From: an endosymbiont of Bathymodiolus septemdierum str. Myojin knoll
Lineage (GTDB): Bacteria; Pseudomonadota; Gammaproteobacteria; PS1; Pseudothioglobaceae
Length of the DNA stretch: 64,000 nucleotides
Assembly (NCBI RefSeq): GCF_001547755.1
Contig: NZ_AP013042.1
Span: forward strand, 1,178,001-1,242,000
Reading direction: 5' to 3'
Below the pieces are notes generated by a model. That model was not told the origin of the DNA and ran no database searches. It saw only the letters and a list, made by a program, of their open reading frames with translations. Below are positions 1 to 64,000 of this stretch, in pieces. The position numbers and the translations under genes were made by a program. Within the stretch, counting starts at the first letter, position 1. Each line of letters starts with the position of its first letter.

Positions 1-35
1 AAAATATCTTGTAGGATTTGATGCTTATCAGACAT
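1..35 (-). CDS. possible 5' end of an unidentified gene running off the left edge
   Basis: On the minus strand an ATG at 35 opens a frame reading MSDKHQILQDI to the window edge. There is no clear Shine-Dalgarno sequence, but it lies about 20 bases downstream of kdsA and in the same direction, as the next gene of an operon would. Eleven codons are too few to name a product. Confidence 0.3.
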   Translation of the reverse strand, partial: MSDKHQILQDI

Positions 36-51
36 ATTTATACAAAGGTCT
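33..51 (-). repeat. 19-nt motif, copy 1
   Basis: The minus strand reads AGACCTTTGTATAAATATG, identical to the plus strand at 49049-49067. The copy here overlaps the putative ATG at 35. GACCTTTG-type ends are reminiscent of IS5-family terminal repeats, but no transposase is near, so a shared promoter or remnant end is equally possible. Confidence 0.5.
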
Positions 52-55
52 TTTT

Positions 56-889
56 TTAAAGTTGGTCTTCTAAAAACCCATTTTTCTTAGTGATATGGTC
101 AATGTCTTGCAATGCTTTGAGCATTTCAGACATTTTATCAATCGGAATCATATTCGGTCCATCGCTGAGTGCCTCGTTAGGATTTGGATGAGTTTCCATA
201 AAAAACCCTGAAACCCCAACCCCTGCCGCCGCTCTGGCGACAACAGGCACCATTTCTCTTTGTCCACCTGAAGTGCCACCTTGTCCGCCTGGCTGCTGTA
301 CAGAATGCGTGGCGTCAAAAACAATCGGCTGACCCGTTGAGCGCATACTGGATAATCCACGCATATCAGAGATGAGCGTATTGTAGCCGAATGAAGTACC
401 ACGGTCACATAAAGTGATTTGTTGATTGCCTGTTTCAAAGGCTTTATCCACTACATTTTGCATATCCCACGGCGCTTGGAATTGACCTTTTTTAATGTTG
501 ACAGGTATACCTTGTTTACAAACATTTTGAATAAAATTAGTTTGACGCACTAAAAAAGCAGGTGTTTGCATCATATCAACCACTGATGCCACCTCATCAA
601 GTGGCGTATCTTCATGGACATCGGTCAACACAGGGATACCGATTTCGTCCTTGACTTTTTGCAAAATACGCAAACCTTCTTCAACACCAAGACCTCTAAA
701 ACTACTGGTACTGGTGCGATTAGCCTTATCGTAAGACGATTTATAGATAAAATTAATGTTTAATTCATCAGTAACTTTCTTTAAATAAGCGGCAGTTTCC
801 ATTGCCAACGCCTCAGATTCAATCACACAAGGTCCAGCGATGAGGAAAAATGGATGGTCTAGACCGACCTCAAAATTTAATAATTTCAT
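56..889 (-). CDS. kdsA: 3-deoxy-8-phosphooctulonate synthase
   Basis: KdsA condenses phosphoenolpyruvate with arabinose 5-phosphate to make KDO 8-phosphate, the precursor of the LPS inner-core sugar KDO, in the cytoplasm. The 277-aa protein has the usual family length. It shows the phosphate-binding start [13 protein letters not shown] (about residues 14-26), [11 protein letters not shown] (50-60) and [15 protein letters not shown] near residue 200. The second KDO gene, kdsB, is 12 kb away. The neighbour trpC is divergent, so promoters for both must lie in 890-967. Confidence 0.96.
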
Positions 890-967
890 ACTTTAATGTT
901 GGTTAAAAAACTCAGTGTTAATTATATTCGTTTAAAATAACCGATACCATATAAATTGAAAAACACT

Positions 968-1765
968 ATGAGCGACACGCCCGACATTTTAAAAAAAATT
1001 ATTGCCCGTAAAGAAGAAGAGATAGCCACTTGTAAAGAAAATATTTCTGTGCAAAAAATGTTAGATGCTGCTTATAAAAACCGCGATACACAAGATTTTT
1101 ATCAAGCGTTAAAAGATAAAGCCGACTTAAAGCAGAATGCAGTTATTGCAGAAATTAAAAAAGCATCCCCCTCCAAAGGTGTATTGCGTGAAAATTTTAA
1201 CCCTGTTGAAATCGCTCAAAGTTACCAACAGGCAGGGGCAGCGTGTTTGTCTGTATTGACTGACAAGGATTTTTTTCAAGGTGATAATCAATATTTGACC
1301 GATGTGCGACAAGCCGTCTCCATTCCTGTATTACGCAAAGAATTCATTATTGACCCCTATCAAATTTACGAATCCAGAGTGCTTGGCGCTGATTGTATCT
1401 TACTCATTGCCGCGTGTTTAAGCGACGAGCAGATGGAAGACCTTGCAATGCGTGCAATTGCGATTAATATGGATGTATTAGTTGAGGTGCATAACATAGA
1501 AGAGTTGCTACGCACACAGCAATTACGCCTGCCGATGATTGGCATTAATAATCGTAATTTGCGTTCGTTTGATGTGTCTTTAAATACGACGATTGAACTA
1601 ATGAAAGCAGTGCAAGAAGACACTTTAATCATCACCGAAAGTGGCATTTTGACAGGAGAAGATGTTGCCTTTATGCGTAAAAATGATATTTATAGTTTTT
1701 TAGTTGGCGAGGCCTTTATGCGTCAAGACAACCCAGGTATCGCCTTGCAGGAGATGTTCAAATGA
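968..1765 (+). CDS. trpC: indole-3-glycerol phosphate synthase
   Basis: TrpC closes the indole ring in tryptophan synthesis, converting CdRP to indole-3-glycerol phosphate. Family motifs are clear: VIAEIKKASPSKG with the catalytic lysines, the QQAGAACLSVLTDKDFFQG strand, GINNRNL, and ITESGI near the C-terminus. This is a monofunctional TIM barrel of about 265 aa, not the TrpC-TrpF fusion of enterics. The frame is open to a TTG at 956, but the ATG at 968 (MSDTPDILKK) is the likelier start. The stop overlaps the start of the next gene (ATGA at 1762), so the two are translationally coupled. Confidence 0.95.
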   Translation: MSDTPDILKKIIARKEEEIATCKENISVQKMLDAAYKNRDTQDFYQALKDKADLKQNAVIAEIKKASPSKGVLRENFNPVEIAQSYQQAGAACLSVLTDKDFFQGDNQYLTDVRQAVSIPVLRKEFIIDPYQIYESRVLGADCILLIAACLSDEQMEDLAMRAIAINMDVLVEVHNIEELLRTQQLRLPMIGINNRNLRSFDVSLNTTIELMKAVQEDTLIITESGILTGEDVAFMRKNDIYSFLVGEAFMRQDNPGIALQEMFK

Positions 1766-2172
1766 ATACAGTAAAATGGATTAATGGGATGAATATGATT
1801 GGCAAATCTGCCAGTGGTCATACCATTGTTATGGACGGACCTGAAGAATTGGGCGGGCAAAATTTGGGTGTGCGTCCAATGGAAATGTTATTACTTGGCA
1901 TGGGTGGCTGCACCACGGTTGATGTAGTCTCTACACTGAAAAAAATGCGTGAATCTGTGCGAGATTGTCGCGTGGAAATCAGTGCAGAACGCGCTGATGA
2001 GCATCCAAAAGTTTTTACCAATATCCATATGCATTTTATTATTGAAGGCAGCGACTTAAACGACAAAAAAATTAAAAAAGCGATTGCTTTATCCGCGGAT
2101 AAATATTGCTCTGCTTCCATTATGCTAGGCAAAACTGCCACAGTAACGCACGACTTTGAAACCCATGAATAA
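1762..2172 (+). CDS. OsmC/YhfA-family protein
   Basis: A 136-aa OsmC-fold protein. The family includes thiol peroxidases and redox proteins of unclear substrate. The signature region MLLLGMGGCTTVDVVSTLKKM holds one family cysteine (about residue 51) and the second is in DKYCSASIMLGKTA near residue 117, matching the YhfA-like arrangement. It overlaps trpC upstream and the next small ORF downstream, so it sits in a compact three-gene unit. Its link to tryptophan synthesis is positional only. Confidence 0.85.
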   Translation: MNTVKWINGMNMIGKSASGHTIVMDGPEELGGQNLGVRPMEMLLLGMGGCTTVDVVSTLKKMRESVRDCRVEISAERADEHPKVFTNIHMHFIIEGSDLNDKKIKKAIALSADKYCSASIMLGKTATVTHDFETHE

Positions 2173-2383
2173 CTGGGGCTGGCTTGGCACGGTAACTGGC
2201 ATAACGGGTGGAATACTGGTGGCACTAAATTTTGAATATTCAAAATTCGGCTATATTTTCTTTATGGTTTCTGCCATTAGTTGGGTTATTCAAGGGACGA
2301 GAAATAATGATAAATCTTTAATTTTACTTAATGCTGTGTTTATTTGCGTTAATGCACTGGGTATGTACCGTTGGTTTTCTTGA
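2165..2383 (+). CDS. small two- or three-helix membrane protein
   Basis: This 72-aa ORF starts at the ATG inside the end of the OsmC gene (overlap of 8 bases) and begins MNNWGWLGTVTGITGG. It contains hydrophobic segments at about residues 6-21, 27-43 and 52-68, with the polar loop QGTRNNDKS between the last two. The pattern resembles small PnuC/SemiSWEET-like membrane proteins, but I cannot assign a substrate. A TTG nine bases earlier is a less likely start. Confidence 0.7.
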   Translation: MNNWGWLGTVTGITGGILVALNFEYSKFGYIFFMVSAISWVIQGTRNNDKSLILLNAVFICVNALGMYRWFS

Positions 2384-2447
2384 AAAATGATTAGAACCTT
2401 TAAACGCCTTTCAAAGTCCTTTATTTACAGTATAATGTTTCTCTTCT

Positions 2448-2540
2448 GGAGAGTTGGCCGAGTTGGCTGAAGGCGCGCCCCTGCTAAGGGCGTATAGGGT
2501 TTATCCCCTATCGAGGGTTCGAATCCCTCACTCTCCGCCA
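2448..2540 (+). tRNA. tRNA-Ser (anticodon GCU)
   Basis: A 93-nt class II tRNA. The acceptor stem GGAGAGT pairs with ACTCTCC, followed by the encoded GCCA. The anticodon arm CCCCTGCTAAGGG shows anticodon GCT; a long variable arm and the TψC arm GAGGGTTCGAATCCCTC follow. It reads AGC/AGU codons. Confidence 0.97.
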
Positions 2541-2551
2541 TATTACTGCGT

Positions 2552-2653
2552 CTTTTTCCATTTCACGGCGTTGAACAAATAAATCCTCTTAATCACATAG
2601 TTTTATCTATGCTCAACCGAGTATTTATTCGTTCGCCTTGTGAAATGGAAAAA
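2552..2653. repeat. 100-bp imperfect palindrome downstream of tRNA-Ser
   Basis: The two arms run about 47 bases each. The left arm begins CTTTTTCCATTTCAC; the right arm, read on the other strand, begins ATTTTTCCATTTCAC. The arms stay alignable (GGCG, AACAAATAAAT against AACGAATAAAT) to a small central hairpin CATAG-TTTTA-CTATG near 2596-2611. It could fold into one long stem-loop. No coding potential was seen. It may be a terminator-like or MITE-like element. Confidence 0.75.
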
Positions 2654-2740
2654 TATTTGCAATACTTTTGTGGCCTTGTATCGACACCATTAAGAATAAG
2701 GTAAAATTCCCCAATTATTTCATTAAAAAATAAACGCATT

Positions 2741-3520
2741 ATGACTGACACAGCTTTAATCATTGCAGGAAAAACTTACAACTCGCGCCTGCTGGTTGGT
2801 TCAGGAAAATATAGCGACCTTACCGAAACCAAACTGGCAACAGAAGCAGCAGAAGCAGATATTATCACCGTTGCCATTCGTCGTACTAATATCGGTCAAG
2901 ATGCCAACGAACCTAACTTACTTGATGTTGTGCCACCAGAAAAATATACCATTTTGCCCAATACAGCAGGCTGTTATAGCGCCAAAGATGCGGTGCGCAC
3001 TTGCCAATTAGCACGCGAACTTTTGGGTGGTCACAATTTGGTTAAACTCGAAGTATTGGGTGACGAAAAAACCCTTTACCCGAATATTGTAGAAACCTTA
3101 GCTGCTGCAAAAATTTTAGTCGCAGATGGCTTTGATGTGATGGTTTACACCAGTGACGACCCCATTATTGCCAAAGAATTAGAAAACATCGGTTGCTGTG
3201 CAATAATGCCCCTCGCTTCACTCATCGGCTCAGGACAAGGTATTGCCAATCCTGCTAATATTAAACTCATTAAACAAAACGCCAATGTACCCGTACTCAT
3301 TGATGCAGGCATTGGCTGCGCATCAGATGCCGCCAAGGCAATGGAATTGGGCTGTGATGGGGTATTAATGAACTCAGCTATTGCCAACGCCAAAAACCCA
3401 GTACTAATGGCAAGCGCAATGAAGCACGCTGTTATCGCCGGTCGTGAATCTTTCCTTGCTGGCAGAATGATGAAAAAAGCCTATGCTTCCGCTTCATCAC
3501 CTATGGAAAATTTAATTTAA
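2741..3520 (+). CDS. thiG: thiazole synthase
   Basis: ThiG forms the thiazole phosphate of thiamine from deoxyxylulose phosphate, dehydroglycine and sulfur delivered on ThiS thiocarboxylate. The 259-aa protein has the family landmarks: [10 protein letters not shown] near the N-terminus, [19 protein letters not shown], the active-site lysine region [16 protein letters not shown] (about residue 100), [14 protein letters not shown] and [25 protein letters not shown]. It is complete. Its last 62 codons are duplicated at 4121-4321. The sulfur carrier gene thiS is 46 kb away. Confidence 0.96.
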
Positions 3521-3534
3521 GTTAGGTGGAATGA
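3334..3534 (+). repeat. 201-bp direct repeat, copy 1 (3' end of thiG)
   Basis: This stretch, running from inside thiG to 14 bases past its stop, matches 4121-4321 at 194 of 201 positions by eye. All seven differences are transitions. The toxin-antitoxin pair lies between the copies. Homology ends abruptly on both sides. Confidence 0.93.
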
Positions 3535-3552
3535 TTTGTTAGACGATCTGCA

Positions 3553-3792
3553 TTACTTATAAATATCACCTCTACTATCAACTTTTAATATTTGTATTTT
3601 CTCTTCATTCATATGAAATAAAATTCTATATTTTGATATTCTTATTCTATAAATTGGAGGTGTGTCATTACCTGTTAATCTTTTAACATCCCCATTTGGT
3701 AAATTTTGAATCGCATTAAATATTTTTTCTTGAAGTTTTTTATCATATTTGAAAAACTTCTTTTCAAAAGTTTTAGAAAATGATATCTTCAT
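3553..3792 (-). CDS. RelE/ParE-superfamily toxin
   Basis: A 79-aa protein of the RelE/ParE fold, whose members are mostly ribosome-dependent mRNA interferases or gyrase poisons. It has the typical N-terminal FSKTFEKKFFKYDKKLQEKI helix, the turn GDVKRLTGN, then IYRIRISKYRILFHMNEEKIQILKVDSRGDIYK with the conserved YRIR...YRILF strands and a C-terminal VDSRGDIYK. The start ATG overlaps the antitoxin stop by 4 bases. The pair is strongly AT-rich and sits between duplicated thiG ends, indicating acquisition. Confidence 0.88.
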   Translation of the reverse strand: MKISFSKTFEKKFFKYDKKLQEKIFNAIQNLPNGDVKRLTGNDTPPIYRIRISKYRILFHMNEEKIQILKVDSRGDIYK

Positions 3793-4037
3793 AAGTTAAA
3801 TTTATTTTTAAACTCTTTATTTGAAGTAAATTCATCACTTGCTAATATTGATAAAATTTCTTTTTCATCATCTGCTTCTAATATTAAATTAGTTTGTTCT
3901 TTTATTTTAGTGTTTTTTGAAAGATATTCTCTAAGACTTTCTCTAATCATGGCGGATATTGATTTCTTTTCTATAAAACCTACTGCTCTAGCCTGTTCAT
4001 ATAGCGCTTCATCTATTGTTAAATTTAATCTATGCAT
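3789..4037 (-). CDS. ribbon-helix-helix antitoxin
   Basis: An 82-aa partner of the toxin. The N-terminus [20 protein letters not shown] fits a ribbon-helix-helix DNA-binding domain (beta strand RLNLTID, then two helices to about residue 45). The acidic C-terminal tail would wrap the toxin. A good Shine-Dalgarno AAGGAAAT lies just upstream. The gene order (antitoxin first, 4-base overlap) is that of type II modules, which repress their own promoter. Confidence 0.88.
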
Positions 4038-4054
4038 AATTATTTCCTTTATAG

Positions 4055-4074
4055 TGATGTATTGATGTATTATA
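4055..4074 (-). promoter_or_regulatory. putative autoregulatory operator of the first toxin-antitoxin pair
   Basis: Two tandem 8-mers TGATGTAT (4055-4062 and 4063-4070) overlap a minus-strand -10 box TATAAT (complement of 4069-4074), about 32 bases upstream of the antitoxin ATG. Tandem short repeats at the promoter are what ribbon-helix-helix antitoxins commonly bind; the binding itself is inferred. Confidence 0.5.
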
Positions 4075-4120
4075 TCATAGACTTTTTAGCAGTCGAACTT
4101 TTTAATTTCGGTCAAAATGA

Positions 4121-4321
4121 CAAGACAATGGAATTGGGCTGTGATGGGGTATTAATAAACTCAGCCATTGCCAACGCCAAAAACCCAGTACTAATGGCAA
4201 GCGCAATGAAGCACGCTGTTATCGCCAGTCGTGAATCTTTCCTTGCTGGCAGAATGATGAAAAAAGCCTATGCTTCTGCTTCATCACCTATGGAAAATTT
4301 AATTTAAGTCAGGTGGGATGA
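4121..4321 (+). pseudogene. thiG: 3' fragment of thiG (direct repeat copy 2)
   Basis: This is the second copy of the thiG 3' end: [19 protein letters not shown] through the native stop at 4307 and 14 bases beyond. It lacks the first three-quarters of the enzyme and cannot be functional. An upstream frame makes it look like a 91-aa ORF from 4032, but that start lies in the promoter of the antitoxin. Relative to the full gene it has Met to Ile and Gly to Ser changes and five other transitions. Confidence 0.9.
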
Positions 4322-4360
4322 CTATTGGGTGATTCCAAATAATTAACGCCCTTTGTCTTT

Positions 4361-4705
4361 TTATTTCCTTTGAAATTGGGTTACGATGTTTTGTTTTATT
4401 TTAGTGGATGAATTTCTTGGACTGTATTTTATTTGAACTACTTTTTTACCTTGTGTGTTGAAATAATTTTCCACATCTTGATTATGAGGCTTCCTACCCC
4501 AGTCTTCTCCAATAACAAAAATATCTGCTTTAACCTCTTTACAAACAGAAAGATAATCCAGCTCATGGTACGGAAGTACGATATCCACACAGCGAAGTGC
4601 TTTGAGCATTTCAATACGCTGTTCAAGTGGTATGGCAGGAACATTAGGTTTGTATAATTTAACCACCTCATCAGAAGCAACACCCACAGCAACCTTACTG
4701 CCTAA
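4361..4705 (-). pseudogene. truncated cytidylyltransferase-fold nucleotidyltransferase
   Basis: The frame reads KALGSKVAVGVASDEVVKLY, then PLEQRIEMLKALRCVDIVLP, DIFVIGEDWG and a complete C-terminus. This is the distal two-thirds of a TagD/glycerol-3-phosphate cytidylyltransferase-like enzyme. The N-terminal nucleotide-binding part with the GTFDxxHxGH motif is absent. The break coincides exactly with the GTTAGGC core of attC at 4700-4706, so the missing half was replaced by integron sequence. A GTG at 4687 could start a 108-aa remnant, but it lacks the catalytic motif. Confidence 0.85.
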
Positions 4706-4796
4706 CGCCTTGCTCAGCGGCAGTTTAAAGGGGCGCGTTTTTGCGTAAGCAAAAAAAGTGACGCTTTAAACTGTCCGCTGGAGCTATTTGTTATGC
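4700..4796 (-). other. attC: attC recombination site of integron cassette 2
   Basis: Read on the minus strand, the site begins with R'' GCATAAC (4796-4790) and ends with R' GTTAGGC (4706-4700). Between them the arms AGCGGACAGTTTAAAG and CTTTAAACTGCCGCT pair with one unpaired base, as expected of attC. It starts 11 bases after the stop of the HEPN gene. The outer core GGCATAAC pairs with GTTATGCC at the other end of the cassette, which defines a complete cassette. Confidence 0.92.
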
Positions 4797-4807
4797 CATA
4801 TTTAGGA

Positions 4808-5866
4808 TTAATCATCTTTATCCCAATCTGCGTTGCCATCACAGTGATTACAACCAGCCCAATGACTATGTTCCATATCACCAGTGTTAGGCTCGTTACA
4901 CCAGCCACACCGCTGAAGTGACTCAAGAACTAAAAAACAACTTGCACAAACATATTTATCATTTTCGGTTCTAACAACGGTATGATAGCCATCGCAATCA
5001 CTACAATTACCCATATCCCAAGAGTCATCACCATCCATTGCTGCAACATGGGCAGCACCATCATCTATTTCAGATGCTAAATCTTCTGGCTCGAATCTCT
5101 TACCGCAATTGTCGCATTGCCCAAAACCCTCGTTTTCGAAAACTACTTCTGTGGAGCAATCAGGGCATTCAATTTTGATGCATTTTTCAGAGAGACCGCA
5201 AACTAAACAGTTTGCATTATATATTTCTTTCAACTCATCTTCGTGCTCTTGTGAGTCAAATCCACAAGAAGGACACGACTTAAATATTAGCCCGCTTAGT
5301 TTTTTATTTTTTATATCAGATGATATCTGGTCATAAATAACTTGTAAAAACGAATGTGATTTCCTTAACTCTTTATCAATATTAGCTACACCTGTTTTCC
5401 ATGGTTCAAATACTTCACGCCACCGTTCAGTAATTAACTTGTGCAAAAAATACCATGCGGTTAATTGTTGTTTAACTATATCTCTTAGTTGTTCTTCATT
5501 TTCTTCTTCACTGTGCGCCTCATGAAAAAAGTGAACCATTTTATTTCTGTGCTTTGTTATTTCACGAAAAACCGACAGTTCTTTGGTTAGACCGCTTCGC
5601 ACTATCTTTGTTAATCTATCTGATGCACCATCAAGCGAAACAGATTGAAAATTACCTGAAACAAATTTATTCCAATCTGGTTCTTGCCTGTGAGAAATGA
5701 CAAGAGTCCAATGCTCCGCCATAAGTCTTGCTTTAAGGAATAATTCGACAGCAGCATGAAAATGGATAACAGAATACTTTGGTTGCTCAGTTAACTCAGA
5801 AATAGCCTTTTCTAGGAAGTCTAATCCATTTTTTACAAGTCGCTCTAACATTACATCCTTATTCAT
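4808..5866 (-). CDS. HEPN-domain protein with multiple zinc ribbons (integron cassette 2)
   Basis: A 352-aa protein carried alone on an integron cassette. The N-terminal 155 residues are helical and contain RNKMVH (residues 107-112), the Rx4H motif of catalytic HEPN ribonucleases, after a helix of HEPN type (KYSVIHFHAAVELFLKARL). The C-terminal half has eight CxxC pairs (198/201, 220/223, 234/237, 251/254, 288/291, 307/310, 320/323, 339/342), enough for about four zinc ribbons, in an acidic background. HEPN nucleases are common in toxin and antiphage systems; that role here is inference. A frame opens at 5899, but that TTG lies within attC; ATG 5866 behind AAAGGG is the likely start. Confidence 0.8.
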   Translation of the reverse strand: MNKDVMLERLVKNGLDFLEKAISELTEQPKYSVIHFHAAVELFLKARLMAEHWTLVISHRQEPDWNKFVSGNFQSVSLDGASDRLTKIVRSGLTKELSVFREITKHRNKMVHFFHEAHSEEENEEQLRDIVKQQLTAWYFLHKLITERWREVFEPWKTGVANIDKELRKSHSFLQVIYDQISSDIKNKKLSGLIFKSCPSCGFDSQEHEDELKEIYNANCLVCGLSEKCIKIECPDCSTEVVFENEGFGQCDNCGKRFEPEDLASEIDDGAAHVAAMDGDDSWDMGNCSDCDGYHTVVRTENDKYVCASCFLVLESLQRCGWCNEPNTGDMEHSHWAGCNHCDGNADWDKDD

Positions 5867-5887
5867 TTCTACCCTTTTGTTTTTTTG

Positions 5888-6021
5888 GCATAACGGCAAT
5901 CTTGAGGGACAAGGTAAATTAACGGCTTTGTAATTTGATATTTCAAATATCTAAATGCGACACTTAAAAGCTTGATATTTTCGCCACTTTTACCTTGTTC
6001 CTCTCCTAGTATTTGTTATAG
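5888..6021 (-). other. attC: attC recombination site of integron cassette 1
   Basis: On the minus strand, R'' CTATAAC (6021-6015) opens two bases after the DUF805 stop and R' GTTATGC (5894-5888) closes the site. Arms AACAAGGTAAA and TTTACCTTGT pair, with an inner palindrome GATATTTGAAATATC near 5936-5952. At 134 bp it is a long attC of the chromosomal-integron type. Confidence 0.9.
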
Positions 6022-6022
6022 T

Positions 6023-6385
6023 TTATTCTGTAGGTGTTATAACTTTTGGATTTTCTCCGTATTGATTAGCTTCTTCATCACTATCTTTTGTAGTCCAAAT
6101 AATAATTAATATCCAACCTAAAATAGGTACAATAGCAATTAATTGCCACCATCCACTTCTGTTAATGTCATGCAGTCTTCTTATCATAACACCAATATAT
6201 GGTAATAAAACAGCTAATGCATAAATTAATCCTATTATTCCAAGCCCACTTCCTATTACTGCATCTAATATGCTACAAATAATTGTAGCTATTATATTAA
6301 ATAATGTGAAATACCAATATTCTGACCTTGTTGCTCTACCATTAAAAACGGTATATTTTTTCAGTACTTCTAAATACCAATTCAT
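6023..6385 (-). CDS. DUF805 membrane protein (integron cassette 1)
   Basis: A 120-aa DUF805 protein: MNWYLEVLKKYTVFNGRATRSEYWYF, then hydrophobic segments at about residues 26-50, 52-66 and 80-95, with MIRRLHDINRSGWW between the last two, the family signature. DUF805 genes are frequent integron passengers of unknown function. The start is set by an excellent Shine-Dalgarno AGGAGAAC at 6 bases from ATG 6385; the frame is open further upstream to 6433. As the first cassette next to attI it should be the best-expressed one. Confidence 0.88.
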   Translation of the reverse strand: MNWYLEVLKKYTVFNGRATRSEYWYFTLFNIIATIICSILDAVIGSGLGIIGLIYALAVLLPYIGVMIRRLHDINRSGWWQLIAIVPILGWILIIIWTTKDSDEEANQYGENPKVITPTE

Positions 6386-6439
6386 TTGTTCTCCTGTTTT
6401 GTTTTTTTCTAAATAATTACATTTTAAGCTCATCTTGAA

Positions 6440-6587
6440 CTATAACTATTTATTAAGGTTATAATTATACACTAACTTTAATAAAAATATAATTAAATTA
6501 AGTATAAAATACTAAAAACATAAAATACGCTTAATATATAATTAAAAACGAATATAATAATGTATATATTTATATAAAAGTATAAAA
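6440..6587. promoter_or_regulatory. attI: attI and divergent promoter region of the integron
   Basis: This AT-rich interval separates the divergent integrase and array. The recombination point is the minus-strand G^TTATAG at 6446-6440, which matches R'' CTATAAC at the end of cassette 1. Upstream of it the minus strand has TATAAT-like stretches around 6455-6475 that could serve as the cassette promoter Pc. I cannot place Pc, the intI promoter or a LexA box with confidence. Confidence 0.7.
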
Positions 6588-7550
6588 ATGGCAAAAAAAT
6601 TATTAGAGGTTGTTAGAGACAAAATCCGTTTAAGGCATTATAGTTATCAAACTGAAAAAACTTATCTTGGCTGGATAAAGAGATACATTTTATTTCACGA
6701 TAAAAAGCACCCAGAAAAAATGGGTAAGATTGAGATTGAAGCATTTTTGACTGATTTGGCCGTTAATCGCAAGGTTTCTCCATCAACGCAAAATCAGGCA
6801 TTTAATGCTTTGTTATTTTTGTATGAAAAAGTTTTGGAAATTTCCATTAAAAATGAAAATATCTCTGCTTTGCGAGCAAAAACTAAAATTCATATTCCTG
6901 CTGTTTTGACCAAAGACGAAGTTAAAAATGTGATTTTTAACAGCAAAGGGGTTTATCAATTAATGCTTAAACTTATGTATGGTTGTGGCTTGCGGATGAG
7001 TGAATTGTTGCGTTTGCGGATTAAAGATATTGATTTTGGTTTTGATAAAGTTTATATCTGGGATGGTAAAAGTCAAGAAGATAGGGTGTTGCCCTTGCCA
7101 CAAAAAATTAAGGAAGATTTGCAAATTCATATTGAAAATGTGCGGAAAACGCATAAACAAGATACGATTGACGGCTTTGGCTATGTTAATTTACCTTTTG
7201 CACTTAATAAAAAATATCCGAATGCTAATACTGAGTTTAAATGGCAATATTTATTCCCAATGAACGCAATTTCACAAGACCCGAGGGGTAAGAGGAAAAT
7301 TCGCTATCATGTGTTGTCTGCTACTTTTGGCAGGAATATAAAAACAGCGGCGCGTTTGGCGTATATTGATAAAAAAATATCCGCCCATACTTTTCGCCAT
7401 TCTTACGCAACACATTTATTACAAAACGGTATTGATATTCGCACAATTTCTGGGCTTTTGGGGCATAAAAATCTACAAACTACGATGATTTATACGCATA
7501 TTGTTAAAGAATTAAATCAAAATATTGTTAAAAGCCCGTTAGATTTTTAA
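6588..7550 (+). CDS. intI: integron integrase (tyrosine recombinase)
   Basis: A 320-aa tyrosine recombinase that would recombine attC and attI sites. Catalytic residues R136, K161, H267, R270, H293 and Y302 are each exactly ten positions earlier than R146, K171, H277, R280, H303 and Y312 of IntI1. The integron-specific extra domain is present at about 189-240 (NANTEFKWQYLFP). It is complete, with no frameshift. It reads away from the cassettes, the standard arrangement. XerD at 42521 lacks this insertion, which separates the two. Confidence 0.95.
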   Translation: MAKKLLEVVRDKIRLRHYSYQTEKTYLGWIKRYILFHDKKHPEKMGKIEIEAFLTDLAVNRKVSPSTQNQAFNALLFLYEKVLEISIKNENISALRAKTKIHIPAVLTKDEVKNVIFNSKGVYQLMLKLMYGCGLRMSELLRLRIKDIDFGFDKVYIWDGKSQEDRVLPLPQKIKEDLQIHIENVRKTHKQDTIDGFGYVNLPFALNKKYPNANTEFKWQYLFPMNAISQDPRGKRKIRYHVLSATFGRNIKTAARLAYIDKKISAHTFRHSYATHLLQNGIDIRTISGLLGHKNLQTTMIYTHIVKELNQNIVKSPLDF

Positions 7551-7557
7551 AAAATTT

Positions 7558-8631
7558 ATGAACTTTACACAGCAACTTACTCATATTAAAAACCAACACC
7601 TTTACCGGCAAGTGAAAATTGCCGATGGGTCTTGTGTGGATTTTTGTTCGAATGATTATTTGGGGTTAAAAAATCACCCAAAAGTGATTAAGGCGTTTAA
7701 ACAAGGGGTGGATAAATTTGGTGTGGGCTCGGGGGCGTCGCATTTAATTAATGGACATACGACGGCGCATCAAGAATTAGAAGAAGCGTTATCGGATTAT
7801 ATAGGGGTAGAAAAAACCCTATTATTCTCAACTGGGTATATGGCAAATATTGGTGTGTTTTCTGCGCTCAAAAGTGAATTGGATTGGGTCTTGCAGGATA
7901 AGCTCAATCATGCGTCACTCATTGATGCCAATCATTTGATTGGCTTGCCACTCAAGCGCTATTTGCATACTGATATTGCATCACTTGAGAAGAAAATTGA
8001 TAGGCAAACTGGGCAAGGCTTGATTGTAACCGATACAGTATTTAGCATGGATGGAGATCAGGCGGATATTATTGCACTCGAAAAAGTTGCAAAAAAATCT
8101 GATGCACTACTTATGCAGGATGATGCCCATGGATTTGGTATTTTTGATACAAATATCCCGAAAAATTCTATTTATATGGCAACTTTAGGTAAGGCAGCAG
8201 GCGTTATGGGGGCTTTTGTGGGGGGAAATATAGATTTTATTGATTTTTTGGTGCAAAAATCACGCCCTTACATTTATACTACAGCGATTGCACCTGCTTT
8301 ATGTGTGGCAACGCTTCAAAGTTTAGAACTGATTAAAAGCGGCGAGCAAAGGGCCAAATTATTAGAAAATATTGATTTCTTTCAAAAGTTTTCACACTCA
8401 CTATCATTACCGATTTTGCCATCAGATAGTGCAATTCAACCTTTAATAATTGGCGACAACAAACAGGCTTTATTGCTTAGTCAGACACTACTTGAAAAAG
8501 GCTTTCAAGTAAGTGCCATTCGCACGCCAACGGTTGCCAAAAACGCAGAAAGATTGCGCATTACTTTGAATGCCAATCATACACAAAAACAAATAGAACA
8601 GCTGCTTAGCGAAGTAAAATATGCTTTATAG
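7558..8631 (+). CDS. bioF: 8-amino-7-oxononanoate synthase
   Basis: BioF condenses pimeloyl-ACP with alanine in biotin synthesis, using PLP. The protein (357 aa) has VDFCSNDYLGLKNHP, GSGASHLINGHTTAHQELE, the D-D-H of QDDAHGFGIF and the PLP lysine in YMATLGKAAGVMGAFVGG. It is slightly shorter than the approximately 385-aa enteric enzyme. It begins 7 bases after intI with no visible promoter, so it may depend on read-through, and it overlaps bioH by 11 bases. Biotin is needed by OadA at 21001-22833. Confidence 0.94.
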   Translation: MNFTQQLTHIKNQHLYRQVKIADGSCVDFCSNDYLGLKNHPKVIKAFKQGVDKFGVGSGASHLINGHTTAHQELEEALSDYIGVEKTLLFSTGYMANIGVFSALKSELDWVLQDKLNHASLIDANHLIGLPLKRYLHTDIASLEKKIDRQTGQGLIVTDTVFSMDGDQADIIALEKVAKKSDALLMQDDAHGFGIFDTNIPKNSIYMATLGKAAGVMGAFVGGNIDFIDFLVQKSRPYIYTTAIAPALCVATLQSLELIKSGEQRAKLLENIDFFQKFSHSLSLPILPSDSAIQPLIIGDNKQALLLSQTLLEKGFQVSAIRTPTVAKNAERLRITLNANHTQKQIEQLLSEVKYAL

Positions 8632-9328
8632 TCGCACCACTGGCACAGGTAAAGACTTAGTGTTACTACATGGTTGGGGATTTAATAGTGATTTGTTTAA
8701 TGATTTAATTGCGCGTTATCAAAATCAGTATCAAATAACGGTTATTGACTTACCCGGGCATGGGCGAAGCAGTGTGGTGGATGGCGATTTAGATAAATGG
8801 TGCGATGAGATTATCAAGCTATTGCCTGACAATCCAATTTTATTAGGCTGGTCTTTAGGTGGCTTGTTGGCGATTAATATTGCCAACAAGGTTAATGTAT
8901 CTCAACTGATTTTATTAGCCTCAAGCCCTAATTTTGTCACAACTGTTGGTTGGCATTATGGCATTGATGCGAAAAATTTTCATCAATTCTCGGATACATT
9001 GTCGTTGAATTTATCCAAAGGATTAAAGCGCTTTGTCAGTTTACAAAGTCAAAACAAAACGCAATTAAAATCCCTTAATCAGTCCATTGATACCTTGCCT
9101 GCAACGACTATAGCACTTAACCAAGGGTTAAAAATTTTATTACAGCGTGATTTACGCCAACAATTTGAGCAATTAGATATTCCGATACAGGTTGTCTTGG
9201 GTAAACAGGATACCTTGATACCAATTGAGATTGCCAAATGGTATAAACAAAAAAATACCTCGGTAACAATATTAAATACTGGACACCTGCCTTTTCTACA
9301 TCCAGACTTTGAATTGCGTATAATTTAA
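8621..9328 (+). CDS. bioH: pimeloyl-ACP methyl ester esterase
   Basis: BioH removes the methyl cap from pimeloyl-ACP methyl ester, releasing the substrate for BioF. The 235-aa alpha/beta hydrolase shows the oxyanion region [12 protein letters not shown], the nucleophile elbow GWSLGG (Ser about residue 79), the acid in [10 protein letters not shown] and the histidine in [10 protein letters not shown]. The start overlaps the end of bioF. Confidence 0.9.
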
Positions 9329-9365
9329 TAGTCTCTTTAATCATATAAAAACTTTGGAGCAAGAA

Positions 9366-9854
9366 ATGAGTGCAGTTGTTGGGGTTATTATGGGGTCAAA
9401 ATCTGATTGGCCGACGATGAAAAATGCAGTAGAAATGCTGGAAGAATTTGGCGTAGCGCACGAAGTCAAAGTGGTCTCCGCACATCGCACCCCTGATTTA
9501 ATGTTTGACTATGCATCAAGTGCATTGGAGCGCGGGTTAAAAGTGATTATTGCGGGGGCAGGAGGTGCAGCGCACCTGCCAGGTATGGTAGCGGCAAAAA
9601 CCATTGTTCCTGTCTTGGGCGTTCCTATTCAATCGCGTGCGTTAAGTGGTCAAGATTCTTTACTTTCTATTGCACAAATGCCAGGTGGAATTCCTGTTGG
9701 CACGCTCGCTATCGGCGAAGCTGGGGCTAAGAATGCAGGCATCCTAGCAGCACAAATAATTGCCAATGGAGATGAAGCGGTAAAAGCAAAAGTGCTTGCC
9801 TTCAGAGCTAAGCAAACGCAAGATGTACTTGACAATCCTAACCCAAGCGATTAA
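9366..9854 (+). CDS. purE: N5-carboxyaminoimidazole ribonucleotide mutase
   Basis: PurE (class I) moves the carboxyl group of N5-CAIR to give CAIR in purine synthesis. The 162-aa protein has [29 protein letters not shown] and [14 protein letters not shown] with the catalytic histidine, and [21 protein letters not shown] 9366 preceded by GGAG is preferred to the TTG four codons earlier. PurK follows with no gap. Confidence 0.96.
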
Positions 9855-10967
9855 ATGAAAGTTGGCGTTTTAGGTGCGGGTCAATTAGGCAGAATGCTTG
9901 CGATTTCAGGCTATCCTTTGGATCATCAATTTGGTTTTTCAGGTAACAGCAATGAGGAGCCTTCATCCCTATTAGGACATATGTTTATTGGCGATGATAG
10001 TGTTAATTCTCTAGTGGATTTTGCTGATGTCATTACCTATGAAAGTGAAAATACCGATGTGGAAATCGTTAAAAAAATTGGCAAAAAAGTGACCGTTTAT
10101 CCCGGTGAAAAATCATTGTTCATCACCCAACATCGAGGTCGAGAAAAAGCCTTATTCGACCAACTTAATATTCCTTGCGCCCCTTATCAAATAGTCAGCT
10201 CTGAGCAAGATTTAAAAAATGCCGTAAATACCATTGGATTACCTGCGATTTTAAAAACAACAACCGAGGGTTATGATGGTAAAGGTCAGTTTTTAATACA
10301 TGAAAAAAGTCAAATTACCAAGGCCTGGGAAAGTATGAATGGTGCTGAATCAATTTTAGAAGGCTTTGTGAATTTTAAACGCGAGCTTTCTCTGATTGCT
10401 GTGCGTGATACCAATAATAATCACAAATATTACCCTTTAGTTGAAAATACGCATCATGACGGTATTTTGCGCCTGACCATTGCCCCCGCTCAGGCGATTG
10501 ACCCCGAAGTGCAAAAGACGGCTGAACACTATATGCAAACTTTGCTCGATGAAATGAACCATGTTGGCGTACTAACCATTGAGTTGTTTGAAACGAACAA
10601 TGGATTGGTTGCCAATGAAATGGCACCTCGTGTACATAATTCTGGGCATTGGAGTATTGAAGGGGCAAATACCTCGCAATTTGAAAACCACATTCGTGCA
10701 ATTACTGGTCAGCCACTTGGCGATACCACGCCGACACACCCACTTTCTGCAATGGTAAATATCATTGGTAAAATTGGTAATATTGACACAGTTCTAAATA
10801 TGCCCAATGCACATTTGCACTTATATGACAAAGTAGAGCGTGCAAATAGAAAGTTAGGGCACATTAATATTACTGCCAATTCTGAGCAAGGATTAAACAG
10901 TAGTATCCAACAACTACAGGCGTTTTTACCTAATGAGGCCACTGTATTAACCCATCACAACTTATGA
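9855..10967 (+). CDS. purK: N5-carboxyaminoimidazole ribonucleotide synthase
   Basis: PurK carboxylates AIR with bicarbonate and ATP, giving the PurE substrate. The 370-aa ATP-grasp enzyme begins MKVGVLGAGQLGRML and has TTEGYDGKGQ and the metal/ATP segment NEMAPRVHNSGHWSIEGA. It starts directly after the purE stop. Its own TGA overlaps the ATG of a 44-codon ORF, making a compact operon bioF-bioH-purE-purK-sORF-11098 gene. Confidence 0.95.
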   Translation: MKVGVLGAGQLGRMLAISGYPLDHQFGFSGNSNEEPSSLLGHMFIGDDSVNSLVDFADVITYESENTDVEIVKKIGKKVTVYPGEKSLFITQHRGREKALFDQLNIPCAPYQIVSSEQDLKNAVNTIGLPAILKTTTEGYDGKGQFLIHEKSQITKAWESMNGAESILEGFVNFKRELSLIAVRDTNNNHKYYPLVENTHHDGILRLTIAPAQAIDPEVQKTAEHYMQTLLDEMNHVGVLTIELFETNNGLVANEMAPRVHNSGHWSIEGANTSQFENHIRAITGQPLGDTTPTHPLSAMVNIIGKIGNIDTVLNMPNAHLHLYDKVERANRKLGHINITANSEQGLNSSIQQLQAFLPNEATVLTHHNL

Positions 10968-11098
10968 AACACATAAAACAGCACCTTTTCCACCCAAAAA
11001 CTCGTCAAATAACCAGCTATTCTCCTCATCTTTGGATGAAAAATGCACTATTTTCTGTATTCCCTAAGTCGCACTGGGTTAATGCAGTGGTCTCCTAA
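10964..11098 (+). CDS. 44-aa small ORF coupled to purK
   Basis: ATG at 10964 overlaps the purK stop (ATGA); the TAA at 11096-11098 overlaps the next ATG (TAATG). The product MKHIKQHLFHPKTRQITSYS... continues with SPHLWMKNALFSVFPKSHWVNAVVS. It is basic and His-rich at the N-terminus, without an obvious membrane segment. Double overlap with two same-strand genes argues it is translated. No function recognised. Confidence 0.6.
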   Translation: MKHIKQHLFHPKTRQITSYSPHLWMKNALFSVFPKSHWVNAVVS

Positions 11099-11400
11099 TG
11101 TCTGAAGTGAAATACAAATGGCATCAAGCAATGCTTTACAAAGTGACTGGCGACCCGATTGCCATCAAGCCTCTTGAGGGTGCGGAGGAATTCAGCAAAG
11201 CTGAATTAGAAACTTTTATAGGGGGTTACTTAGGTTTCATTAAACAAGGAAACGGCATGTTAGTCATCAACGATGATGGCGAAGCCTTAGGTTTGCCTCA
11301 AAATGAAATGGCAGGCAAGAATGGTTACGCCCTATTTGGCAATGTCATTTTTGTGCCTATTGACAATTCTGAAAACACACTAAATATAACAACCCACTAA
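11098..11400 (+). CDS. DUF3846-like small protein
   Basis: A 100-aa acidic protein with AELETFIGGYLGFIKQGNGMLVINDDGEALGLPQNEMA and then NGYALFGNVIFVPID. The LExFxGGY, LVxNxxG and LPxN pattern resembles DUF3846, a family of unknown function often carried on phage and plasmid genomes. The match is by eye. It is the last gene of the pur operon and converges on the minus-strand glutaredoxin-like gene, with a 4-base overlap of their 3' frames. Confidence 0.6.
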   Translation: MSEVKYKWHQAMLYKVTGDPIAIKPLEGAEEFSKAELETFIGGYLGFIKQGNGMLVINDDGEALGLPQNEMAGKNGYALFGNVIFVPIDNSENTLNITTH

Positions 11401-11780
11401 TTTTTTTGACCAAAACGCTTGTCTAAATAGGCAATGATGTCAGAGGTTTCATGCATCCACTCGACTTTGCCATTTTCAGTAATTTTTAAACACGGGACTT
11501 GGTGTCCGCCAGTTTCTTTAATGAGTTCCGCTCTGGCGGCACCTTTTCTGTCTTGTGCATCTTGCTTGGTAATTTTGAGATTTAAGCGTCTAATAGCTCT
11601 TCTGGTTTTAATACAAAATGGACAGCCGAAGAATTGATATAATTCAATATTTTCTGTTTGTGCATCAACTGATTTTTGCTCTTCTTCGCTGCGTTTTACT
11701 TTTCCAACTGGAATTAACCAACTAATCAATGCAATAATTGCACCCAAACCATTTCTAAACGCTTTTAATAAAATTTTCAT
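11397..11780 (-). CDS. membrane-anchored glutaredoxin-like protein
   Basis: A 127-aa protein starting [27 protein letters not shown], a single hydrophobic anchor. It is followed by a thioredoxin-fold domain with the CPFC redox motif ([21 protein letters not shown]), the cis-Pro in HQVPCLKI, and [15 protein letters not shown]. This is a glutaredoxin or GST N-terminal-type domain, probably facing the cytoplasm or periplasm near the membrane. ATG 11780 with AAAGGAG upstream is chosen; it overlaps the folD stop (ATGA). Confidence 0.85.
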
Positions 11781-12640
11781 TTTTTCTCCTTTGCTTGATA
11801 AGCCGTTAATGTATTTTCCAATAATGTGGCAATAGTCATTGGACCAACGCCACCTGGCACGGGAGTAATCCATCCTGCGACTTTTTCAGCGCTGTTGAAA
11901 TCAACATCACCAACCAATTTAAAATTCCCATTTTCTTCTATGCGATTAATACCCACATCAATCACAATCGCACCTTTTTTAATCCATTTACCTTTGATAA
12001 ACTTAGGAATGCCAACGGCGACAACGATTACATCAGCATTTTTAAGTTTGTCTGACAAATTAGTTGTTTTGCTGTTACAAATCGTCACAGTGGCGCGGGC
12101 GTTTAAAAGCTCCATTGCCATTGGCCGCCCGACAATATTGGACGCCCCGACTACCACGCAGTCTTTACCCATCAAATCAATACCTATTGTCGCCAACATT
12201 GTCATTACACCTTTTGGCGTACAAGGGCGCAGGTGTGGCTTATTTTGCATGAGTTTGCCGATATTTTCACTGTGAAAACCATCAACATCTTTGGCTGGAT
12301 TAATGGCTTCAATGATTTGATTAGCATCCAGATGTGCTGGCAATGGCAGTTGCACTAAAATACCATCAATATTACTATCCTCATTTAATTGTTCAACCTC
12401 TGCCAATAACTCTACTTGCGTAATATCGGCAGGTTTATTAATTTTTTCAGCATAAAAACCGACTTCCCTGCAGGCATTGTCTTTATTACGCACATACACC
12501 TTCGATGCAGGATCATCACCTACCAAAATCACTGCTAAGCCCGGCTTGCGTAAGCCGGGCTTAAGATTGAGTTGTGCCACTTGTTGTTTGATATTTTTTC
12601 TCAAATCTTGGGCAATTTGCTTGCCGTTTATAATAGTCAT
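11777..12640 (-). CDS. folD: methylenetetrahydrofolate dehydrogenase/cyclohydrolase
   Basis: FolD interconverts 5,10-methylene-THF and 10-formyl-THF with NADP. The 287-aa protein has [15 protein letters not shown] with the catalytic lysine and [14 protein letters not shown]. It also has [30 protein letters not shown] for NADP binding, and [20 protein letters not shown]. It sits in a minus-strand operon with overlapping ends: lpxK, ycaR-like, kdsB, folD, then the glutaredoxin gene. A GC-rich hairpin lies within the coding sequence (12536-12563). Confidence 0.96.
12536..12563. repeat. GC-rich hairpin inside folD
   Basis: Perfect 12-bp arms TAAGCCCGGCTT and AAGCCGGGCTTA with a 4-base loop. It encodes the KPGLRKPGL segment before AVILVG. 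In a sequence this AT-rich such a GC-rich palindrome stands out. The protein alignment to other FolD sequences recalled from memory needs no insertion here, so it may be a chance codon choice. Confidence 0.6.
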
Positions 12641-13371
12641 TTCAGCGCCTCTCTTACTTTTTCTAAATCTTCTGCTGTATCCACACCAAACCCTGTTGGA
12701 GCACAGGCTTTACTCACATGAATACCAAAGCCCTCATTCAGTACCGTGAGTTGTTCTAATTTTTCTACTTGTTCATAACGCGAACTGTCCATGGTTAAAT
12801 ATTGTTTGATAAATCCACAGCGATACGCATAAATACCAATATGTTTGAAGCACAATGATGCATCAAAATCAACCTCATCACGAAATGCGGGAATTGGTGA
12901 GCGCGAAAAATACAAAGCTTTGCCGAATTTATCAAACACCACTTTCACACAATCTGGGTCTAAATATTGCGCCTTATCAATAACATTCTCACACAAAGTT
13001 GCCATTTGCATTTGTGAATCGGCTAAATTTTGTGCCACTTGTTTAATCACTTGCGCATCCAACATCGGCTCATCACCTTGCACATTAACAATAATTTGCT
13101 CATCATTAATATTTAAGGTCTCTAACACTTCAGCAATGCGCCCTGTGCCTGAAGTATGGACTTTGCTAGTCATACAAGTGGTAGCACCAAAATTTCTTGA
13201 AATTTCTTCGATTATGGTGTTATCTGTCGCTATTATGACACTATCTGCACCACTTTTAATGGCATTTTCGTAAGTGTGTTGAATCAGGGGTTTGCCGTGG
13301 ATGTCTTGCACCAATTTTGCACTCAAACGACTTGAAGCATAGCGCGCAGGAATAATGACTGAAAAACCCAT
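12637..13371 (-). CDS. kdsB: CMP-KDO synthetase
   Basis: KdsB activates KDO as CMP-KDO for transfer to lipid A. The 244-aa protein shows the nucleotide-binding start [33 protein letters not shown], the VNVQGDEPM motif and the [10 protein letters not shown] region. Its start overlaps the stop of the Trm112-like gene by one base, and its stop overlaps folD by four. Confidence 0.96.
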
Positions 13372-13532
13372 TAGGTTATTTTACGCGCCTCTTCAATTAA
13401 CAAGACTGGAATGCCATCAACAATCGGATATGCCAAACCGCTTTCTTCACAAATCAATTCGTCATCGACTTGTTTCAATGGTGCTTTGCTTTGCGGGCAG
13501 ACCAATAATTTTAATAAGGCTTCATCTATCAT
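13371..13532 (-). CDS. ycaR: Trm112/YcaR-family small protein
   Basis: A 53-aa [23 protein letters not shown], a middle [17 protein letters not shown], and the ending [15 protein letters not shown]. This is the YcaR type of the Trm112 family, which commonly lies between lpxK and kdsB as here. Only one cysteine of each usual pair remains (VCPQ, LICEE), so zinc binding is doubtful. Its ATG overlaps the lpxK stop (ATGA). Confidence 0.88.
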
Positions 13533-14437
13533 ATTTTCTCATCAAGTTGTTTCAAAAAATCTCCGCTTAACTCGGCTTCAACCTGTAAATACCACATTTG
13601 CTGCGTTGCGAATTGTTTACATTTTACACAATCCTTGGCAGTCATAATAATAGGATGTGTGTCTTTAAAATCTAAATCTGATTTAATAAAAAGATGGTGA
13701 TCGGCAAAAGGATGTTCAATCAAATCCACGCCTAAATCATACATCACAGTAAAAAACTTACTTGGCTTGCCAATCCCCGCCACGCCATGACAAGTTTGTT
13801 TTTTAAAATAGTCTAAAGGCTGGACTTCCTGGGTTTTTAAATTGATAAAAGCAAGTGGCTTTAAAACACTTTGCAAAACAAAATCCACTTTGTCCAACCT
13901 TGCAATCGATTCTCTTAAGGGTCCAGCAGGCAATAAAAAACCATTACCAAATCCATTTTCCACACAAATTTCTATCGCTCTACCCATTGCATAATGTTGT
14001 AGTCCATCATCACTAATGACAATATCCACGCTGTGATTGTCAATCAAATCTTGCACCGCCTGCGTGCGCTTTTTATTCACCATCACTACCGCGCCCGTTT
14101 GCGTCGCAATCAGCAAAGGTTCATCGCCTGATAGTTCAACTGCTGTGGTTTCTTTTACCAATAAACTCCCTTGTTGATGTATGCCGCCATAGCCACGCGA
14201 AACCACGCCAACTTTTTTACCTTGGGCTTTAAAATACTCAACCAATGTCATCACAATTGGTGTTTTGCCAGTACCACCTACAGTAATATTACCCACCACA
14301 ATCACTGGCACATCAAACTGATGTGTCTTCAGTATGCCAAAATAATATAAGACTTTTCTAATAAGCGATAGCAGGTAAAAAATTGCCGAAATCGGCAATA
14401 ATAAATAATTAATTAACCCGCGTTTATTTAAATCCAC
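13529..14437 (-). CDS. lpxK: tetraacyldisaccharide 4'-kinase
   Basis: LpxK phosphorylates the lipid A disaccharide to lipid IVA at the inner membrane. The 302-aa protein starts with an N-terminal hydrophobic helix (about 10-30). It continues with [18 protein letters not shown] (P-loop, residues 54-61), [18 protein letters not shown], the [14 protein letters not shown] motif and MTAKDCVKC near the C-terminus. It heads the minus-strand LPS operon and is divergent from lolC. Confidence 0.95.
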
Positions 14438-14493
14438 TTCTTTCTTATTTTTTCTACTTTTAAAGGTGCTAATTATGACAAAATATTAACCCT

Positions 14494-15729
14494 ATGAGTA
14501 TCGAATTTAAAATTTCTAACCAATATTTACGCGCCAATCATAAAAAAGGCTTTGTGTCCTTTATCTCTGGCGTCTCTATTGTCGGCTTAATACTTGGAGT
14601 AATGACACTCATTACAGTGTTATCAGTAATGAATGGCTTTCATAAAGAGCTGCGTGATAGAATATTAGATGCCATTTCACATTCTTACATTACCGAATAT
14701 AGTGGTACAGTAGAAAATTGGCAAGCATTGCAGATAAAAATTAACCAACATCCAAATGTCATCAGTACTTCACCTTATATAGAAAAATACGGCTTACTCA
14801 ATACTACATCCAACTCACAAGGCATTAGCGTCAGAGGAATTAAAACTGAGTTAGAAAAAAAGACCTCTGTTTTATTAGATAAAATGAAATCTGGTAGTGC
14901 CACTTTGGATAAATCTAGCATTTTGATTGGCGCAGGTTTAGCCAGTCAATTAGGTGTAATGGTTGGCGATAAAGTAACCTTAATTACACCGCAAGTATCC
15001 TCGAATATTCTTGGTATGCAGCCAAAATTTAAACGCTTCACTATTAGCGGTATTTTTGAGGCGGGCATTGCAGAATATGACAACAATTTAACCTTTATCC
15101 AACTACGACAAACGCAATTGTTATACGCAATGAAGGGCAAAGTATCGGGTATTCGATTAAAAGTAGATGATTTATTTAATGCCAAAAAAATCACTGCTGA
15201 AGTGGTTAACGACATAGGGCATGGGCAATATTACGGCGTTGATTGGACACAACAAAAAGCCAACTTTCTGCAGGCACTTAACCTTGAAAAACAAATGATT
15301 AGTATTATCCTATCTCTAATGATTGCTGTCGCTGCCTTTAATGTGGTGTCAATGATGGTAATGGTAGTGACCGATAAAAAAGCCGATATTGCCATTCTCA
15401 GAACCATCGGTATGACGCCGAAACGCATTGTGAAAATCTTTTTTTATCAAGGTATTACGATTGGTGTTATTGGTATTATTATTGGCACAATATTAGGCAT
15501 TGCATTAGCACTTAATATTGAAGTTGTAATTGCAGGCATTGAGTCAATACTGGGCTTTCAATTTTTTCCTGCCGATGTCTTTTACATCAGTCGCTTCCCT
15601 TCCGAAGTGCACTTGGTTGATATAATTAAAATTACCTTTGGTGCTTTTATTTTAGTGGTTCTTGCTTCTATTTACCCCGCTAAACGCGCTGGAAAACTGC
15701 AAATATCAGAGGTGTTAAACCATGAGTAA
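14494..15729 (+). CDS. lolC: lipoprotein-releasing ABC transporter permease LolC/E
   Basis: Inner-membrane permease that extracts outer-membrane lipoproteins for LolA. The 411-aa protein has the LolC-type start FKISNQYLRANHKKGFVSFISGVSIVGL, a first helix at about 25-50, a large periplasmic domain, and three C-terminal helices. FtsX-fold segments include MMVMVVTDKKADIAILRTIGMTPKRI. Only one permease gene is present next to lolD, so it may act as a homodimer (a LolF-type arrangement); that is inferred. Confidence 0.92.
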   Translation: MSIEFKISNQYLRANHKKGFVSFISGVSIVGLILGVMTLITVLSVMNGFHKELRDRILDAISHSYITEYSGTVENWQALQIKINQHPNVISTSPYIEKYGLLNTTSNSQGISVRGIKTELEKKTSVLLDKMKSGSATLDKSSILIGAGLASQLGVMVGDKVTLITPQVSSNILGMQPKFKRFTISGIFEAGIAEYDNNLTFIQLRQTQLLYAMKGKVSGIRLKVDDLFNAKKITAEVVNDIGHGQYYGVDWTQQKANFLQALNLEKQMISIILSLMIAVAAFNVVSMMVMVVTDKKADIAILRTIGMTPKRIVKIFFYQGITIGVIGIIIGTILGIALALNIEVVIAGIESILGFQFFPADVFYISRFPSEVHLVDIIKITFGAFILVVLASIYPAKRAGKLQISEVLNHE

Positions 15730-16393
15730 AATAATTGAATGTAGAGAAGTTGGCTACCAGTATAGCAATGGAAAAATTAAAACAACGGTATTGGATTCAC
15801 TTAATTTAACACTTGAACAAGGGGAATCCCTCGCTATTATTGGGCAATCGGGTTGTGGAAAATCTACACTACTTAATCTATTAGGTGGCATCAGTCAGCC
15901 GACTACGGGCAAAGTCCTTATTAATAACAGTTGTTTATCGCAAATCAACGAAGAGAAAATCACACAACTTCGTGCCCAACATTTGGGTTTTGTCTATCAA
16001 TTCCATCACTTGCTAAAAGATTTTAGTGCTTTAGATAATGTAGCAATGCCGCTATTAATTCGTGGCGACGATAAATCTACAGCCATCAAAAAAGCCAGCA
16101 AACTACTCACAGATATTGGCTTACAAAATAGACTAAATCACCGCCCTGCCGAATTATCAGGTGGACAACGACAACGGGTTGCAATTGCCCGAGCATTAAT
16201 TAACAACCCGAGTTGCTTATTGGCAGATGAGCCAACGGGCAATTTAGATGCAAAAAATGCAGAGGAAGTGCTAGCGTTAATGATGGCACTTAATCAACAA
16301 CAAAAATCAGCATTAATTCTTGTCACTCACGACATCAATATTGCCAAAAAAATGGATAGAGTTTTAACCTTAGAAAATGGAAAATTAGTATGA
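15722..16393 (+). CDS. lolD: lipoprotein-releasing ABC transporter ATPase
   Basis: The 223-aa ATPase powers LolC. Walker [10 protein letters not shown] (41-49), Q-loop [20 protein letters not shown], signature [15 protein letters not shown], Walker [12 protein letters not shown] and the H-loop VTHD are all intact. The start overlaps lolC by 8 bases and the stop overlaps the next gene by 4. Confidence 0.96.
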
Positions 16394-16956
16394 ATATACA
16401 CCAAATACAAATATCTTATTCTGATCAAGAAGACCGACTACTAATGAGTATCAATAGCACAGAAAATGAAGAGATGCGCTTATTTCTTACCCGACGCATT
16501 GTAACCTCATTTTTGGATATTCTCAATCAGACCATCAGCCATTCTTTATTGAATAAACCAGAATTAAATAATATGGAAAAATCTGCCTGCGAACCAGACA
16601 AAGAATTAACCCCTCAACAAATGCAACAACAGATGGCGCATCAAGCAAAACATCAGCACATTGTTGATGAAAGTGATTACGCCACACCTTTTAACACTGG
16701 CAATAAATTCCCGATGGGAGAAGTCCCTATTTTAGTTGTAAAAATTACCATTAATATCCATCAGGATAACAATGTCTCTTTTGTTTTTGTTAACACCGAT
16801 GGAGAGGATATTAACTTTAACCTTAATCCACAATTACTACACAATATATTAGATTTACTGGCTAAAGTACTACCAAGCACTGAATGGAATATTGGATTAT
16901 TAGATAAAAATAACCTGCTTATTGCAGAATCTGAAAAAAACCTAATTTTGCACTAA
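16390..16956 (+). CDS. hypothetical protein in the lol operon
   Basis: A 188-aa soluble protein with no family I recognise. It begins [22 protein letters not shown], has a Gln-rich middle (ELTPQQMQQQMAHQAKHQH, about residues 75-93), then beta-rich ILVVKITINIHQDNNVSFVFVN and a final helical part. ATGA overlap with lolD shows it is the third gene of the operon. It ends at a shared terminator. A role near lipoprotein transport is suggested only by position. Confidence 0.8.
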   Translation: MNIHQIQISYSDQEDRLLMSINSTENEEMRLFLTRRIVTSFLDILNQTISHSLLNKPELNNMEKSACEPDKELTPQQMQQQMAHQAKHQHIVDESDYATPFNTGNKFPMGEVPILVVKITINIHQDNNVSFVFVNTDGEDINFNLNPQLLHNILDLLAKVLPSTEWNIGLLDKNNLLIAESEKNLILH

Positions 16957-16978
16957 TTGCGATTAGGTTTTTTTTACT
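16934..16978. terminator. bidirectional Rho-independent terminator
   Basis: AAACCTAAT (16938-16946) pairs with ATTAGGTTT (16962-16970). The stem is flanked by a run of seven A on one side and eight T on the other, so it works for both converging genes. The last codons of the acyltransferase lie in the right arm. Confidence 0.88.
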
Positions 16979-17805
16979 TGGCAATTTTTAAAGCGATTAT
17001 AAACCCAAAACCATTGTTCTGGATTTTGCAATATTACCGCTTCCATTTTGCGTGTTAATGCATAAGTGAGCTGCTCTATTTTTTGACCATTGGTTAATTT
17101 AGGCGCAAATAATCCCTCTACTAACTCAATATTAATAATATATTCATTGGCATTTTTACCTGGTAATGAATAAACAAAATACAAAGGTCTGTTACTCAAT
17201 ATAGATAATGAAGGCGCAGTCTTGGGAATGGTGGTTTGAAACCCTAAAAAAGATGTTGGCAAACCTGTATTTTTTAAATCACCATGAACAAAGATACTTT
17301 GCCCTTGGCTTAAGGCTTTGACTAATTGAAAAAAAATACTTTTAGACTTTTTAATATAAGGAATATCTAAATACTGCAAAATACGCAGCCCAAGTTGGTG
17401 CAGAGCCGGGCTTTTTTTTCCTGCGCCTATGATTGTGCAAACCTTGATGCCACTTTGTTTTAATGCGTATGCTGCGCTGTCAGCCTTACCCATGTGTATT
17501 GAGGCAAAAACCGCACCATTATCCGTTAACTGTTCTATTGGCATAGGCGCATTAATCGTATAATTAATATTCTTAATATCAAGAATATTAATCACATTAC
17601 TAACAACATTAACAATACAAAGGCGTGCCAATGCGCATATTTCTTGTTCAGATAGCTGATTAAAAATAACCCTCATATCTTTACAGATGCGTCCTAATTT
17701 AGCGCGCAATAAAAGCCAAATCAAACCTTTAATAAATACCGCACGGATAAACTTAGGTGCTTTCAATAAACCCCATAGCAATGCCAATAAAATTCGTTGC
17801 GCCAT
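16963..17805 (-). CDS. LpxL/HtrB-like acyltransferase
   Basis: A 280-aa lysophospholipid-type acyltransferase with N-terminal hydrophobic helix (about 5-33). The motif ASIHMGKADSAAYAL stands where lipid A late acyltransferases have Hx4D/E (here H-MGKA-D). FVHGDLKNTGLPTSFLGF and FWVYNRFKN near the C-terminus are also typical. It is last in a minus-strand cluster with panD, a carrier protein and a broken adenylation gene. It might therefore use an acyl group from that carrier protein rather than normal ACP; this is inferred. Confidence 0.83.
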   Translation of the reverse strand: MAQRILLALLWGLLKAPKFIRAVFIKGLIWLLLRAKLGRICKDMRVIFNQLSEQEICALARLCIVNVVSNVINILDIKNINYTINAPMPIEQLTDNGAVFASIHMGKADSAAYALKQSGIKVCTIIGAGKKSPALHQLGLRILQYLDIPYIKKSKSIFFQLVKALSQGQSIFVHGDLKNTGLPTSFLGFQTTIPKTAPSLSILSNRPLYFVYSLPGKNANEYIINIELVEGLFAPKLTNGQKIEQLTYALTRKMEAVILQNPEQWFWVYNRFKNCQVKKT

Positions 17806-17806
17806 A

Positions 17807-19247
17807 TTAAAAATCCAAATATTGTTTTAATAATTGTTGATTATCTACTTTTAAATTATGTGTTAGCGGAAAAGCGGCATAAAAAATATATTCACTGGGT
17901 ACCATATATTTAGGCAATCTAGATTGAAGGTAGTTACTAATTGTGTCTGCATCACCCTTATTTGTTTGTATAAAGGCAAGCCAAGCGAATAATTCTCCCA
18001 TCACGCTCTAATGGCAAGGTTCTAACATTAGAAACACCTTTTAATTGTCCAATAATATGATTGATTTCACCTAAGTCAATGCGATGCCCATTGTATTTAA
18101 TCATATTATCCTGGCGCCCGACAAAAAATAACATATCGTCTTGCTGATACGCCATATCTCCAGTGGCATAATAACGCATGCCTTCTTCATTAACCGTAAA
18201 ACTATCGTTATTGGCATTCAAATAACCAATAGAGACGCTGCCCCCGCTAATTAATAATTCACCTATTACATTATCTTTAACAATGCTTTCGTTTTGATCA
18301 TCAATATGACATATGGCATTGGTTCTACCAATAGGAAGTTGCTCGTAAGTCTTTAATATTACTTGATCAATTTGGATGCTGCTGACCATAACAGTCACCT
18401 CTGTTGGACCATAAGTATTAAACAATTGCAAGTTGGGAAAATTAGAAAGTAGCGCATTTGCCATTTTTTTTGGCAATACTTCGCCACAAAAAATCATTAA
18501 GTCTAAATCGGGGAAATTCTGATGATTAAATGTTTTATCAAAAGCAAAGGCAAAGGCAAAAGAAGGGGTTGAGGTCCAAACACTGCAGCAATACGCCGAC
18601 AATCTACTTTTAAATAACACCTTATCAAGGATGGTTTTATTGTCCATTAAAACCAAACTGGCGCCTAAACTTAGCGCATTAACCAGCTCAAATATGGATA
18701 AATCAAAACTTAACAACGCCTGATTCATAAATACTTGATTGGCGGATAAAGAAAAATTTATCTGCGACCATGCAATAAAACTGTTTAAATTTGAGACATT
18801 AATTTGCACCCTTTTTGGCTCCCCTGTGCTACCAGAGGTAAAAATAATATAAGCCAAGGGATCACATCTTGATTGTTTTGAAGTAATGCTTCTTTCTTAC
18901 CAAATGGCGTTATTAAATGAGATGCCACATCAACCAACAGCCCCCGACCTAATTGCTGTTTTATTTTATCAATACGTTTTTTAGGATAACTAATGTCAAT
19001 TGGAACAAAGGGGGTTTTAAGTATTAAACAGGCAAGTATCAAAACAATAAAATCAGCCTCTTTATGCCCATACAAAATAACTGGCATCATTAGCCCATTT
19101 GTTTCTTGGCGCAGTCTATTAACCTGATCATCAACTTTTTGCTTTAATTGAGACCAGCTAATATCAATATCTGAAGCGGCAACTGCCAATTTATCTGCTT
19201 CTTTTTCTATTGCAAAAAAATCTCTTTTATTAAAACAAAAAAAACAT
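17807..19247 (-). pseudogene. DltA-like adenylation enzyme, broken by three frameshifts
   Basis: Three overlapping reading frames together make one AMP-forming adenylation domain. The order is ISWSQLKQKVDDQVN (frame ending near 18785), then AYIIFTSGSTGEPKRV with the P-loop, FDLSIFELVNALSLGA, LFNTYGPTEVTVMV and GDMAYQQDDMLFFVGRQDNMIKYNGHRIDLGE, then the C-terminal LPKYMVPSEYIFY. The natural start is ATG 19247, just after the carrier protein stop; a run of eight T there puts it out of frame, and one T fewer would restore it. Further shifts lie near 18855 and near 17960-18000. Either it is decaying or the assembly has errors. Confidence 0.85.
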
Positions 19248-19469
19248 TTACATTTTACCTAATAAGTATTGATGCAATTTATTGATACTATCAAAATTTT
19301 GCTCACTTACCTCATCTAAAGCAACACTAATACCTAATTCTTTCTCTATCTCAAGTATCAGTTCAACAATGATTACAGAATCAATAAGTCCAGATGAGAT
19401 TAATGCCTCATCCTCATTGACTTTTTTAACAACTAACTTTTGAACAATGTTTTTAATGGCTGCTTTCAT
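19248..19469 (-). CDS. acyl/aminoacyl carrier protein (DltC-like)
   Basis: A 73-aa carrier protein. The phosphopantetheine serine is S31 in SSGLIDSVIIVEL, and the helix pattern ILEIEKELGISVALDEV follows. It differs from the usual DSLDxVEL of fatty-acid ACP and is closer to DltC and stand-alone peptidyl carriers. It overlaps panD by one base (TAATG) and is followed at once by the adenylation pseudogene that would have loaded it. With that gene broken its substrate is uncertain. Confidence 0.86.
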   Translation of the reverse strand: MKAAIKNIVQKLVVKKVNEDEALISSGLIDSVIIVELILEIEKELGISVALDEVSEQNFDSINKLHQYLLGKM

Positions 19470-19837
19470 TAGCCTATACGCGTGCTTACTCTAGTTAAAG
19501 TATTATTAGCATCAACATAGCACAGAGTTGGGGTATGATTTTTAACTTCAGTTTCATTGTAAACGGCATACGAAGCAATAATCAATAAATCGCCAATATC
19601 TGCCTTATGCGCCGCCGCACCATTGACTGAAATCACACCAGAATTATCCTTGCCACGAATGGCATAAGTGGTAAAACGATTGCCGTTCTTGATGTTGTAA
19701 ATTTGGATTTGTTCAAAATCACCAATACCCGCTGCGTCTAACAAAATACCATCAATCTCACACGAGCCTTCGTAGTCTACTTCGCTGGCAGTAGTGGTAA
19801 CACGATGAAGTTTGGATTTTAAGAATGTTCTTTGCAT
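19469..19837 (-). CDS. panD: aspartate 1-decarboxylase
   Basis: PanD makes beta-alanine for pantothenate and CoA. The 122-aa proenzyme has the self-cleavage site YEGSC with Gly24-Ser25, which yields the pyruvoyl group. It also has KLHRVT at the N-terminus, RFTTYAI, and [24 protein letters not shown]. It heads a four-gene cluster whose next gene is a phosphopantetheine carrier protein, a plausible but unproven functional link. Confidence 0.96.
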
Positions 19838-19850
19838 TGTTAAGGGGGTT

Positions 19851-20984
19851 TTAAGACAAGAACTGAATCATAATGCCTGCAGCAATGGCAGAACCTATCA
19901 CACCTGCTACATTTGGACCCATTGCATGCATTAACAAAAAATTATGTGGGTTAGCTTCTAGCCCTACTTTATTAGAAACACGGGCTGCCATCGGCACCGC
20001 AGAAACGCCAGCCGACCCAATTAAAGGATTGATTTTATTGTCTTTACTAAACACATTCATCAGTTTTGCCATCAGCACCCCACAAGCAGTACCAATAGCA
20101 AAGGCAATCATACCAAGTATCAAGATTCCCAGCGTCTCTGGCTGCAGAAATTTATCCGCCATCAATTTAGATCCAACCGCCAAACCTAAGAAAATGGTCA
20201 CAATGTTAATCAATGCGTTTTGCGTGGTGTCACTTAGACGGTCAACCACACCCGACTCTTTCATTAAGTTACCAAAAGCAAACATACCTAATAACGGCGC
20301 TGCATCTGGTAATAATAACGCCACTAACATCAACAACATAATTGGGAAAATAATTTTTTCTTTTTGTGACACTTCTCGTAGTTGCACCATCTTAATTTGA
20401 CGCTCTTTTTCAGTGGTCAACAATCGCATAATTGGTGGTTGAATTAACGGCACCAATGCCATATAAGAATAGGATGCTACTGCGATTGCACCAAGTAAAT
20501 CTGGGGCTAATTTTGAGGCAACATAAATACTGGTCGGTCCATCGGCACCACCAATAATACCGATTGCTGCAGCATCCGTTAAACTAAAATCAAAAAGACC
20601 TACAGCGGTTAAACCAATCGCACCTAATAAAGTAACAAAAATACCGAACTGCGCAGCAGCCCCCAAAAGTAACATTTTAGGATTGGCGAGCAGAGGCCCA
20701 AAGTCCGTCAATGCACCCACACCCATAAAAATAATAAGTGGAAATGCACCAGATTTAATCCCCACTTCATAAAAAAGGTGCAAAATACCGCTACCTTCTG
20801 CAATACCTGCACCTGGAATATTCGACAAAATCGCACCAAACCCAATCGGCAGTAATAACAAAGGTTCAAAACCTTTAACAATCGCCAAATAAACAAGCAA
20901 CATGCCGATAACCAGCATTAACGCTTGCCCCCATACTATTTGTTGTAAACCTGTGTTTGACCAAAGTAGATTTAAATGATCCAT
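19851..20984 (-). CDS. oadB: Na+-pumping oxaloacetate decarboxylase beta subunit
   Basis: OadB decarboxylates carboxybiotin and exports Na+ across the inner membrane. The 377-aa, about ten-helix protein has [35 protein letters not shown], the Asp-containing [20 protein letters not shown] and the C-terminal [21 protein letters not shown] and [19 protein letters not shown]. It is last of the oadG-oadA-oadB operon, 16 bases after oadA. Confidence 0.95.
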
Positions 20985-21000
20985 GATAGAATTCCCTTCT

Positions 21001-22833
21001 TTACGCCAGCGTTAATAAAGTTTGACCAACGGTCACTGTATCACCCTCTTTAATGCTAATATCAACAACAACGCCGTCTCGGGCTGCTCGGATTTCAGTC
21101 TCCATTTTCATGGCCTCTAAAACAACCAACACATCGCCTTCATTGATTTTTTGATGCGGCGCCACCATTACTTTCCAAATATTACCAGCGAGTGGTGCGC
21201 CAATTTCTTCAGCACCCTCTGTAGGAATCTCTTCAACAATCTCTTTATCTACTGGTGCAGTCGCTACAGAAGTATCTTTATCGGAAGCTGCTTTCATAGA
21301 AGTAATATTACCACCTGCACACACTTCAACTGTATAAGAATTACCTTTCACTGAAACCGTATAAGTGCCCTCTTCTGTTGAATTATTAGCAGTCTCTCTG
21401 ACCTGCGGCATAGGTTCAAAGAAATCAGGGTTATTACGATTCTCTATAAAACTGATACCCACTTGCGGAAATAAGGCATAAGTCAATAAATCATCAATTT
21501 TATTATCGGCAACCTGCAACTCTTTTTCTACAACAAGTTTGTCAAATTCTTGCTCAAGGATGTGCATTTCTGGTGCAATGTTATCCGCTGGACGACAAGT
21601 AATTGCCTCACCGCCTTCCAATACTTTATCCTGTAAACCCTTATCAACAGGGGCTGGTGTTGCCCCGTATTCACCTTTCAAAATACCAGCTGATTCTTTA
21701 GTAATGGTCTTGTATCGCTCACCTGTCAACACATTTAATACTGACTGCGTGCCGACAATTTGCGAAGTGGGTGTGACTAATGGAATGTAACCCAAATCTT
21801 TACGCACTCGTGGAATTTCAGCCATCACAGCATCCATCTTATCGAGCGCATTCTGCTCTTTCAATTGGGCTTCCATATTGGTCAACATACCACCTGGCAC
21901 CTGTGACAATAGAATTCTTGAATCCACGCCCTTTAGCGAGCCTTCAAACTGCGTGTATTTTTGACGAATTGGTCGAAAATAAGCATCAATTTCTTCCAAT
22001 TTCTCCATATCCAACCCTGTTTTTCTTGGTCCATTTTCTAAAATAGATACCACCGCATTAGTCGCCGAATGTCCATAAGTCATACTCATAGAGCCAATTG
22101 CTGTATCTACACGGTCAATACCAGCTTCAACCGCTTTAACAATCGTTGCTGTTGACAAACCTGTGGTCGCATGTGCGTGTAATTGGATTGGAATATCGAC
22201 AGTCGCCTTCAATTCTTTCACTAAATCATAAGCATCGTAAGGATGCAACAAACCTGCCATATCTTTAATGCATAAAGAGTTCGCACCCATATCTTCTATG
22301 GTTTTTGCCATATCAATCCAAGTTTGTATTGTATGCACAGGGCTGACAGTGTAAGAAATTGTGCCTTGCGCATGCTGACCCATTTTAACGGTCTGGTCAA
22401 CGGCTGTTTTTAAATTACGCATATCGTTCATTGCGTCAAAAATACGGAAAACGCCAACACCATTTTCAACACAGCGCTCAACAAATTGTCGCACCACATC
22501 ATCACTATAATGACGATAACCCAATAAATTTTGTCCTCTCAATAACATTTGCTGAGGCGTGTTTGGCATCACTGCTTTGATTTCACGAATTCTGTCCCAA
22601 GGGTCTTCGCCAAGATAACGGATGCATGAATCAAAAGTTGCACCGCCCCAAGATTCCATTGACCAGTAACCAATCTTATCAAGTTTGTCTGCAATCGGCA
22701 ACATATCATCGATACGCATTCTAGTCGCAAATAAAGATTGATGTGCATCACGAAAAACCAACTCAGTAATTTCTACTTTCCTGGTATTTTCAGAGACCTC
22801 TTTCTTTGTCATGTTTTTAAAAAAATTCAACAT
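21001..22833 (-). CDS. oadA: oxaloacetate decarboxylase alpha subunit
   Basis: A 610-aa biotin-dependent carboxyltransferase. The N-terminal TIM barrel begins [16 protein letters not shown] and includes [12 protein letters not shown]. The C-terminal biotinyl domain has EAMKMET with biotin lysine K576, joined by an acidic, Pro/Ala-containing linker at about 505-545. It transfers CO2 from oxaloacetate to biotin, which OadB then discharges to pump Na+. In an autotroph the complex could also run for anaplerosis; direction is inferred. Confidence 0.96.
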
Positions 22834-22835
22834 AA

Positions 22836-23081
22836 TTACGCCCCTCTGTGCATTTTAATTGCTTTTTCAATCGCAAACTTAGTCTCTTCATCCATTTCAT
22901 CTGCCATTATCTTTTTGACAGAATTTTCTGACTTATCAGCAGATGCTCGTCCATTTGTTTTTTCTATAATGGTTGACATTAACTTGATGGCAAATACCAA
23001 AATAGCCAAAAACAAAAATACAAAACCCATCCCAAAGAGGGTTAAATTAAGTGCTTCTGTTATTAAGTTTGTCTGCTCCAT
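22836..23081 (-). CDS. oadG: oxaloacetate decarboxylase gamma subunit
   Basis: An 81-aa small subunit with one N-terminal membrane helix (ALNLTLFGMGFVFLFLAILVFAIKLM) and a charged cytoplasmic tail ending DEETKFAIEKAIKMHRGA. OadG anchors and assembles the alpha and beta subunits. ATG 23081 is preferred; a GTG three codons upstream is possible. The stop is 2 bases from oadA. Confidence 0.87.
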   Translation of the reverse strand: MEQTNLITEALNLTLFGMGFVFLFLAILVFAIKLMSTIIEKTNGRASADKSENSVKKIMADEMDEETKFAIEKAIKMHRGA

Positions 23082-23101
23082 ATTTTTCACTTTTTATAAT
23101 T

Positions 23102-23186
23102 TGGTACCGATGGACGGGGTCGAACCGTCACTCCTTGCGGAACTGGATTTTGAATCCAGCGTGTCTACCAATTCCACCACATCGGC
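23102..23186 (-). tRNA. tRNA-Leu (anticodon CAA)
   Basis: On the minus strand GCCGATG pairs with CATCGGT, followed by discriminator A and encoded CCA. The anticodon arm CTGGATTCAAAATCCAG gives anticodon CAA. The D-arm GTGGAATTGGTAGACAC and a class II variable arm are typical of tRNA-Leu. Length 85 nt. Confidence 0.96.
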
Positions 23187-23194
23187 TTGATTTT

Positions 23195-23413
23195 TTATTT
23201 ATGTCTAAAAGTAATTCTACCCTTACTTAGGTCATAAGGGGTCATTTCTACTGTGACTTTATCCCCAGGCAATATACGAATATAGTGTTTACGAATCTTG
23301 CCAGAGATATGTGCTAACACACTATGTCCATTCTCTAACTCAACGGTAAAGGTGGTGTTTGGTAATTTCTCTTTAACAACCCCTTCTAACTCAATGTAAT
23401 CACTTTTTGACAT
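23195..23413 (-). CDS. infA: translation initiation factor IF-1
   Basis: A 72-aa S1/OB-fold protein: [39 protein letters not shown], and [15 protein letters not shown]. It binds the ribosomal A site during initiation. The reading frame is open upstream to 23488, but ATG 23413 matches the universal IF-1 start. It lies 8 bases before tRNA-Leu and may be co-transcribed with it. Confidence 0.96.
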
Positions 23414-23480
23414 ATTTACTTTAACGACTTTATAAATAAAAAAGGTCATTTTACCCCATTTTATCCCATATACAAAAAGG

Positions 23481-23517
23481 TTTAACATTCGATAAATACG
23501 ATATAATTATTGTATTT
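23481..23517 (+). promoter_or_regulatory. probable metF promoter with an inverted repeat
   Basis: A -10 box TATAAT (23502-23507) has a weak TTTAAC upstream at 15 bases. The -10 sits inside AAATAC ... GTATTT (23493-23498 and 23512-23517), an inverted repeat that could be an operator. It is 30 bases from the metF start. No known methionine-regulator site was recognised. Confidence 0.4.
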
Positions 23518-23538
23518 ATAGACTATAAATAGAGACAA

Positions 23539-24357
23539 ATGAAAACAAGTTTTGAGTTTTTCCCACCAAGAACAGAAAAAGGTCAGAAAACTTTGGCACA
23601 AGTCCGACAAGAATTAAGTGCCATTCAACCTGAGTATTTCTCGGTAACTTTTGGTGCAGGTGGGACGACGCAGGAAGCAACTTTGGAAACGGTATTAGAC
23701 ATTCAAAAAAATGATAGTATTCCCGCTGCCCCGCATTTATCTTGCATTGGGTCAAAAAAAGATGAAGTTATTGCCTTGCTTGACCAATATAAAAAAGCAA
23801 ACATCAATCGCATCGTTACCCTAAGGGGTGATGTGCCGTCGGGAATGCGTGATATTGGCGATTTTCATTATGCCAACGAATTGGTGGAGTTTATTAAAAC
23901 TCAGTACAATGACCATTTTCATATTGAGGTAGCAGCGTATCCTGAGATGCATCCACAGGCAAAAAATATTCAGGCAGATTTACAGCATTTTGCCAATAAG
24001 GTCAGTGCGGGTGCAGATGCGGCGATTACGCAATACTTTTATAACGCAGATGCCTATTTTAGATTTGTAGATGAAGCGGAAAAATTAGGGGTTGATATTC
24101 CGATTACACCAGGAATTATGCCAATTACCAATCACACGCAATTAGTCAGATTTTCTAACATGTGTGGTGCGGAAATTCCAAAGTGGATTTTAGAGCGCTT
24201 AAGATGCTACGAAAATGACTTGGAGGCACTCAGTGCATTTGGCACGGAAGTAGTGACAGATTTATGCCAAACGCTTAAAAATCAAGGGGTGGACAGTTTT
24301 CACTTTTACTCAATGAATCGCACCCAGCCTTCTTTAGATATCGCCAAAACACTGTAA
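23539..24357 (+). CDS. metF: 5,10-methylenetetrahydrofolate reductase
   Basis: MetF reduces methylene-THF to methyl-THF with FAD for methionine synthesis. The 272-aa TIM barrel opens FEFFPPRTEKGQKTL, with SVTFGAGGTTQE, the LRGDVP motif, VAAYPEMHPQA, ADAAITQYFYNADAYFRFV and PGIMPITN. Its size is typical of the bacterial enzyme. It converges on the HTH gene at 24371. Confidence 0.96.
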   Translation: MKTSFEFFPPRTEKGQKTLAQVRQELSAIQPEYFSVTFGAGGTTQEATLETVLDIQKNDSIPAAPHLSCIGSKKDEVIALLDQYKKANINRIVTLRGDVPSGMRDIGDFHYANELVEFIKTQYNDHFHIEVAAYPEMHPQAKNIQADLQHFANKVSAGADAAITQYFYNADAYFRFVDEAEKLGVDIPITPGIMPITNHTQLVRFSNMCGAEIPKWILERLRCYENDLEALSAFGTEVVTDLCQTLKNQGVDSFHFYSMNRTQPSLDIAKTL

Positions 24358-24370
24358 ATTAAGCGTCTCA

Positions 24371-24805
24371 CTAATGTTGGGATTTAACCCAACCTTGTAA
24401 TTTGTGTAATGCAATTTTATCCTGAGAATGACATTGCTCTTCAAGTACTATTAAGCGCTCAGTCAATTCAGCAAACACCATTTGGTGGTGTTGATTTTTG
24501 ATTTCTTCTTGTGCAAATTTGGCTCTTAGCGTGCCAATGATGCCAAGATAAGTTTTTTCATTTTCACTGCGTGCGACTACATCTGCTTCTATTTTATTCA
24601 TTGCCTCATCTTTAATGCGTTGCATCTTCTGAATATGCTGATCTTCTTCAGAGTCTAAATTAGAGTTTGGATAGGCCAATCGTAAACTATCAGTGGTCAC
24701 ATAGCCCTCATGTGTTTGTAATTTGCCATTATTGATTTGATTTTGAATATCAAAACGACTGATGCCCAACATTCTGGCTGCCTTTGAAACACTTAATTTG
24801 ATCAT
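24371..24805 (-). CDS. helix-turn-helix protein with coiled coil
   Basis: A 144-aa protein whose first 25 residues, MIKLSVSKAARMLGISRFDI, form an excisionase/MerR-like helix-turn-helix, followed by the wing-like GKLQTHEGYVTTDSLRLAYP. Residues 55-140 look like a long charged coiled coil (KDEAMNKIEADVVARSENEK and following), probably for dimerisation. It is probably a DNA-binding regulator; its target is unknown. It is a lone minus-strand gene after metF. Confidence 0.75.
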   Translation of the reverse strand: MIKLSVSKAARMLGISRFDIQNQINNGKLQTHEGYVTTDSLRLAYPNSNLDSEEDQHIQKMQRIKDEAMNKIEADVVARSENEKTYLGIIGTLRAKFAQEEIKNQHHQMVFAELTERLIVLEEQCHSQDKIALHKLQGWVKSQH

Positions 24806-24877
24806 TTTCCCCCCCAGGAAACGAGTTATACCGATAGATTAATCTTATTTAAGGATTTCGTCAAGTATATTAACATA

Positions 24878-25603
24878 TTATAAAATACTTTGAATGGCTG
24901 CAAGCAAACCTTCATCACGAGTTTCACTGGCAACTGAAATTTTATTAAAACCTACAGACTGTGCAAAAAATTTAATGCGCTCACTCAGTACAACAAGCGG
25001 ATATTGTTTGATTAAAGTGAGTGCATCCAGATCAATTTGCGCCACCATTGAGGTAAACGCAGAGAGATTCTCAACACTGGTGGCAGTAACAACGCCCTTA
25101 TCACTTTGCAGAAAGGTAGATAAGGCATTATGGTGTTGCGGTGCGATATCACAAGGAGCACGCCGATAAACTTCAATATATTCAACACTATTATTTTTTT
25201 CTAAACCCTGTTTAAGCGTTTCTCTACCACCTTCACCTCTAAAAATCAAAATTGATTGCTCACTTAGATTTTTTATCATTGGCATTGCCAATAAGGCCTC
25301 ACTGGATGCTTTTTGTTTTGGAAAGCCATCAACTTTAATATTGTAATTTTCTATTTTTTTTGCAGTTGCTGCGCCTATGGCAAAAATTTTAGCTTGATTT
25401 TTAAAATTTTTTAAAATATCTATCCCATAATCAACCGCATTGGCACTAATGAAAATTAACGCATCGTATTCGGTTTTTAAAGGTTGGTTGGCAAGTGCTT
25501 TAATTTCTAAACTTGGAAAAAGTATGGGCTGATAACCCTGTTCACTTAATAAATTTTGCAAGGGCTGAACTTGCGATAAAGCGCGCGTTAATAAAATATT
25601 CAA
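24878..25603 (-). CDS. hemD: uroporphyrinogen-III synthase
   Basis: HemD closes the tetrapyrrole ring to uroporphyrinogen III, the precursor of heme and of the siroheme used by DsrAB. The sequence NILLTRALSQVQPLQNLLSEQG is the family start. YDALIFISANAVDYGI, FAIGAATAKKIE and LIFRGEGGRETLKQGLE are typical. The frame is open upstream to 25666, but the N-terminus of the family aligns with a TTG at 25603, five bases after the upstream gene's stop; the start is therefore not certain. The family is poorly conserved. Confidence 0.85.
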   Translation of the reverse strand: MNILLTRALSQVQPLQNLLSEQGYQPILFPSLEIKALANQPLKTEYDALIFISANAVDYGIDILKNFKNQAKIFAIGAATAKKIENYNIKVDGFPKQKASSEALLAMPMIKNLSEQSILIFRGEGGRETLKQGLEKNNSVEYIEVYRRAPCDIAPQHHNALSTFLQSDKGVVTATSVENLSAFTSMVAQIDLDALTLIKQYPLVVLSERIKFFAQSVGFNKISVASETRDEGLLAAIQSIL

Positions 25604-25607
25604 ACTT

Positions 25608-26201
25608 TTAGTATCCCAATAATTCGGCAATAATACGCATTCTGTCCAATGCATCTCGTTCTGCATATTTGCAGATTAAAATGGTTTTAGTATTAACACT
25701 TGCAATACTCTCAAGATAGTTGCGCATTTTCTTATCATCCCATGGCTGCGATGAATAAAGCACGGGGTATTGATTAAAACTTAAGACGGTGTTAGCAACG
25801 CTTACTTCTTTTAGATTAAGTTTAAGTGCTTTGCTTGACTGAAAACACACTTTATAGTCGGCTAATATTGTCATAATTGCCTTGCTTGGCGCGTCACTCA
25901 CCTCACAAAATAAAATAAAATCGTTTGCATATTCTTGCACAGTGCTCAGTAATTTTTGCAGGCTTATTGCGTCACTCAGTTGCGATTCTTCAATCGTTAA
26001 CACCAGATAAAACCCCTCCTCATCTTCTTGTATGTCTGCAAAAATTTGATCAAGGTCTTCGTCGGTATCAATGGACAAAGAAAGGGTTTTAAAAATGGCG
26101 GCATAATAATCAAAACGCCAATCTTCTGGCAAATCATCTGGATAAAAATCGTCTTGCAAGCCCAAACCGCTACGACCAATTAAAAATTCTGTTTTATTCA
26201 T
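25608..26201 (-). CDS. hypothetical protein with DUF72-like N-terminus
   Basis: A 197-aa acidic protein. Residues 6-36 (FLIGRSGLGLQDDFYPDDLP then WRFDYYAAIF) recall the start of DUF72/YecE proteins (IGxSGW...FYP..LP...WLxYYA). The rest does not obviously continue that family, and it is shorter than the usual approximately 250 aa. It precedes hemD by four bases and is divergent from the antiporter gene. Function unknown. Confidence 0.65.
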   Translation of the reverse strand: MNKTEFLIGRSGLGLQDDFYPDDLPEDWRFDYYAAIFKTLSLSIDTDEDLDQIFADIQEDEEGFYLVLTIEESQLSDAISLQKLLSTVQEYANDFILFCEVSDAPSKAIMTILADYKVCFQSSKALKLNLKEVSVANTVLSFNQYPVLYSSQPWDDKKMRNYLESIASVNTKTILICKYAERDALDRMRIIAELLGY

Positions 26202-26249
26202 TTTCTTCTATAACCCTTTATAATATGAAAAAAAAATACTCTATTTATT

Positions 26250-27203
26250 ATGCCCGATATTCTACTACCAATCATCGCCTTATTAACAGGTTTTCTACTT
26301 TTAATTTGGAGTGCCGATGTATTCACAGAAAATGGCGCAAAAATTGCAATGATATTCAAAGTATCGCCTTTGGTGATTGGCTTGCTCATTTTTGGCTTTG
26401 GTACCTCTGCACCTGAGATGTTAGTGTCTGGGTTGGCAGCGATGGAAGGTAACACAGGCATAAGTATTGGCAGTGCAATTGGCTCTAATATTTTTAACAT
26501 TGCTTTGGTGTTGGGCATTAGTGCATTAATTACACCAATTGCTGTTAGTAATAATGTTTTGAAAAAAGAATGGATGTTTTTGATGTTTATTACCCTGGTA
26601 GTGGGTTTCTTACTATGGGATAAGCGCCTTGATGTGATTGATGGCTTTATTTTAGTATCTTTATTAGCCATATTTTTAATCTACACATTTAAAACTGCAA
26701 AACAGGACAATAATAACGAATTTGATGAGGCAATGGAAGAGATTAAGGAAAACCAATCTGGCAAGACTTGGTTACTGCTAATTATTGGCTTAATCGTATT
26801 GATTACCAGCGCCAAATTAATCGTTTGGGGTGGTGTAGAAGTTGCCCAAAGTTTTGGTGTGTCAGATTTAGTCATTGGACTTAGTGTCATCGCATTAGGT
26901 ACCAGCCTGCCAGAGTTAGCGGTGTCTATTGCCAGTGTCTTGAAAAAACAATATGAGATGGTGGTGGGTAATGTGATTGGCTCTAATATTTTTAATACCA
27001 TTGCAGTCTTGGCAATCCCCGGACTCATTCATCCGTCAGCTGTGGCAGATGAGGTTATCACCAGGGACTACCCTGTTATGCTTTTACTGACCATTTTGTT
27101 GTTTGTTCTTGCTTACAAATTCGGTAAACAGCCTATTATTAATCGCTTTGGTGGTATTGTTTTGGTTTGTATATTTGTCGCTTATATGTGGCAATTATTC
27201 TAA
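26250..27203 (+). CDS. calcium/sodium antiporter (CaCA family, YrbG-like)
   Basis: A 317-aa inner-membrane exchanger with two inverted five-helix repeats. Each has the alpha motif: GFGTSAPEMLVSGLAAMEGN with SIGSAIGSNIFNIALVLG (residues 49-92), and ALGTSLPELAVSIASVL with VVGNVIGSNIFNTIAVL (210-253). The acidic loop between repeats (about 145-168) is cytoplasmic. It exchanges Ca2+ for Na+ and could use the Na+ gradient made by OadGAB. Confidence 0.93.
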   Translation: MPDILLPIIALLTGFLLLIWSADVFTENGAKIAMIFKVSPLVIGLLIFGFGTSAPEMLVSGLAAMEGNTGISIGSAIGSNIFNIALVLGISALITPIAVSNNVLKKEWMFLMFITLVVGFLLWDKRLDVIDGFILVSLLAIFLIYTFKTAKQDNNNEFDEAMEEIKENQSGKTWLLLIIGLIVLITSAKLIVWGGVEVAQSFGVSDLVIGLSVIALGTSLPELAVSIASVLKKQYEMVVGNVIGSNIFNTIAVLAIPGLIHPSAVADEVITRDYPVMLLLTILLFVLAYKFGKQPIINRFGGIVLVCIFVAYMWQLF

Positions 27204-27208
27204 TAAAT

Positions 27209-27661
27209 ATGACGATAGAATTAACACTCAATAACGAAACTGAAACTCAGAAATTCGCTCAAAGGTTAGCACAAAATGCCAAAATGCCTTTAGTAATTTA
27301 TCTGCAAGGGGACTTAGGCGTGGGGAAAACCACCTTTGCCAGAAGTTTTATTCAGTTTTTTGGATTTAATAAAGTCAAAAGTCCAACTTATTCTTTGGTG
27401 GAAAGTTACCAAAATCAAGACATTAATATTCACCACTTTGATTGTTATCGTCTCAGTGACCCCGAAGAATTGGAATACATTGGCATTCGTGAATATCTCA
27501 AGGGTAGTCATATTCAACTGATTGAATGGCCGGATTTAGGCAAAGGGATGGTCGCACCTGCGGATTTAACCATTGCGCTCAGTGGCAATAACGATACGAG
27601 AAAATTAACAGCAACTGATCACAGTAATATCGGCCAAGAATTGTTACAGCGTATTGCCTGA
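27209..27661 (+). CDS. tsaE: tRNA threonylcarbamoyladenosine biosynthesis ATPase
   Basis: TsaE is the ATPase of the TsaBDE complex for t6A37 of tRNA. The 150-aa protein has Walker A YLQGDLGVGKTTFAR, SPTYSLVESY, HFDCYRL and LIEWPDLG. ATG 27209, five bases after the antiporter stop, is chosen over an upstream frame beginning at 27167. Confidence 0.94.
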   Translation: MTIELTLNNETETQKFAQRLAQNAKMPLVIYLQGDLGVGKTTFARSFIQFFGFNKVKSPTYSLVESYQNQDINIHHFDCYRLSDPEELEYIGIREYLKGSHIQLIEWPDLGKGMVAPADLTIALSGNNDTRKLTATDHSNIGQELLQRIA

Positions 27662-27665
27662 AATA

Positions 27666-27998
27666 TTAAGACTTTTTAGGGGCTATGTCTTTTTCTGGTG
27701 GCTGATAATTTGGGTCATTAGGATTCATAAAGAGGAAGCCGTAGCCGCCTTCAGTATCAATTTCGTCAAAATCAACGACCATACCTTCTATTAACTCTTT
27801 TTGAGAATAAGCAAGGACATATTCAATGCCGTTTGATTCTAAGTGAATATCACCTTCTGAAAGCTCGTCAAAGCCCATAAGATACTGCCAACCTTCGTCT
27901 CTTACATCAACGGCAAAACGCATTTGTAATCCTTGTGCATCAGGATTTTGAGTAGAGAGTCTTATTTCTTCGGCGGCACTCTTGGTAATTGTAATCAT
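27666..27998 (-). CDS. dsrR: DsrR, cysteine-free A-type scaffold-like protein
   Basis: A 110-aa HesB/IscA-fold protein (MITITKSAAEEIRL, GLQMRFAVDV, ...VDFDEIDTEGGYGFLFMNPN) that contains no cysteine at all. The three Fe-S ligands of IscA are missing. That is the hallmark of DsrR, the last commonly shared gene of the dsr operon in purple sulfur bacteria, where it is reported to affect DsrEFH and other Dsr proteins after transcription. It overlaps dsrN by 4 bases. Confidence 0.9.
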   Translation of the reverse strand: MITITKSAAEEIRLSTQNPDAQGLQMRFAVDVRDEGWQYLMGFDELSEGDIHLESNGIEYVLAYSQKELIEGMVVDFDEIDTEGGYGFLFMNPNDPNYQPPEKDIAPKKS

Positions 27999-29371
27999 AA
28001 TTTCACCTTGATAAAGTTAACAAATTGCTTGACCCAATGATTACCGCCGACGCTACGCAAATGTGCATAGGTGGCTAATAAATTGTAGGTCAAAATTCCA
28101 TCTTGCTTATTATCCACACCTACGCCGCGTAAAACCTTGTATGCATAATGGGTTTTAGGGTCAATATTTTCTAATTTAGAATAATGGAATTCATGGGCAT
28201 ATATTTTTTCAGCAACACCCGACCAAGGATGCGCCTTAGTCGGCGTTAATTGCACATAACCCCTGCCAATCGGCTTAGGCGTCATTACAGTGTCGCCCTT
28301 AATCACCCCAACCATTTTATGTGTTTTACCTTGGTGACTTATCTCTCGACTAAGGTACATTAAACCGCCACATTCTGCATAAGTTGGCAAACCTTGTTCT
28401 ATCTTTGACTTAATGTCAGTAAGTAATAAATGATTATTACTTAACGCCTCTAATTGCATTTCTGGAAAACCACCACCGATGAACAGCCCATCACATCTTG
28501 GTAATTTTGATGCCTTCAAAGTATCAAAATATTCAATTTTCACGCCCAAAGATTTAAACGCATTCATATCATCTTGGTAATAAAAACCAAAGGCTTCGTC
28601 TTTTGCTACAGCAACGGTCAGAGATAAAGGAGACGCAGTCAAAGGGGGTGTTACCTTTTTTTCTTTTTTTAAAAAAAGGGGGGTGCCCCCCTTAGGTGTA
28701 AGACCATTAAGCAACAAAATTTTATCTAAGTTCACCTGATCGGCAATGATACGACCTGCACTATCAATAAAGGCTTGTGACTGTGCAGATTCATTGGCTG
28801 GCACAAGCCCTAAGTGGCGTTCATTGATAATAAGCGCCTTAGAACGACGAATAGCGCCTAAAACAGGGGTATCGGTGTAATATTCAATAGCTTGCAGCAG
28901 TTTTGATTCGTGGCGCTCACCAGCGACTTTATTTAAAATTACACCAGCAATATTCACATCGCTATCAAACGCCTGGTATCCCATCAACAAAGGGGCAATC
29001 CCCCGAGTAATGCCAGTGGTGTCAATCACTAAAATAACGCTTGAATTGAGTAATTTTGCCATATCAGCATTAGCATCACCACCACTCACAGTCATACCGT
29101 CATACAGTCCTTTGTTACCTTCAACAATAGAGATATCGCTCTGTTGCTGATGAAATAATGCTCTAATTTCATCGTCAGACATCGTATAAAAATCTAAATT
29201 GTAGCAAGCGTTACCACTAGCTTGAGAGAGCCAAATTGGGTCGATATAATCAGGGCCTTTTTTAAAAGATTGAACTTTGAGTGTGCGCTCTTTAAATGCG
29301 GCACACAAGCCTAAACTAATAACGGTTTTACCAGAGGACTTATGAGCGGCGGAAATATAGATAGACATCAT
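27995..29371 (-). CDS. dsrN: DsrN, siroheme amidase (cobyrinate a,c-diamide synthase family)
   Basis: DsrN makes siroheme amide, the cofactor of DsrAB. The 458-aa protein has an N-terminal P-loop domain (ISAAHKSSGKTVISLGLCAA), EGNKGLYDG, and a C-terminal glutamine amidotransferase domain with AECGGLMYLS (nucleophile Cys) and a late AHEFHYSKLE. Between the two domains, at about residues 222-245, a low-complexity segment GLTPKGGTPLFLKKEKKVTP is encoded by a slippery palindrome. Confidence 0.93.
   Translation of the reverse strand: MMSIYISAAHKSSGKTVISLGLCAAFKERTLKVQSFKKGPDYIDPIWLSQASGNACYNLDFYTMSDDEIRALFHQQQSDISIVEGNKGLYDGMTVSGGDANADMAKLLNSSVILVIDTTGITRGIAPLLMGYQAFDSDVNIAGVILNKVAGERHESKLLQAIEYYTDTPVLGAIRRSKALIINERHLGLVPANESAQSQAFIDSAGRIIADQVNLDKILLLNGLTPKGGTPLFLKKEKKVTPPLTASPLSLTVAVAKDEAFGFYYQDDMNAFKSLGVKIEYFDTLKASKLPRCDGLFIGGGFPEMQLEALSNNHLLLTDIKSKIEQGLPTYAECGGLMYLSREISHQGKTHKMVGVIKGDTVMTPKPIGRGYVQLTPTKAHPWSGVAEKIYAHEFHYSKLENIDPKTHYAYKVLRGVGVDNKQDGILTYNLLATYAHLRSVGGNHWVKQFVNFIKVKL
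28650..28708. repeat. homopolymer-rich palindromic insertion within dsrN
   Basis: Plus strand: runs of seven T, a C and seven T, then seven A, six G, TG, six C, in about 45 bases. TTTTTTTAAAAAAA is a perfect palindrome and GGGGGG/CCCCCC a second. It encodes the interdomain linker of DsrN. Such tracts are prone to slippage. Exact ends are uncertain to a few bases. Confidence 0.7.
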
Positions 29372-29393
29372 CTATCCCAATTATGAAATCGGC

Positions 29394-30593
29394 TTATTTT
29401 TTATAATGAGGATCTGCAACATCGTCTGCCAAACTTTCGGGCAAGAATGGCAAGAACTTCACTAACAAGGTAACAGCAATGATTGCCACTGCAATGCCGC
29501 CAACACCTAGCATCACCTCAGGCAATGATGGCGTATAAGTAGCAATACCGCCATAACCTTCTAAGATTTCTTTACCTGGGAACATCTCCATTGGGTAAGC
29601 TTGTCCGCCAACAATAATAATATAGAGTTGTATAATGCCACCAACCAATACCAATACCGATGCCAATCCTAAAGTCATGCGATTGCCTTTAAATGCTGGA
29701 AAGTAAATCAACGCCATTGGCACTAAACCACCGATAACGATTTGACCAATCCAGAATAATGGCGTGTAAATATACTCACCAAATAAAATAAAATTTTCAA
29801 CACCTGCATTCTCGGCAAGATACAAACTACCTAAATGCTTAATGGCAACAAAATACATTACAGCCGCTACAAACACACCCAATAGATTGCCTAAGCGATT
29901 AACAATCATGTCGCCTAATGGACGCTCAGTCCACTTATAACTTGCCATTAAAATTAAGATGAAGATCGCCAAGCCAAAAGCAAATGACATAATAATAAAC
30001 ATTGGCGCCATAATTACCGCGTCATACGCTTGACGCGCCACTAAAAAACCGAAAATAGAACCAGTACCTGTGGTTAAGATCAAACGCCAAGAGAACGCTG
30101 CCAAACCCGCTTTAGAGGTAAACTTATTCATACGACGCTCGAACATCATCCATAAATAAACAGCAACAATAACGAAGAAACCATTATATAAAATAATATT
30201 CCAGGCAAAAATTGAGTTGAAATTATATTCGGTCATTGCCACGATTAAACGGTCAGGACGACCTAAATCAAGCACCAATACCATTAAACCGCCTGCCAAT
30301 AATGCTAGTGACACCAAGCCCGATAAACGCGCTAAAGGCTTATATATTTTTTTACCAAATACCGAGGCAATAGAGGCAACATTTAATGCACCCGAAGCTG
30401 CAACAATTAGAAACAAAGCAAATACATGAGGTATACCCCATACAACTCGATTACTCATACCTGTCACATAGTGACCATGGTGCTCCATAAACAACACACT
30501 ACCAAGTGACGCTAAAATCAACACACCTAAGCCTGCAATTAATGCATAAAAACCTAAACTTCTTCCTTGAATTTGTTGGTAACGAATGTTCAT
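29394..30593 (-). CDS. dsrP: DsrP, integral membrane subunit of DsrMKJOP
   Basis: A 399-aa NrfD/PsrC-family quinone-interacting membrane protein with about ten helices. Recognisable parts are LGVLILASLGSVLFMEHHGHYVTGM, WGIPHVFALFLIVAASGALN, VLDLGRPDRLIVAMTEYNFNS and LRLI-type loops. It passes electrons between the quinone pool and DsrO/DsrJ. It lies 15 bases after dsrO, in the order J-O-P typical of the complex. Confidence 0.95.
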   Translation of the reverse strand: MNIRYQQIQGRSLGFYALIAGLGVLILASLGSVLFMEHHGHYVTGMSNRVVWGIPHVFALFLIVAASGALNVASIASVFGKKIYKPLARLSGLVSLALLAGGLMVLVLDLGRPDRLIVAMTEYNFNSIFAWNIILYNGFFVIVAVYLWMMFERRMNKFTSKAGLAAFSWRLILTTGTGSIFGFLVARQAYDAVIMAPMFIIMSFAFGLAIFILILMASYKWTERPLGDMIVNRLGNLLGVFVAAVMYFVAIKHLGSLYLAENAGVENFILFGEYIYTPLFWIGQIVIGGLVPMALIYFPAFKGNRMTLGLASVLVLVGGIIQLYIIIVGGQAYPMEMFPGKEILEGYGGIATYTPSLPEVMLGVGGIAVAIIAVTLLVKFLPFLPESLADDVADPHYKK

Positions 30594-30608
30594 AAAATTC
30601 CTAAATTA

Positions 30609-31340
30609 TTAAATACCGCTATAACGCACACCAGTATTCAGATTTAAATCCGCTCTGATTTGCGTGCTTTGAACTTTTTTAAGCGTTTGATTGATTTTAC
30701 TGCTTGCATCATACAAATCACCAAAAATCACTGCATCACTATCCACCGCTTCCGCACAGGCTGGCATCTCACCATTATCAACACGATGCACGCACATTGT
30801 GCAAGCTTCAACCGTACCTTTGCCACGGGGCATATGTTCTTTTTGGTCTGTTAAGTCTTCATGCACAAATGAACGAGATCCGTACGGACAAGCCATCATA
30901 CAATAGCGACAACCAATACATAAATGTTTATCAACTAAGACTATGCCATCTTCTCGTTTCATTGAGGCGTTGGTTGGGCAAACATCCACGCAAGGTGGCT
31001 CTTCACAATGTTGGCACATCATTGGTAGTGCATCAATTTTACCTATCGCCTTGTCTTTTACTTTAACTTTTTTAATCCAATCTGGCTTTTGATCACCTGT
31101 GGAATGCTTTTCAGCGCCCCAGCCATTTTCTTCTTGACAGGCGTTAACCATATCGTCAATATTAGACTCGGTTAATTTATTGATATCAATCAACATACCC
31201 CAACGCTTTTCATTAGTCACTGGATTTTCATTGACAGCAGCAAATGTTGTCAAACTAATACCACTGGCAAGCGTTGCCACACCTGTTGTTGCAACGCTTG
31301 TATTTTTAATAAAGTCACGACGGTTTAATGTTGTACTCAT
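30609..31340 (-). CDS. dsrO: DsrO, periplasmic ferredoxin-type subunit
   Basis: A 243-aa four-cluster iron-sulfur protein with Tat signal NRRDFIKNTSVATTGVATLA. Cysteine motifs in order: CQHCEEPPCVDVCPTNA, CIGCRYCMMACPYGSR, CTMCVHRVDNGEMPAC. It faces the periplasm and partners DsrJ and DsrP. ATG 31340 (MSTTLNRRDF) overlaps the dsrJ stop by one base; the frame is open further upstream but the Tat signal fixes the start. Confidence 0.95.
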   Translation of the reverse strand: MSTTLNRRDFIKNTSVATTGVATLASGISLTTFAAVNENPVTNEKRWGMLIDINKLTESNIDDMVNACQEENGWGAEKHSTGDQKPDWIKKVKVKDKAIGKIDALPMMCQHCEEPPCVDVCPTNASMKREDGIVLVDKHLCIGCRYCMMACPYGSRSFVHEDLTDQKEHMPRGKGTVEACTMCVHRVDNGEMPACAEAVDSDAVIFGDLYDASSKINQTLKKVQSTQIRADLNLNTGVRYSGI

Positions 31341-31723
31341 TATAAATCCTCTTTTGGTGTTGTACGATGACAAGAAAAACAATCCAAACTGGTGCCGACT
31401 TTCTCATGGCAAGTTGAACAAAATTGGTCTGGTGCGTTGACTGGAATGTGTTCACCGTCCTTACTTGAACTGTGGCAATTAACACAAGCTTTCAATGAAT
31501 TACGCTTAGTGCGAACACCTTGTCTTAGAGTTTTATCGCGCTTGTGCTTCAAAAACTCTGGGTGCATTTTTCTAATCTCAGCAAGACTCGGATGAATATC
31601 TCTACTCTTTCCTTCTTCCTTTAATTCAGTCGCTCTATCACCAAGATTAGTATGCTTATCGCTCCCATGCGCAAACACATTGGTAAAGGCTAAAGCCAAT
31701 AAAATAATCGACAAATGTCTCAT
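31340..31723 (-). CDS. dsrJ: DsrJ, periplasmic triheme cytochrome c
   Basis: After a signal peptide (MRHLSIILLALAFTNVFA) the protein has three CxxCH heme sites: CVNCH, CSTCH and CFSCH. This is the count known for DsrJ. Residue C in NSLKACVNCH and neighbouring Met/His could give the unusual third-heme ligation described for the family. Start at 31723 has GAGAG at a good distance; ATG 31735, four codons earlier, is an alternative. The upstream dsrL stop is at 31744. Confidence 0.93.
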   Translation of the reverse strand: MRHLSIILLALAFTNVFAHGSDKHTNLGDRATELKEEGKSRDIHPSLAEIRKMHPEFLKHKRDKTLRQGVRTKRNSLKACVNCHSSSKDGEHIPVNAPDQFCSTCHEKVGTSLDCFSCHRTTPKEDL

Positions 31724-31743
31724 AATCGCTCTCATTAAATTAA

Positions 31744-33705
31744 TTACTCGCCAAGTCCCATCTGGATATAACCTGTAGGGCATACATCAGCACAGATATG
31801 ACAACCAATGCACTTATCATAGTCAGTGTCAACATAACGACCTAAGGTTGCTTTATCTTTCTTGACCTTGAATACCGCGTCTTGTGGGCAATACATTACA
31901 CAGTTATCACACTCAAAACATAAGCCACAAGACATACAGCGACCTGCTTCTGCTTGTGCCTCTTCTTCGTTATAACCGATTAAACGCTCGTCAAAGTTGC
32001 CCAATACATTATCAACATCAACCAATTTATGGTTGCGCGCATTACGATCCTCATGGTCAAAATGACCTAAAAATAATTCTGTGTGTGGAATGATAGACGC
32101 AAATGAACGGTCTTCATAATTATGTACCGCATAATCAGCAGAATCTGTGCCTTGACTTAACTTACCATTTTCATAATCTGATGGCGCTAAATCCCACTCA
32201 TTCAGTTTCTCCATTAAGTCAAAGTAATGCACATCAACTTTATTGCGTGATTTTTGGCTATTGCCATCAAGGTAATCACCGATACTTTCGGCAACAATAC
32301 CCGCTTGACCAATCGCTGTTGTCAATAGGTGCGGACGCACAACATCGCCACAAACGAAGAATCCAGGCTTGTTTGGTACTTGAAAGTTTTTGTCAGCGTC
32401 AATAAAACCATGCTCATTGAAGAATGAATCATCCATACCTTCGCCATCAACACCTTGACCAATCGCAGGAACGATTAATTCGCATTCAACATCAAATTCA
32501 GAGCCTTCAATTGGCGTAGAGCCATCATCCTCTAAACGAATAAAACGCAATGCAGTTGCACGACCGTCAGCATCTTTAATGACTTCCACTGGCTGTAATT
32601 GCCCTTGGATTTCAACACCTTCACGATTAGCATCATCAATTTCTTCTTGTGCCGCTGGCATATTTTCAATAGTAGAACGCGTTGTTAACAACACATCCGC
32701 ACCTAAACGCTTAGAGGTATCGACCACATCATGTGCGGTATCATCAAAAATAACGCGCTCAGGACGGTCTTTGTCAGCTGTGTTTTCAATGTTACCCAAA
32801 CGACGGGCAACAGACACAACATCAATTGAAGTATCGCCACCACCAATACAAATCACCTTACCAGTGATATGCTTTAAACGACCTTGGTTGTAGGCTTCAA
32901 GGAATGCAACACCCGATACACAATTAGTCGCGTCGCCACCAGGAATTGGCAACATACGACCACTCATTGCACCGATTGCGAACAACACAGCATCATAGTC
33001 TTTTTCTAATTCTTCCATAGAAATATCAACACCCACTTTGGTGTTCATTTTGGTTTCAATACCCGTCTCAATAATACGGTCAATCTCATATTGCAACACA
33101 TCGCGGGGCACACGGTAATCAGGGATTCCGTACATCATCATACCGCCCAATTGCTCGTATTTTTCAAACACGGTAACGCTATGACCTTGCTTACGCAACT
33201 GCAATGCCGCAGACAAACCACCACAACCACCACCAATAATCGCAACTTTCTTGCCGGTATCTTTGGCGTTAATTTCAAATTTGTAGCCTTCTTTTTTGGC
33301 ATTGTCACCAATGAATTGCTCTACTGCATTAATGCCAACAGTATCTTCAACTTCGTTACGGTTACAACCGTCTTCACAGGGTGCTGGACAAACACGACCC
33401 ATAACGGAAGGAAATGGGTTTGCATCCGTTGAACGACGGAATGCGTATTCCTGCCAAGACATATCAGCAGAAGGTTTTTCCATGCCGCGAACGATATCTA
33501 ACCAACCACGAATATTGTGACCAGAAGGGCAAGAACCTTGACAAGGTGGCGTTTGACTGACATAAGTAGGACACTTGTGTGAAGTGTCATTTTGAAAAAT
33601 CTTTTGGCTCCATGGCACTGAACTTAAATCATCACCCTCATTCTTAAACATTCTGAATGTGTGGTTTTCGCCTTTCTCAATTTGTCCGTACGGGTTCTTT
33701 TGCAT
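31744..33705 (-). CDS. dsrL: DsrL, NAD(P)H:acceptor oxidoreductase
   Basis: A 653-aa flavoprotein related to glutamate synthase small subunit. It has an N-terminal 4Fe-4S region ([37 protein letters not shown]), FAD domain GKKVAIIGGGCGGLSAALQL, NAD(P)-binding ITGKVICIGGGDTSIDVVSVAR, and two C-terminal ferredoxin motifs (CMSCGLCFECDNCVMYCP; CIGCHICADVCPTGYI). It takes electrons from sulfur oxidation by DsrAB. It lies between dsrK and dsrJ, as in purple sulfur bacteria. Confidence 0.96.
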   Translation of the reverse strand: MQKNPYGQIEKGENHTFRMFKNEGDDLSSVPWSQKIFQNDTSHKCPTYVSQTPPCQGSCPSGHNIRGWLDIVRGMEKPSADMSWQEYAFRRSTDANPFPSVMGRVCPAPCEDGCNRNEVEDTVGINAVEQFIGDNAKKEGYKFEINAKDTGKKVAIIGGGCGGLSAALQLRKQGHSVTVFEKYEQLGGMMMYGIPDYRVPRDVLQYEIDRIIETGIETKMNTKVGVDISMEELEKDYDAVLFAIGAMSGRMLPIPGGDATNCVSGVAFLEAYNQGRLKHITGKVICIGGGDTSIDVVSVARRLGNIENTADKDRPERVIFDDTAHDVVDTSKRLGADVLLTTRSTIENMPAAQEEIDDANREGVEIQGQLQPVEVIKDADGRATALRFIRLEDDGSTPIEGSEFDVECELIVPAIGQGVDGEGMDDSFFNEHGFIDADKNFQVPNKPGFFVCGDVVRPHLLTTAIGQAGIVAESIGDYLDGNSQKSRNKVDVHYFDLMEKLNEWDLAPSDYENGKLSQGTDSADYAVHNYEDRSFASIIPHTELFLGHFDHEDRNARNHKLVDVDNVLGNFDERLIGYNEEEAQAEAGRCMSCGLCFECDNCVMYCPQDAVFKVKKDKATLGRYVDTDYDKCIGCHICADVCPTGYIQMGLGE

Positions 33706-33724
33706 TTTAAATCTCCTTGTCTAT

Positions 33725-35320
33725 TTATTCTGCTTCTGCGGTTTCTGTTTCTACTTCTTCAGCCATTTTGGCATCTGAATCTTCTGTTTGTGGCTTATCC
33801 ATAATAATTGCCTCACTCACCAATTGGTGGGCACTAACAATCATATAAGGGTCAAAGTCAAATTTTGGTAATACTTTGCTGAACTGTGATTTACAAATAG
33901 CACAAATAGCAACCAGTGTATTAACAGCATCGGTTTTTTCTACTTCTTTGAGTGCTTGCATTCTCGGCATTGCACCTTTAATACGAATCTCCATCAAGTC
34001 ATCTGTCAATAGACCGCCACCGCCGCCACAACAGAAAGTTGATTCCATAATCGTACTTCTTTCCATGTCTACATAGTTATTACAAACGGCTTTAATCACT
34101 TCTCGTGGAAGGATAAATTGACCATTTGGAATGCCACCCATGTTGGTTGCACGGGCAACATTACACGAATCATGGAAAGTTACTGTTCTGTCATCATTCG
34201 CAGACTTATCAAATTTCAACTTACCGCGTTGAATTAAGTCATGCGTATATTCAATAATATGTTGTGGCTGTGGGTAGCGAGAATCTAATTGATTTTGTAA
34301 TTTCATTGCATGCTCATCTGATGAATTTGCACCTGCACCAACACCTGACAAAGTGTTCCAGAAACTATAGGCAACACGCCAAGCATGCCCACATTCACCA
34401 ACCATAACGCGGGAGACTTCTAAATCAAGTGCCGCCTTGCGGATTCTAAGCGCCGCTTTACGCATTACATCGTAAGAACCAATGAACATACCAAAGTTTG
34501 CACCTTCAGAAGCATAAGAGCTCAAGGTCCAACTCACGCCATCTTGATGGAAAACCTTACCGTAACCAATCAAACCGTCAATATGTGGCTCAGCAAAGAA
34601 GTCAGCTGATGGCGTAATCAATAAAATTTCCGCACCTTTTTGGTCTAAAGGGTACTTAACTGCAATACCCGTCTCTTCTTCAATTTCTTCCTCAAGGTCA
34701 AGCAAAGTATCGCGTAATGCTGGCTCAGGCAAACCTAAGTTATTGCCTACTGTGATTGCCTTACCTAAAATTTGGTTACAATATTTTTGACCTACGCCAA
34801 CTGCATCCAATACTTCACGCGCAGCCATTGAGATTTCAGCAGTATCAATACCATAAGGACAAAACACTGAACAACGACGACATTGTGAACATTGGTGAAA
34901 ATAGTTATACCAATCATCCAACATTGCGTCGTCTAATTCTTTTGCGCCTACCAATTTAGGAAAGTATTTACCGGCAAAGGTAAAATGGCGACGGTAAACG
35001 CTTCTGAATAAATCTTGACGAGCCACCGGCATATTTTTAGGATCGGACGAACCTAAGAAATAATGACACTTATCAGTGCAAGCACCGCATTTCACGCAAG
35101 CATCTAAAAATACTTGAACCGAACGATACTTGGATTTAAGTTCACCCATTTTATTAATGGCTACTTCTTGCCAATTATCAACTTTCTCACCTGGAAAGCC
35201 TAAAGGTGTTTGAAATTCTTCGACGGATTTGAACGGACCATCGCCGTCCATAATACCTTCTTGAATTTTAGGAATTTCTAAGTAAGTGGGTAATTTTGGT
35301 ATTTCAAAGTCCTTAGCCAT
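33725..35320 (-). CDS. dsrK: DsrK, HdrD-like catalytic subunit
   Basis: A 531-aa cytoplasmic iron-sulfur protein. Two 4Fe-4S motifs (CVKCGACTDKCHYFLG; CSQCRRCSVFCPYGID) are followed by the CCG-type cluster-binding domains (GECGHAWRVAYSF, FHDSCNVARATN, ESTFCCGGGGGLLTD). It is thought to oxidise or reduce the DsrC trisulfide/disulfide. The last about 20 residues are very acidic (DAKMAEEVETETAEAE). It follows dsrM by 5 bases. Confidence 0.96.
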   Translation of the reverse strand: MAKDFEIPKLPTYLEIPKIQEGIMDGDGPFKSVEEFQTPLGFPGEKVDNWQEVAINKMGELKSKYRSVQVFLDACVKCGACTDKCHYFLGSSDPKNMPVARQDLFRSVYRRHFTFAGKYFPKLVGAKELDDAMLDDWYNYFHQCSQCRRCSVFCPYGIDTAEISMAAREVLDAVGVGQKYCNQILGKAITVGNNLGLPEPALRDTLLDLEEEIEEETGIAVKYPLDQKGAEILLITPSADFFAEPHIDGLIGYGKVFHQDGVSWTLSSYASEGANFGMFIGSYDVMRKAALRIRKAALDLEVSRVMVGECGHAWRVAYSFWNTLSGVGAGANSSDEHAMKLQNQLDSRYPQPQHIIEYTHDLIQRGKLKFDKSANDDRTVTFHDSCNVARATNMGGIPNGQFILPREVIKAVCNNYVDMERSTIMESTFCCGGGGGLLTDDLMEIRIKGAMPRMQALKEVEKTDAVNTLVAICAICKSQFSKVLPKFDFDPYMIVSAHQLVSEAIIMDKPQTEDSDAKMAEEVETETAEAE

Positions 35321-35325
35321 AATTC

Positions 35326-36096
35326 TTAATCCTTGCCTAATGTTTGCTCTAATTTAACTTCATGGTCTTGCTCTTGTTTTAACGCCCAAGGAGAAATGTG
35401 GCGTTTTTTGCGTGCATCATCTACTTGGTTACGCGTCGGGCTAAAGAATATACCCGGAACATGTAATAATTTTGAAATTGGAAACAATGCCAATAATAAA
35501 AATGCCAAGAAAATATGCACCAAGAAATGAACCTCTGTTGGTAAATTAGCCCAATCAAAAGTCAACAAACCCGAAGCAAACCCTTTCACCATAATCACAT
35601 CAGTATGATTACTGGTAAATGTCATTACCACACCACTAACACCAATGACCAATATCAAAATTAGCATTAAATAATCAGACGGCGCTGAGATATAACGAAT
35701 TCGTTCAACCGTAATACGACGGCCTAACAAACCAATCAGTCCGATTACCATTGCAAATGCTGCGTATTTAAAGGGCTGAACCAATAAAAACACCTCTGGT
35801 AGGTTGCCTGGCCAAAAATAACGAGCATGACGAATTAAAACCAGTAGCAAACCTACATGGAATAGCCAGCCAAACAACCAAGTCCATTTGTTAGATTTAA
35901 ATAAACTCTCGAACAGCACAACTTCGCGTGCCATACGCATTACCACACCCGTTTGCGTTAACGGCGTCGGTGCAGTTGGAATTTTAAGAGGCGCAGGCGT
36001 AATCCAATACTGGTAAATCTTCCTTGCCATACCGACAACGAATATCACCAAGGATATATAAAATAAAGCCGTAAAAAAAATGCTTACTACTGACAT
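35326..36096 (-). CDS. dsrM: DsrM, membrane cytochrome b subunit
   Basis: A 256-aa NarI-like heme b protein with about six helices: an N-terminal helix, GWLFHVGLLLVLIRHARYFW with two histidines, the central LILILVIGVSGVVMTFTSNH and HFLVHIFLAFLLLALFPISKLLH. It passes electrons between menaquinol/ubiquinol and DsrK. It is separated from dsrC by 95 bases holding a stem-loop. Confidence 0.95.
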   Translation of the reverse strand: MSVVSIFFTALFYISLVIFVVGMARKIYQYWITPAPLKIPTAPTPLTQTGVVMRMAREVVLFESLFKSNKWTWLFGWLFHVGLLLVLIRHARYFWPGNLPEVFLLVQPFKYAAFAMVIGLIGLLGRRITVERIRYISAPSDYLMLILILVIGVSGVVMTFTSNHTDVIMVKGFASGLLTFDWANLPTEVHFLVHIFLAFLLLALFPISKLLHVPGIFFSPTRNQVDDARKKRHISPWALKQEQDHEVKLEQTLGKD

Positions 36097-36166
36097 ATTA
36101 CTCTCAAAAAATTCAAAAAATTTGGGAAAACATCCATTTAAAAATGAATGCTTTCAATCCTCAACA

Positions 36167-36182
36167 AGAAACCGAAGTTTCT
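36167..36182 (-). terminator. UUCG-capped stem-loop after dsrC
   Basis: On the minus strand AGAAAC-TTCG-GTTTCT lies 9 bases past the dsrC stop. The stable tetraloop and the lack of an immediate T-tract suggest an mRNA-stabilising or partial terminator element between dsrC and dsrM. That would let dsrABEFHC be expressed above dsrMKLJOPNR. Inference from structure only. Confidence 0.5.
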
Positions 36183-36191
36183 CGGAGGTAT

Positions 36192-36515
36192 TTAGATACA
36201 ACCAGTTGGCTTAGGAAGGCCAGCAAAACGACAACCTTGCTTACCTGGGCCATAAGGGAATAAAGAATAAAGGTACTTAGAGTTGCCTTTTTCTTTACCG
36301 AATTGTTTACCAATTGCTTTAGTAAGTACGCGAACCGCTGGTGCGATTTGATATTCTTCAAAGTAATCGCGTAAGAAATTGATCACATCCCAATGCTCTT
36401 CAGATAACTCAATATCATCACCTTTTGCCATTTCTACAGCAATTTCTTTGTTCCAATCACCTAGGTTTACCAAGAAACCTTCTTCGTCTACTTCTGCTCC
36501 ACATATTTCAGCCAT
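36192..36515 (-). CDS. dsrC: DsrC, sulfur carrier protein
   Basis: A 107-aa carrier with both conserved C-terminal-arm cysteines, C95 and C106 (GKQGCRFAGLPKPTGCI), needed to carry a persulfide and form the intramolecular disulfide or trisulfide. It has the insertion KEKGNSKYLYSLF before the arm, as in true DsrC. It receives sulfur from DsrEFH and presents it to DsrAB. An additional Cys5 is present near the N-terminus. Confidence 0.97.
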   Translation of the reverse strand: MAEICGAEVDEEGFLVNLGDWNKEIAVEMAKGDDIELSEEHWDVINFLRDYFEEYQIAPAVRVLTKAIGKQFGKEKGNSKYLYSLFPYGPGKQGCRFAGLPKPTGCI

Positions 36516-36566
36516 TTTTTACTCCTTTTTATCTTAAAATTAAACAATATACAGCGACTTAAATCG

Positions 36567-36863
36567 CTATAACCACGAAACCGCTGTTCCGTGCTCTACT
36601 ACTAAATCAACAAAGCCTTCATAGTCAACCAATTTAATGTTGTCTGCAACCTTTGATGAAATTCCTCTTGCGTCCACATCACCCTGCAACGCATACACTC
36701 TACCTTGTGCCGCCAAGTCGGCAAGCACTGAAGATTTTGTGTTTTTTGCAGCGGAAATAACGCCGTCTTCGATGAGTAAAATTACGCTTGTATCGTCAAT
36801 CGTATTAACACAAGACTGTAATGAATTACGCTCAAAAACTGATTTGTTTACTGTATGTAACAT
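36567..36863 (-). CDS. dsrH: DsrH, subunit of the DsrEFH sulfurtransferase
   Basis: A 98-aa TusB/DsrH-family protein: MLHTVNKSVFERNSLQSCVN (family Cys in the helix), VILLIEDGVISA, and VYALQGDVDARGISSKVADN. With DsrE and DsrF it forms the hexameric sulfur-transfer complex unique to oxidative Dsr organisms. It is 12 bases after dsrF. Confidence 0.94.
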   Translation of the reverse strand: MLHTVNKSVFERNSLQSCVNTIDDTSVILLIEDGVISAAKNTKSSVLADLAAQGRVYALQGDVDARGISSKVADNIKLVDYEGFVDLVVEHGTAVSWL

Positions 36864-36875
36864 AGTAACTACCCC

Positions 36876-37280
36876 TTAAAAACTTAAACAAACATCTTGC
36901 TCAGACATTATTTTAGTAAGTTCAGCGTTAGAAACAATCTTAACGCTTGGCTTTTCTGCCCAATCATCATCCTCATCTTCGTAAACCAAAGGCATAAGGT
37001 CATCTGCACTCAGTCCTCTTTCTTCCAAAGATTCAGCCGATACGAAAAGTTGGTTAATGTCATAGTCGCCAAGTGCATGATAGGTTTTAGAAAAGTTTTT
37101 CATACCAATACCATCTGTATTTTGACCTTTAACGATTTGATAAACACCATCGTCAATAAATGCCAAAGACACATCTTGCTCAAAAGCAGCAGCAATCAAC
37201 ACCACCTCTAATGACTCTAATGCATACACAGTACCATAAGGCGCCTTACGGTTTAAATACATAAATTTCTTTGTGCTCAT
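36876..37280 (-). CDS. dsrF: DsrF, subunit of the DsrEFH sulfurtransferase
   Basis: A 134-aa TusC/DsrF-family protein: MSTKKFMYLNRKAPYGTVYALESLEVVLIAAAF, VSLAFIDDGVYQIVKGQ, and the C-terminal SEQDVCLSF. ATG 37280 with GGAGAC upstream is the likely start rather than the TTG at 37292. Its ATG lies 2 bases past the dsrE stop. Confidence 0.94.
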   Translation of the reverse strand: MSTKKFMYLNRKAPYGTVYALESLEVVLIAAAFEQDVSLAFIDDGVYQIVKGQNTDGIGMKNFSKTYHALGDYDINQLFVSAESLEERGLSADDLMPLVYEDEDDDWAEKPSVKIVSNAELTKIMSEQDVCLSF

Positions 37281-37281
37281 C

Positions 37282-37683
37282 TTAGTCTCCAAATACCACT
37301 AAACGATCGGATTGAATGCCTGCTTCAATTAACTGACCTAAACCAGAGATACGAAACGCAGGATGAATATTATTACCTTCAATCGCATTCTTCCCAGCTT
37401 CAGCTTCATCAACCAAACCACGACGAAGTGCAGCAGCAATACAAACCACTAGCTCAGGCTCGCCATCCGCATTTTTAATATTTAATGATGCCCAATTATT
37501 GACAACATGACGATCGTCTTGTGGCGGCACGGTAAAGCGTGTCGCGTTATCAACGCCATCATGATAAAAGAACACACGAAAAATCTCGTGTCCTTTTGCA
37601 ATTGCAGCCTTAGCAAACTGATACGCTGTATCAGATGCTTGGTGCTGGTATGGACCTTCGTTAACTTGAATAGAAATCTTCAT
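37282..37683 (-). CDS. dsrE: DsrE, sulfur-binding subunit of DsrEFH
   Basis: A 133-aa TusD/DsrE protein: MKISIQVNEGPYQHQASDTA, GHEIFRVFFYHDGVDNA, and the sulfur-accepting cysteine in PELVVCIAAALRRGLVD. It accepts persulfide sulfur and passes it to DsrC. ATG 37683 is chosen; a TTG three codons upstream is unlikely. Confidence 0.95.
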   Translation of the reverse strand: MKISIQVNEGPYQHQASDTAYQFAKAAIAKGHEIFRVFFYHDGVDNATRFTVPPQDDRHVVNNWASLNIKNADGEPELVVCIAAALRRGLVDEAEAGKNAIEGNNIHPAFRISGLGQLIEAGIQSDRLVVFGD

Positions 37684-37695
37684 TTTGACCAACCC

Positions 37696-38769
37696 TTAAA
37701 AACGAATATAAGCAGAAGAGTTCAACTGATGACGCGTACCTTTCCAGTCAGAAACATGGAATTTAGTAAACGGCAATCCAGTCTTCTCAAAGAATGCCGG
37801 CCAGCCAATACGCTCAACCCATTCTCCAACACGCTCCCAATCACGAGCATCGCCTTTATAAACGGCAAGAATTTTCTTAACAACGGCGCCAACTTCCGGC
37901 CATCTTGGTGGATTGTTTGGTAGACCTGCTGCCACAAGCTTCTGGAAAGAAGGCTTAGAACGCGCATTCGAGTGTTTACCACCAATCCAAATAGCAATCT
38001 TAGAATGCTCTGGATCGTTGATTTGCATCGGAGGACAAGGTGGGAAGCAAGCACCACAACAGATACATTTCTTCTCATCAACTTCCAAAGTAGGCTTGCC
38101 GTTAACCATCGCAGGACGAATCGCAGCAACAGGACAACGCGCAACAACCGTTGGTCGCTCGCAAACATTTGCCACTAAATCGTGGTTAATCTTTGGTGGC
38201 TTAGTATGTTGAATGTTAATCGCAATATCACCATGACCACCACAGTTAATTTGGCAACAAGAAGTGGTCATATGCACACGATTAGGCATTTCTTCTTTTT
38301 TATATTCATCATACAACTCATCCATCAATGCTTTAACAACACCTGATGCATCGGTTCCTGGGATATCACAATGCAACCAACCTTGAGTATGTGAAATCAT
38401 TGATACGGTTGGTCCTGTTCCACCTACTGGAAAGCCAGCAGATTCTAATGCTTCAATCAATGGTGCAACTTTTTCTTCCTTGTCAACCATAAATTCAACA
38501 TTTGAACGAATAGTGAAGCGGATATAGCCATCGCCAAATTCATCAGCAATATCTGCTAATTTTTTAATAGTGTAAACATCCATTTGTCTTTGTGTGCCAC
38601 AACGAACAGTCCAAATTTCTTCATTATGCTTTGAAGTATGGTGTAATACACCTGGACGAGGACGGTCATGGTAAGCCCATGCGCCATAGTTACGACGCAT
38701 TGTTGGGTGCATATATTGTACAGGATCAGGACAACCTGATTCGATAGGCATTCTAACTGGTTCAGCCAT
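37696..38769 (-). CDS. dsrB: dissimilatory sulfite reductase beta subunit (reverse type)
   Basis: A 357-aa subunit. Siroheme/4Fe-4S ligands are in TTSCCQINCGGHGD and NVCERPTVVARCP; the ferredoxin insert is CICCGACFPPCPPMQIND. It contains the substrate-channel and siroheme-binding arginine/lysine regions RCGTQRQMDVYTI and RFTIRSNVEFMV. With DsrA it forms the cytoplasmic heterotetramer that oxidises sulfur on DsrC to sulfite. Confidence 0.97.
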   Translation of the reverse strand: MAEPVRMPIESGCPDPVQYMHPTMRRNYGAWAYHDRPRPGVLHHTSKHNEEIWTVRCGTQRQMDVYTIKKLADIADEFGDGYIRFTIRSNVEFMVDKEEKVAPLIEALESAGFPVGGTGPTVSMISHTQGWLHCDIPGTDASGVVKALMDELYDEYKKEEMPNRVHMTTSCCQINCGGHGDIAINIQHTKPPKINHDLVANVCERPTVVARCPVAAIRPAMVNGKPTLEVDEKKCICCGACFPPCPPMQINDPEHSKIAIWIGGKHSNARSKPSFQKLVAAGLPNNPPRWPEVGAVVKKILAVYKGDARDWERVGEWVERIGWPAFFEKTGLPFTKFHVSDWKGTRHQLNSSAYIRF

Positions 38770-38802
38770 AATATTTTCTCCTAAATTTCTTAATTAAATA
38801 AA

Positions 38803-40107
38803 TTACGCGTTTGCTTCGGCTTTGTTTTCAAACCATTTAACCGCTTCTTCGTCCCATTTGTCCATACGAACATATGACATATAACGAGGCGAGTTAACCA
38901 TGTTAGGATTAACATCTAAGCCAATACCTTCCATGAAGTTTACAATACCGATGCGCTCAATCATTTCACCAGTGCGCTCGTGCTCTAGTGCATTTTCAGC
39001 GAAGAAATCAATCACTTCACCTGCTAATTCTTCGATTGCCTCATAATCCTCTTCAGTTTCAAGTTTCATAAATGGCACAACAACCGTACCAAATAAGTCA
39101 CCAATCTTCAATGTGCGTTTTCCACCCATACAGATAGTAACGCCTTTGTCGTCGCCCGTCGCTAAGATTGCACCTTCGGCAGCATCACTAATATACTTAT
39201 GTGTCAATGGTGAGGTTGCATTTAAACAATGCATACACTTGACGCAGTTTTTATTGTCAATTGTCAATGAAGTATCAGATTCAATCTTCATTGCTTGCGT
39301 TGGACAACGAGAAGTAATGTTGTCAACCACATAGTCCATACCTTTGTCCGCTACCATTGCTTTCCATGCGTCTTGGTTGATTTTAATATCATCTCTCCAA
39401 GTGCCGATGGTTGAAAAGTCTGAACGCTCAATAGAGTTCATACAGTCGTTTGCACAACCTGAAACTTTAAATTTCATTTTGTATGGCAATGCTGGTCTGT
39501 GCATATCGTCAAGGAATGCATTAACCAATGTACGCAATGCAGCTTGCTCATTCGTGTTTGACATTTCACAACGCGAAGCGCCTACACATGACATACCCGT
39601 ACGAACCGCAGGACCTGCACCACCCATATCAAAACCATAGTCGTTAAATTTGTTGAAAATAGTTTGTGTTGTTTCTTCACTTGCGCCTTGCAACATAATA
39701 TCACCTGACTGACCATGGAATGCGATCAAGCCAGAACCGCCATTGTCAACAAACATATCACACATATCTCTTAATAATTTAGAGGTGTAATGCATACCTG
39801 CTGGCGGTTGAATTCTTAAGGTGTGAAATTCACCTGCGTCTTTAAATTTATATTCGCCTTCTTCGTTTTTAAGTTCGTTAAAGCGAGGAATTACACCGCC
39901 ACCATAACCAACAACACCAACTGTGCCACCTTTCCAGTAACCTTTTTTAGTTACATAAGAGGTTTCAAGTGTTGCCAAAACATCACGAACCATGCTTGCG
40001 CCAGCGTGATCGTCTTGTGCAAGACGCTTAAGACCTGTTACAAACGAAGGCCATGGACCATTTTCCAACTCATCAAGGTTGGGCGTGTTATATAACTCTT
40101 TTGCCAT
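38803..40107 (-). CDS. dsrA: dissimilatory sulfite reductase alpha subunit (reverse type)
   Basis: A 434-aa subunit with GMSCVGASRCEMSNTNEQAA and KVSGCANDCMNSIERSDF binding the siroheme-coupled cluster, and a ferredoxin motif CVKCMHCLNATSPLTHKY. It heads the fourteen-gene dsr cluster. A good Shine-Dalgarno (TTGGAGAAAT) precedes the ATG and a sigma70 promoter lies about 70 bases upstream. Confidence 0.97.
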   Translation of the reverse strand: MAKELYNTPNLDELENGPWPSFVTGLKRLAQDDHAGASMVRDVLATLETSYVTKKGYWKGGTVGVVGYGGGVIPRFNELKNEEGEYKFKDAGEFHTLRIQPPAGMHYTSKLLRDMCDMFVDNGGSGLIAFHGQSGDIMLQGASEETTQTIFNKFNDYGFDMGGAGPAVRTGMSCVGASRCEMSNTNEQAALRTLVNAFLDDMHRPALPYKMKFKVSGCANDCMNSIERSDFSTIGTWRDDIKINQDAWKAMVADKGMDYVVDNITSRCPTQAMKIESDTSLTIDNKNCVKCMHCLNATSPLTHKYISDAAEGAILATGDDKGVTICMGGKRTLKIGDLFGTVVVPFMKLETEEDYEAIEELAGEVIDFFAENALEHERTGEMIERIGIVNFMEGIGLDVNPNMVNSPRYMSYVRMDKWDEEAVKWFENKAEANA

Positions 40108-40172
40108 TTTATTTCTCCAATAATTTTAATAAATTTCCTAATCCCCAAGAAAAGGAAATGTGAACGGGAGAT

Positions 40173-40225
40173 ATTATACGCAAATACCAAAAAATACCAA
40201 GATTTATTCGTGTTTTATTAGTGGT
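40173..40225 (-). promoter_or_regulatory. dsr operon promoter with repeated TTGGTATTT boxes
   Basis: On the minus strand -35 TTGGTA (complement of 40195-40200) and -10 TATAAT (complement of 40173-40178) are 16 bases apart. TTGGTATTT occurs twice in tandem across the -35/spacer, and an inverted AAATACCA lies just upstream near 40221-40228. These could be activator or repressor sites. No regulator is identified. Confidence 0.6.
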
Positions 40226-40272
40226 ATTTAAGACTATCCCTTAGGAGGTATAAGACAATAAAAAAAGCGTGG

Positions 40273-40404
40273 TTACTTTTTTAGAATAAGTGCAATGACA
40301 ATAAAACCAATGCCAGTTAATACAGGTGCAATAATGCCATTAGTAACGCCAACAACTATCATACTGAGTGCAATTATTAAGAGTAGTATTAATAGGTATT
40401 TCAT
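40273..40404 (-). CDS. 43-aa hydrophobic peptide coupled to gltD
   Basis: ATG at 40404 overlaps the gltD stop (ATGA). The product starts [20 protein letters not shown], continues [23 protein letters not shown], and is almost entirely membrane-spanning (two helices with a central TNG turn and a KK end). The overlap and the clean hydrophobic profile argue for translation. It resembles small membrane peptides of unknown role. Confidence 0.6.
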
Positions 40405-41834
40405 GTTAAATAGTCGTTAACTTTAGCGGCGACGCCACGACCTTCGTTAATCGCCCAAACGACTAATGACTGACCACGACGGCAATCGCCAGCTGTGAAA
40501 ATACCTTTTTTAGAGGTGGCGTATTCGCCATAGTTGGCTTGGTAATTGCCGTGTTTATCTAAATCAATGTTTGCATCGGTGCTTAAATAATGTTCTGGTG
40601 CGGTGAAACCCATAGATAATAAAACCAATTGCGTGTTCCAGGTTTTTTCACTGCCGTTAATTTCAATCAACTTGCCGTCTTTGAAATCAACATTCACCGT
40701 ATTTAATCCAATAACTTTGCCCTCTGCATCTTTATTAAATGACTTGGTCAGCAAATGATATTGCCTCGGATCTGTGCCAAAAACTTTTGTGGCTTCTTCG
40801 TGTCCATAATCCACACGATAAATCAACGGCCAGAGTGGCCAAGGGTTGTTTTCCGCGCGATTTTTAGGTGGTTTGCCCATGAGTTCAAAATTCACAATCG
40901 ATTTCGCACCTTGTCGCAACGCCGTGCCGATACAATCCGTACCTGTATCGCCACCGCCAATAACAATCACATCCTTATCTTTGGCGGACAAGTTTGATTC
41001 ATCGGCGTGTCCAGTGTTTAATAAACTCTGCGTATTCGCCGTCAAATATTCCATTGCCAAATGCACACCTTGGGCATCGCGATTGTCCACTGGTAAATCA
41101 CGCGCCTTGGTTGCACCCGTGGTAAACACCAAAGCATCGAAATCTTTTTGTAATTGCTTAGTCGTTACATCCTTGCCGACATTGACATTGGTAATAAACG
41201 CAATCCCCGATGCTTTTAGCAGATCCACACGGCGGGCAACCACATCTTTGCCAAGTTTCATATTAGGAATGCCGTACATTAGTAAGCCACCAATTCTATC
41301 GGCACGCTCAAAAACAGTCACGCTATGCCCCAACTTGTTTAATTCTTCTGCTGTCGCCAAACCCGCAGGACCCGAGCCAACCACTGCGACTTTTTTACCT
41401 GTACGCTTTGAGACGATATGCGGCTGAATCCAGCCTTCTTCAAAACCACGGTCAACAATCGCCTGTTCAATATTTTTAATTGTTACTGCTGGATTGTTTA
41501 TCCCTAGCACGCACGCACCCTCACAAGGCGCAGGACAGACGCGCCCAGTAAACTCAGGGAAATTATTAGTCTTATGTAATCGCACCAACGCTTCTTGCCA
41601 CTTATCGTGATACACCAAATCATTCCACTCAGGAATTAAATTATCGACAGGGCAGCCGTTGTTCGACTGACAAAACGGCACACCGCAATCCATACATCTT
41701 GCACCTTGATTTTGCAGATGGGCAACATCGTGCGCCCCTGAAAATATTTCATCATAATCCTTAAGTCGCAAATCCACAGGGCGATACGCCTCTGTTTTTC
41801 TATCAAATTCCTTAAAGCCTGTTATTTTTCCCAT
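40401..41834 (-). CDS. gltD: glutamate synthase small subunit
   Basis: A 477-aa NADPH-dependent flavoprotein that feeds electrons to GltB, which is not in this window. It starts [20 protein letters not shown] and has [63 protein letters not shown] for FAD and [24 protein letters not shown] for NADPH. ATG 41834 is chosen on homology. It lies upstream of the dsr cluster and is homologous to the core of DsrL. Confidence 0.93.
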
Positions 41835-41872
41835 GACAAAATCTATACTTAACAAAAGTGCATAATTATATC

Positions 41873-41901
41873 TTGTTTAACAATCATAATGACTGTATAA
41901 T
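41873..41901 (+). promoter_or_regulatory. rplS promoter
   Basis: TTGTTT (41873-41878), 17-base spacer, TATAAT (41896-41901), a near-consensus sigma70 promoter 39 bases before the rplS ATG. It shows rplS has its own promoter here. Confidence 0.7.
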
Positions 41902-41938
41902 TGCCCCTTTTTAAAGATTTGAACGAAGGAATACAGTC

Positions 41939-42292
41939 ATGAATATAATTGACCAAATTGAAAACGAACAATTAAGAACGGACCTCCCTGCGTTCGCATC
42001 AGGCGACACAATTATTGTCCAAGTGAAGGTGCGTGAAGGCGACCGCGAAAGATTACAAGCATTTGAAGGCGTGGTAATTGCTAAGAAAAACCGTGGTATC
42101 GGTTCAGCATTTACCGTGAGAAAAATTTCTCATGGCGAAGGCGTTGAGCGTGTTTTTCAAACCCATTCAAAAATGATTGACTCAGTAGAGGTCAAACGAC
42201 GCGGTAAAGTTCGTCAAGCAAAGTTATATTATCTTCGTGGGCTTACAGGTAAAAAAGCAAGAATTAAAGAAAAGTTGGCTGCTAGGAAATAA
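41939..42292 (+). CDS. rplS: 50S ribosomal protein L19
   Basis: A 117-aa protein: [70 protein letters not shown], and the basic [19 protein letters not shown]. It binds at the interface of the ribosomal subunits. In most gammaproteobacteria it follows rpsP-rimM-trmD; here it stands alone with its own promoter and terminator. Confidence 0.97.
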
Positions 42293-42312
42293 TAGCGAAC
42301 CAAGTTTTTTAG

Positions 42313-42341
42313 AAATACCGACACTGCGTCGGTATTTTTTT
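42313..42341 (+). terminator. Rho-independent terminator of rplS
   Basis: Perfect 10-bp stem AAATACCGAC / GTCGGTATTT (42313-42322 and 42328-42337) with loop ACTGC and a T-run of seven. Confidence 0.92.
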
Positions 42342-42346
42342 GTCTA

Positions 42347-42508
42347 ATATCATTTTCAAAAATAAAATGAATAATATAGTGCTTATAATCGCCCAAGCAT
42401 TATCAGTAAAAATCCCTATGTTACTGATTGATAACATTGAAATTTTTACTGATAATGCTTGGGATGAGAATGCGCGCTAGATTGTTTAGTTTATTTTTGA
42501 AATTGGTA
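42347..42508. repeat. 160-bp nested palindrome between rplS and xerD
   Basis: Inner arms of 22 bp (42392-42413 and 42442-42463) are perfect: CCCAAGCATTATCAGTAAAA plus AT. Outer arms TTTCAAAAATAAA (42354-42366) and its complement (42490-42502) are also perfect, and the bases between can be aligned loosely. A central ATGTTA/TAACAT completes the fold. No ORF is inside. It resembles a MITE or a large regulatory hairpin. Confidence 0.85.
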
Positions 42509-42520
42509 TAGAATTTAATA

Positions 42521-43396
42521 ATGGAAAACAACCCAGCTATTATCGACCAATTCCTTGACCACTACTGGCTTTCTACTGGTGCCAGTCACAACACCTTGTC
42601 TGCCTATCGCTCCGATCTAAAAATATTCTCAAAGTGGCTAAATCATCCATTAGAATCTGTGGAAGACACCATAATCAACGACTATTTCAAATACCGTTCA
42701 CTCAACCCAGCCACTCAAGCACGCATCCTTACCTGCTTAGGTACTTTTTATAATTATTTAGTCGCTACAAAAATCATTGCTATTAACCCCACCGAAAAAC
42801 TCCACCAACCCAAACAAGGGCAAAAACTCCCTACCTTTCTCAACATCAACGAAGTAGAATCCCTATTAGATGCCCCGGATGAAAAAACTGGTTTCGGCAT
42901 GCGCGACCGTGCTATGTTAGAACTGTTATATTCCTGTGGATTACGCGTCTCAGAACTCGTCAACTTAGAATGCCACAACCTAAATCTAAACGAAGAATAC
43001 ATTCGCATTCACGGCAAGGGCAACAAAGAGCGCATACTCCCAATGGGCGAAGTGGCAATGGATTACCTTACCATCTACGAAAAAAAATCCCGCCCCTTTC
43101 TGCTAAAAAATGGCCAGAACAATGCCTATTTCCTTAGTAATCGCGGTGCAGGCATGAGCCGTCAAAACTTCTTTTACATCATTAAGTCCTACGCCGTAAA
43201 AGCTGGGATTGACAAACCTCTCTCCCCACATACCCTTCGACACGCCTTTGCCACCCACCTAGTGCAACAAGGCGCTGACCTTCGCAGCGTACAACTTATG
43301 TTAGGGCATAGTGATATTTCTACCACACAGATTTACACTCATATCCAAAATACCCAACTTAAATCTCAACATCGTAAGCATCACCCTCGCGGCTAA
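42521..43396 (+). CDS. xerD: site-specific tyrosine recombinase XerD
   Basis: XerD with XerC resolves chromosome dimers at dif. The 291-aa protein has the XerD-type start IIDQFLDHYWLSTGASHNTLSAYRSDL, catalytic R in CGLRVSELVNL, K in GKGNKER, HTLRH, LGHSD and the nucleophile Y in TQIYTH, and the XerD-like ending HRKHHPRG. It has no integron-type insertion. Confidence 0.93.
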   Translation: MENNPAIIDQFLDHYWLSTGASHNTLSAYRSDLKIFSKWLNHPLESVEDTIINDYFKYRSLNPATQARILTCLGTFYNYLVATKIIAINPTEKLHQPKQGQKLPTFLNINEVESLLDAPDEKTGFGMRDRAMLELLYSCGLRVSELVNLECHNLNLNEEYIRIHGKGNKERILPMGEVAMDYLTIYEKKSRPFLLKNGQNNAYFLSNRGAGMSRQNFFYIIKSYAVKAGIDKPLSPHTLRHAFATHLVQQGADLRSVQLMLGHSDISTTQIYTHIQNTQLKSQHRKHHPRG

Positions 43397-43416
43397 TTTT
43401 ATACAGCTACATTTGT

Positions 43417-43461
43417 CTGAGATTGCGCACCTAATGGAACTTTTTCAGTGCGTAGCCTCAG
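43417..43461. terminator. imperfect hairpin between xerD and greA
   Basis: CTGAG...GCGCAC pairs with GTGCGT...CTCAG (43417-43430 and 43448-43461) in the only gap between two convergent genes. There is no strong T-tract, so terminator function is tentative. Confidence 0.4.
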
Positions 43462-43462
43462 T

Positions 43463-43939
43463 TTAGATATATTCGACTTCTAAAATTTCGTATTGAATTT
43501 TACCAGCTGGCGCGTTGACAGTTACTTCGTCACCTTCTTCGTTGCCGAGTAAGGCGCTGGCAATTGGGGAGTGGCAGGAGATTTTTTTGAGGGTGATATC
43601 AGATTCATCTTCACCGACGATTTGGTAGGTGATTTCGCTGTCATCTTTGAGGTTCATCAGCGTAACGGTGGTGCCAAAAACGCAGCGACCGTCTTGATTT
43701 AGTTTAGCAACATCAATAACCTGCATACGCGAGAGTTTTGACTCAATTTCTTTGATGCGACCTTCGATGAAACCCTGCTCTTCTTTGGCAGCATGGTATT
43801 CGGCATTTTCTTTTAGGTCGCCATGTGCACGAGCGGTGGCAATTTCTTCAACGATACGGGGGCGTTCAATATCTTTTAGATTGCGTAATTCTACTTCTAA
43901 AGCTTTTGCGCCTGCGACGGTCATTGGTATATTTTCCAT
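43463..43939 (-). CDS. greA: transcription elongation factor GreA
   Basis: A 158-aa cleavage factor that rescues backtracked RNA polymerase. The N-terminal coiled coil ([22 protein letters not shown] to about residue 78) contains the acidic tip [20 protein letters not shown]. The C-terminal FKBP-like domain ends [17 protein letters not shown]. It is 8 bases after carB, the common carA-carB-greA order. Confidence 0.96.
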
Positions 43940-43947
43940 ATTGCCTC

Positions 43948-46900
43948 CTAACGATTAAGTGATTGCACCGTTCTCACGGTGATTGTATCATGGGTTTTTA
44001 AACCGTCTAGCATTGCGAATGCCGCTGCCACTGTGGTGGTGAATGGTACCTTATGAACTAATGCCTGACGGCGAATTTCTGCAGCATCTTCTGCACCTTG
44101 GGTGTCTTCGGTGGAATTAATAATTAAATCAATTTCTTTATTTTTAATCCTATCAACGATATGTGGAGAGCCTTCGGAAACTTTATTGACAACTTCACAG
44201 TCTAAGCCTGCCTCGGTCAAAATGTCTTTATTGCTACGCGTGGCGACCAAGGTAAAACCTTGTTTGACTAAAGACTTACCTAAGTCAACTAAATCATCTC
44301 GGTCTAATCTGCGTAAACTAACGAAAGCTTTACCGTCTTTTGGTGCACGACTGCCAGCGGCAAGTTGTGCTTTGTCAAAGGCAGAAGCGAAATCATCACC
44401 GATACCCATTACTTCACCAGTTGAGCGCATTTCTGGACCTAAAATTGGATCAACACCTAAGAATTTGTTAAATGGAAATACTGCCTCTTTGACGCTAAAA
44501 TGTTTTGGAATAATTTCTTCGGTGAAGTTTAACACTTTTAAAGTTTTTCCTGACATAACACGGGCTGCAATATTAGCCAGTGGTTGACCAATTGCCTTAG
44601 AAACGAATGGCACAGTGCGTGAGGCGCGTGGGTTGACTTCAATAATATAAATTTCACCATCTTGGTATGCCATTTGCGTGTTCATTAAACCAATAACACC
44701 CAGTTTTTTTGCCATGGCAACGACTTGCATACGCATTTCGTCTAATACATCGTCAGGTAATGAGTAAGGTGGCAACGAACAAGCGGAATCGCCTGAGTGG
44801 ATGCCTGCTTGCTCAATGTGTTGCATAATACCACCGATAACCACCTCTTCGCCGTCGCAAATAACATCAATATCAACCTCAATCGCATGGTCAAGAAATG
44901 AATCTAATAAAACAGGCGAGTCGTTAGACACTTGCACAGCGGTGTGCATATAGTGGTCAAGACTTTCCTTGTCATAGACGATTTCCATTGCACGACCGCC
45001 TAAAACATAAGAGGGACGAACGACCAATGGGAAGCCGATACCGTCGGCAATGTCTTGCGCTTGTTCTAATGAACGAGCAGTGCCATTTAATGGTTGCTTT
45101 AAGTCTAACTCTTGTAACATTTTAGAGAATCGTTCGCGGTCTTCAGCAAGGTCAATCGCATCAGGGCTAGTGCCAATAATATTAGCACCACTTTTCTCCA
45201 AGGCTTCAGCAAGTTTCAGTGGTGTTTGCCCGCCGTAATGGACGATAATGCCTTCTGGATTTTCGATTTCAATAACAGATAAAACATCTTCGAGCGTTAA
45301 TGGCTCGAAATATAAGCGGTCAGAAATGTCGTAATCGGTGGAAACGGTTTCAGGGTTGCAGTTGACCATAATGGTTTCGTATCCGTCAGCACGCAACGCT
45401 AAAGAAGCGTGAACACAACAGTAATCAAACTCAATGCCTTGCCCAATGCGGTTCGGTCCACCACCCAAAATCATAATCTTTTTCTTGTCAGTTGGATTGG
45501 CTTCGCATTGCTGCTGGTAGGTTGAATAGAGATATGCGGTTTGTGTGTCAAATTCTGCAGCACAACTGTCAACACGCTTAAAAACAGGTTTAATATTTAA
45601 AGCTTTGCGTCGTTCACGCACTGAAGATTCACTACAATTACACAATTGGGCTAAACGGGAATCGGAAAAACCTTTGCGTTTTAAGTCAAATAATGCATCC
45701 GCATCAATGTCGGTAATGTCACTGCCATTAATTTGCATTTCGCTGGAAACGATGTCTTGAATTTGTGCCAAAAACCACGGGTCAACCTTAGATAAGTCAA
45801 AGACTTCTTCTAGTGTCATGCCCCATCTGAATGCATCGGCTAAATAAAAAATGCGTTCACTACGAGCAGTGATACATTCTGATCTGATTTTATTTTTTGC
45901 ATCATTGGCACCTAAATCAACGATTGGGTCTAATCCTACTTTGTCCGTCTCCAACCCCCGCAAGGCTTTTTGCAAGGACTCTTGAAAAGTTGAGCCGATT
46001 GCCATTACTTCACCCACAGATTTCATTTGCGTCGTTAAACGATCATCTGCTTTTGGAAATTTTTCAAAAGCAAATCTTGGGATTTTAGTAACCACATAAT
46101 CAATACTTGGCTCAAATGATGCTGGTGTTTTTCCACCTGTAATATCATTATCTAATTCATCTAATGTGTAACCTACGGCAAGTTTTGCAGCGACTTTTGC
46201 GATTGGAAAACCTGTTGCTTTTGATGCCAAAGCCGATGAACGCGATACCCGTGGGTTCATTTCAATAATGGTTAAACGACCATCTTTAGGATTGAGAGCA
46301 AATTGTACATTTGAACCGCCTGTGTCCACGCCGATTTCACGCAACACTGCTAATGATGCATCGCGCATTACTTGATATTCTTTGTCGGTTAAAGTTTGTG
46401 CAGGAGCAACAGTAATTGAGTCGCCTGTGTGAATTCCCATTGGGTCAAAATTTTCAATCGAACAAATAATAATACAGTTGTCCTTGGTATCACGCACCAC
46501 CTCCATTTCGAATTCTTTCCAGCCTAAAATGGACTCCTCAACCAGCAATTCATTGGTTGGCGAAAGATCCAAACCGCGCTTACAAATCTCAATAAATTCA
46601 TCTTCGTTATAAGCAATACCACCGCCCGATCCCCCCATGGTAAACGATGGACGAATAACGGTTGGGTAGCCGACAGTTTCTTGCACGGCAAACGCCTCTT
46701 CCATATTGTGCGCAACGGCTGCTTTCGGCATATCTAAGCCAATTTTAAGCATTGCCTCGCGGAATAAGTCACGGTCCTCAGCTTTATCAATCGCTTCTTT
46801 TTTAGCGCCAATCATCTCTACGCCGTGTTTTTTTAACACGCCATGACGCTCCAAGTCTAGTGCGCAATTCAGTGCTGTTTGCCCGCCCATCGTTGGCAGT

Positions 46901-47157
46901 AGCGCATCTGGCTTTTCAACTTCAATGATTTTCTCAACCGTACGCCACTCAATCGGTTCGATATAGGTTGCATCCGCCATTTGCGGGTCGGTCATAATCG
47001 TGGCTGGATTGGAATTGACCAAAATAACCCTATACCCTTCCTCACGTAAGGCAGTGCAGGCTTGCGCGCCTGAATAATCAAACTCACAGGCTTGTCCGAT
47101 AACAATCGGACCTGCGCCAATGATTAGGATACTTTTAAGGTCTTGTCTTTTAGGCAT
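43948..47157 (-). CDS. carB: carbamoyl phosphate synthase large subunit
   Basis: A 1069-aa enzyme with two ATP-grasp halves, each with its [15 protein letters not shown] or [19 protein letters not shown] start, and a C-terminal MGS-like allosteric domain (about 935-1069). It makes carbamoyl phosphate for pyrimidines and arginine from bicarbonate, ATP and ammonia supplied by CarA. mlaA lies between it and carA, an unusual separation of the pair. Confidence 0.97.
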
Positions 47158-47184
47158 TGTCTATTTTTTTAAATTAGGTTAGGT

Positions 47185-47853
47185 TTAAAACTCGTCGTCG
47201 TCTGGCAAATCGCCGTTATACACATTATATTTACTACTCTGTAAATAAGCCGAACGCGTTGTAATATAAGGGTCATCTGCTTTTTTAAGTAAATCAGTTG
47301 CTGGCAATAACTTAACACGGGTGTCTACTGCCTGAGTGATATTAATGCCGATTTTTTGTGCGCTAGTGAGATGCTTAGTTTGGCTAACTTTTTGCATACC
47401 ATCCACCGCAACACCTGTGGCACCACGAACGCTTGAAGGACCTAAAACTGGCAGCACAACATAAGGACCCTCTGGCGTACCCCAAACGGCAAGCGTTTGT
47501 CCAAAATCTTCTTTGGTTTTTTCTAGACCAATGTCACTGGCCACATCAAATAGCCCGAACAATCCTATGGTAGAGTTAATTAAAACCCTGCCTAGGGTGT
47601 TGGCACTATTCAAAATTTCTAACTGCGCTATCTCGTTGCCAAGCGTGCCAATATCGCCAACATTAGACGAAAAATCACTGACGCGATTTTGCATAGGTTT
47701 AGGTGCATTTTCTTTGTAACTTTTGGCAACGGGTTCAAAAATATTTTCATCCAAGGTTTGATTAAACTCAAAAGTCGAGCGATTCATTTCTTCCCATGGA
47801 TCTTCATTCGCTATCAGCGAAAAAGACATTAACATTAATAATATAAATTTCAT
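47185..47853 (-). CDS. mlaA: MlaA/VacJ-family protein lacking a lipobox
   Basis: MlaA removes misplaced phospholipids from the outer leaflet of the outer membrane. The 222-aa protein has the family core: [60 protein letters not shown]. The signal [20 protein letters not shown] has no cysteine, so it would be cleaved by signal peptidase I and not lipidated, unlike E. coli MlaA. No other mla genes are in the window. It overlaps carA by 4 bases. Confidence 0.9.
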
Positions 47854-48980
47854 TTTTCCATCTCCTTAATAAAATCGTCAAACAAGCCACTCATATCTCG
47901 TGGGCCTGGCGATGCTTCTGGATGTCCTTGAAAACCAAAGGCTTTCTTTCCAACCACCCTAACCCCTTGAATAGAACCGTCAAATAACGACCTATGTGTG
48001 ATTTTAAGATTTGCTGGCATATTGTTCTCTGAAACAGCAAAGCCGTGATTTTGTGAAGTAATCATTACTTGCTTAGTATCTAAATCTTGTACAGGATGAT
48101 TTGCACCATGATGACCGAATTTCATTTTTTCACTCGAAGCACCACTTGCCAATGACAATAATTGATGCCCTAAGCAAATACCGAACATTGGCACATCTTT
48201 TTCTAATAAAGTTTGAATGTTTTTAATTGCATAATCACACGGCTCAGGGTCACCTGGTCCATTAGATAAAAATACGCCGTCAGGATTGCTTGCTAAAATC
48301 TCTTCAACTGGGGTCTGTGCATTGACAACGGTTAAATCACAACCTCTATCAACCAACATTCTGAGGATGTTTTTCTTCACACCATAATCATAAACGGTCA
48401 CTTTGAATTTAGCATTTAAAGCATTGAATTCACCGCTTTCTAATGAATAAGATCCTTGGTTGAATGTGTATTGCTCAGCGGCTGAAACCACCTTTGCTAA
48501 ATCCATATTTTTCAGTCCTGAAAATGCCTGCGCTTTTTCAATGGCTGCCACTTCATCAATATTGTCACCCGTAATAATACAGCCTTTAAGCGCGCCTTTT
48601 TCACGCAAATGACGCGTCAACGCACGGGTGTCAATATCACTAATCGCAACAATATTATGCTTAGATAAATATTCGTCAAGTGGCATTGAACTACGCCAAT
48701 TACTGACCATTAAAGGCAGGTCACGAATGATTAAGCCTGATGCGTAGATTCGCCCAGATTCTTCGTCAGCAGCGTTTGTACCAGTATTGCCGATGTGTGG
48801 GTAAGTCAATGCGACGATTTGCTGTGCATAAGAAGGGTCAGTCAGAATTTCTTGATAGCCAGTCATCGCAGTATTAAATACCACTTCGCCCACAGTATCA
48901 CCATTAGCGCCAATAGATTTCCCCTTGAAAATCTGTCCATCTTCCAAAACTAATGTGGCTAATAATGTAACTTGTGACAC
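47850..48980 (-). CDS. carA: carbamoyl phosphate synthase small subunit
   Basis: The 376-aa glutaminase subunit. VEDGQ-type start [42 protein letters not shown], the amidotransferase nucleophile in [21 protein letters not shown] and the catalytic HPEASPGP. It feeds ammonia to CarB. It is first in the operon carA-mlaA-carB-greA. Confidence 0.97.
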
Positions 48981-49048
48981 TGAACGCTCCTTGGTTTAAA
49001 ACTTCGGAAATTTTACCATAACTGCTGATTAATCTGACGCCCAATATG

Positions 49049-49067
49049 AGACCTTTGTATAAATATG
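49049..49067 (+). repeat. 19-nt motif, copy 2
   Basis: AGACCTTTGTATAAATATG, identical to the complement of 33-51. Here it overlaps the probable promoter of the HMA gene: GATATAAT follows at once (49067-49074). Confidence 0.5.
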
Positions 49068-49105
49068 ATATAATATTGCACTTCAAAGACCAAATAAGGA
49101 TTATC

Positions 49106-49375
49106 ATGGAAATAATAGTTGAGAATATCAAATGTGGCGGTTGTGCTGGCACGATTACCAAGAAATTAAACGCAGCATTTGACACAGATAGTGTTGTCGT
49201 AAATGTCGAGCAAGGCTCTGTTAGTATTGATGTTAATGACAGCAAACACGATGAAATAGTCAAAACTTTATTAGGTTTGGGTTATCCTGAAATTAATTCC
49301 GTACAAGGCCTAAATTCAGCAAAAGCGAAAGCCAAATCATTCGTTTCTTGTGCCATCGGAAAAATGGATAAGTGA
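49106..49375 (+). CDS. heavy-metal-associated (HMA) domain protein
   Basis: An 89-aa CopZ-like protein with the metal-binding KCGGCAG motif (CxxC at about residues 10-13) and a beta-alpha-beta pattern. It probably chaperones a soft metal such as copper, or carries out a related thiol role. An unusual C-terminal extension KAKAKSFVSCAIGKMDK includes a further cysteine. Start ATG 49106 behind AAGGA. Its stop overlaps the GTG of thiS. Confidence 0.85.
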   Translation: MEIIVENIKCGGCAGTITKKLNAAFDTDSVVVNVEQGSVSIDVNDSKHDEIVKTLLGLGYPEINSVQGLNSAKAKAKSFVSCAIGKMDK

Positions 49376-49572
49376 CTCTTATTCTTAATGGTAAATCGCT
49401 AGAAGTCTCTGATAATCTTAGTGTTCACGATTTAATTGTGCAATTAGGTTATGAAAATCAACGCATTGCCTTAGAAGTCAACGAGACGATTATTGCCAAA
49501 TCCAAACACACTGAATTCACCTTAAACGAAGGCGATATTTGTGAGATTATTAAAGCAGTAGGTGGTGGTTAG
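49372..49572 (+). CDS. thiS: thiamine sulfur carrier protein ThiS
   Basis: A 66-aa ubiquitin-like protein ending VGGG, whose terminal Gly-Gly is adenylated and thiocarboxylated to give sulfur to ThiG. MTLILNGKSLEVSDNLSVHDLIVQLGY and ALEVNETIIAKS are typical. The start is GTG 49372 overlapping the previous stop (GTGA). It is coupled to an HMA protein and not to thiG, which is at 2741. Confidence 0.92.
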   Translation: MTLILNGKSLEVSDNLSVHDLIVQLGYENQRIALEVNETIIAKSKHTEFTLNEGDICEIIKAVGGG

Positions 49573-49916
49573 TCGTGAAAACCTAGTATCCATTCAAGTT
49601 TTTTCTCAATTTGTTGCATTTCATTTTTACTAAGCTTGGTCAGCATACCTGAGGTGAATTTTCTAGCATCAATTGCACGAATGTAATCACAAACAACATC
49701 TGAATCATATTCTAATTTATCTCTTTGATTAACCTTAAAACGCAAAAAAGTGTCATTTTTCAAACTTGAAGTGAGTGGTAAAATATTAACCGTTGGATGT
49801 TTAATACTATTTAACGCATTGGATTGAATAATCAAAACTGGGCGAACTTTGCCAATCTCAGTACCCCTGCTAGGATTTAAATTCGCCAAATAAATTCCTC
49901 CTCTAATGAAATTCAT
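49569..49916 (-). CDS. MazF/PemK-family toxin
   Basis: A 115-aa mRNA-interferase-type toxin: MNFIRGGIYLANLNPSRGTEIGKVRPVLII with the GxExGKxRP(V/A) motif, VNILPLTSSLK, and VCDYIRAIDARKF. The start overlaps the antitoxin stop by one base. It is the second toxin-antitoxin pair in the window and converges with thiS, sharing 4 bases at the 3' ends. Confidence 0.9.
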   Translation of the reverse strand: MNFIRGGIYLANLNPSRGTEIGKVRPVLIIQSNALNSIKHPTVNILPLTSSLKNDTFLRFKVNQRDKLEYDSDVVCDYIRAIDARKFTSGMLTKLSKNEMQQIEKKLEWILGFHD

Positions 49917-50167
49917 CAACCTTCCCAAGGTGGCAGAAGATATTCATCATCTATGGCTTCAAAATCTCTAATTAATTCATCACCTAAACCTCTAGTTTCA
50001 AAAGACGAATCTTGCATTTGCTTAACGATTTTTTGCCTTTCAAGTCTTTTATGATAGTCTGTAATCGCTTTACGAATCAGTGCACTCTTGGAAATACGCT
50101 CTTCTAAAGCCATTTGATTAATTTGCTCAAAGAAATCATCTTGTGTTTTTAAGGTAATTGTTTTCAT
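49916..50167 (-). CDS. ribbon-helix-helix antitoxin of the MazF-like toxin
   Basis: An 83-aa partner: MKTITLKTQDDFFEQINQMALEERISKSALIRKAITDYHKRLER is a ribbon-helix-helix domain, followed by an acidic tail ending DDEYLLPPWEG that would bind the toxin. The frame is open to 50284, but ATG 50167 fits the domain start and lies at the promoter. Confidence 0.88.
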   Translation of the reverse strand: MKTITLKTQDDFFEQINQMALEERISKSALIRKAITDYHKRLERQKIVKQMQDSSFETRGLGDELIRDFEAIDDEYLLPPWEG

Positions 50168-50209
50168 AATACTTAAGTAATTTAAAAAGTAATACTTATT
50201 ATAATACTT
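50167..50209 (-). promoter_or_regulatory. putative operator of the second toxin-antitoxin pair
   Basis: TAATACTT occurs three times (50167-50174, 50190-50197, 50202-50209). A minus-strand TATAAT falls between the last two. Repeats at the promoter of a ribbon-helix-helix antitoxin suggest autoregulation. Confidence 0.45.
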
Positions 50210-50213
50210 TTTT

Positions 50214-51257
50214 CTATACCATCCACTCTTTTTTGATTTCATCAGCAGAAAGTGGCTTAACACTAAACTGCTGTGCCACGCCAACTTTGAGTTTTACCTC
50301 TACATCAACTGACTCTTCTTCACGCCCTTGCGAATAGCGTGCCAATATACGAGCAGCGATTTTGACATCTTCTTGGTTAGGTTCACCGTCGATTAAAGCC
50401 AGAGGTCCATTGCAACTGGTGGGATATAAGTTTGCATATTGATTACGGTAGCCTTCTAAGAATTTCACCTCACCCTCTTCTCTGGCAACAATCATCTTAA
50501 AGCGCTTATTAGGACGAATATGCCTACCGACTTTAAGCATCATTAAATCATCTAATTCATATTCACGGTTGCCACGAGACGCCCACATATCTACCAATTT
50601 ATCGGAGTATTGTTTATCCGTTAAAAAGCAACAACCCCCCGCAGGGGTCGCATAGTCTTCAAAGCCATATTGTTTGGCGAGTACCATTTGTGGTTTTCGG
50701 GTTCTACCTGAAAAATCTAACAATTTTTCTCTATCCACCCAACCTTCAATCTCCGCTTTGGTTTCTGGCAGATGCTTAGCGCACAAAGGTCGTAATAATA
50801 AATCATCAGCACCCGACTCCCTTTGCACAATTGGCATGGTTTCTTTGCGTTGCGACATTGGGCGTTGCCCCATCACTTCGCCAGTAATGATAAAATCAAA
50901 ATCATTTTTTAGCATCCACTGTTTGGCTTTTTTAACCATAAAACCCTTACAATCAAGGCATGGATTCATATTTTTTCCGTAGCCATGCTTTGGGTTAAGT
51001 AACACATCACGATATTCTTCAATCACATCAATAATATGTAATTTAATCCCCAATTGTTCAGCAACCCATAAGGCATTATTACGTTTTGGCTTATCTGATT
51101 TTTGTTTGCGAATCGCATGTGTATGCCCTTCCACGCAAAAACCTGTAAAGAAGTTAATACCCTCCACATGAATACCTTGGTCTAATAATAATTTGGTGCT
51201 CAATAGTGAATCTAACCCACCTGAAATCAACGATACTGCTTTAATTTGTTTACTCAT
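50214..51257 (-). CDS. PP-loop ATP pyrophosphatase (MnmA/ThiI-like)
   Basis: A 347-aa protein with the PP-loop AVSLISGGLDSLLS (residues 7-20). It also has NPCLDCKGFMVKKAKQWM with a CxxC and ATPAGGCCFLTDKQYSDKL. These are the features of tRNA thiolases such as MnmA, where a cysteine carries persulfide sulfur. A C-terminal extension (about 230-347) is unlike E. coli MnmA. Probable role: sulfur transfer to tRNA or another acceptor; the target is unknown. ATG 51257 is preferred. It follows prmA with a gap of 5 bases. Confidence 0.8.
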   Translation of the reverse strand: MSKQIKAVSLISGGLDSLLSTKLLLDQGIHVEGINFFTGFCVEGHTHAIRKQKSDKPKRNNALWVAEQLGIKLHIIDVIEEYRDVLLNPKHGYGKNMNPCLDCKGFMVKKAKQWMLKNDFDFIITGEVMGQRPMSQRKETMPIVQRESGADDLLLRPLCAKHLPETKAEIEGWVDREKLLDFSGRTRKPQMVLAKQYGFEDYATPAGGCCFLTDKQYSDKLVDMWASRGNREYELDDLMMLKVGRHIRPNKRFKMIVAREEGEVKFLEGYRNQYANLYPTSCNGPLALIDGEPNQEDVKIAARILARYSQGREEESVDVEVKLKVGVAQQFSVKPLSADEIKKEWMV

Positions 51258-51262
51258 AGTTC

Positions 51263-52141
51263 TTACTTTCTCACTCCATTTACTCGACACCAATCTTCTT
51301 TTTTTACTACAATTAAGTCAGAAAAATATTCACCATACGCCTCTAATATCATCTCAACTTGCTCATGTAAAATACCTGATAAAACAATCTGACCACCTGT
51401 TTTAACAAGTCCAGAGAGGTGCTCGCACAAACCCACCAGTGGCTTTGCCAAAATATTCGCAACCATCAAATCTACTTTTTCCAACTGCCCTTCGTCATCA
51501 GTATGCAAAACTGTAATTTTAGACGCTTGGTGATTATTATTGACATTGCTTTGCGTGGCTGTCACTGCCTGCGGGTCGTTATCCGTGCAAATTGCTTGTT
51601 TCGCACCTAGTTTAATTGCCGCAATTGCCAAAATCCCCGTGCCCGAACCATAATCAATCAGCGTTTTATTAATCGGTGGGTTTTCATCTAAATATTGTAA
51701 GCATAAATCGGTAGTCTGATGTGTGCCCGTGCCAAATGCCAATCCCGGATCCATATCAATAATAACCGCATCATCAGGCAATTGAGCACTATCCTCCCAC
51801 GACGGACAAACCCATAGGCGCTCGCCAAATTGCATCGCATGAAAATCCTTTTTACATTCATCTTCCCAAATCCTGTCCTTTAATAAAACAAAACTTACCT
51901 CATCAATGCCGCAAATTTGTTTAAGCATCTCTTTGACATACACCTCATCCGTCCCAATGGAAAATAGTGCAGTAATCGTCACATTCTGCCACAAAGGTGT
52001 CGTACCGAGCTCTGGCTCAAAAATTGCATCATCGAAGGTATCGCTAAAAGTCACCGATACGCTGTCCAAGCCCATCAGCACCTCACTGACGAAATCTGCC
52101 TGTTGTTTTGAAGTTTTTAGTGTAAGTTGCATCCAGTCCAT
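51263..52141 (-). CDS. prmA: ribosomal protein L11 methyltransferase
   Basis: A 292-aa SAM-dependent enzyme. It has an N-terminal substrate domain (MDWMQLTLKTSKQQADFVSEVL), WEDSAQLPDDAVIIDMDPGLAFGTGTHQTTDLCLQYL, motif I TLIDYGSGTGILAIAAIKLGA, and VANILAKPL. It trimethylates L11. It is divergent from the DsrC-like gene. Confidence 0.95.
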   Translation of the reverse strand: MDWMQLTLKTSKQQADFVSEVLMGLDSVSVTFSDTFDDAIFEPELGTTPLWQNVTITALFSIGTDEVYVKEMLKQICGIDEVSFVLLKDRIWEDECKKDFHAMQFGERLWVCPSWEDSAQLPDDAVIIDMDPGLAFGTGTHQTTDLCLQYLDENPPINKTLIDYGSGTGILAIAAIKLGAKQAICTDNDPQAVTATQSNVNNNHQASKITVLHTDDEGQLEKVDLMVANILAKPLVGLCEHLSGLVKTGGQIVLSGILHEQVEMILEAYGEYFSDLIVVKKEDWCRVNGVRK

Positions 52142-52233
52142 GGGGATAAAATTATACCCTTATAAAAACCAAGCAAATGCGTTGGGTAATTAACTATAAT
52201 GTAATTTGTTTATCAACAATTTAAGGAATAAAA

Positions 52234-52524
52234 ATGGCACTAGAAAGAACAGGAAATGGATATTTGGTTGACCCAACTATCTGGAGCGAAGAGATTATGT
52301 TTGAGATGGCAAAAGAAGACGATCTTGAATTAACCGAAAGCATGGTGGCACAAATTATGGCAGCCAGAGAATATTTTGCCGAAAATTCATCAGTCCCACC
52401 GATTAGAACTTTTGCAAAAGTTGTAGGCATTGATAAAAAAATCTTATTTAAAGAATGGTTAACAGGTCCAATGAAGCCAATCACTAAATATGGCGGTATG
52501 CCACAGCCAACGGGCTGCGTCTAG
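52234..52524 (+). CDS. DsrC/TusE-family protein with a single arm cysteine
   Basis: A 96-aa DsrC paralogue (MALERTGNGYLVDPTIWSEEIMFEMAKEDDLELTESM). Its C-terminal arm GGMPQPTGCV keeps the penultimate cysteine C95, but the position of the second cysteine is Lys/Ile (PMKPITKYGG), and the loop insertion of true DsrC is absent. That suggests sulfur transfer of TusE type, or a regulatory DsrC variant, rather than DsrAB turnover. It has its own promoter region and terminator. Confidence 0.92.
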   Translation: MALERTGNGYLVDPTIWSEEIMFEMAKEDDLELTESMVAQIMAAREYFAENSSVPPIRTFAKVVGIDKKILFKEWLTGPMKPITKYGGMPQPTGCV

Positions 52525-52542
52525 CGCATCAGCAGAATTAAC

Positions 52543-52566
52543 AAAACCCGCGAATGCGGGTTTTTT
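52543..52566. terminator. Rho-independent terminator (DsrC-like gene / alaS)
   Basis: Perfect 9-bp stem AAAACCCGC / GCGGGTTTT with loop GAAT and six T following. It is bidirectional in form and separates the convergent DsrC-like and alaS genes. Confidence 0.9.
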
Positions 52567-52571
52567 ATTGT

Positions 52572-55169
52572 CTAAATTAAATCTTTAACTGAGGTAAGTG
52601 CCACATTTAAACTACTTGGATCCGTGCCACCACCTTGTGCCATATCGGGGCGACCACCACCTTTTCCGCCAACTTGGGCAGCAACATGGTTGAGGATTTT
52701 TCCAGCTTGATATTTGTCGGTTAAATCCTTGGTAACACCAGAGACTAAGGCGATTTTATTACCGTCAACGGCGGCTAAGACAATCACGGCTGAACCTAAT
52801 TTGTCTTTTAATTTATCAGCAATGTCGCGTAAATCTTTACCGCTCACACCTTCAACGATACTTGATAGTAATTTAATGCCATTCACTTCTTGAACTTGAT
52901 TAATTAAATCGTCACCTTGATTGCTAGCGAGTTGTTTTTGGAAAGAAGCGATTTGTTTTTCTAAGTCTTTTTGGGTTTTAATGAGTTGTGCAACTTTTTC
53001 TACTGCTTGCGTATTATTGGATTTTGTCATTTGTGCAATTTGACTCAAGCACTCTTGGGTTTGATTGTCAAATTGATAAGCATCATAACCTGTCATTGCC
53101 TCAATACGACGCACACCCGCAGCAACGCCACCCTCAGAAATGATTCTAAACAAACCGATGTTACCCAATTGATTAACATGCGTTCCACCACAAAGCTCTA
53201 CTGAGAAATCGCCTTTTCCCATGGTTAAGACGCGCACAGTATCGCCGTATTTTTCGCCAAAAAGTGCTATTGCGCCCCTCTTTTTAGCACTTTCAATGTC
53301 GGTAACATTAGTATGTACTTTGGTATTGCCTAAAATTTTACGATTAACGATGCCTTCGATTTTTCCAAGGTCAACCTTGGTAATGGTTTCATCGTGTGAG
53401 AAGTCGAAACGCAATTTTTCACCATCGACTAACGAGCCTTTTTGGGTAACGGTTTCACCTAAAACCACTCTGAGTGCGGCGTGTAATAAATGCGTGGCAG
53501 AGTGATTACGAGCGATGCGTTTGCGCGTGGCTTTATCCACATTTACGCTAACAACATCGCCGACTTTCAAGGTGCCATTTTCCAAAAGCCCATGATGTTC
53601 GAATGCGCCTGATTTTTGCTTTTGCGTATTGCCGACTTTAAATAAAATATCAGCATTTGACAGCGTACCTAAGTCGCCCACTTGTCCACCTGATTCAGCG
53701 TAAAAACTTGAACTTGCTAACACCACAATCGCCTGGCTACCTGCGTCAATGCTTTCTACCAACTCGCCCTCTTGAATAATAGCTTGCACGGTTGATGTAT
53801 TTTCTAATTGCTCATAGCCTAAAAAATTGGTTGCTTCACTGATTGCCACACCTTTTTGTGTGGTTTTAAAATCACCTGCTTGACGGGCGCGGTCTCTTTG
53901 CTTGGTCATTTCAACTTCAAAGCCTGCCATATCAATGGTTAAATTATATTCACGCGCCACATCAGCTGTCAAATCCGCTGGAAAACCATAGGTATCATAA
54001 AGTTTAAAAATGGTTTTTCCATCAATTTCATTGCCTTTAAGTTGCATGATTGCCTCTGTCAAAATGCCCATGCCTTTGTCTAGCGTCTGGGCAAAATTTT
54101 CTTCTTCACGCTTCAAAACCTTTTCAACATTTGCCAAAGATTTTTTCAGTTCTGGGTAAGCATCTTTGAATTCTAACGCTAAAATAGGTGCTAAACGATA
54201 GAAAAATACTTTATTAATGCCAATTTTATGCCCATGGCGAATCGCACGACGAATGATGCGACGCAACACATAACCACGCCCTTCATTTGACGGAATTACA
54301 CCATCGACAATCATAAATGCAGTTGAGCGAATATGGTCAGAAATCACTCGAACTGAGGCATTATCTGTCTTAATATTATCACCTTTTGGTGTTAAACCCA
54401 CCACGGCTTTAACCAAAGATTTAAAGCCATCGGTATCGTAATTATTATTCTTGTGTTGCAATACTGCGGCTAAGCGTTCAAGCCCCATACCTGTATCAAC
54501 ACAGGGCGCATCTAACGGTTTTAGATAACCATCTTCTTGTTTATCGTATTGCGTAAAAACCAAATTCCAAATCTCAATATAACGGTCGCCGTCTTCGTCA
54601 GCGTGACCCGGAGGTCCGCCAGCAATGTCCTCGCCATGGTCGTAGAAAATCTCACTTGATGGCCCGCAAGGTCCAGTATCTCCCATTTGCCAAAAATTAT
54701 CTTTTGCACCGCAACGAGAAATACGGTTTCTTGGAAAACCAATTTCATTAACCCAAATATCTTCTGCCTCATCATCTTCTTCAAATACACTAATCCAAAG
54801 TTTTTCCTTTGGCAGTCCAATTTCTACCGTCAAGAATTCCCACGCATATTGAATGGCTTCGCGTTTGAAATAATCGCCAAATGAAAAATTACCCAACATT
54901 TCAAAGAAAGTATGGTGTCTTGCAGTATAACCAACATTTTCTAAATCGTTGTGCTTGCCACCTGCGCGCACGCAACGCTGGGATGAGGCGGCGCGCGTGT
55001 AAGGACGCTTTTCTATGCCGCTAAATACATCCTTAAACGGCACCATACCCGCATTCACAAACAATAAAGTTTTGTCATTATGGGGTATAAGCGAAGCACT
55101 TGGCTCAATGGTATGCCCCTTTGAAGCGTAAAAATCTAAGAATTTCTGTCTAATTTGTGCGGTTTTCAT
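52572..55169 (-). CDS. alaS: alanyl-tRNA synthetase
   Basis: An 865-aa class II synthetase. Motif 1 region SASLIPHNDKTLLFVNAGMVPFK and motif 2 ...QRCVRAGGKHNDLENVG are present, then the editing domain with RNHSATHLLHAALR and the zinc-site SVELCGGTHVNQLG, and the C-terminal C-Ala part VGGKGGGRPDMAQGGG. ATG 55169 behind GGAAAG is preferred to the TTG at 55187. Confidence 0.96.
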   Translation of the reverse strand: MKTAQIRQKFLDFYASKGHTIEPSASLIPHNDKTLLFVNAGMVPFKDVFSGIEKRPYTRAASSQRCVRAGGKHNDLENVGYTARHHTFFEMLGNFSFGDYFKREAIQYAWEFLTVEIGLPKEKLWISVFEEDDEAEDIWVNEIGFPRNRISRCGAKDNFWQMGDTGPCGPSSEIFYDHGEDIAGGPPGHADEDGDRYIEIWNLVFTQYDKQEDGYLKPLDAPCVDTGMGLERLAAVLQHKNNNYDTDGFKSLVKAVVGLTPKGDNIKTDNASVRVISDHIRSTAFMIVDGVIPSNEGRGYVLRRIIRRAIRHGHKIGINKVFFYRLAPILALEFKDAYPELKKSLANVEKVLKREEENFAQTLDKGMGILTEAIMQLKGNEIDGKTIFKLYDTYGFPADLTADVAREYNLTIDMAGFEVEMTKQRDRARQAGDFKTTQKGVAISEATNFLGYEQLENTSTVQAIIQEGELVESIDAGSQAIVVLASSSFYAESGGQVGDLGTLSNADILFKVGNTQKQKSGAFEHHGLLENGTLKVGDVVSVNVDKATRKRIARNHSATHLLHAALRVVLGETVTQKGSLVDGEKLRFDFSHDETITKVDLGKIEGIVNRKILGNTKVHTNVTDIESAKKRGAIALFGEKYGDTVRVLTMGKGDFSVELCGGTHVNQLGNIGLFRIISEGGVAAGVRRIEAMTGYDAYQFDNQTQECLSQIAQMTKSNNTQAVEKVAQLIKTQKDLEKQIASFQKQLASNQGDDLINQVQEVNGIKLLSSIVEGVSGKDLRDIADKLKDKLGSAVIVLAAVDGNKIALVSGVTKDLTDKYQAGKILNHVAAQVGGKGGGRPDMAQGGGTDPSSLNVALTSVKDLI

Positions 55170-55205
55170 TTGTGTATAACTTTCCAATAAAGTGCTTAAT
55201 TATAC

Positions 55206-55820
55206 CTATTCAATAAATGAAATATCACCTGCACCTTGACGAATAACTTCTACCCCGCCCGATGACAAATCAATCACTGTTGTCGGCTCTGGCGGACAAT
55301 AGCCACCATCAATAATGACATCTACCTGCCTATCCAATACATCGCGCACATCGTCAATGTCATAAAAATCAAGTCCTTCAAGGATTAATGACACGCTCAT
55401 CAATGGGGTATCTAACGAATCAAGAATCGCTTGCACGACGCTATGCGCTGAAATTCTCAGCCCAATTGTCTTTTTTTTCGGGTGCAATAGGCGCTTCGGT
55501 ACATCTCGTGTGCCTGCCAAAATAAAAGTATAAGCCCCTGGTAGAATCTTTTTTAACAAACGAAAGGCATTATTATCCAGCTTTGCATATTCACCAATAT
55601 CCGATAAACCCCTCATCATCAAAGTGAAATCGTGGCGTTTTGACAAATTCCGGATCTTACGAATTCGCGCCAAACCATCCTTATTTCCCATCGCCGTGCC
55701 TAGCGCATAGCCAGAATCGGTCGGATACGCTACCACCCCACCTTTATTCAAAATATCCACCACCTGCTTCACCAATCGAGCTTGTGGATTTTGTGGATGA
55801 ATTACAAACAATTGTGCCAT
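55206..55820 (-). CDS. YciO/TsaC-family (Sua5) protein
   Basis: A 204-aa YrdC-fold protein. VAYPTDSGYALG is the threonine/ATP site, then RNLSKRHDFTLMM, ILPGAYTFILAG, IGLRISAH and PLMSVSLILEGLDF. The family makes threonylcarbamoyl-AMP for t6A; the length and sequence fit YciO better than TsaC. Its ATG overlaps the PHP-gene stop (TAATG), a common pairing in gammaproteobacteria. Confidence 0.88.
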   Translation of the reverse strand: MAQLFVIHPQNPQARLVKQVVDILNKGGVVAYPTDSGYALGTAMGNKDGLARIRKIRNLSKRHDFTLMMRGLSDIGEYAKLDNNAFRLLKKILPGAYTFILAGTRDVPKRLLHPKKKTIGLRISAHSVVQAILDSLDTPLMSVSLILEGLDFYDIDDVRDVLDRQVDVIIDGGYCPPEPTTVIDLSSGGVEVIRQGAGDISFIE

Positions 55821-56650
55821 TACCACGCCTTCCATATTGCTTTATCCATATTCAGAAAATCTTTTAAACGCCCAATTTGCACCCTCTGATTGCCCCAGCC
55901 ATGATAATCCGACCCACAAGAATAGCGTAAATTATAGTCATCCGCCCACTTTGATACACGGGTAATTTCTTCGTCAGAACTATGTGCCGTCACGATTTCT
56001 ACGCCATCCAATCCAGCGTTAGATAAATGTGAAAACATTCGTTGAATTTTGGTGTTTGTCATTCTATATCTTAGCGGATGGGCTAATACTGCCACACCTC
56101 CTGCCGAATGAATCCACGATATCACTTCGTCAAATTGCGCCCATTGTCCACCAACACCTCCGGGCTTTTTACCTGTTAAAAAGCGTCTAAAGACAGATTT
56201 CATATCTTTACAAACCCCTTCCTGTATCAACATTTGTGCAAAATGCGTGCGAGTTACCATCCCGCCTTTGGTCAGTGCTTGCGTTTTTTCCAAAGCATTA
56301 TAAACCCCCGCACCGCCTAAACCGCGTGCCATTTTTTCGGCTCTCAGTTGACGGAAATCTTGATGCCGCTTTAGCCCTGCTTGCAAAACTGGATTGCTTT
56401 TATCCACCTTCAGTCCAACAATATGAATGGTCATATTGCTCCACATTGCTGATATTTCGACGCCGTGAATCAAATTAATATTTTGGTTATCAGCCTCTTT
56501 TTGTGCCTCGTCTAATCCATCTGTGGTATCGTGGTCAGTAAGGGCAAACACCTCGCAATTTGAGTTTTTTGCCAAACGCACAACCTCACTCGGCGACAAA
56601 ACGCCATCGGAATAATAAGAATGGTTGTGTAAATCAATCATGGCACTCAT
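55820..56650 (-). CDS. PHP-domain phosphoesterase (RNase AM/YciV-like)
   Basis: A 276-aa PHP protein with metal-binding motifs DLHNHSYYSDG, LTDHDTTDGL, GVEISAMW, LAHPLRYRM and CGSDYHGWGN. The family hydrolyses 3',5'-nucleoside bisphosphates and trims 5' ends of short RNAs. ATG 56650 (MSAMIDLHNHS) or the ATG three codons on (56641) is the start. It is co-oriented and overlapping with the YciO-like gene. Confidence 0.9.
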   Translation of the reverse strand: MSAMIDLHNHSYYSDGVLSPSEVVRLAKNSNCEVFALTDHDTTDGLDEAQKEADNQNINLIHGVEISAMWSNMTIHIVGLKVDKSNPVLQAGLKRHQDFRQLRAEKMARGLGGAGVYNALEKTQALTKGGMVTRTHFAQMLIQEGVCKDMKSVFRRFLTGKKPGGVGGQWAQFDEVISWIHSAGGVAVLAHPLRYRMTNTKIQRMFSHLSNAGLDGVEIVTAHSSDEEITRVSKWADDYNLRYSCGSDYHGWGNQRVQIGRLKDFLNMDKAIWKAW

Positions 56651-56694
56651 TATATTGACTATAATTTTAAACATTAATATTAATTACTATTTAT

Positions 56695-58536
56695 ATGTGT
56701 GGAATTGTCGGCGGGATTTGTAGAAATAACATTACACCTCTGTTAATTAAAGGTCTTAAACGCTTAGAATATCGTGGTTATGACTCAGCAGGTTTGGTAG
56801 TCTTAAGCAACGACAACGAACTACAGCGCGCTCGTTCAGTAGGAAAAGTTGTCAACCTTGAAAATAGCATTAATGCAGAAACTGTTAGCGGTAGTGTCGG
56901 CATTGCTCACACCCGTTGGGCAACCCATGGCGAGCCCACCACCAAGAATGCACATCCACATATTTGTAATAATGATGTTGGCGTGGTGCATAATGGCATC
57001 ATTGAAAACTTCTTAGAGCTAAAAGTAAAACAACAAGCACAAGGTTATCATTTTACCTCTGACACTGACACCGAAGTTATTGCCCACAGCATTCACCAAA
57101 CATTACAAGACAGCGATACTTTGCTGGAAGCCGTACAAAAAGCCGTCAAAACCTTCCAAGGGGCTTATGGCATCGGTGTCATTTCGCCAAAAAACCCTGG
57201 GCACATCGTTGTCGCTAGAAGTGGTTCGCCTTTGGTTATTGGTGTCAGCGACAAAGGTAATTTTATCGCCTCAGACCAAATGGCACTCTTAGAAGTCACC
57301 AAACAATTCATCTTTTTAGAAGAAGGTGATATTGCCAATATTACCACGGACACTGTCAACATTTTCGACAAAGATGGCGCGCCCGTAGAGCGAGAAATTA
57401 AAACCTCAAAACTCGAAAGTGGAAAAATTTCCAAAGGTGATTACGCCCACTATATGCAAAAAGAAATCTTTGAGCAGCCGCAAGCCATTGCCGACACTTT
57501 AGAGTCTCGCATTAGCAAAGACAAAATCCTCACATCTGCCTTTGGACACAGTGCCAAAGCAATTTTTCAAAAAATCGAACACATTCAAATCATCGCCTGT
57601 GGCACTAGTTACAACGCAGGATTAGTGGCAAAATATTGGCTAGAAGGCATCGCTAAAATTCCAACGCATATTGAAGTTGCTAGCGAATATCGCTATCGCA
57701 ACCCCATCATTTTAGACAATACTTTATTCATCACTATTTCCCAAAGTGGTGAAACTGCCGACACTTTGGAAGCCCTTCGCGCTGTCAAAAAACGCAAAGA
57801 AAATATCCACTCATTAACCATTTGCAACAGTGCAGAATCTAGCCTCACCAGGGAATCAGAACTTACTTTCCTCACGCACGCTGGCGTTGAAATCGGTGTC
57901 GCTAGCACTAAAGCATTCACCACACAATTGGTTTCGCTCGCCCTGCTTTCCGTTGCCATTGGCAGATGCCACAATCGGGTGTCAACAGCACAAGAAAAAG
58001 CAATCGTTGATGGTTTAAATCGCTTACCTGGGTTAGTCGCACAAGCCCTAAAGCAAGAAGACCAAATCATTGAACTCGCCAAAACTTTCAAAGATAAATT
58101 TAATGCCTTGTTCTTGGGTCGAGGTTCAATGCATGCTATCGCCATGGAGGGTGCCCTCAAACTCAAAGAAATTAGCTACATCCACGCTGAAGCCTACCCC
58201 GCTGGCGAACTTAAACACGGTCCCATTGCTTTAATTGGCAAAGACACCCCCGTCATCGCAATTGCACCAAATGACGAACTCTTGGATAAACTCAAATCTA
58301 ACCTCCAAGAAGTAAAATCCCGCGGTTCGCAAATGATTGTCTTTGAAGATGAAGATGCCAAAGTCACGCCAATGGACGGACTAAAAATTATCCCTATTAC
58401 CAATAACTTAGGTCGTATCACTGCCCCAATTATATTTACAATCCCCTTGCAATTACTCAGTTACCATGTCGCCTTAATTAAAGGTACTGATGTTGACCAG
58501 CCGCGTAATTTAGCTAAGTCGGTTACCGTGGAATAA
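56695..58536 (+). CDS. glmS: glutamine-fructose-6-phosphate aminotransferase
   Basis: GlmS makes glucosamine 6-phosphate, the start of peptidoglycan and LPS amino sugars. The 613-aa protein starts MCGIVGG (Cys2 nucleophile) and has RLEYRGYDSAG, RWATHGEPT, two SIS domains (TISQSGETADTLEALR; FLGRGSMHAIAMEGALKLKE) and the terminal LAKSVTVE. The 3' end overlaps the convergent TolC-like gene by 14 bases. Confidence 0.97.
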   Translation: MCGIVGGICRNNITPLLIKGLKRLEYRGYDSAGLVVLSNDNELQRARSVGKVVNLENSINAETVSGSVGIAHTRWATHGEPTTKNAHPHICNNDVGVVHNGIIENFLELKVKQQAQGYHFTSDTDTEVIAHSIHQTLQDSDTLLEAVQKAVKTFQGAYGIGVISPKNPGHIVVARSGSPLVIGVSDKGNFIASDQMALLEVTKQFIFLEEGDIANITTDTVNIFDKDGAPVEREIKTSKLESGKISKGDYAHYMQKEIFEQPQAIADTLESRISKDKILTSAFGHSAKAIFQKIEHIQIIACGTSYNAGLVAKYWLEGIAKIPTHIEVASEYRYRNPIILDNTLFITISQSGETADTLEALRAVKKRKENIHSLTICNSAESSLTRESELTFLTHAGVEIGVASTKAFTTQLVSLALLSVAIGRCHNRVSTAQEKAIVDGLNRLPGLVAQALKQEDQIIELAKTFKDKFNALFLGRGSMHAIAMEGALKLKEISYIHAEAYPAGELKHGPIALIGKDTPVIAIAPNDELLDKLKSNLQEVKSRGSQMIVFEDEDAKVTPMDGLKIIPITNNLGRITAPIIFTIPLQLLSYHVALIKGTDVDQPRNLAKSVTVE

Positions 58537-59986
58537 GCGATTTATCATTATCACACAAATAACAGGCGTTGCTTTTTACTAATCTGTCTAACAAATTATC
58601 GTATTCAATGCGTTTTTGATGATAAGTTTTCAAAACTAATAAATAATCCAATTGCGTTTGATAATGCTCATATATTTCATCTAACACAAAACGAATATTG
58701 CCATCACCTGAAAGATAATTGTCTAGTTCTACAGTGATTTGCTGTTGTTTTAATTTTTCTTTGTAATAACTGTCTAATGTTTGACTGCCAATTTTTAAAT
58801 CATTCTTTAAAACTTTAGCATCCAATACTTTGTCTTTTAAATCAATCTCATAATCGGTCTGTTTTTTACTTTTTTCTAACTTGGATTTAAATAGATTGTA
58901 GTCATTAATAGGGTTGCCACTTAATGGATAGGATAAATCTAGGCTGATTTTATATTCGTTGGCATTCTTATAAGAGTAGCTAGAATAATTACCTTTATTT
59001 TGTGTTTTAATATGACTAAGATTAATATCTAAATCCGCCAAACCTTTATTTTTATAGGCATCAATATAGCGCTGTTTCTTGCCAATATCCAGTTTAGATA
59101 TTTGTAAATCACGGCTATGTTTTTGCAAGTATTCCTGACTATTTTCAATCAACACACAACGAATATCGGCATTAAAATTAATGGTTGATAAATCGCTTTT
59201 ATTAAAGTCAATAAAAGTTTTTAATGTTAAAATTGAAGACGCTAAATTAGACTCGGATTGTGCAATACTTGTTTTAGTTTTTTGAATTTGCGTCGCCAAT
59301 AACTTGCTGTCATTTTTACGCTGTTTGACATACGCTTTGATTTTTTTAAACGCAGACAATCTGTCTTTGTAAATGTGCAAACGCTGGATGCCTATTGCCA
59401 AATCAATAAACGCAGTTAACGCATCTGCAACCTCATCTTCCTTGTTTTCCAATAACTCTAAAATCTCTACTTTTTGGTCAATTTCAGCCAAATCATAAAG
59501 TGCTTTACTGCTTCCGCCATCCGAATTTTTTAATAGTGGAATATTAATTTTAGTGGTTAAAACATTATTGCGCTCAGAAAGCTTTTTATCTTGATAATAC
59601 ACCCCACTTTTATATTTTTCTTGCTCATCAATTGGCAATTTTCTATCAAAATCAACACTAAATGACGACCCATTTTTAAAAGCAGTTGAAAGTTTTAGCC
59701 CTATATTTCGGTCTGTTTGATTTCGAGTGTAAGTGTAACTAGTATCTTTATCGGTTGAATCCTTCTCAATACCGTATTTAGCCGTCAAATCTAAGCGCCA
59801 ACCATAATAATCTCGTTCTCTTGATTCTAATCGCCGCTGTTGAATAAGCATATCAATCTCATCACTTTCAAATAACTTATGATTTATCAAGACTTTTTGA
59901 ATTAATGCTTGTTCGGTTAACGCTAACACATTAACGGAAAGTAAATACAAGGCACACAAAGCCATCCAAATGCTATTTTTTTTCAT
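58523..59986 (-). CDS. TolC-like outer-membrane efflux protein
   Basis: A 487-aa protein with signal peptide MKKNSIWMALCALYLLSVNVLA. It has long heptad-type helices (about residues 170-260 and 370-450) and beta segments such as YYGWRLDLTAKYGIEKD, YKISLDLSYPLSGNP that fit a TolC/OEP beta-barrel and tunnel. The C-terminal CYLCDNDKS pair of cysteines is unusual. No inner-membrane pump or adaptor gene is nearby. It is co-transcribed with an XRE regulator. Confidence 0.75.
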   Translation of the reverse strand: MKKNSIWMALCALYLLSVNVLALTEQALIQKVLINHKLFESDEIDMLIQQRRLESRERDYYGWRLDLTAKYGIEKDSTDKDTSYTYTRNQTDRNIGLKLSTAFKNGSSFSVDFDRKLPIDEQEKYKSGVYYQDKKLSERNNVLTTKINIPLLKNSDGGSSKALYDLAEIDQKVEILELLENKEDEVADALTAFIDLAIGIQRLHIYKDRLSAFKKIKAYVKQRKNDSKLLATQIQKTKTSIAQSESNLASSILTLKTFIDFNKSDLSTINFNADIRCVLIENSQEYLQKHSRDLQISKLDIGKKQRYIDAYKNKGLADLDINLSHIKTQNKGNYSSYSYKNANEYKISLDLSYPLSGNPINDYNLFKSKLEKSKKQTDYEIDLKDKVLDAKVLKNDLKIGSQTLDSYYKEKLKQQQITVELDNYLSGDGNIRFVLDEIYEHYQTQLDYLLVLKTYHQKRIEYDNLLDRLVKSNACYLCDNDKSLIPR

Positions 59987-60266
59987 CTTTTTGATTTCTA
60001 CCGTTGTAGTTGGCAGACTCCTCATTAACTGCCATCTCAAAGTTATTTGTTAATTCGACAAAAGAATAGTCAAGTGCTTGACAAATTTGATGTGTTTCTA
60101 CTAAATCGACAAGACGGTCACCGTTCTCATACTTACTCACAAAAGATTGGGTTGTTTGTAATTCTGCTGCAAGTTGTTTCTGGGTGACTTTTTGATGCCT
60201 CCTTGCGTTCACTAACAATTGTCTTAAAATTTCTCGGCGTTTGTCAAATGGATTTCGTCTACTCAT
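59973..60266 (-). CDS. XRE-family transcriptional regulator
   Basis: A 97-aa protein with a Cro/C1 helix-turn-helix at about 16-70: LLVNARRHQKVTQKQLAAEL, QTTQSFVSKYENGDRLVDLVE. Its 3' end overlaps the start of the TolC-like gene by 14 bases. It is probably a repressor acting on this pair; the target is inferred. Confidence 0.88.
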   Translation of the reverse strand: MSRRNPFDKRREILRQLLVNARRHQKVTQKQLAAELQTTQSFVSKYENGDRLVDLVETHQICQALDYSFVELTNNFEMAVNEESANYNGRNQKDEKK

Positions 60267-60313
60267 TTTATTATTTTAAATTAGAACAATAAATATTCCA
60301 TAATAGGATATTT

Positions 60314-60353
60314 AAAAAAAGTTAATAAATGGCAAGATTGAACCTTGTCATTT
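60314..60353 (-). terminator. Rho-independent terminator of galU
   Basis: On the minus strand AAATGACAAG (60353-60344) pairs with CTTGCCATTT (60337-60328) with one G-T pair, followed by ATTAAC and seven T. It ends the pgi-galU transcript before the XRE gene. Confidence 0.8.
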
Positions 60354-60361
60354 ATCAGGTG

Positions 60362-61195
60362 TTACATAAACGAAGTTTTTAAAAAAACAGTGTTTGCCTC
60401 TACGAAACCCTTGATACTACCACAATCAAATCGTTGCCCTTGAAACTTGTAGGCGATAACCTTACCTTGTTTGGCTAGTATCATTAATGCATCAGTAATT
60501 TGGATTTCGCCATTTTTATCGGGTTGGGTGTTAGCTAAAACTGTGAATATTTCTGGCGTCAATATGTAGCGACCAATGATGGCTAAATTGGTGGGTGCAT
60601 CCGCTGAGTCTGGCTTTTCTAGCATATTATGGACGCGATAGGCGTTGTCGGAATTGTCTAATAATTTGCCATCGATGACACCGTATTTATCAACTTCATC
60701 CATCGGCACTTCTTCAATAGCAACGATGCAACAATCTGGGTGTTGTGCGTAGAGTTTGGTCATTTGTGCAAGGACTGAATCACCTACATTGGTACATAAA
60801 TCGTCGGGCAAAATCACCGCAAATGCTTCGTTACCGATGAGGGGTTGCCCACTGTGGATTGCATGACCTAAGCCTAACATTTGTTGTTGTTCGATATAGG
60901 TAAAATCACAGTGTTCGGTGACATAATTGACCTCATCTAACAATGAAGCTTTGGCGGTGCCTTGTACGCTAGATTCAATTTCTGGATGTGCTCGAAAATG
61001 ATCTTTGATGGCTTGCTTGTGCTTGCTAATTACCATTGCAATTGTGGTGATGCCCGCACTCATAGCCTCTTCCACGCCGTATTGAATTAAGGGCTTAGCA
61101 AGGATGGGTAGCATCTCTTTTGGAACAGCCTTGGTAACAGGCAAAAAACGCGTGCCATAGCCTGCAACCGGGAATAGGCATTTATTGATCAACAT
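60362..61195 (-). CDS. galU: UTP-glucose-1-phosphate uridylyltransferase
   Basis: GalU makes UDP-glucose. The 277-aa protein has CLFPVAGYGTRFLPVTKAVPKEMLPI, QYGVEEAMSAGI, FAVILPDDLC, VDKYGVIDG and MLEKPDSADAPTNLAIIGRYIL. It overlaps pgi by 7 bases. Together with pgi it links fructose/glucose phosphates to envelope polysaccharide. Confidence 0.96.
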   Translation of the reverse strand: MLINKCLFPVAGYGTRFLPVTKAVPKEMLPILAKPLIQYGVEEAMSAGITTIAMVISKHKQAIKDHFRAHPEIESSVQGTAKASLLDEVNYVTEHCDFTYIEQQQMLGLGHAIHSGQPLIGNEAFAVILPDDLCTNVGDSVLAQMTKLYAQHPDCCIVAIEEVPMDEVDKYGVIDGKLLDNSDNAYRVHNMLEKPDSADAPTNLAIIGRYILTPEIFTVLANTQPDKNGEIQITDALMILAKQGKVIAYKFQGQRFDCGSIKGFVEANTVFLKTSFM

Positions 61196-62385
61196 TTGAG
61201 CGCATTGGTAAGAATAACTTTTCCATTTTCCACGCCGGGCTGGTCGTAGGTGTTGATTTGTAAAAATTGCCCAATGGTGGATACCAAAAGTTGATAACTA
61301 AACATTAATTTAGCAATATTGTATTCGTCAACGGTAGAAATAGTGATGACATCACAGGGGATGTCTTTTTGCGCTTCGACAGATTGAATAGTGGCATCGG
61401 CTTGCTTGTTTAAGAGGTCGTTAAAACTCAACCCTTCGGCATATTCTAAACCTAAATTTGCACTGGATTTTGGAATAATAGTATCGTCCTTTAAATCAGC
61501 AATTTTGATGAAAGTCACGGTTTTATCACGCACACCGTCAATAATTAATTGCAAAAAACTATGTTGGTCCACTGGACCAATTAGGGCAATTGGGGTTAAT
61601 GCTTGACGGGTTTTATTAATGTTGAGCTTGCCCAAACTTTCTGCCCAAAGTTGCACATACCATTTGTTAAAACTCTCCAATGAAGAAGAATAAGAAAAAA
61701 TCGCGTTAATGTTAAATCGCGCTTTATTTTCTACCAAAAATCGCGCCTTGCTGATAATCGGCTGGTAGTATTCTTTTTGCTTAAAAAAACTATCAGAAAC
61801 GCGCCTACAACCATTCAATAAATTATCAATGTCAGCGCCCACCATCGCAAGGGGTACTAAACCGACCACGCTGAATACGGAAAAACGACCGCCAATATTC
61901 TCAGCCAATTCAAAAACCTTGATATCGTTGTTGTTTGCGTATTTTGTTAACTTTGTTTTTGCCTCAGAAATGATGGTGCAATTTTTACCGTTTACTTCCA
62001 CCAAAGTACTTAAATATTTAAACAAGCTGATGGTTTCGATGGTACTACCTGACTTTGAAATGACAACGAAGTGCGCATCATTAATGTCTAATTTCTTTAG
62101 GCAATATTTGATTTCGAGTGGGTCAACCGTTTCTAAAAAAATCAAATCTTTTTGATATTTATTTGACGGCAATAAAAATTCATAAATGGCCCTTGCACCC
62201 AAACTTGAACCGCCAATACCCAGTACGACGATGTGCCGTTGCCTGACTGTGGCAACATAATTTTTGATGTCGTTAGTATCTTGATAGGGTAAATCATAAT
62301 AGCCAATTTCCGCGCGCTCATCTTTAATGCGTTGAAAAATATCGTCATTAGAATGAATTTGGTAGAAGTTTTTATTGTATTCCAT
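61189..62385 (-). CDS. pgi: glucose-6-phosphate isomerase (short form)
   Basis: Pgi interconverts glucose 6-phosphate and fructose 6-phosphate. The 398-aa protein has VVLGIGGSSLGARAIYEFL, VISKSGSTIETISLF, IGGRFSVFSVVGLVPLAM and QINTYDQPGVENGK. It is much shorter than the 549-aa E. coli enzyme and resembles the compact forms of other lineages. ATG 62385 is chosen; the frame is open upstream to 62433. Confidence 0.93.
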   Translation of the reverse strand: MEYNKNFYQIHSNDDIFQRIKDERAEIGYYDLPYQDTNDIKNYVATVRQRHIVVLGIGGSSLGARAIYEFLLPSNKYQKDLIFLETVDPLEIKYCLKKLDINDAHFVVISKSGSTIETISLFKYLSTLVEVNGKNCTIISEAKTKLTKYANNNDIKVFELAENIGGRFSVFSVVGLVPLAMVGADIDNLLNGCRRVSDSFFKQKEYYQPIISKARFLVENKARFNINAIFSYSSSLESFNKWYVQLWAESLGKLNINKTRQALTPIALIGPVDQHSFLQLIIDGVRDKTVTFIKIADLKDDTIIPKSSANLGLEYAEGLSFNDLLNKQADATIQSVEAQKDIPCDVITISTVDEYNIAKLMFSYQLLVSTIGQFLQINTYDQPGVENGKVILTNALKC

Positions 62386-62435
62386 GCGAGTTATTATAAC
62401 CATAACCGCTACTATCACGCTATAATTTACCACCT

Positions 62436-64000
62436 ATGAGCGACAATACAACAAACAACAAGCCCGTGATTAATTTTATTCGTCATCAGATTAACGATGA
62501 CTTGGATAAAAACTTGCACGATTCAATTCAAACCCGTTTTCCACCTGAGCCAAATGGCTATTTACATATCGGTCATGCCAAATCTATTTGCCTGAATTTC
62601 GGCTTAGCGAAAGATTATAACGGTAAATGTAATTTGCGTTTTGATGACACCAATCCTTCTAAAGAAGAGGTAGAATTCATTGATTCTATTAAAAATGATG
62701 TGCAATGGCTGGGTTTTGATTGGGATGGCGAGGTTAGATATACTTCCAATTATTTTCCAAAATTTTACCAATACGCCAAAGAATTAATCGATAAGGGATT
62801 GGCATTCGTGTGCTTTTTGAATGCGGAAGAAACGCGTGAATATCGTGGCACTTTAAAACAAGCAGGTAAAAATAGCCCATATCGTGATACCTCAAAAGCA
62901 GAAAATTTAGACCTACTTGCGAAGATGAAAGATGGAAAATTTTCTGAAGGCGAATGCGTTTTGCGTGCCAAAATTGATATGGCTTCCCCGTTTATATGTC
63001 TGCGTGACCCGACACTTTACCGTATCCGTTTTGACAAACATCATCAGACCGGCAACGAATGGCGTATTTATCCAATGTATGATTTTGCCCATTGTATTAG
63101 TGATGCAATTGAAGGTATTACTCATTCACTGTGCACTTTGGAATTCCAAGACAATCGTCGCTTGTATGACTGGATATTGGAGAACTTGGACGATTTTAAC
63201 AAGCCCAATCGCCCCCATCAATATGAATTTTCACGCCTAAATCTTGAATACACAGTAATGAGCAAACGCAAATTGCAGCAATTGGTAGAATACAATTTGG
63301 TTACTGGCTGGGATGACCCACGGATGCCAACCCTATCGGGCTTGCGTCGTCGTGGTTATACGGCGGCAGGTATTCGTGATTTTATCGATAGAATTGGCAT
63401 ATCGAAAGTAGACAGTATGACAGATATGTCCATTTTAGAAGCCAGCATTCGTGATGATTTGAATACCGTTGCACCTCGCACGATGGGCGTTATTGACCCG
63501 ATTAAAGTTATTATTGAAAACTATCCAGAGGATAAAATTGAGTCATTGCAAGCGCCAATTCACCCGCAAAACGAAGCCATGGGCAAGCGAGAAATTTTCT
63601 TCTCAAGAATGCTTTATATTGACAGGTCTGACTTTGAAGAAGTTGCACCGAACAAAAAATTCAAACGCTTAGCACTCAATAAAGAAGTGCGCCTGCGTAA
63701 TGCTTATGTGATTAATGCCACAACTTTTGACACTGATTTTGACGGCAATATTACTACGGTTTATGCGACTTATGATGCAGAGACTTTAGGCAAAAACCCT
63801 GCTGATGGGCGTAAAGTCAAAGGTGTGATTCATTTTGTTGAAGCCAGCAAAGCCCTTAAAGCAGAATTCCGATTATATGATAGATTATTTACCCTTGAAA
63901 ACCCAGGTAAAAACGACCATTTTGAACAATTACTCAATTCAGAATCTTTGATAACGACTCATGGCGTGGTTGAGCCAGGGATGAAAAATGCAGAACCCGA
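62436..64000 (+). CDS. glnS: glutaminyl-tRNA synthetase (partial, runs off right edge)
   Basis: The frame from ATG 62436 stays open to the end of the window (521 codons). Class I signatures are present: [23 protein letters not shown] with the HIGH motif, [12 protein letters not shown], and VMSKRKL as the KMSKS loop near residue 270. Catalytic part of the N-terminal domain and much of the anticodon-binding beta-barrel are included; only the last C-terminal residues are missing. It is divergent from pgi with 50 bases between starts. Confidence 0.96.

What the first reader, a model, noticed from the sequence alone, without database searches (positions are those of the whole stretch)
3334..4321. 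Toxin-antitoxin pair flanked by a 201-bp duplication of the thiG 3' end
Seen: 194/201 identity between 3334-3534 and 4121-4321, every difference a transition, with a toxin-antitoxin module between. The repeat includes 14 bases past the stop. Inference: the module arrived by homologous recombination carrying a donor thiG end, or by a duplicative insertion, leaving thiG intact, a strategy similar to integration at tRNA 3' ends.
Basis: partly seen in the sequence, partly recalled or inferred. Interest (0 to 1): 0.65.

Follow-up and report, generated by a model that had tools for sequence, protein, structure and literature searches.

The report
Integron toxin-antitoxin cassette at thiG end
A toxin-antitoxin gene pair sits exactly at the end of a vitamin B1 gene in a bacterium related to deep-sea mussel symbionts, apparently put there by a gene-capturing integron; the extra copy of the gene's tail beside it is a decaying by-product, so this is a neat but mostly explicable piece of genome shuffling.

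Summary
The repeat is real: 194/201 identical, seven transitions, with a ParE-type toxin-antitoxin pair between the copies. An integron integrase lies at 6588-7550, with attC hairpins and a minus-strand cassette array between it and thiG. The "14 bases past the stop" belong to one arm of an attC site. The remnant at copy 1 (24 bases) matches a short attC family of this genome; five sites with its exact core are complete. Best reading: an integron-derived cassette joined thiG exactly at its stop codon and left thiG intact. Its attC lost half, which should immobilise it, and a 201-bp piece (thiG end plus attC remnant) was later copied to the other side. Copy 2 is decayed: three of five coding differences change conserved residues. 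Five other attC-bearing regions of this genome have no such flanking repeat, so the duplication is probably a separate event. Templated insertion, tandem duplication plus deletion, or one-sided recombination cannot be told apart from one strain. By-product: the mfd stop codon is a recurrent cassette junction in the genus.

The parts
2741..3520 (+). thiG, intact, 259 aa
   Evidence: PF05690 358 bits; orthologues in relatives
3334..3534 (+). repeat copy 1 (thiG 3' end plus 14 bases of attC remnant)
3521..3544 (-). half of an attC site (R''-L'' box and one arm) abutting the thiG stop codon; the other arm and the R' box are missing
   Evidence: aligns with complete attC sites of this genome; its 15-mer core is at 7 places in the genome; does not fold, MFE 0
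3553..3792 (-). ParE-type toxin, 79 aa
   Evidence: PF05016 E 2.3e-7, over cut-off
3789..4037 (-). antitoxin, 82 aa, overlapping the toxin by 4 bp
   Evidence: CcdA and DUF6364 matches below cut-off
4069..4096 (-). promoter-like site TCGACT-16-TATAAT in front of the antitoxin (consensus match only; the region has 2 such matches, shuffles 4.9 on average)
4121..4321 (+). repeat copy 2: decayed thiG 3' end (4121-4307) plus attC remnant (4308-4321)
4361..4687 (-). 5'-truncated cytidylyltransferase (HldE/TagD-like) fragment, joined at or near G^TTAGGC to the next attC
   Evidence: PF01467 36.4 bits
4700..4796 (-). attC site, long hairpin type
   Evidence: z -6.4; 92% similar stretch at C1:816258-816333
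4808..5899 (-). cassette gene with Cys-rich (zinc-ribbon-like, read by eye) C-terminus
   Evidence: only a sub-threshold Pfam match
5885..6016 (-). attC-like imperfect palindrome
   Evidence: z -3.9, folded stretch 5882-6016
6023..6433 (-). DUF805 membrane protein cassette gene
   Evidence: PF05656 109.9 bits
6588..7550 (+). integron integrase intI, 320 aa, catalytic motifs present
   Evidence: TIGR02249 398.9 bits, cut-off 265; IntI4 structure 2a3v E 4.8e-75; motif positions
7558..8631 (+). bioF, downstream of thiG in 8 of 18 relatives' regions; marks the far edge of the inserted block
   Evidence: family PF00155 (the name bioF is recalled)

Best explanation
The toxin-antitoxin pair is the remnant of an integron gene cassette that an integron integrase joined to the chromosome exactly at the thiG stop codon: on the minus strand the crossover G^TTA uses the TTA that is the reverse complement of thiG's TAA. 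thiG therefore stayed intact. The cassette's attC then lost its inner half and R' box up to that crossover point, which should make it immobile. Later a 201-bp stretch (187 bp of thiG end plus 14 bp of attC remnant) was copied to the far side of the pair. The most economical way is a single templated insertion at a break; the alternative is tandem duplication of the 787-bp unit and loss of the second toxin-antitoxin copy. Copy 2 has since drifted without selection. Shown: integrase, attC family, the same attC-arm/thiG-stop junction at both copies, its position at the stop codon, conserved residues changed in copy 2. Inferred: that IntI made the junction, the order of events, and the copying mechanism.
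For: Integrase over the curated cut-off, close to the Vibrio integron integrase 2a3v. attC hairpins beside it. The 24-nt remnant matches the 5' half of five complete attC sites of the same genome; its 15-mer core TAACAAATCATTCCA occurs exactly 7 times in 1.47 Mb, and with up to 2 mismatches 18 times against 5 for the reversed control. Both copies show the same attC-arm|thiG-stop junction, so that junction predates the copying. In 8 of 18 relatives' regions bioF lies downstream of thiG, and none of the 18 gave a match to the pair or to a second thiG end. In this genome a single cassette also ends exactly at the mfd stop codon. No flanking duplication in five other attC-bearing regions. Copy 2: A, M and G replaced where 76/78, 78/78 and 76/76 relatives have them; 3 of 5 nonsynonymous gives p = 0.021 against the rate in ten relatives, which are not independent of each other.
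Against: The attC is incomplete, so the cassette nature rests on 24 nt (15 of them an exact core). The cassette's 5' boundary (a TTRRRY start after a G) is not seen at the 4114-4120 junction. The attC sites next to intI are of a different, longer type, so this intI need not be the one that acted. Of the two complete short sites folded, one beats its shuffles (C1:10186, z -3.4) and the mfd one does not (z -0.4; 58 of 200 shuffles fold as well). Homologues of the pair in two Thioglobus-type genomes, and a degraded one in a third, show no attC of this family, so the family also lives outside integrons. A crossover exactly on the stop codon of a long gene is not general: 3 of 58 pattern rows, all at mfd. 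No second strain could be examined.
Confidence: 0.62

Rival explanations
1. One-sided (homology-facilitated illegitimate) recombination with DNA from a sister strain: crossover in thiG on one side, end-joining on the other, so that the donor thiG end and toxin-antitoxin pair were added in front of the recipient's own thiG end. This is closest to the first reader's idea.
For: Explains a direct repeat of the anchor gene with strain-level divergence (7/201) in one event. recA is present. Such recombination is described in competent bacteria and in E. coli conjugation (start of the abstract of PMC3240628 in the listing).
Against: Both copies share the attC-half junction, so the recipient must already have carried and then lost the cassette. 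Copy 2 has changes at conserved residues, so at least part of the divergence is probably later decay.
Confidence: 0.22
2. Assembly artefact: two strain haplotypes of a mixed symbiont population were joined end to end, so one thiG end was written twice.
For: Related mussel symbiont populations are known to be strain-diverse (recalled). The divergence of 3.5% is of strain size.
Against: Copy 2 is not a plausible functional allele (conserved A, M and G changed). Copy 2 and copy 1 stop matching at once on both sides, with no long overlap. The genome is a single contig with completeness 100.
Confidence: 0.08
3. The pair arrived on an insertion sequence or other transposable element and the attC resemblance is chance.
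For: In three genus members (G004, G005, G006) short IS-like ends follow the thiG stop (reading by eye). The one in G006 resembles part of the remnant (by eye).
Against: None of the seven thiG-to-intI proteins scanned is a transposase, and no inverted repeat of 70 nt or more is reported in the window; no dedicated transposon search was run. The attC match is exact over 15 nt, at 7 places of which 5 are complete attC sites. The integron integrase is next door.
Confidence: 0.05

Closest known systems
Integron gene cassettes carrying toxin-antitoxin pairs (chromosomal integrons such as that of Vibrio cholerae; background recalled, passages of PMC11023631 seen)
   Same: Small co-oriented gene unit in a cassette array beside intI, followed by attC-type sequence
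   Different: attC reduced to one half, cassette start not recognisable, and a host gene end on both sides
Cassette insertion at non-classical attG sites (Loot et al. 2024, Nat Microbiol; seen only as a reference and in passing mentions in PMC11023631, PMC12901181 and PMC12444791)
   Same: attC joined to a chromosomal G^TT-type point away from attI (the G^TT rule is recalled)
   Different: Here a natural genome, at a stop codon; IntI action inferred, not shown
Fused cassettes with partial or total loss of attC (PMC4670013, start of the abstract in the listing)
   Same: attC deletion fixes a cassette to its neighbour
   Different: Fusion is to a chromosomal gene end, not to another cassette
CALIN elements at conserved chromosomal positions in Xanthomonas (PMC12444791, passages seen)
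   Same: attC sites without a neighbouring integrase, at recurrent loci
   Different: Here several single attC sites, and at mfd the crossover coincides with the stop codon
Homology-facilitated illegitimate recombination (PMC3240628, start of the abstract in the listing)
   Same: Would give a direct repeat of an anchor gene around added DNA
   Different: Not needed for the junctions seen; untested here

Membership tests
Integron (complete) | integron-type tyrosine recombinase | tested here: met
   TIGR02249 398.9 bits over 265; 2a3v E 4.8e-75; motifs GLRMSELLRL, SAHTFRHS and LLGHKNLQTTMIYTH
Integron (complete) | attC sites with gene cassettes oriented away from intI | tested here: met
   attC 4700-4796 and palindrome 5885-6016; genes 4808-5899 and 6023-6433 on minus
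Integron (complete) | attI site next to intI | not tested
   no attI model used
Integron gene cassette (the toxin-antitoxin pair) | complete attC downstream of the genes | tested here: not met
   only the R''-L'' half, 24 nt; so called a cassette remnant, not an active cassette
Integron gene cassette (the toxin-antitoxin pair) | R''-L'' part of attC matching the genome's attC family | tested here: met
Integron gene cassette (the toxin-antitoxin pair) | cassette start TTRRRY after a G at the other end | tested here: inconclusive
   not seen at 4114-4120, read by eye; that end is joined to thiG copy 2
Cassette insertion at an attG-type site | crossover at a chromosomal G^TT-type point (recalled) | tested here: inconclusive
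   junction at ^TTAAATT (reverse complement of the thiG end); a preceding G is not present, on this reading lost with the attC half
Type II toxin-antitoxin, ParE toxin superfamily | ParE-family toxin with an upstream overlapping small gene | tested here: met
   PF05016 over cut-off; 4-bp overlap; the partner has no family match over cut-off
Type II toxin-antitoxin, ParE toxin superfamily | toxicity neutralised by the antitoxin | not testable with these tools
   needs expression in a laboratory strain
Homology-facilitated illegitimate recombination | donor and recipient alleles recognisable in the two copies | not testable with these tools
   no second strain of the species found among the genomes searched (one genome per species)

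The most novel reading that the evidence does not exclude
In this genus of marine symbionts the integron integrase has used the 3' ends of housekeeping genes (mfd repeatedly, thiG once) as chromosomal attachment sites. The gene's own stop codon supplies the TTA of the G^TTA crossover, so cassettes can come and go without breaking the gene, much as tRNA-gene ends serve tyrosine integrases. Half-attC deletion then locks useful cassettes, such as a toxin-antitoxin pair, in place.
Probability: 0.3. Interest if true: 0.6.

Novelty: new member of a known kind. Interest (0 to 1): 0.4.

Why it matters
It replaces a vague 'toxin-antitoxin island with a thiG duplication' by a concrete, testable integron history in a deep-sea symbiont genus. 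It also points to natural examples of cassettes placed outside the array at gene ends; insertion at such non-classical sites has been shown with cassette libraries in E. coli (as reported in a passage of PMC12444791).

Tried and rejected
Tandem repeat of a mobile element: not supported; none of the proteins scanned between thiG and bioF is a transposase and no inverted repeat of 70 nt or more is reported. Second genomic source of thiG copy 2: none; besides thiG itself only stretches of about 20 bases match it. General rule 'cassette insertion duplicates the target gene end': not supported, no direct repeats of 40 bp or more other than attC itself in five other attC-bearing regions, four with the short type and one with the long. 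General rule 'attC ends at stop codons': not supported, 3 of 58 pattern rows, all mfd (the rows include loose matches that are plainly not attC, none removed). Homologues of the pair as cassettes elsewhere: no attC of this family beside them in L223-L225. Missing 5' half of the cytidylyltransferase: the own genome gave one place for the C-terminal query, and the partner gene only a 33% match elsewhere. The paper on the presumed genome (DOI 10.1038/ismej.2015.176, recalled) is not held. The loose half-site scan gave mostly noise in its first part and its output was cut; beyond one by-eye remark on G006 only its mfd part is used.

Full report
Observation. The repeat is exactly where it was described: 3334-3534 and 4121-4321, 201 nt, 194 identical, seven transitions. 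It is the only repeat of 70 nt or more reported in the window. Copy 1 is the last 187 bases of an intact thiG (2741-3520; PF05690 358 bits) and 14 bases beyond. Between the copies lie two overlapping minus-strand genes: a ParE-type toxin (3553-3792, PF05016 over its cut-off) and a small antitoxin gene (3789-4037) with only sub-threshold resemblance to CcdA and DUF6364.

What was missed. The gene at 6588-7550 is an integron integrase: 398.9 bits against a cut-off of 265 for TIGR02249, and the best solved relative is the Vibrio integron integrase 2a3v (E 4.8e-75). Its conserved arginine, histidine and tyrosine motifs are present (which residues are catalytic is recalled). The genes I describe between it and thiG run on the minus strand, away from it. 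Between them stand an attC hairpin at 4700-4796 (MFE z-score -6.4) and a weaker palindrome at 5885-6016 (z -3.9). So the block between thiG and bioF is an integron. In 8 of 18 relatives' thiG regions bioF lies downstream of thiG (340 bp in G002, more in the others), and none of the 18 gave a match to the toxin-antitoxin pair or a second thiG end; some of the 18 end early. The closest thiG relatives are named as Thiodubiliella and other Bathymodiolus thiotrophic symbionts; that the window itself is the B. septemdierum symbiont is my recollection of the genome size (1,469,434 bp).

The bases past the stop. On the minus strand the toxin gene is followed by GTCTAACAAATCATTCCACCTAAC and then directly by the thiG end. 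Five complete attC sites of about 55 bp elsewhere in this genome (C1:10186, 441272, 885997, 887736, 1462801) begin the same way and continue with the second arm and a GAATTCAAGCG-type end before the crossover. A sixth, at 462580, has a degenerate core, and one at 887018 is itself truncated. The 15-mer TAACAAATCATTCCA occurs exactly seven times in the genome; with up to two mismatches 18 places against 5 for the reversed control. At thiG the site stops in the middle of the hairpin: what is missing is everything from the hairpin tip to the crossover point, and the DNA resumes at TTA, the reverse complement of thiG's stop codon. The remnant no longer folds. As a caution, of two complete short sites folded, C1:10186 beats its shuffles (z -3.4) and the mfd site does not (z -0.4). 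Copy 2 has the same junction; its arm reads CCACCTGAC as at C1:10186, and it has lost the base (TCATTCC to TCATCCC) on which the five complete sites agree. The junction therefore existed before the copying.

Copy 2 has decayed. Of five coding differences, three are amino-acid changes (A to T, M to I, G to S) at residues conserved in 76 of 78, 78 of 78 and 76 of 76 relatives (78 of the 80 loci gave ungapped alignments; one relative has the same A to T change). In the same region, codon differences to ten close relatives are 41 nonsynonymous and 257 synonymous, giving p = 0.021 for three or more of five (the relatives are not independent). This speaks against an assembly join of two working alleles. 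It also means that divergence between the copies is probably in part later decay, not only donor divergence.

How the duplication arose. Insertion of a cassette does not by itself duplicate the target: in five other attC-bearing regions of this genome there is no direct repeat of 40 bp or more except attC itself. Three routes remain: a templated insertion of 201 bp (one event); tandem duplication of the 787-bp unit with loss of the second pair (two events); one-sided recombination with a sister strain (needs a recipient that had already lost the cassette). recA is present, so none is excluded. I prefer the first two. Homologous recombination between the copies would delete the pair and one copy, so the arrangement should be unstable unless loss of the antitoxin is penalised; that is inference.

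Supporting case and its limits. In this genome a single cassette with a complete attC ends exactly at the stop codon of mfd (L193:2353; TRCF and MFD_D3 domains). Ahead of the cassette stands a pfkB-family kinase gene; the same kinase abuts mfd, with no cassette, in G011 and within about 60 bp in G005, while in G001 and G009 some 570-670 bp separate them. attC sites end exactly at the mfd stop also in G007, in G008 (degenerate) and in G006 (internally shortened); a half site lies there in G003 and a possible remnant in G005; none is seen in G002, G004, G011, G001, G009 or G010 (12 genomes). The ORFs ahead of the sites differ between genomes. Outside the genus none of the 19 loci printed shows it, read by eye; one search covered 60 genomes, but only the 30 best loci were kept. 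Against generality, only 3 of 58 pattern rows have the crossover on a stop codon of a long gene, all mfd.

A second IntI-like junction. The truncated cytidylyltransferase at 4361-4687 begins, by homology to the intact gene of G011, at or within a few bases of the TTAGGC of the neighbouring attC's G^TTAGGC. Its upstream partner in G011, a CDP-alcohol phosphatidyltransferase, has only a 33% match in this genome. This looks like an attC joined into the interior of a gene.

Prior work. Searches for integron with Bathymodiolus symbiont, with Thioglobus and attC (first 12 of 495 listed), and for stop codons, secondary sites and mfd listed no paper whose title describes this; only listings were read there, in an open-licence library. 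Insertion of cassettes at attG sites is known (Loot et al. 2024, seen as a reference and in passing mentions). So is cassette fusion by attC loss (start of the abstract of PMC4670013). The finding is a new member of known kinds, with an unusual host-gene duplication.

Noticed in passing
L193:2302-2353 (C1:1462801), L231, L233, L236, L234: The mfd stop codon is a recurrent integron-cassette junction in the genus: attC ends exactly there in 4 of 12 genomes (one degenerate, one internally shortened), plus a half site in one and a possible remnant in another, with different ORFs ahead of it.
   Followed up: partly
4361-4706: Cytidylyltransferase gene truncated at or near an attC crossover point (G^TTAGGC); in G011 (L196) the intact gene sits near attC sites and broken integron-integrase pieces.
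   Followed up: partly
L191:3998-5737: Three attC sites, one truncated like the thiG one, around a HicA toxin gene (PF07927) with a small partner gene that has no Pfam match.
   Followed up: partly
L195:3259-3334 (C1:816258-816333): Stretch 92% like the long-type attC at 4700-4796, overlapping the 3' end of a C-5 cytosine DNA methylase gene (PF00145).
   Followed up: no
genus genomes: Near-identical short attC sites are scattered through many members of the genus, including G002 and G011, which have no integron integrase match over the cut-off.
   Followed up: partly
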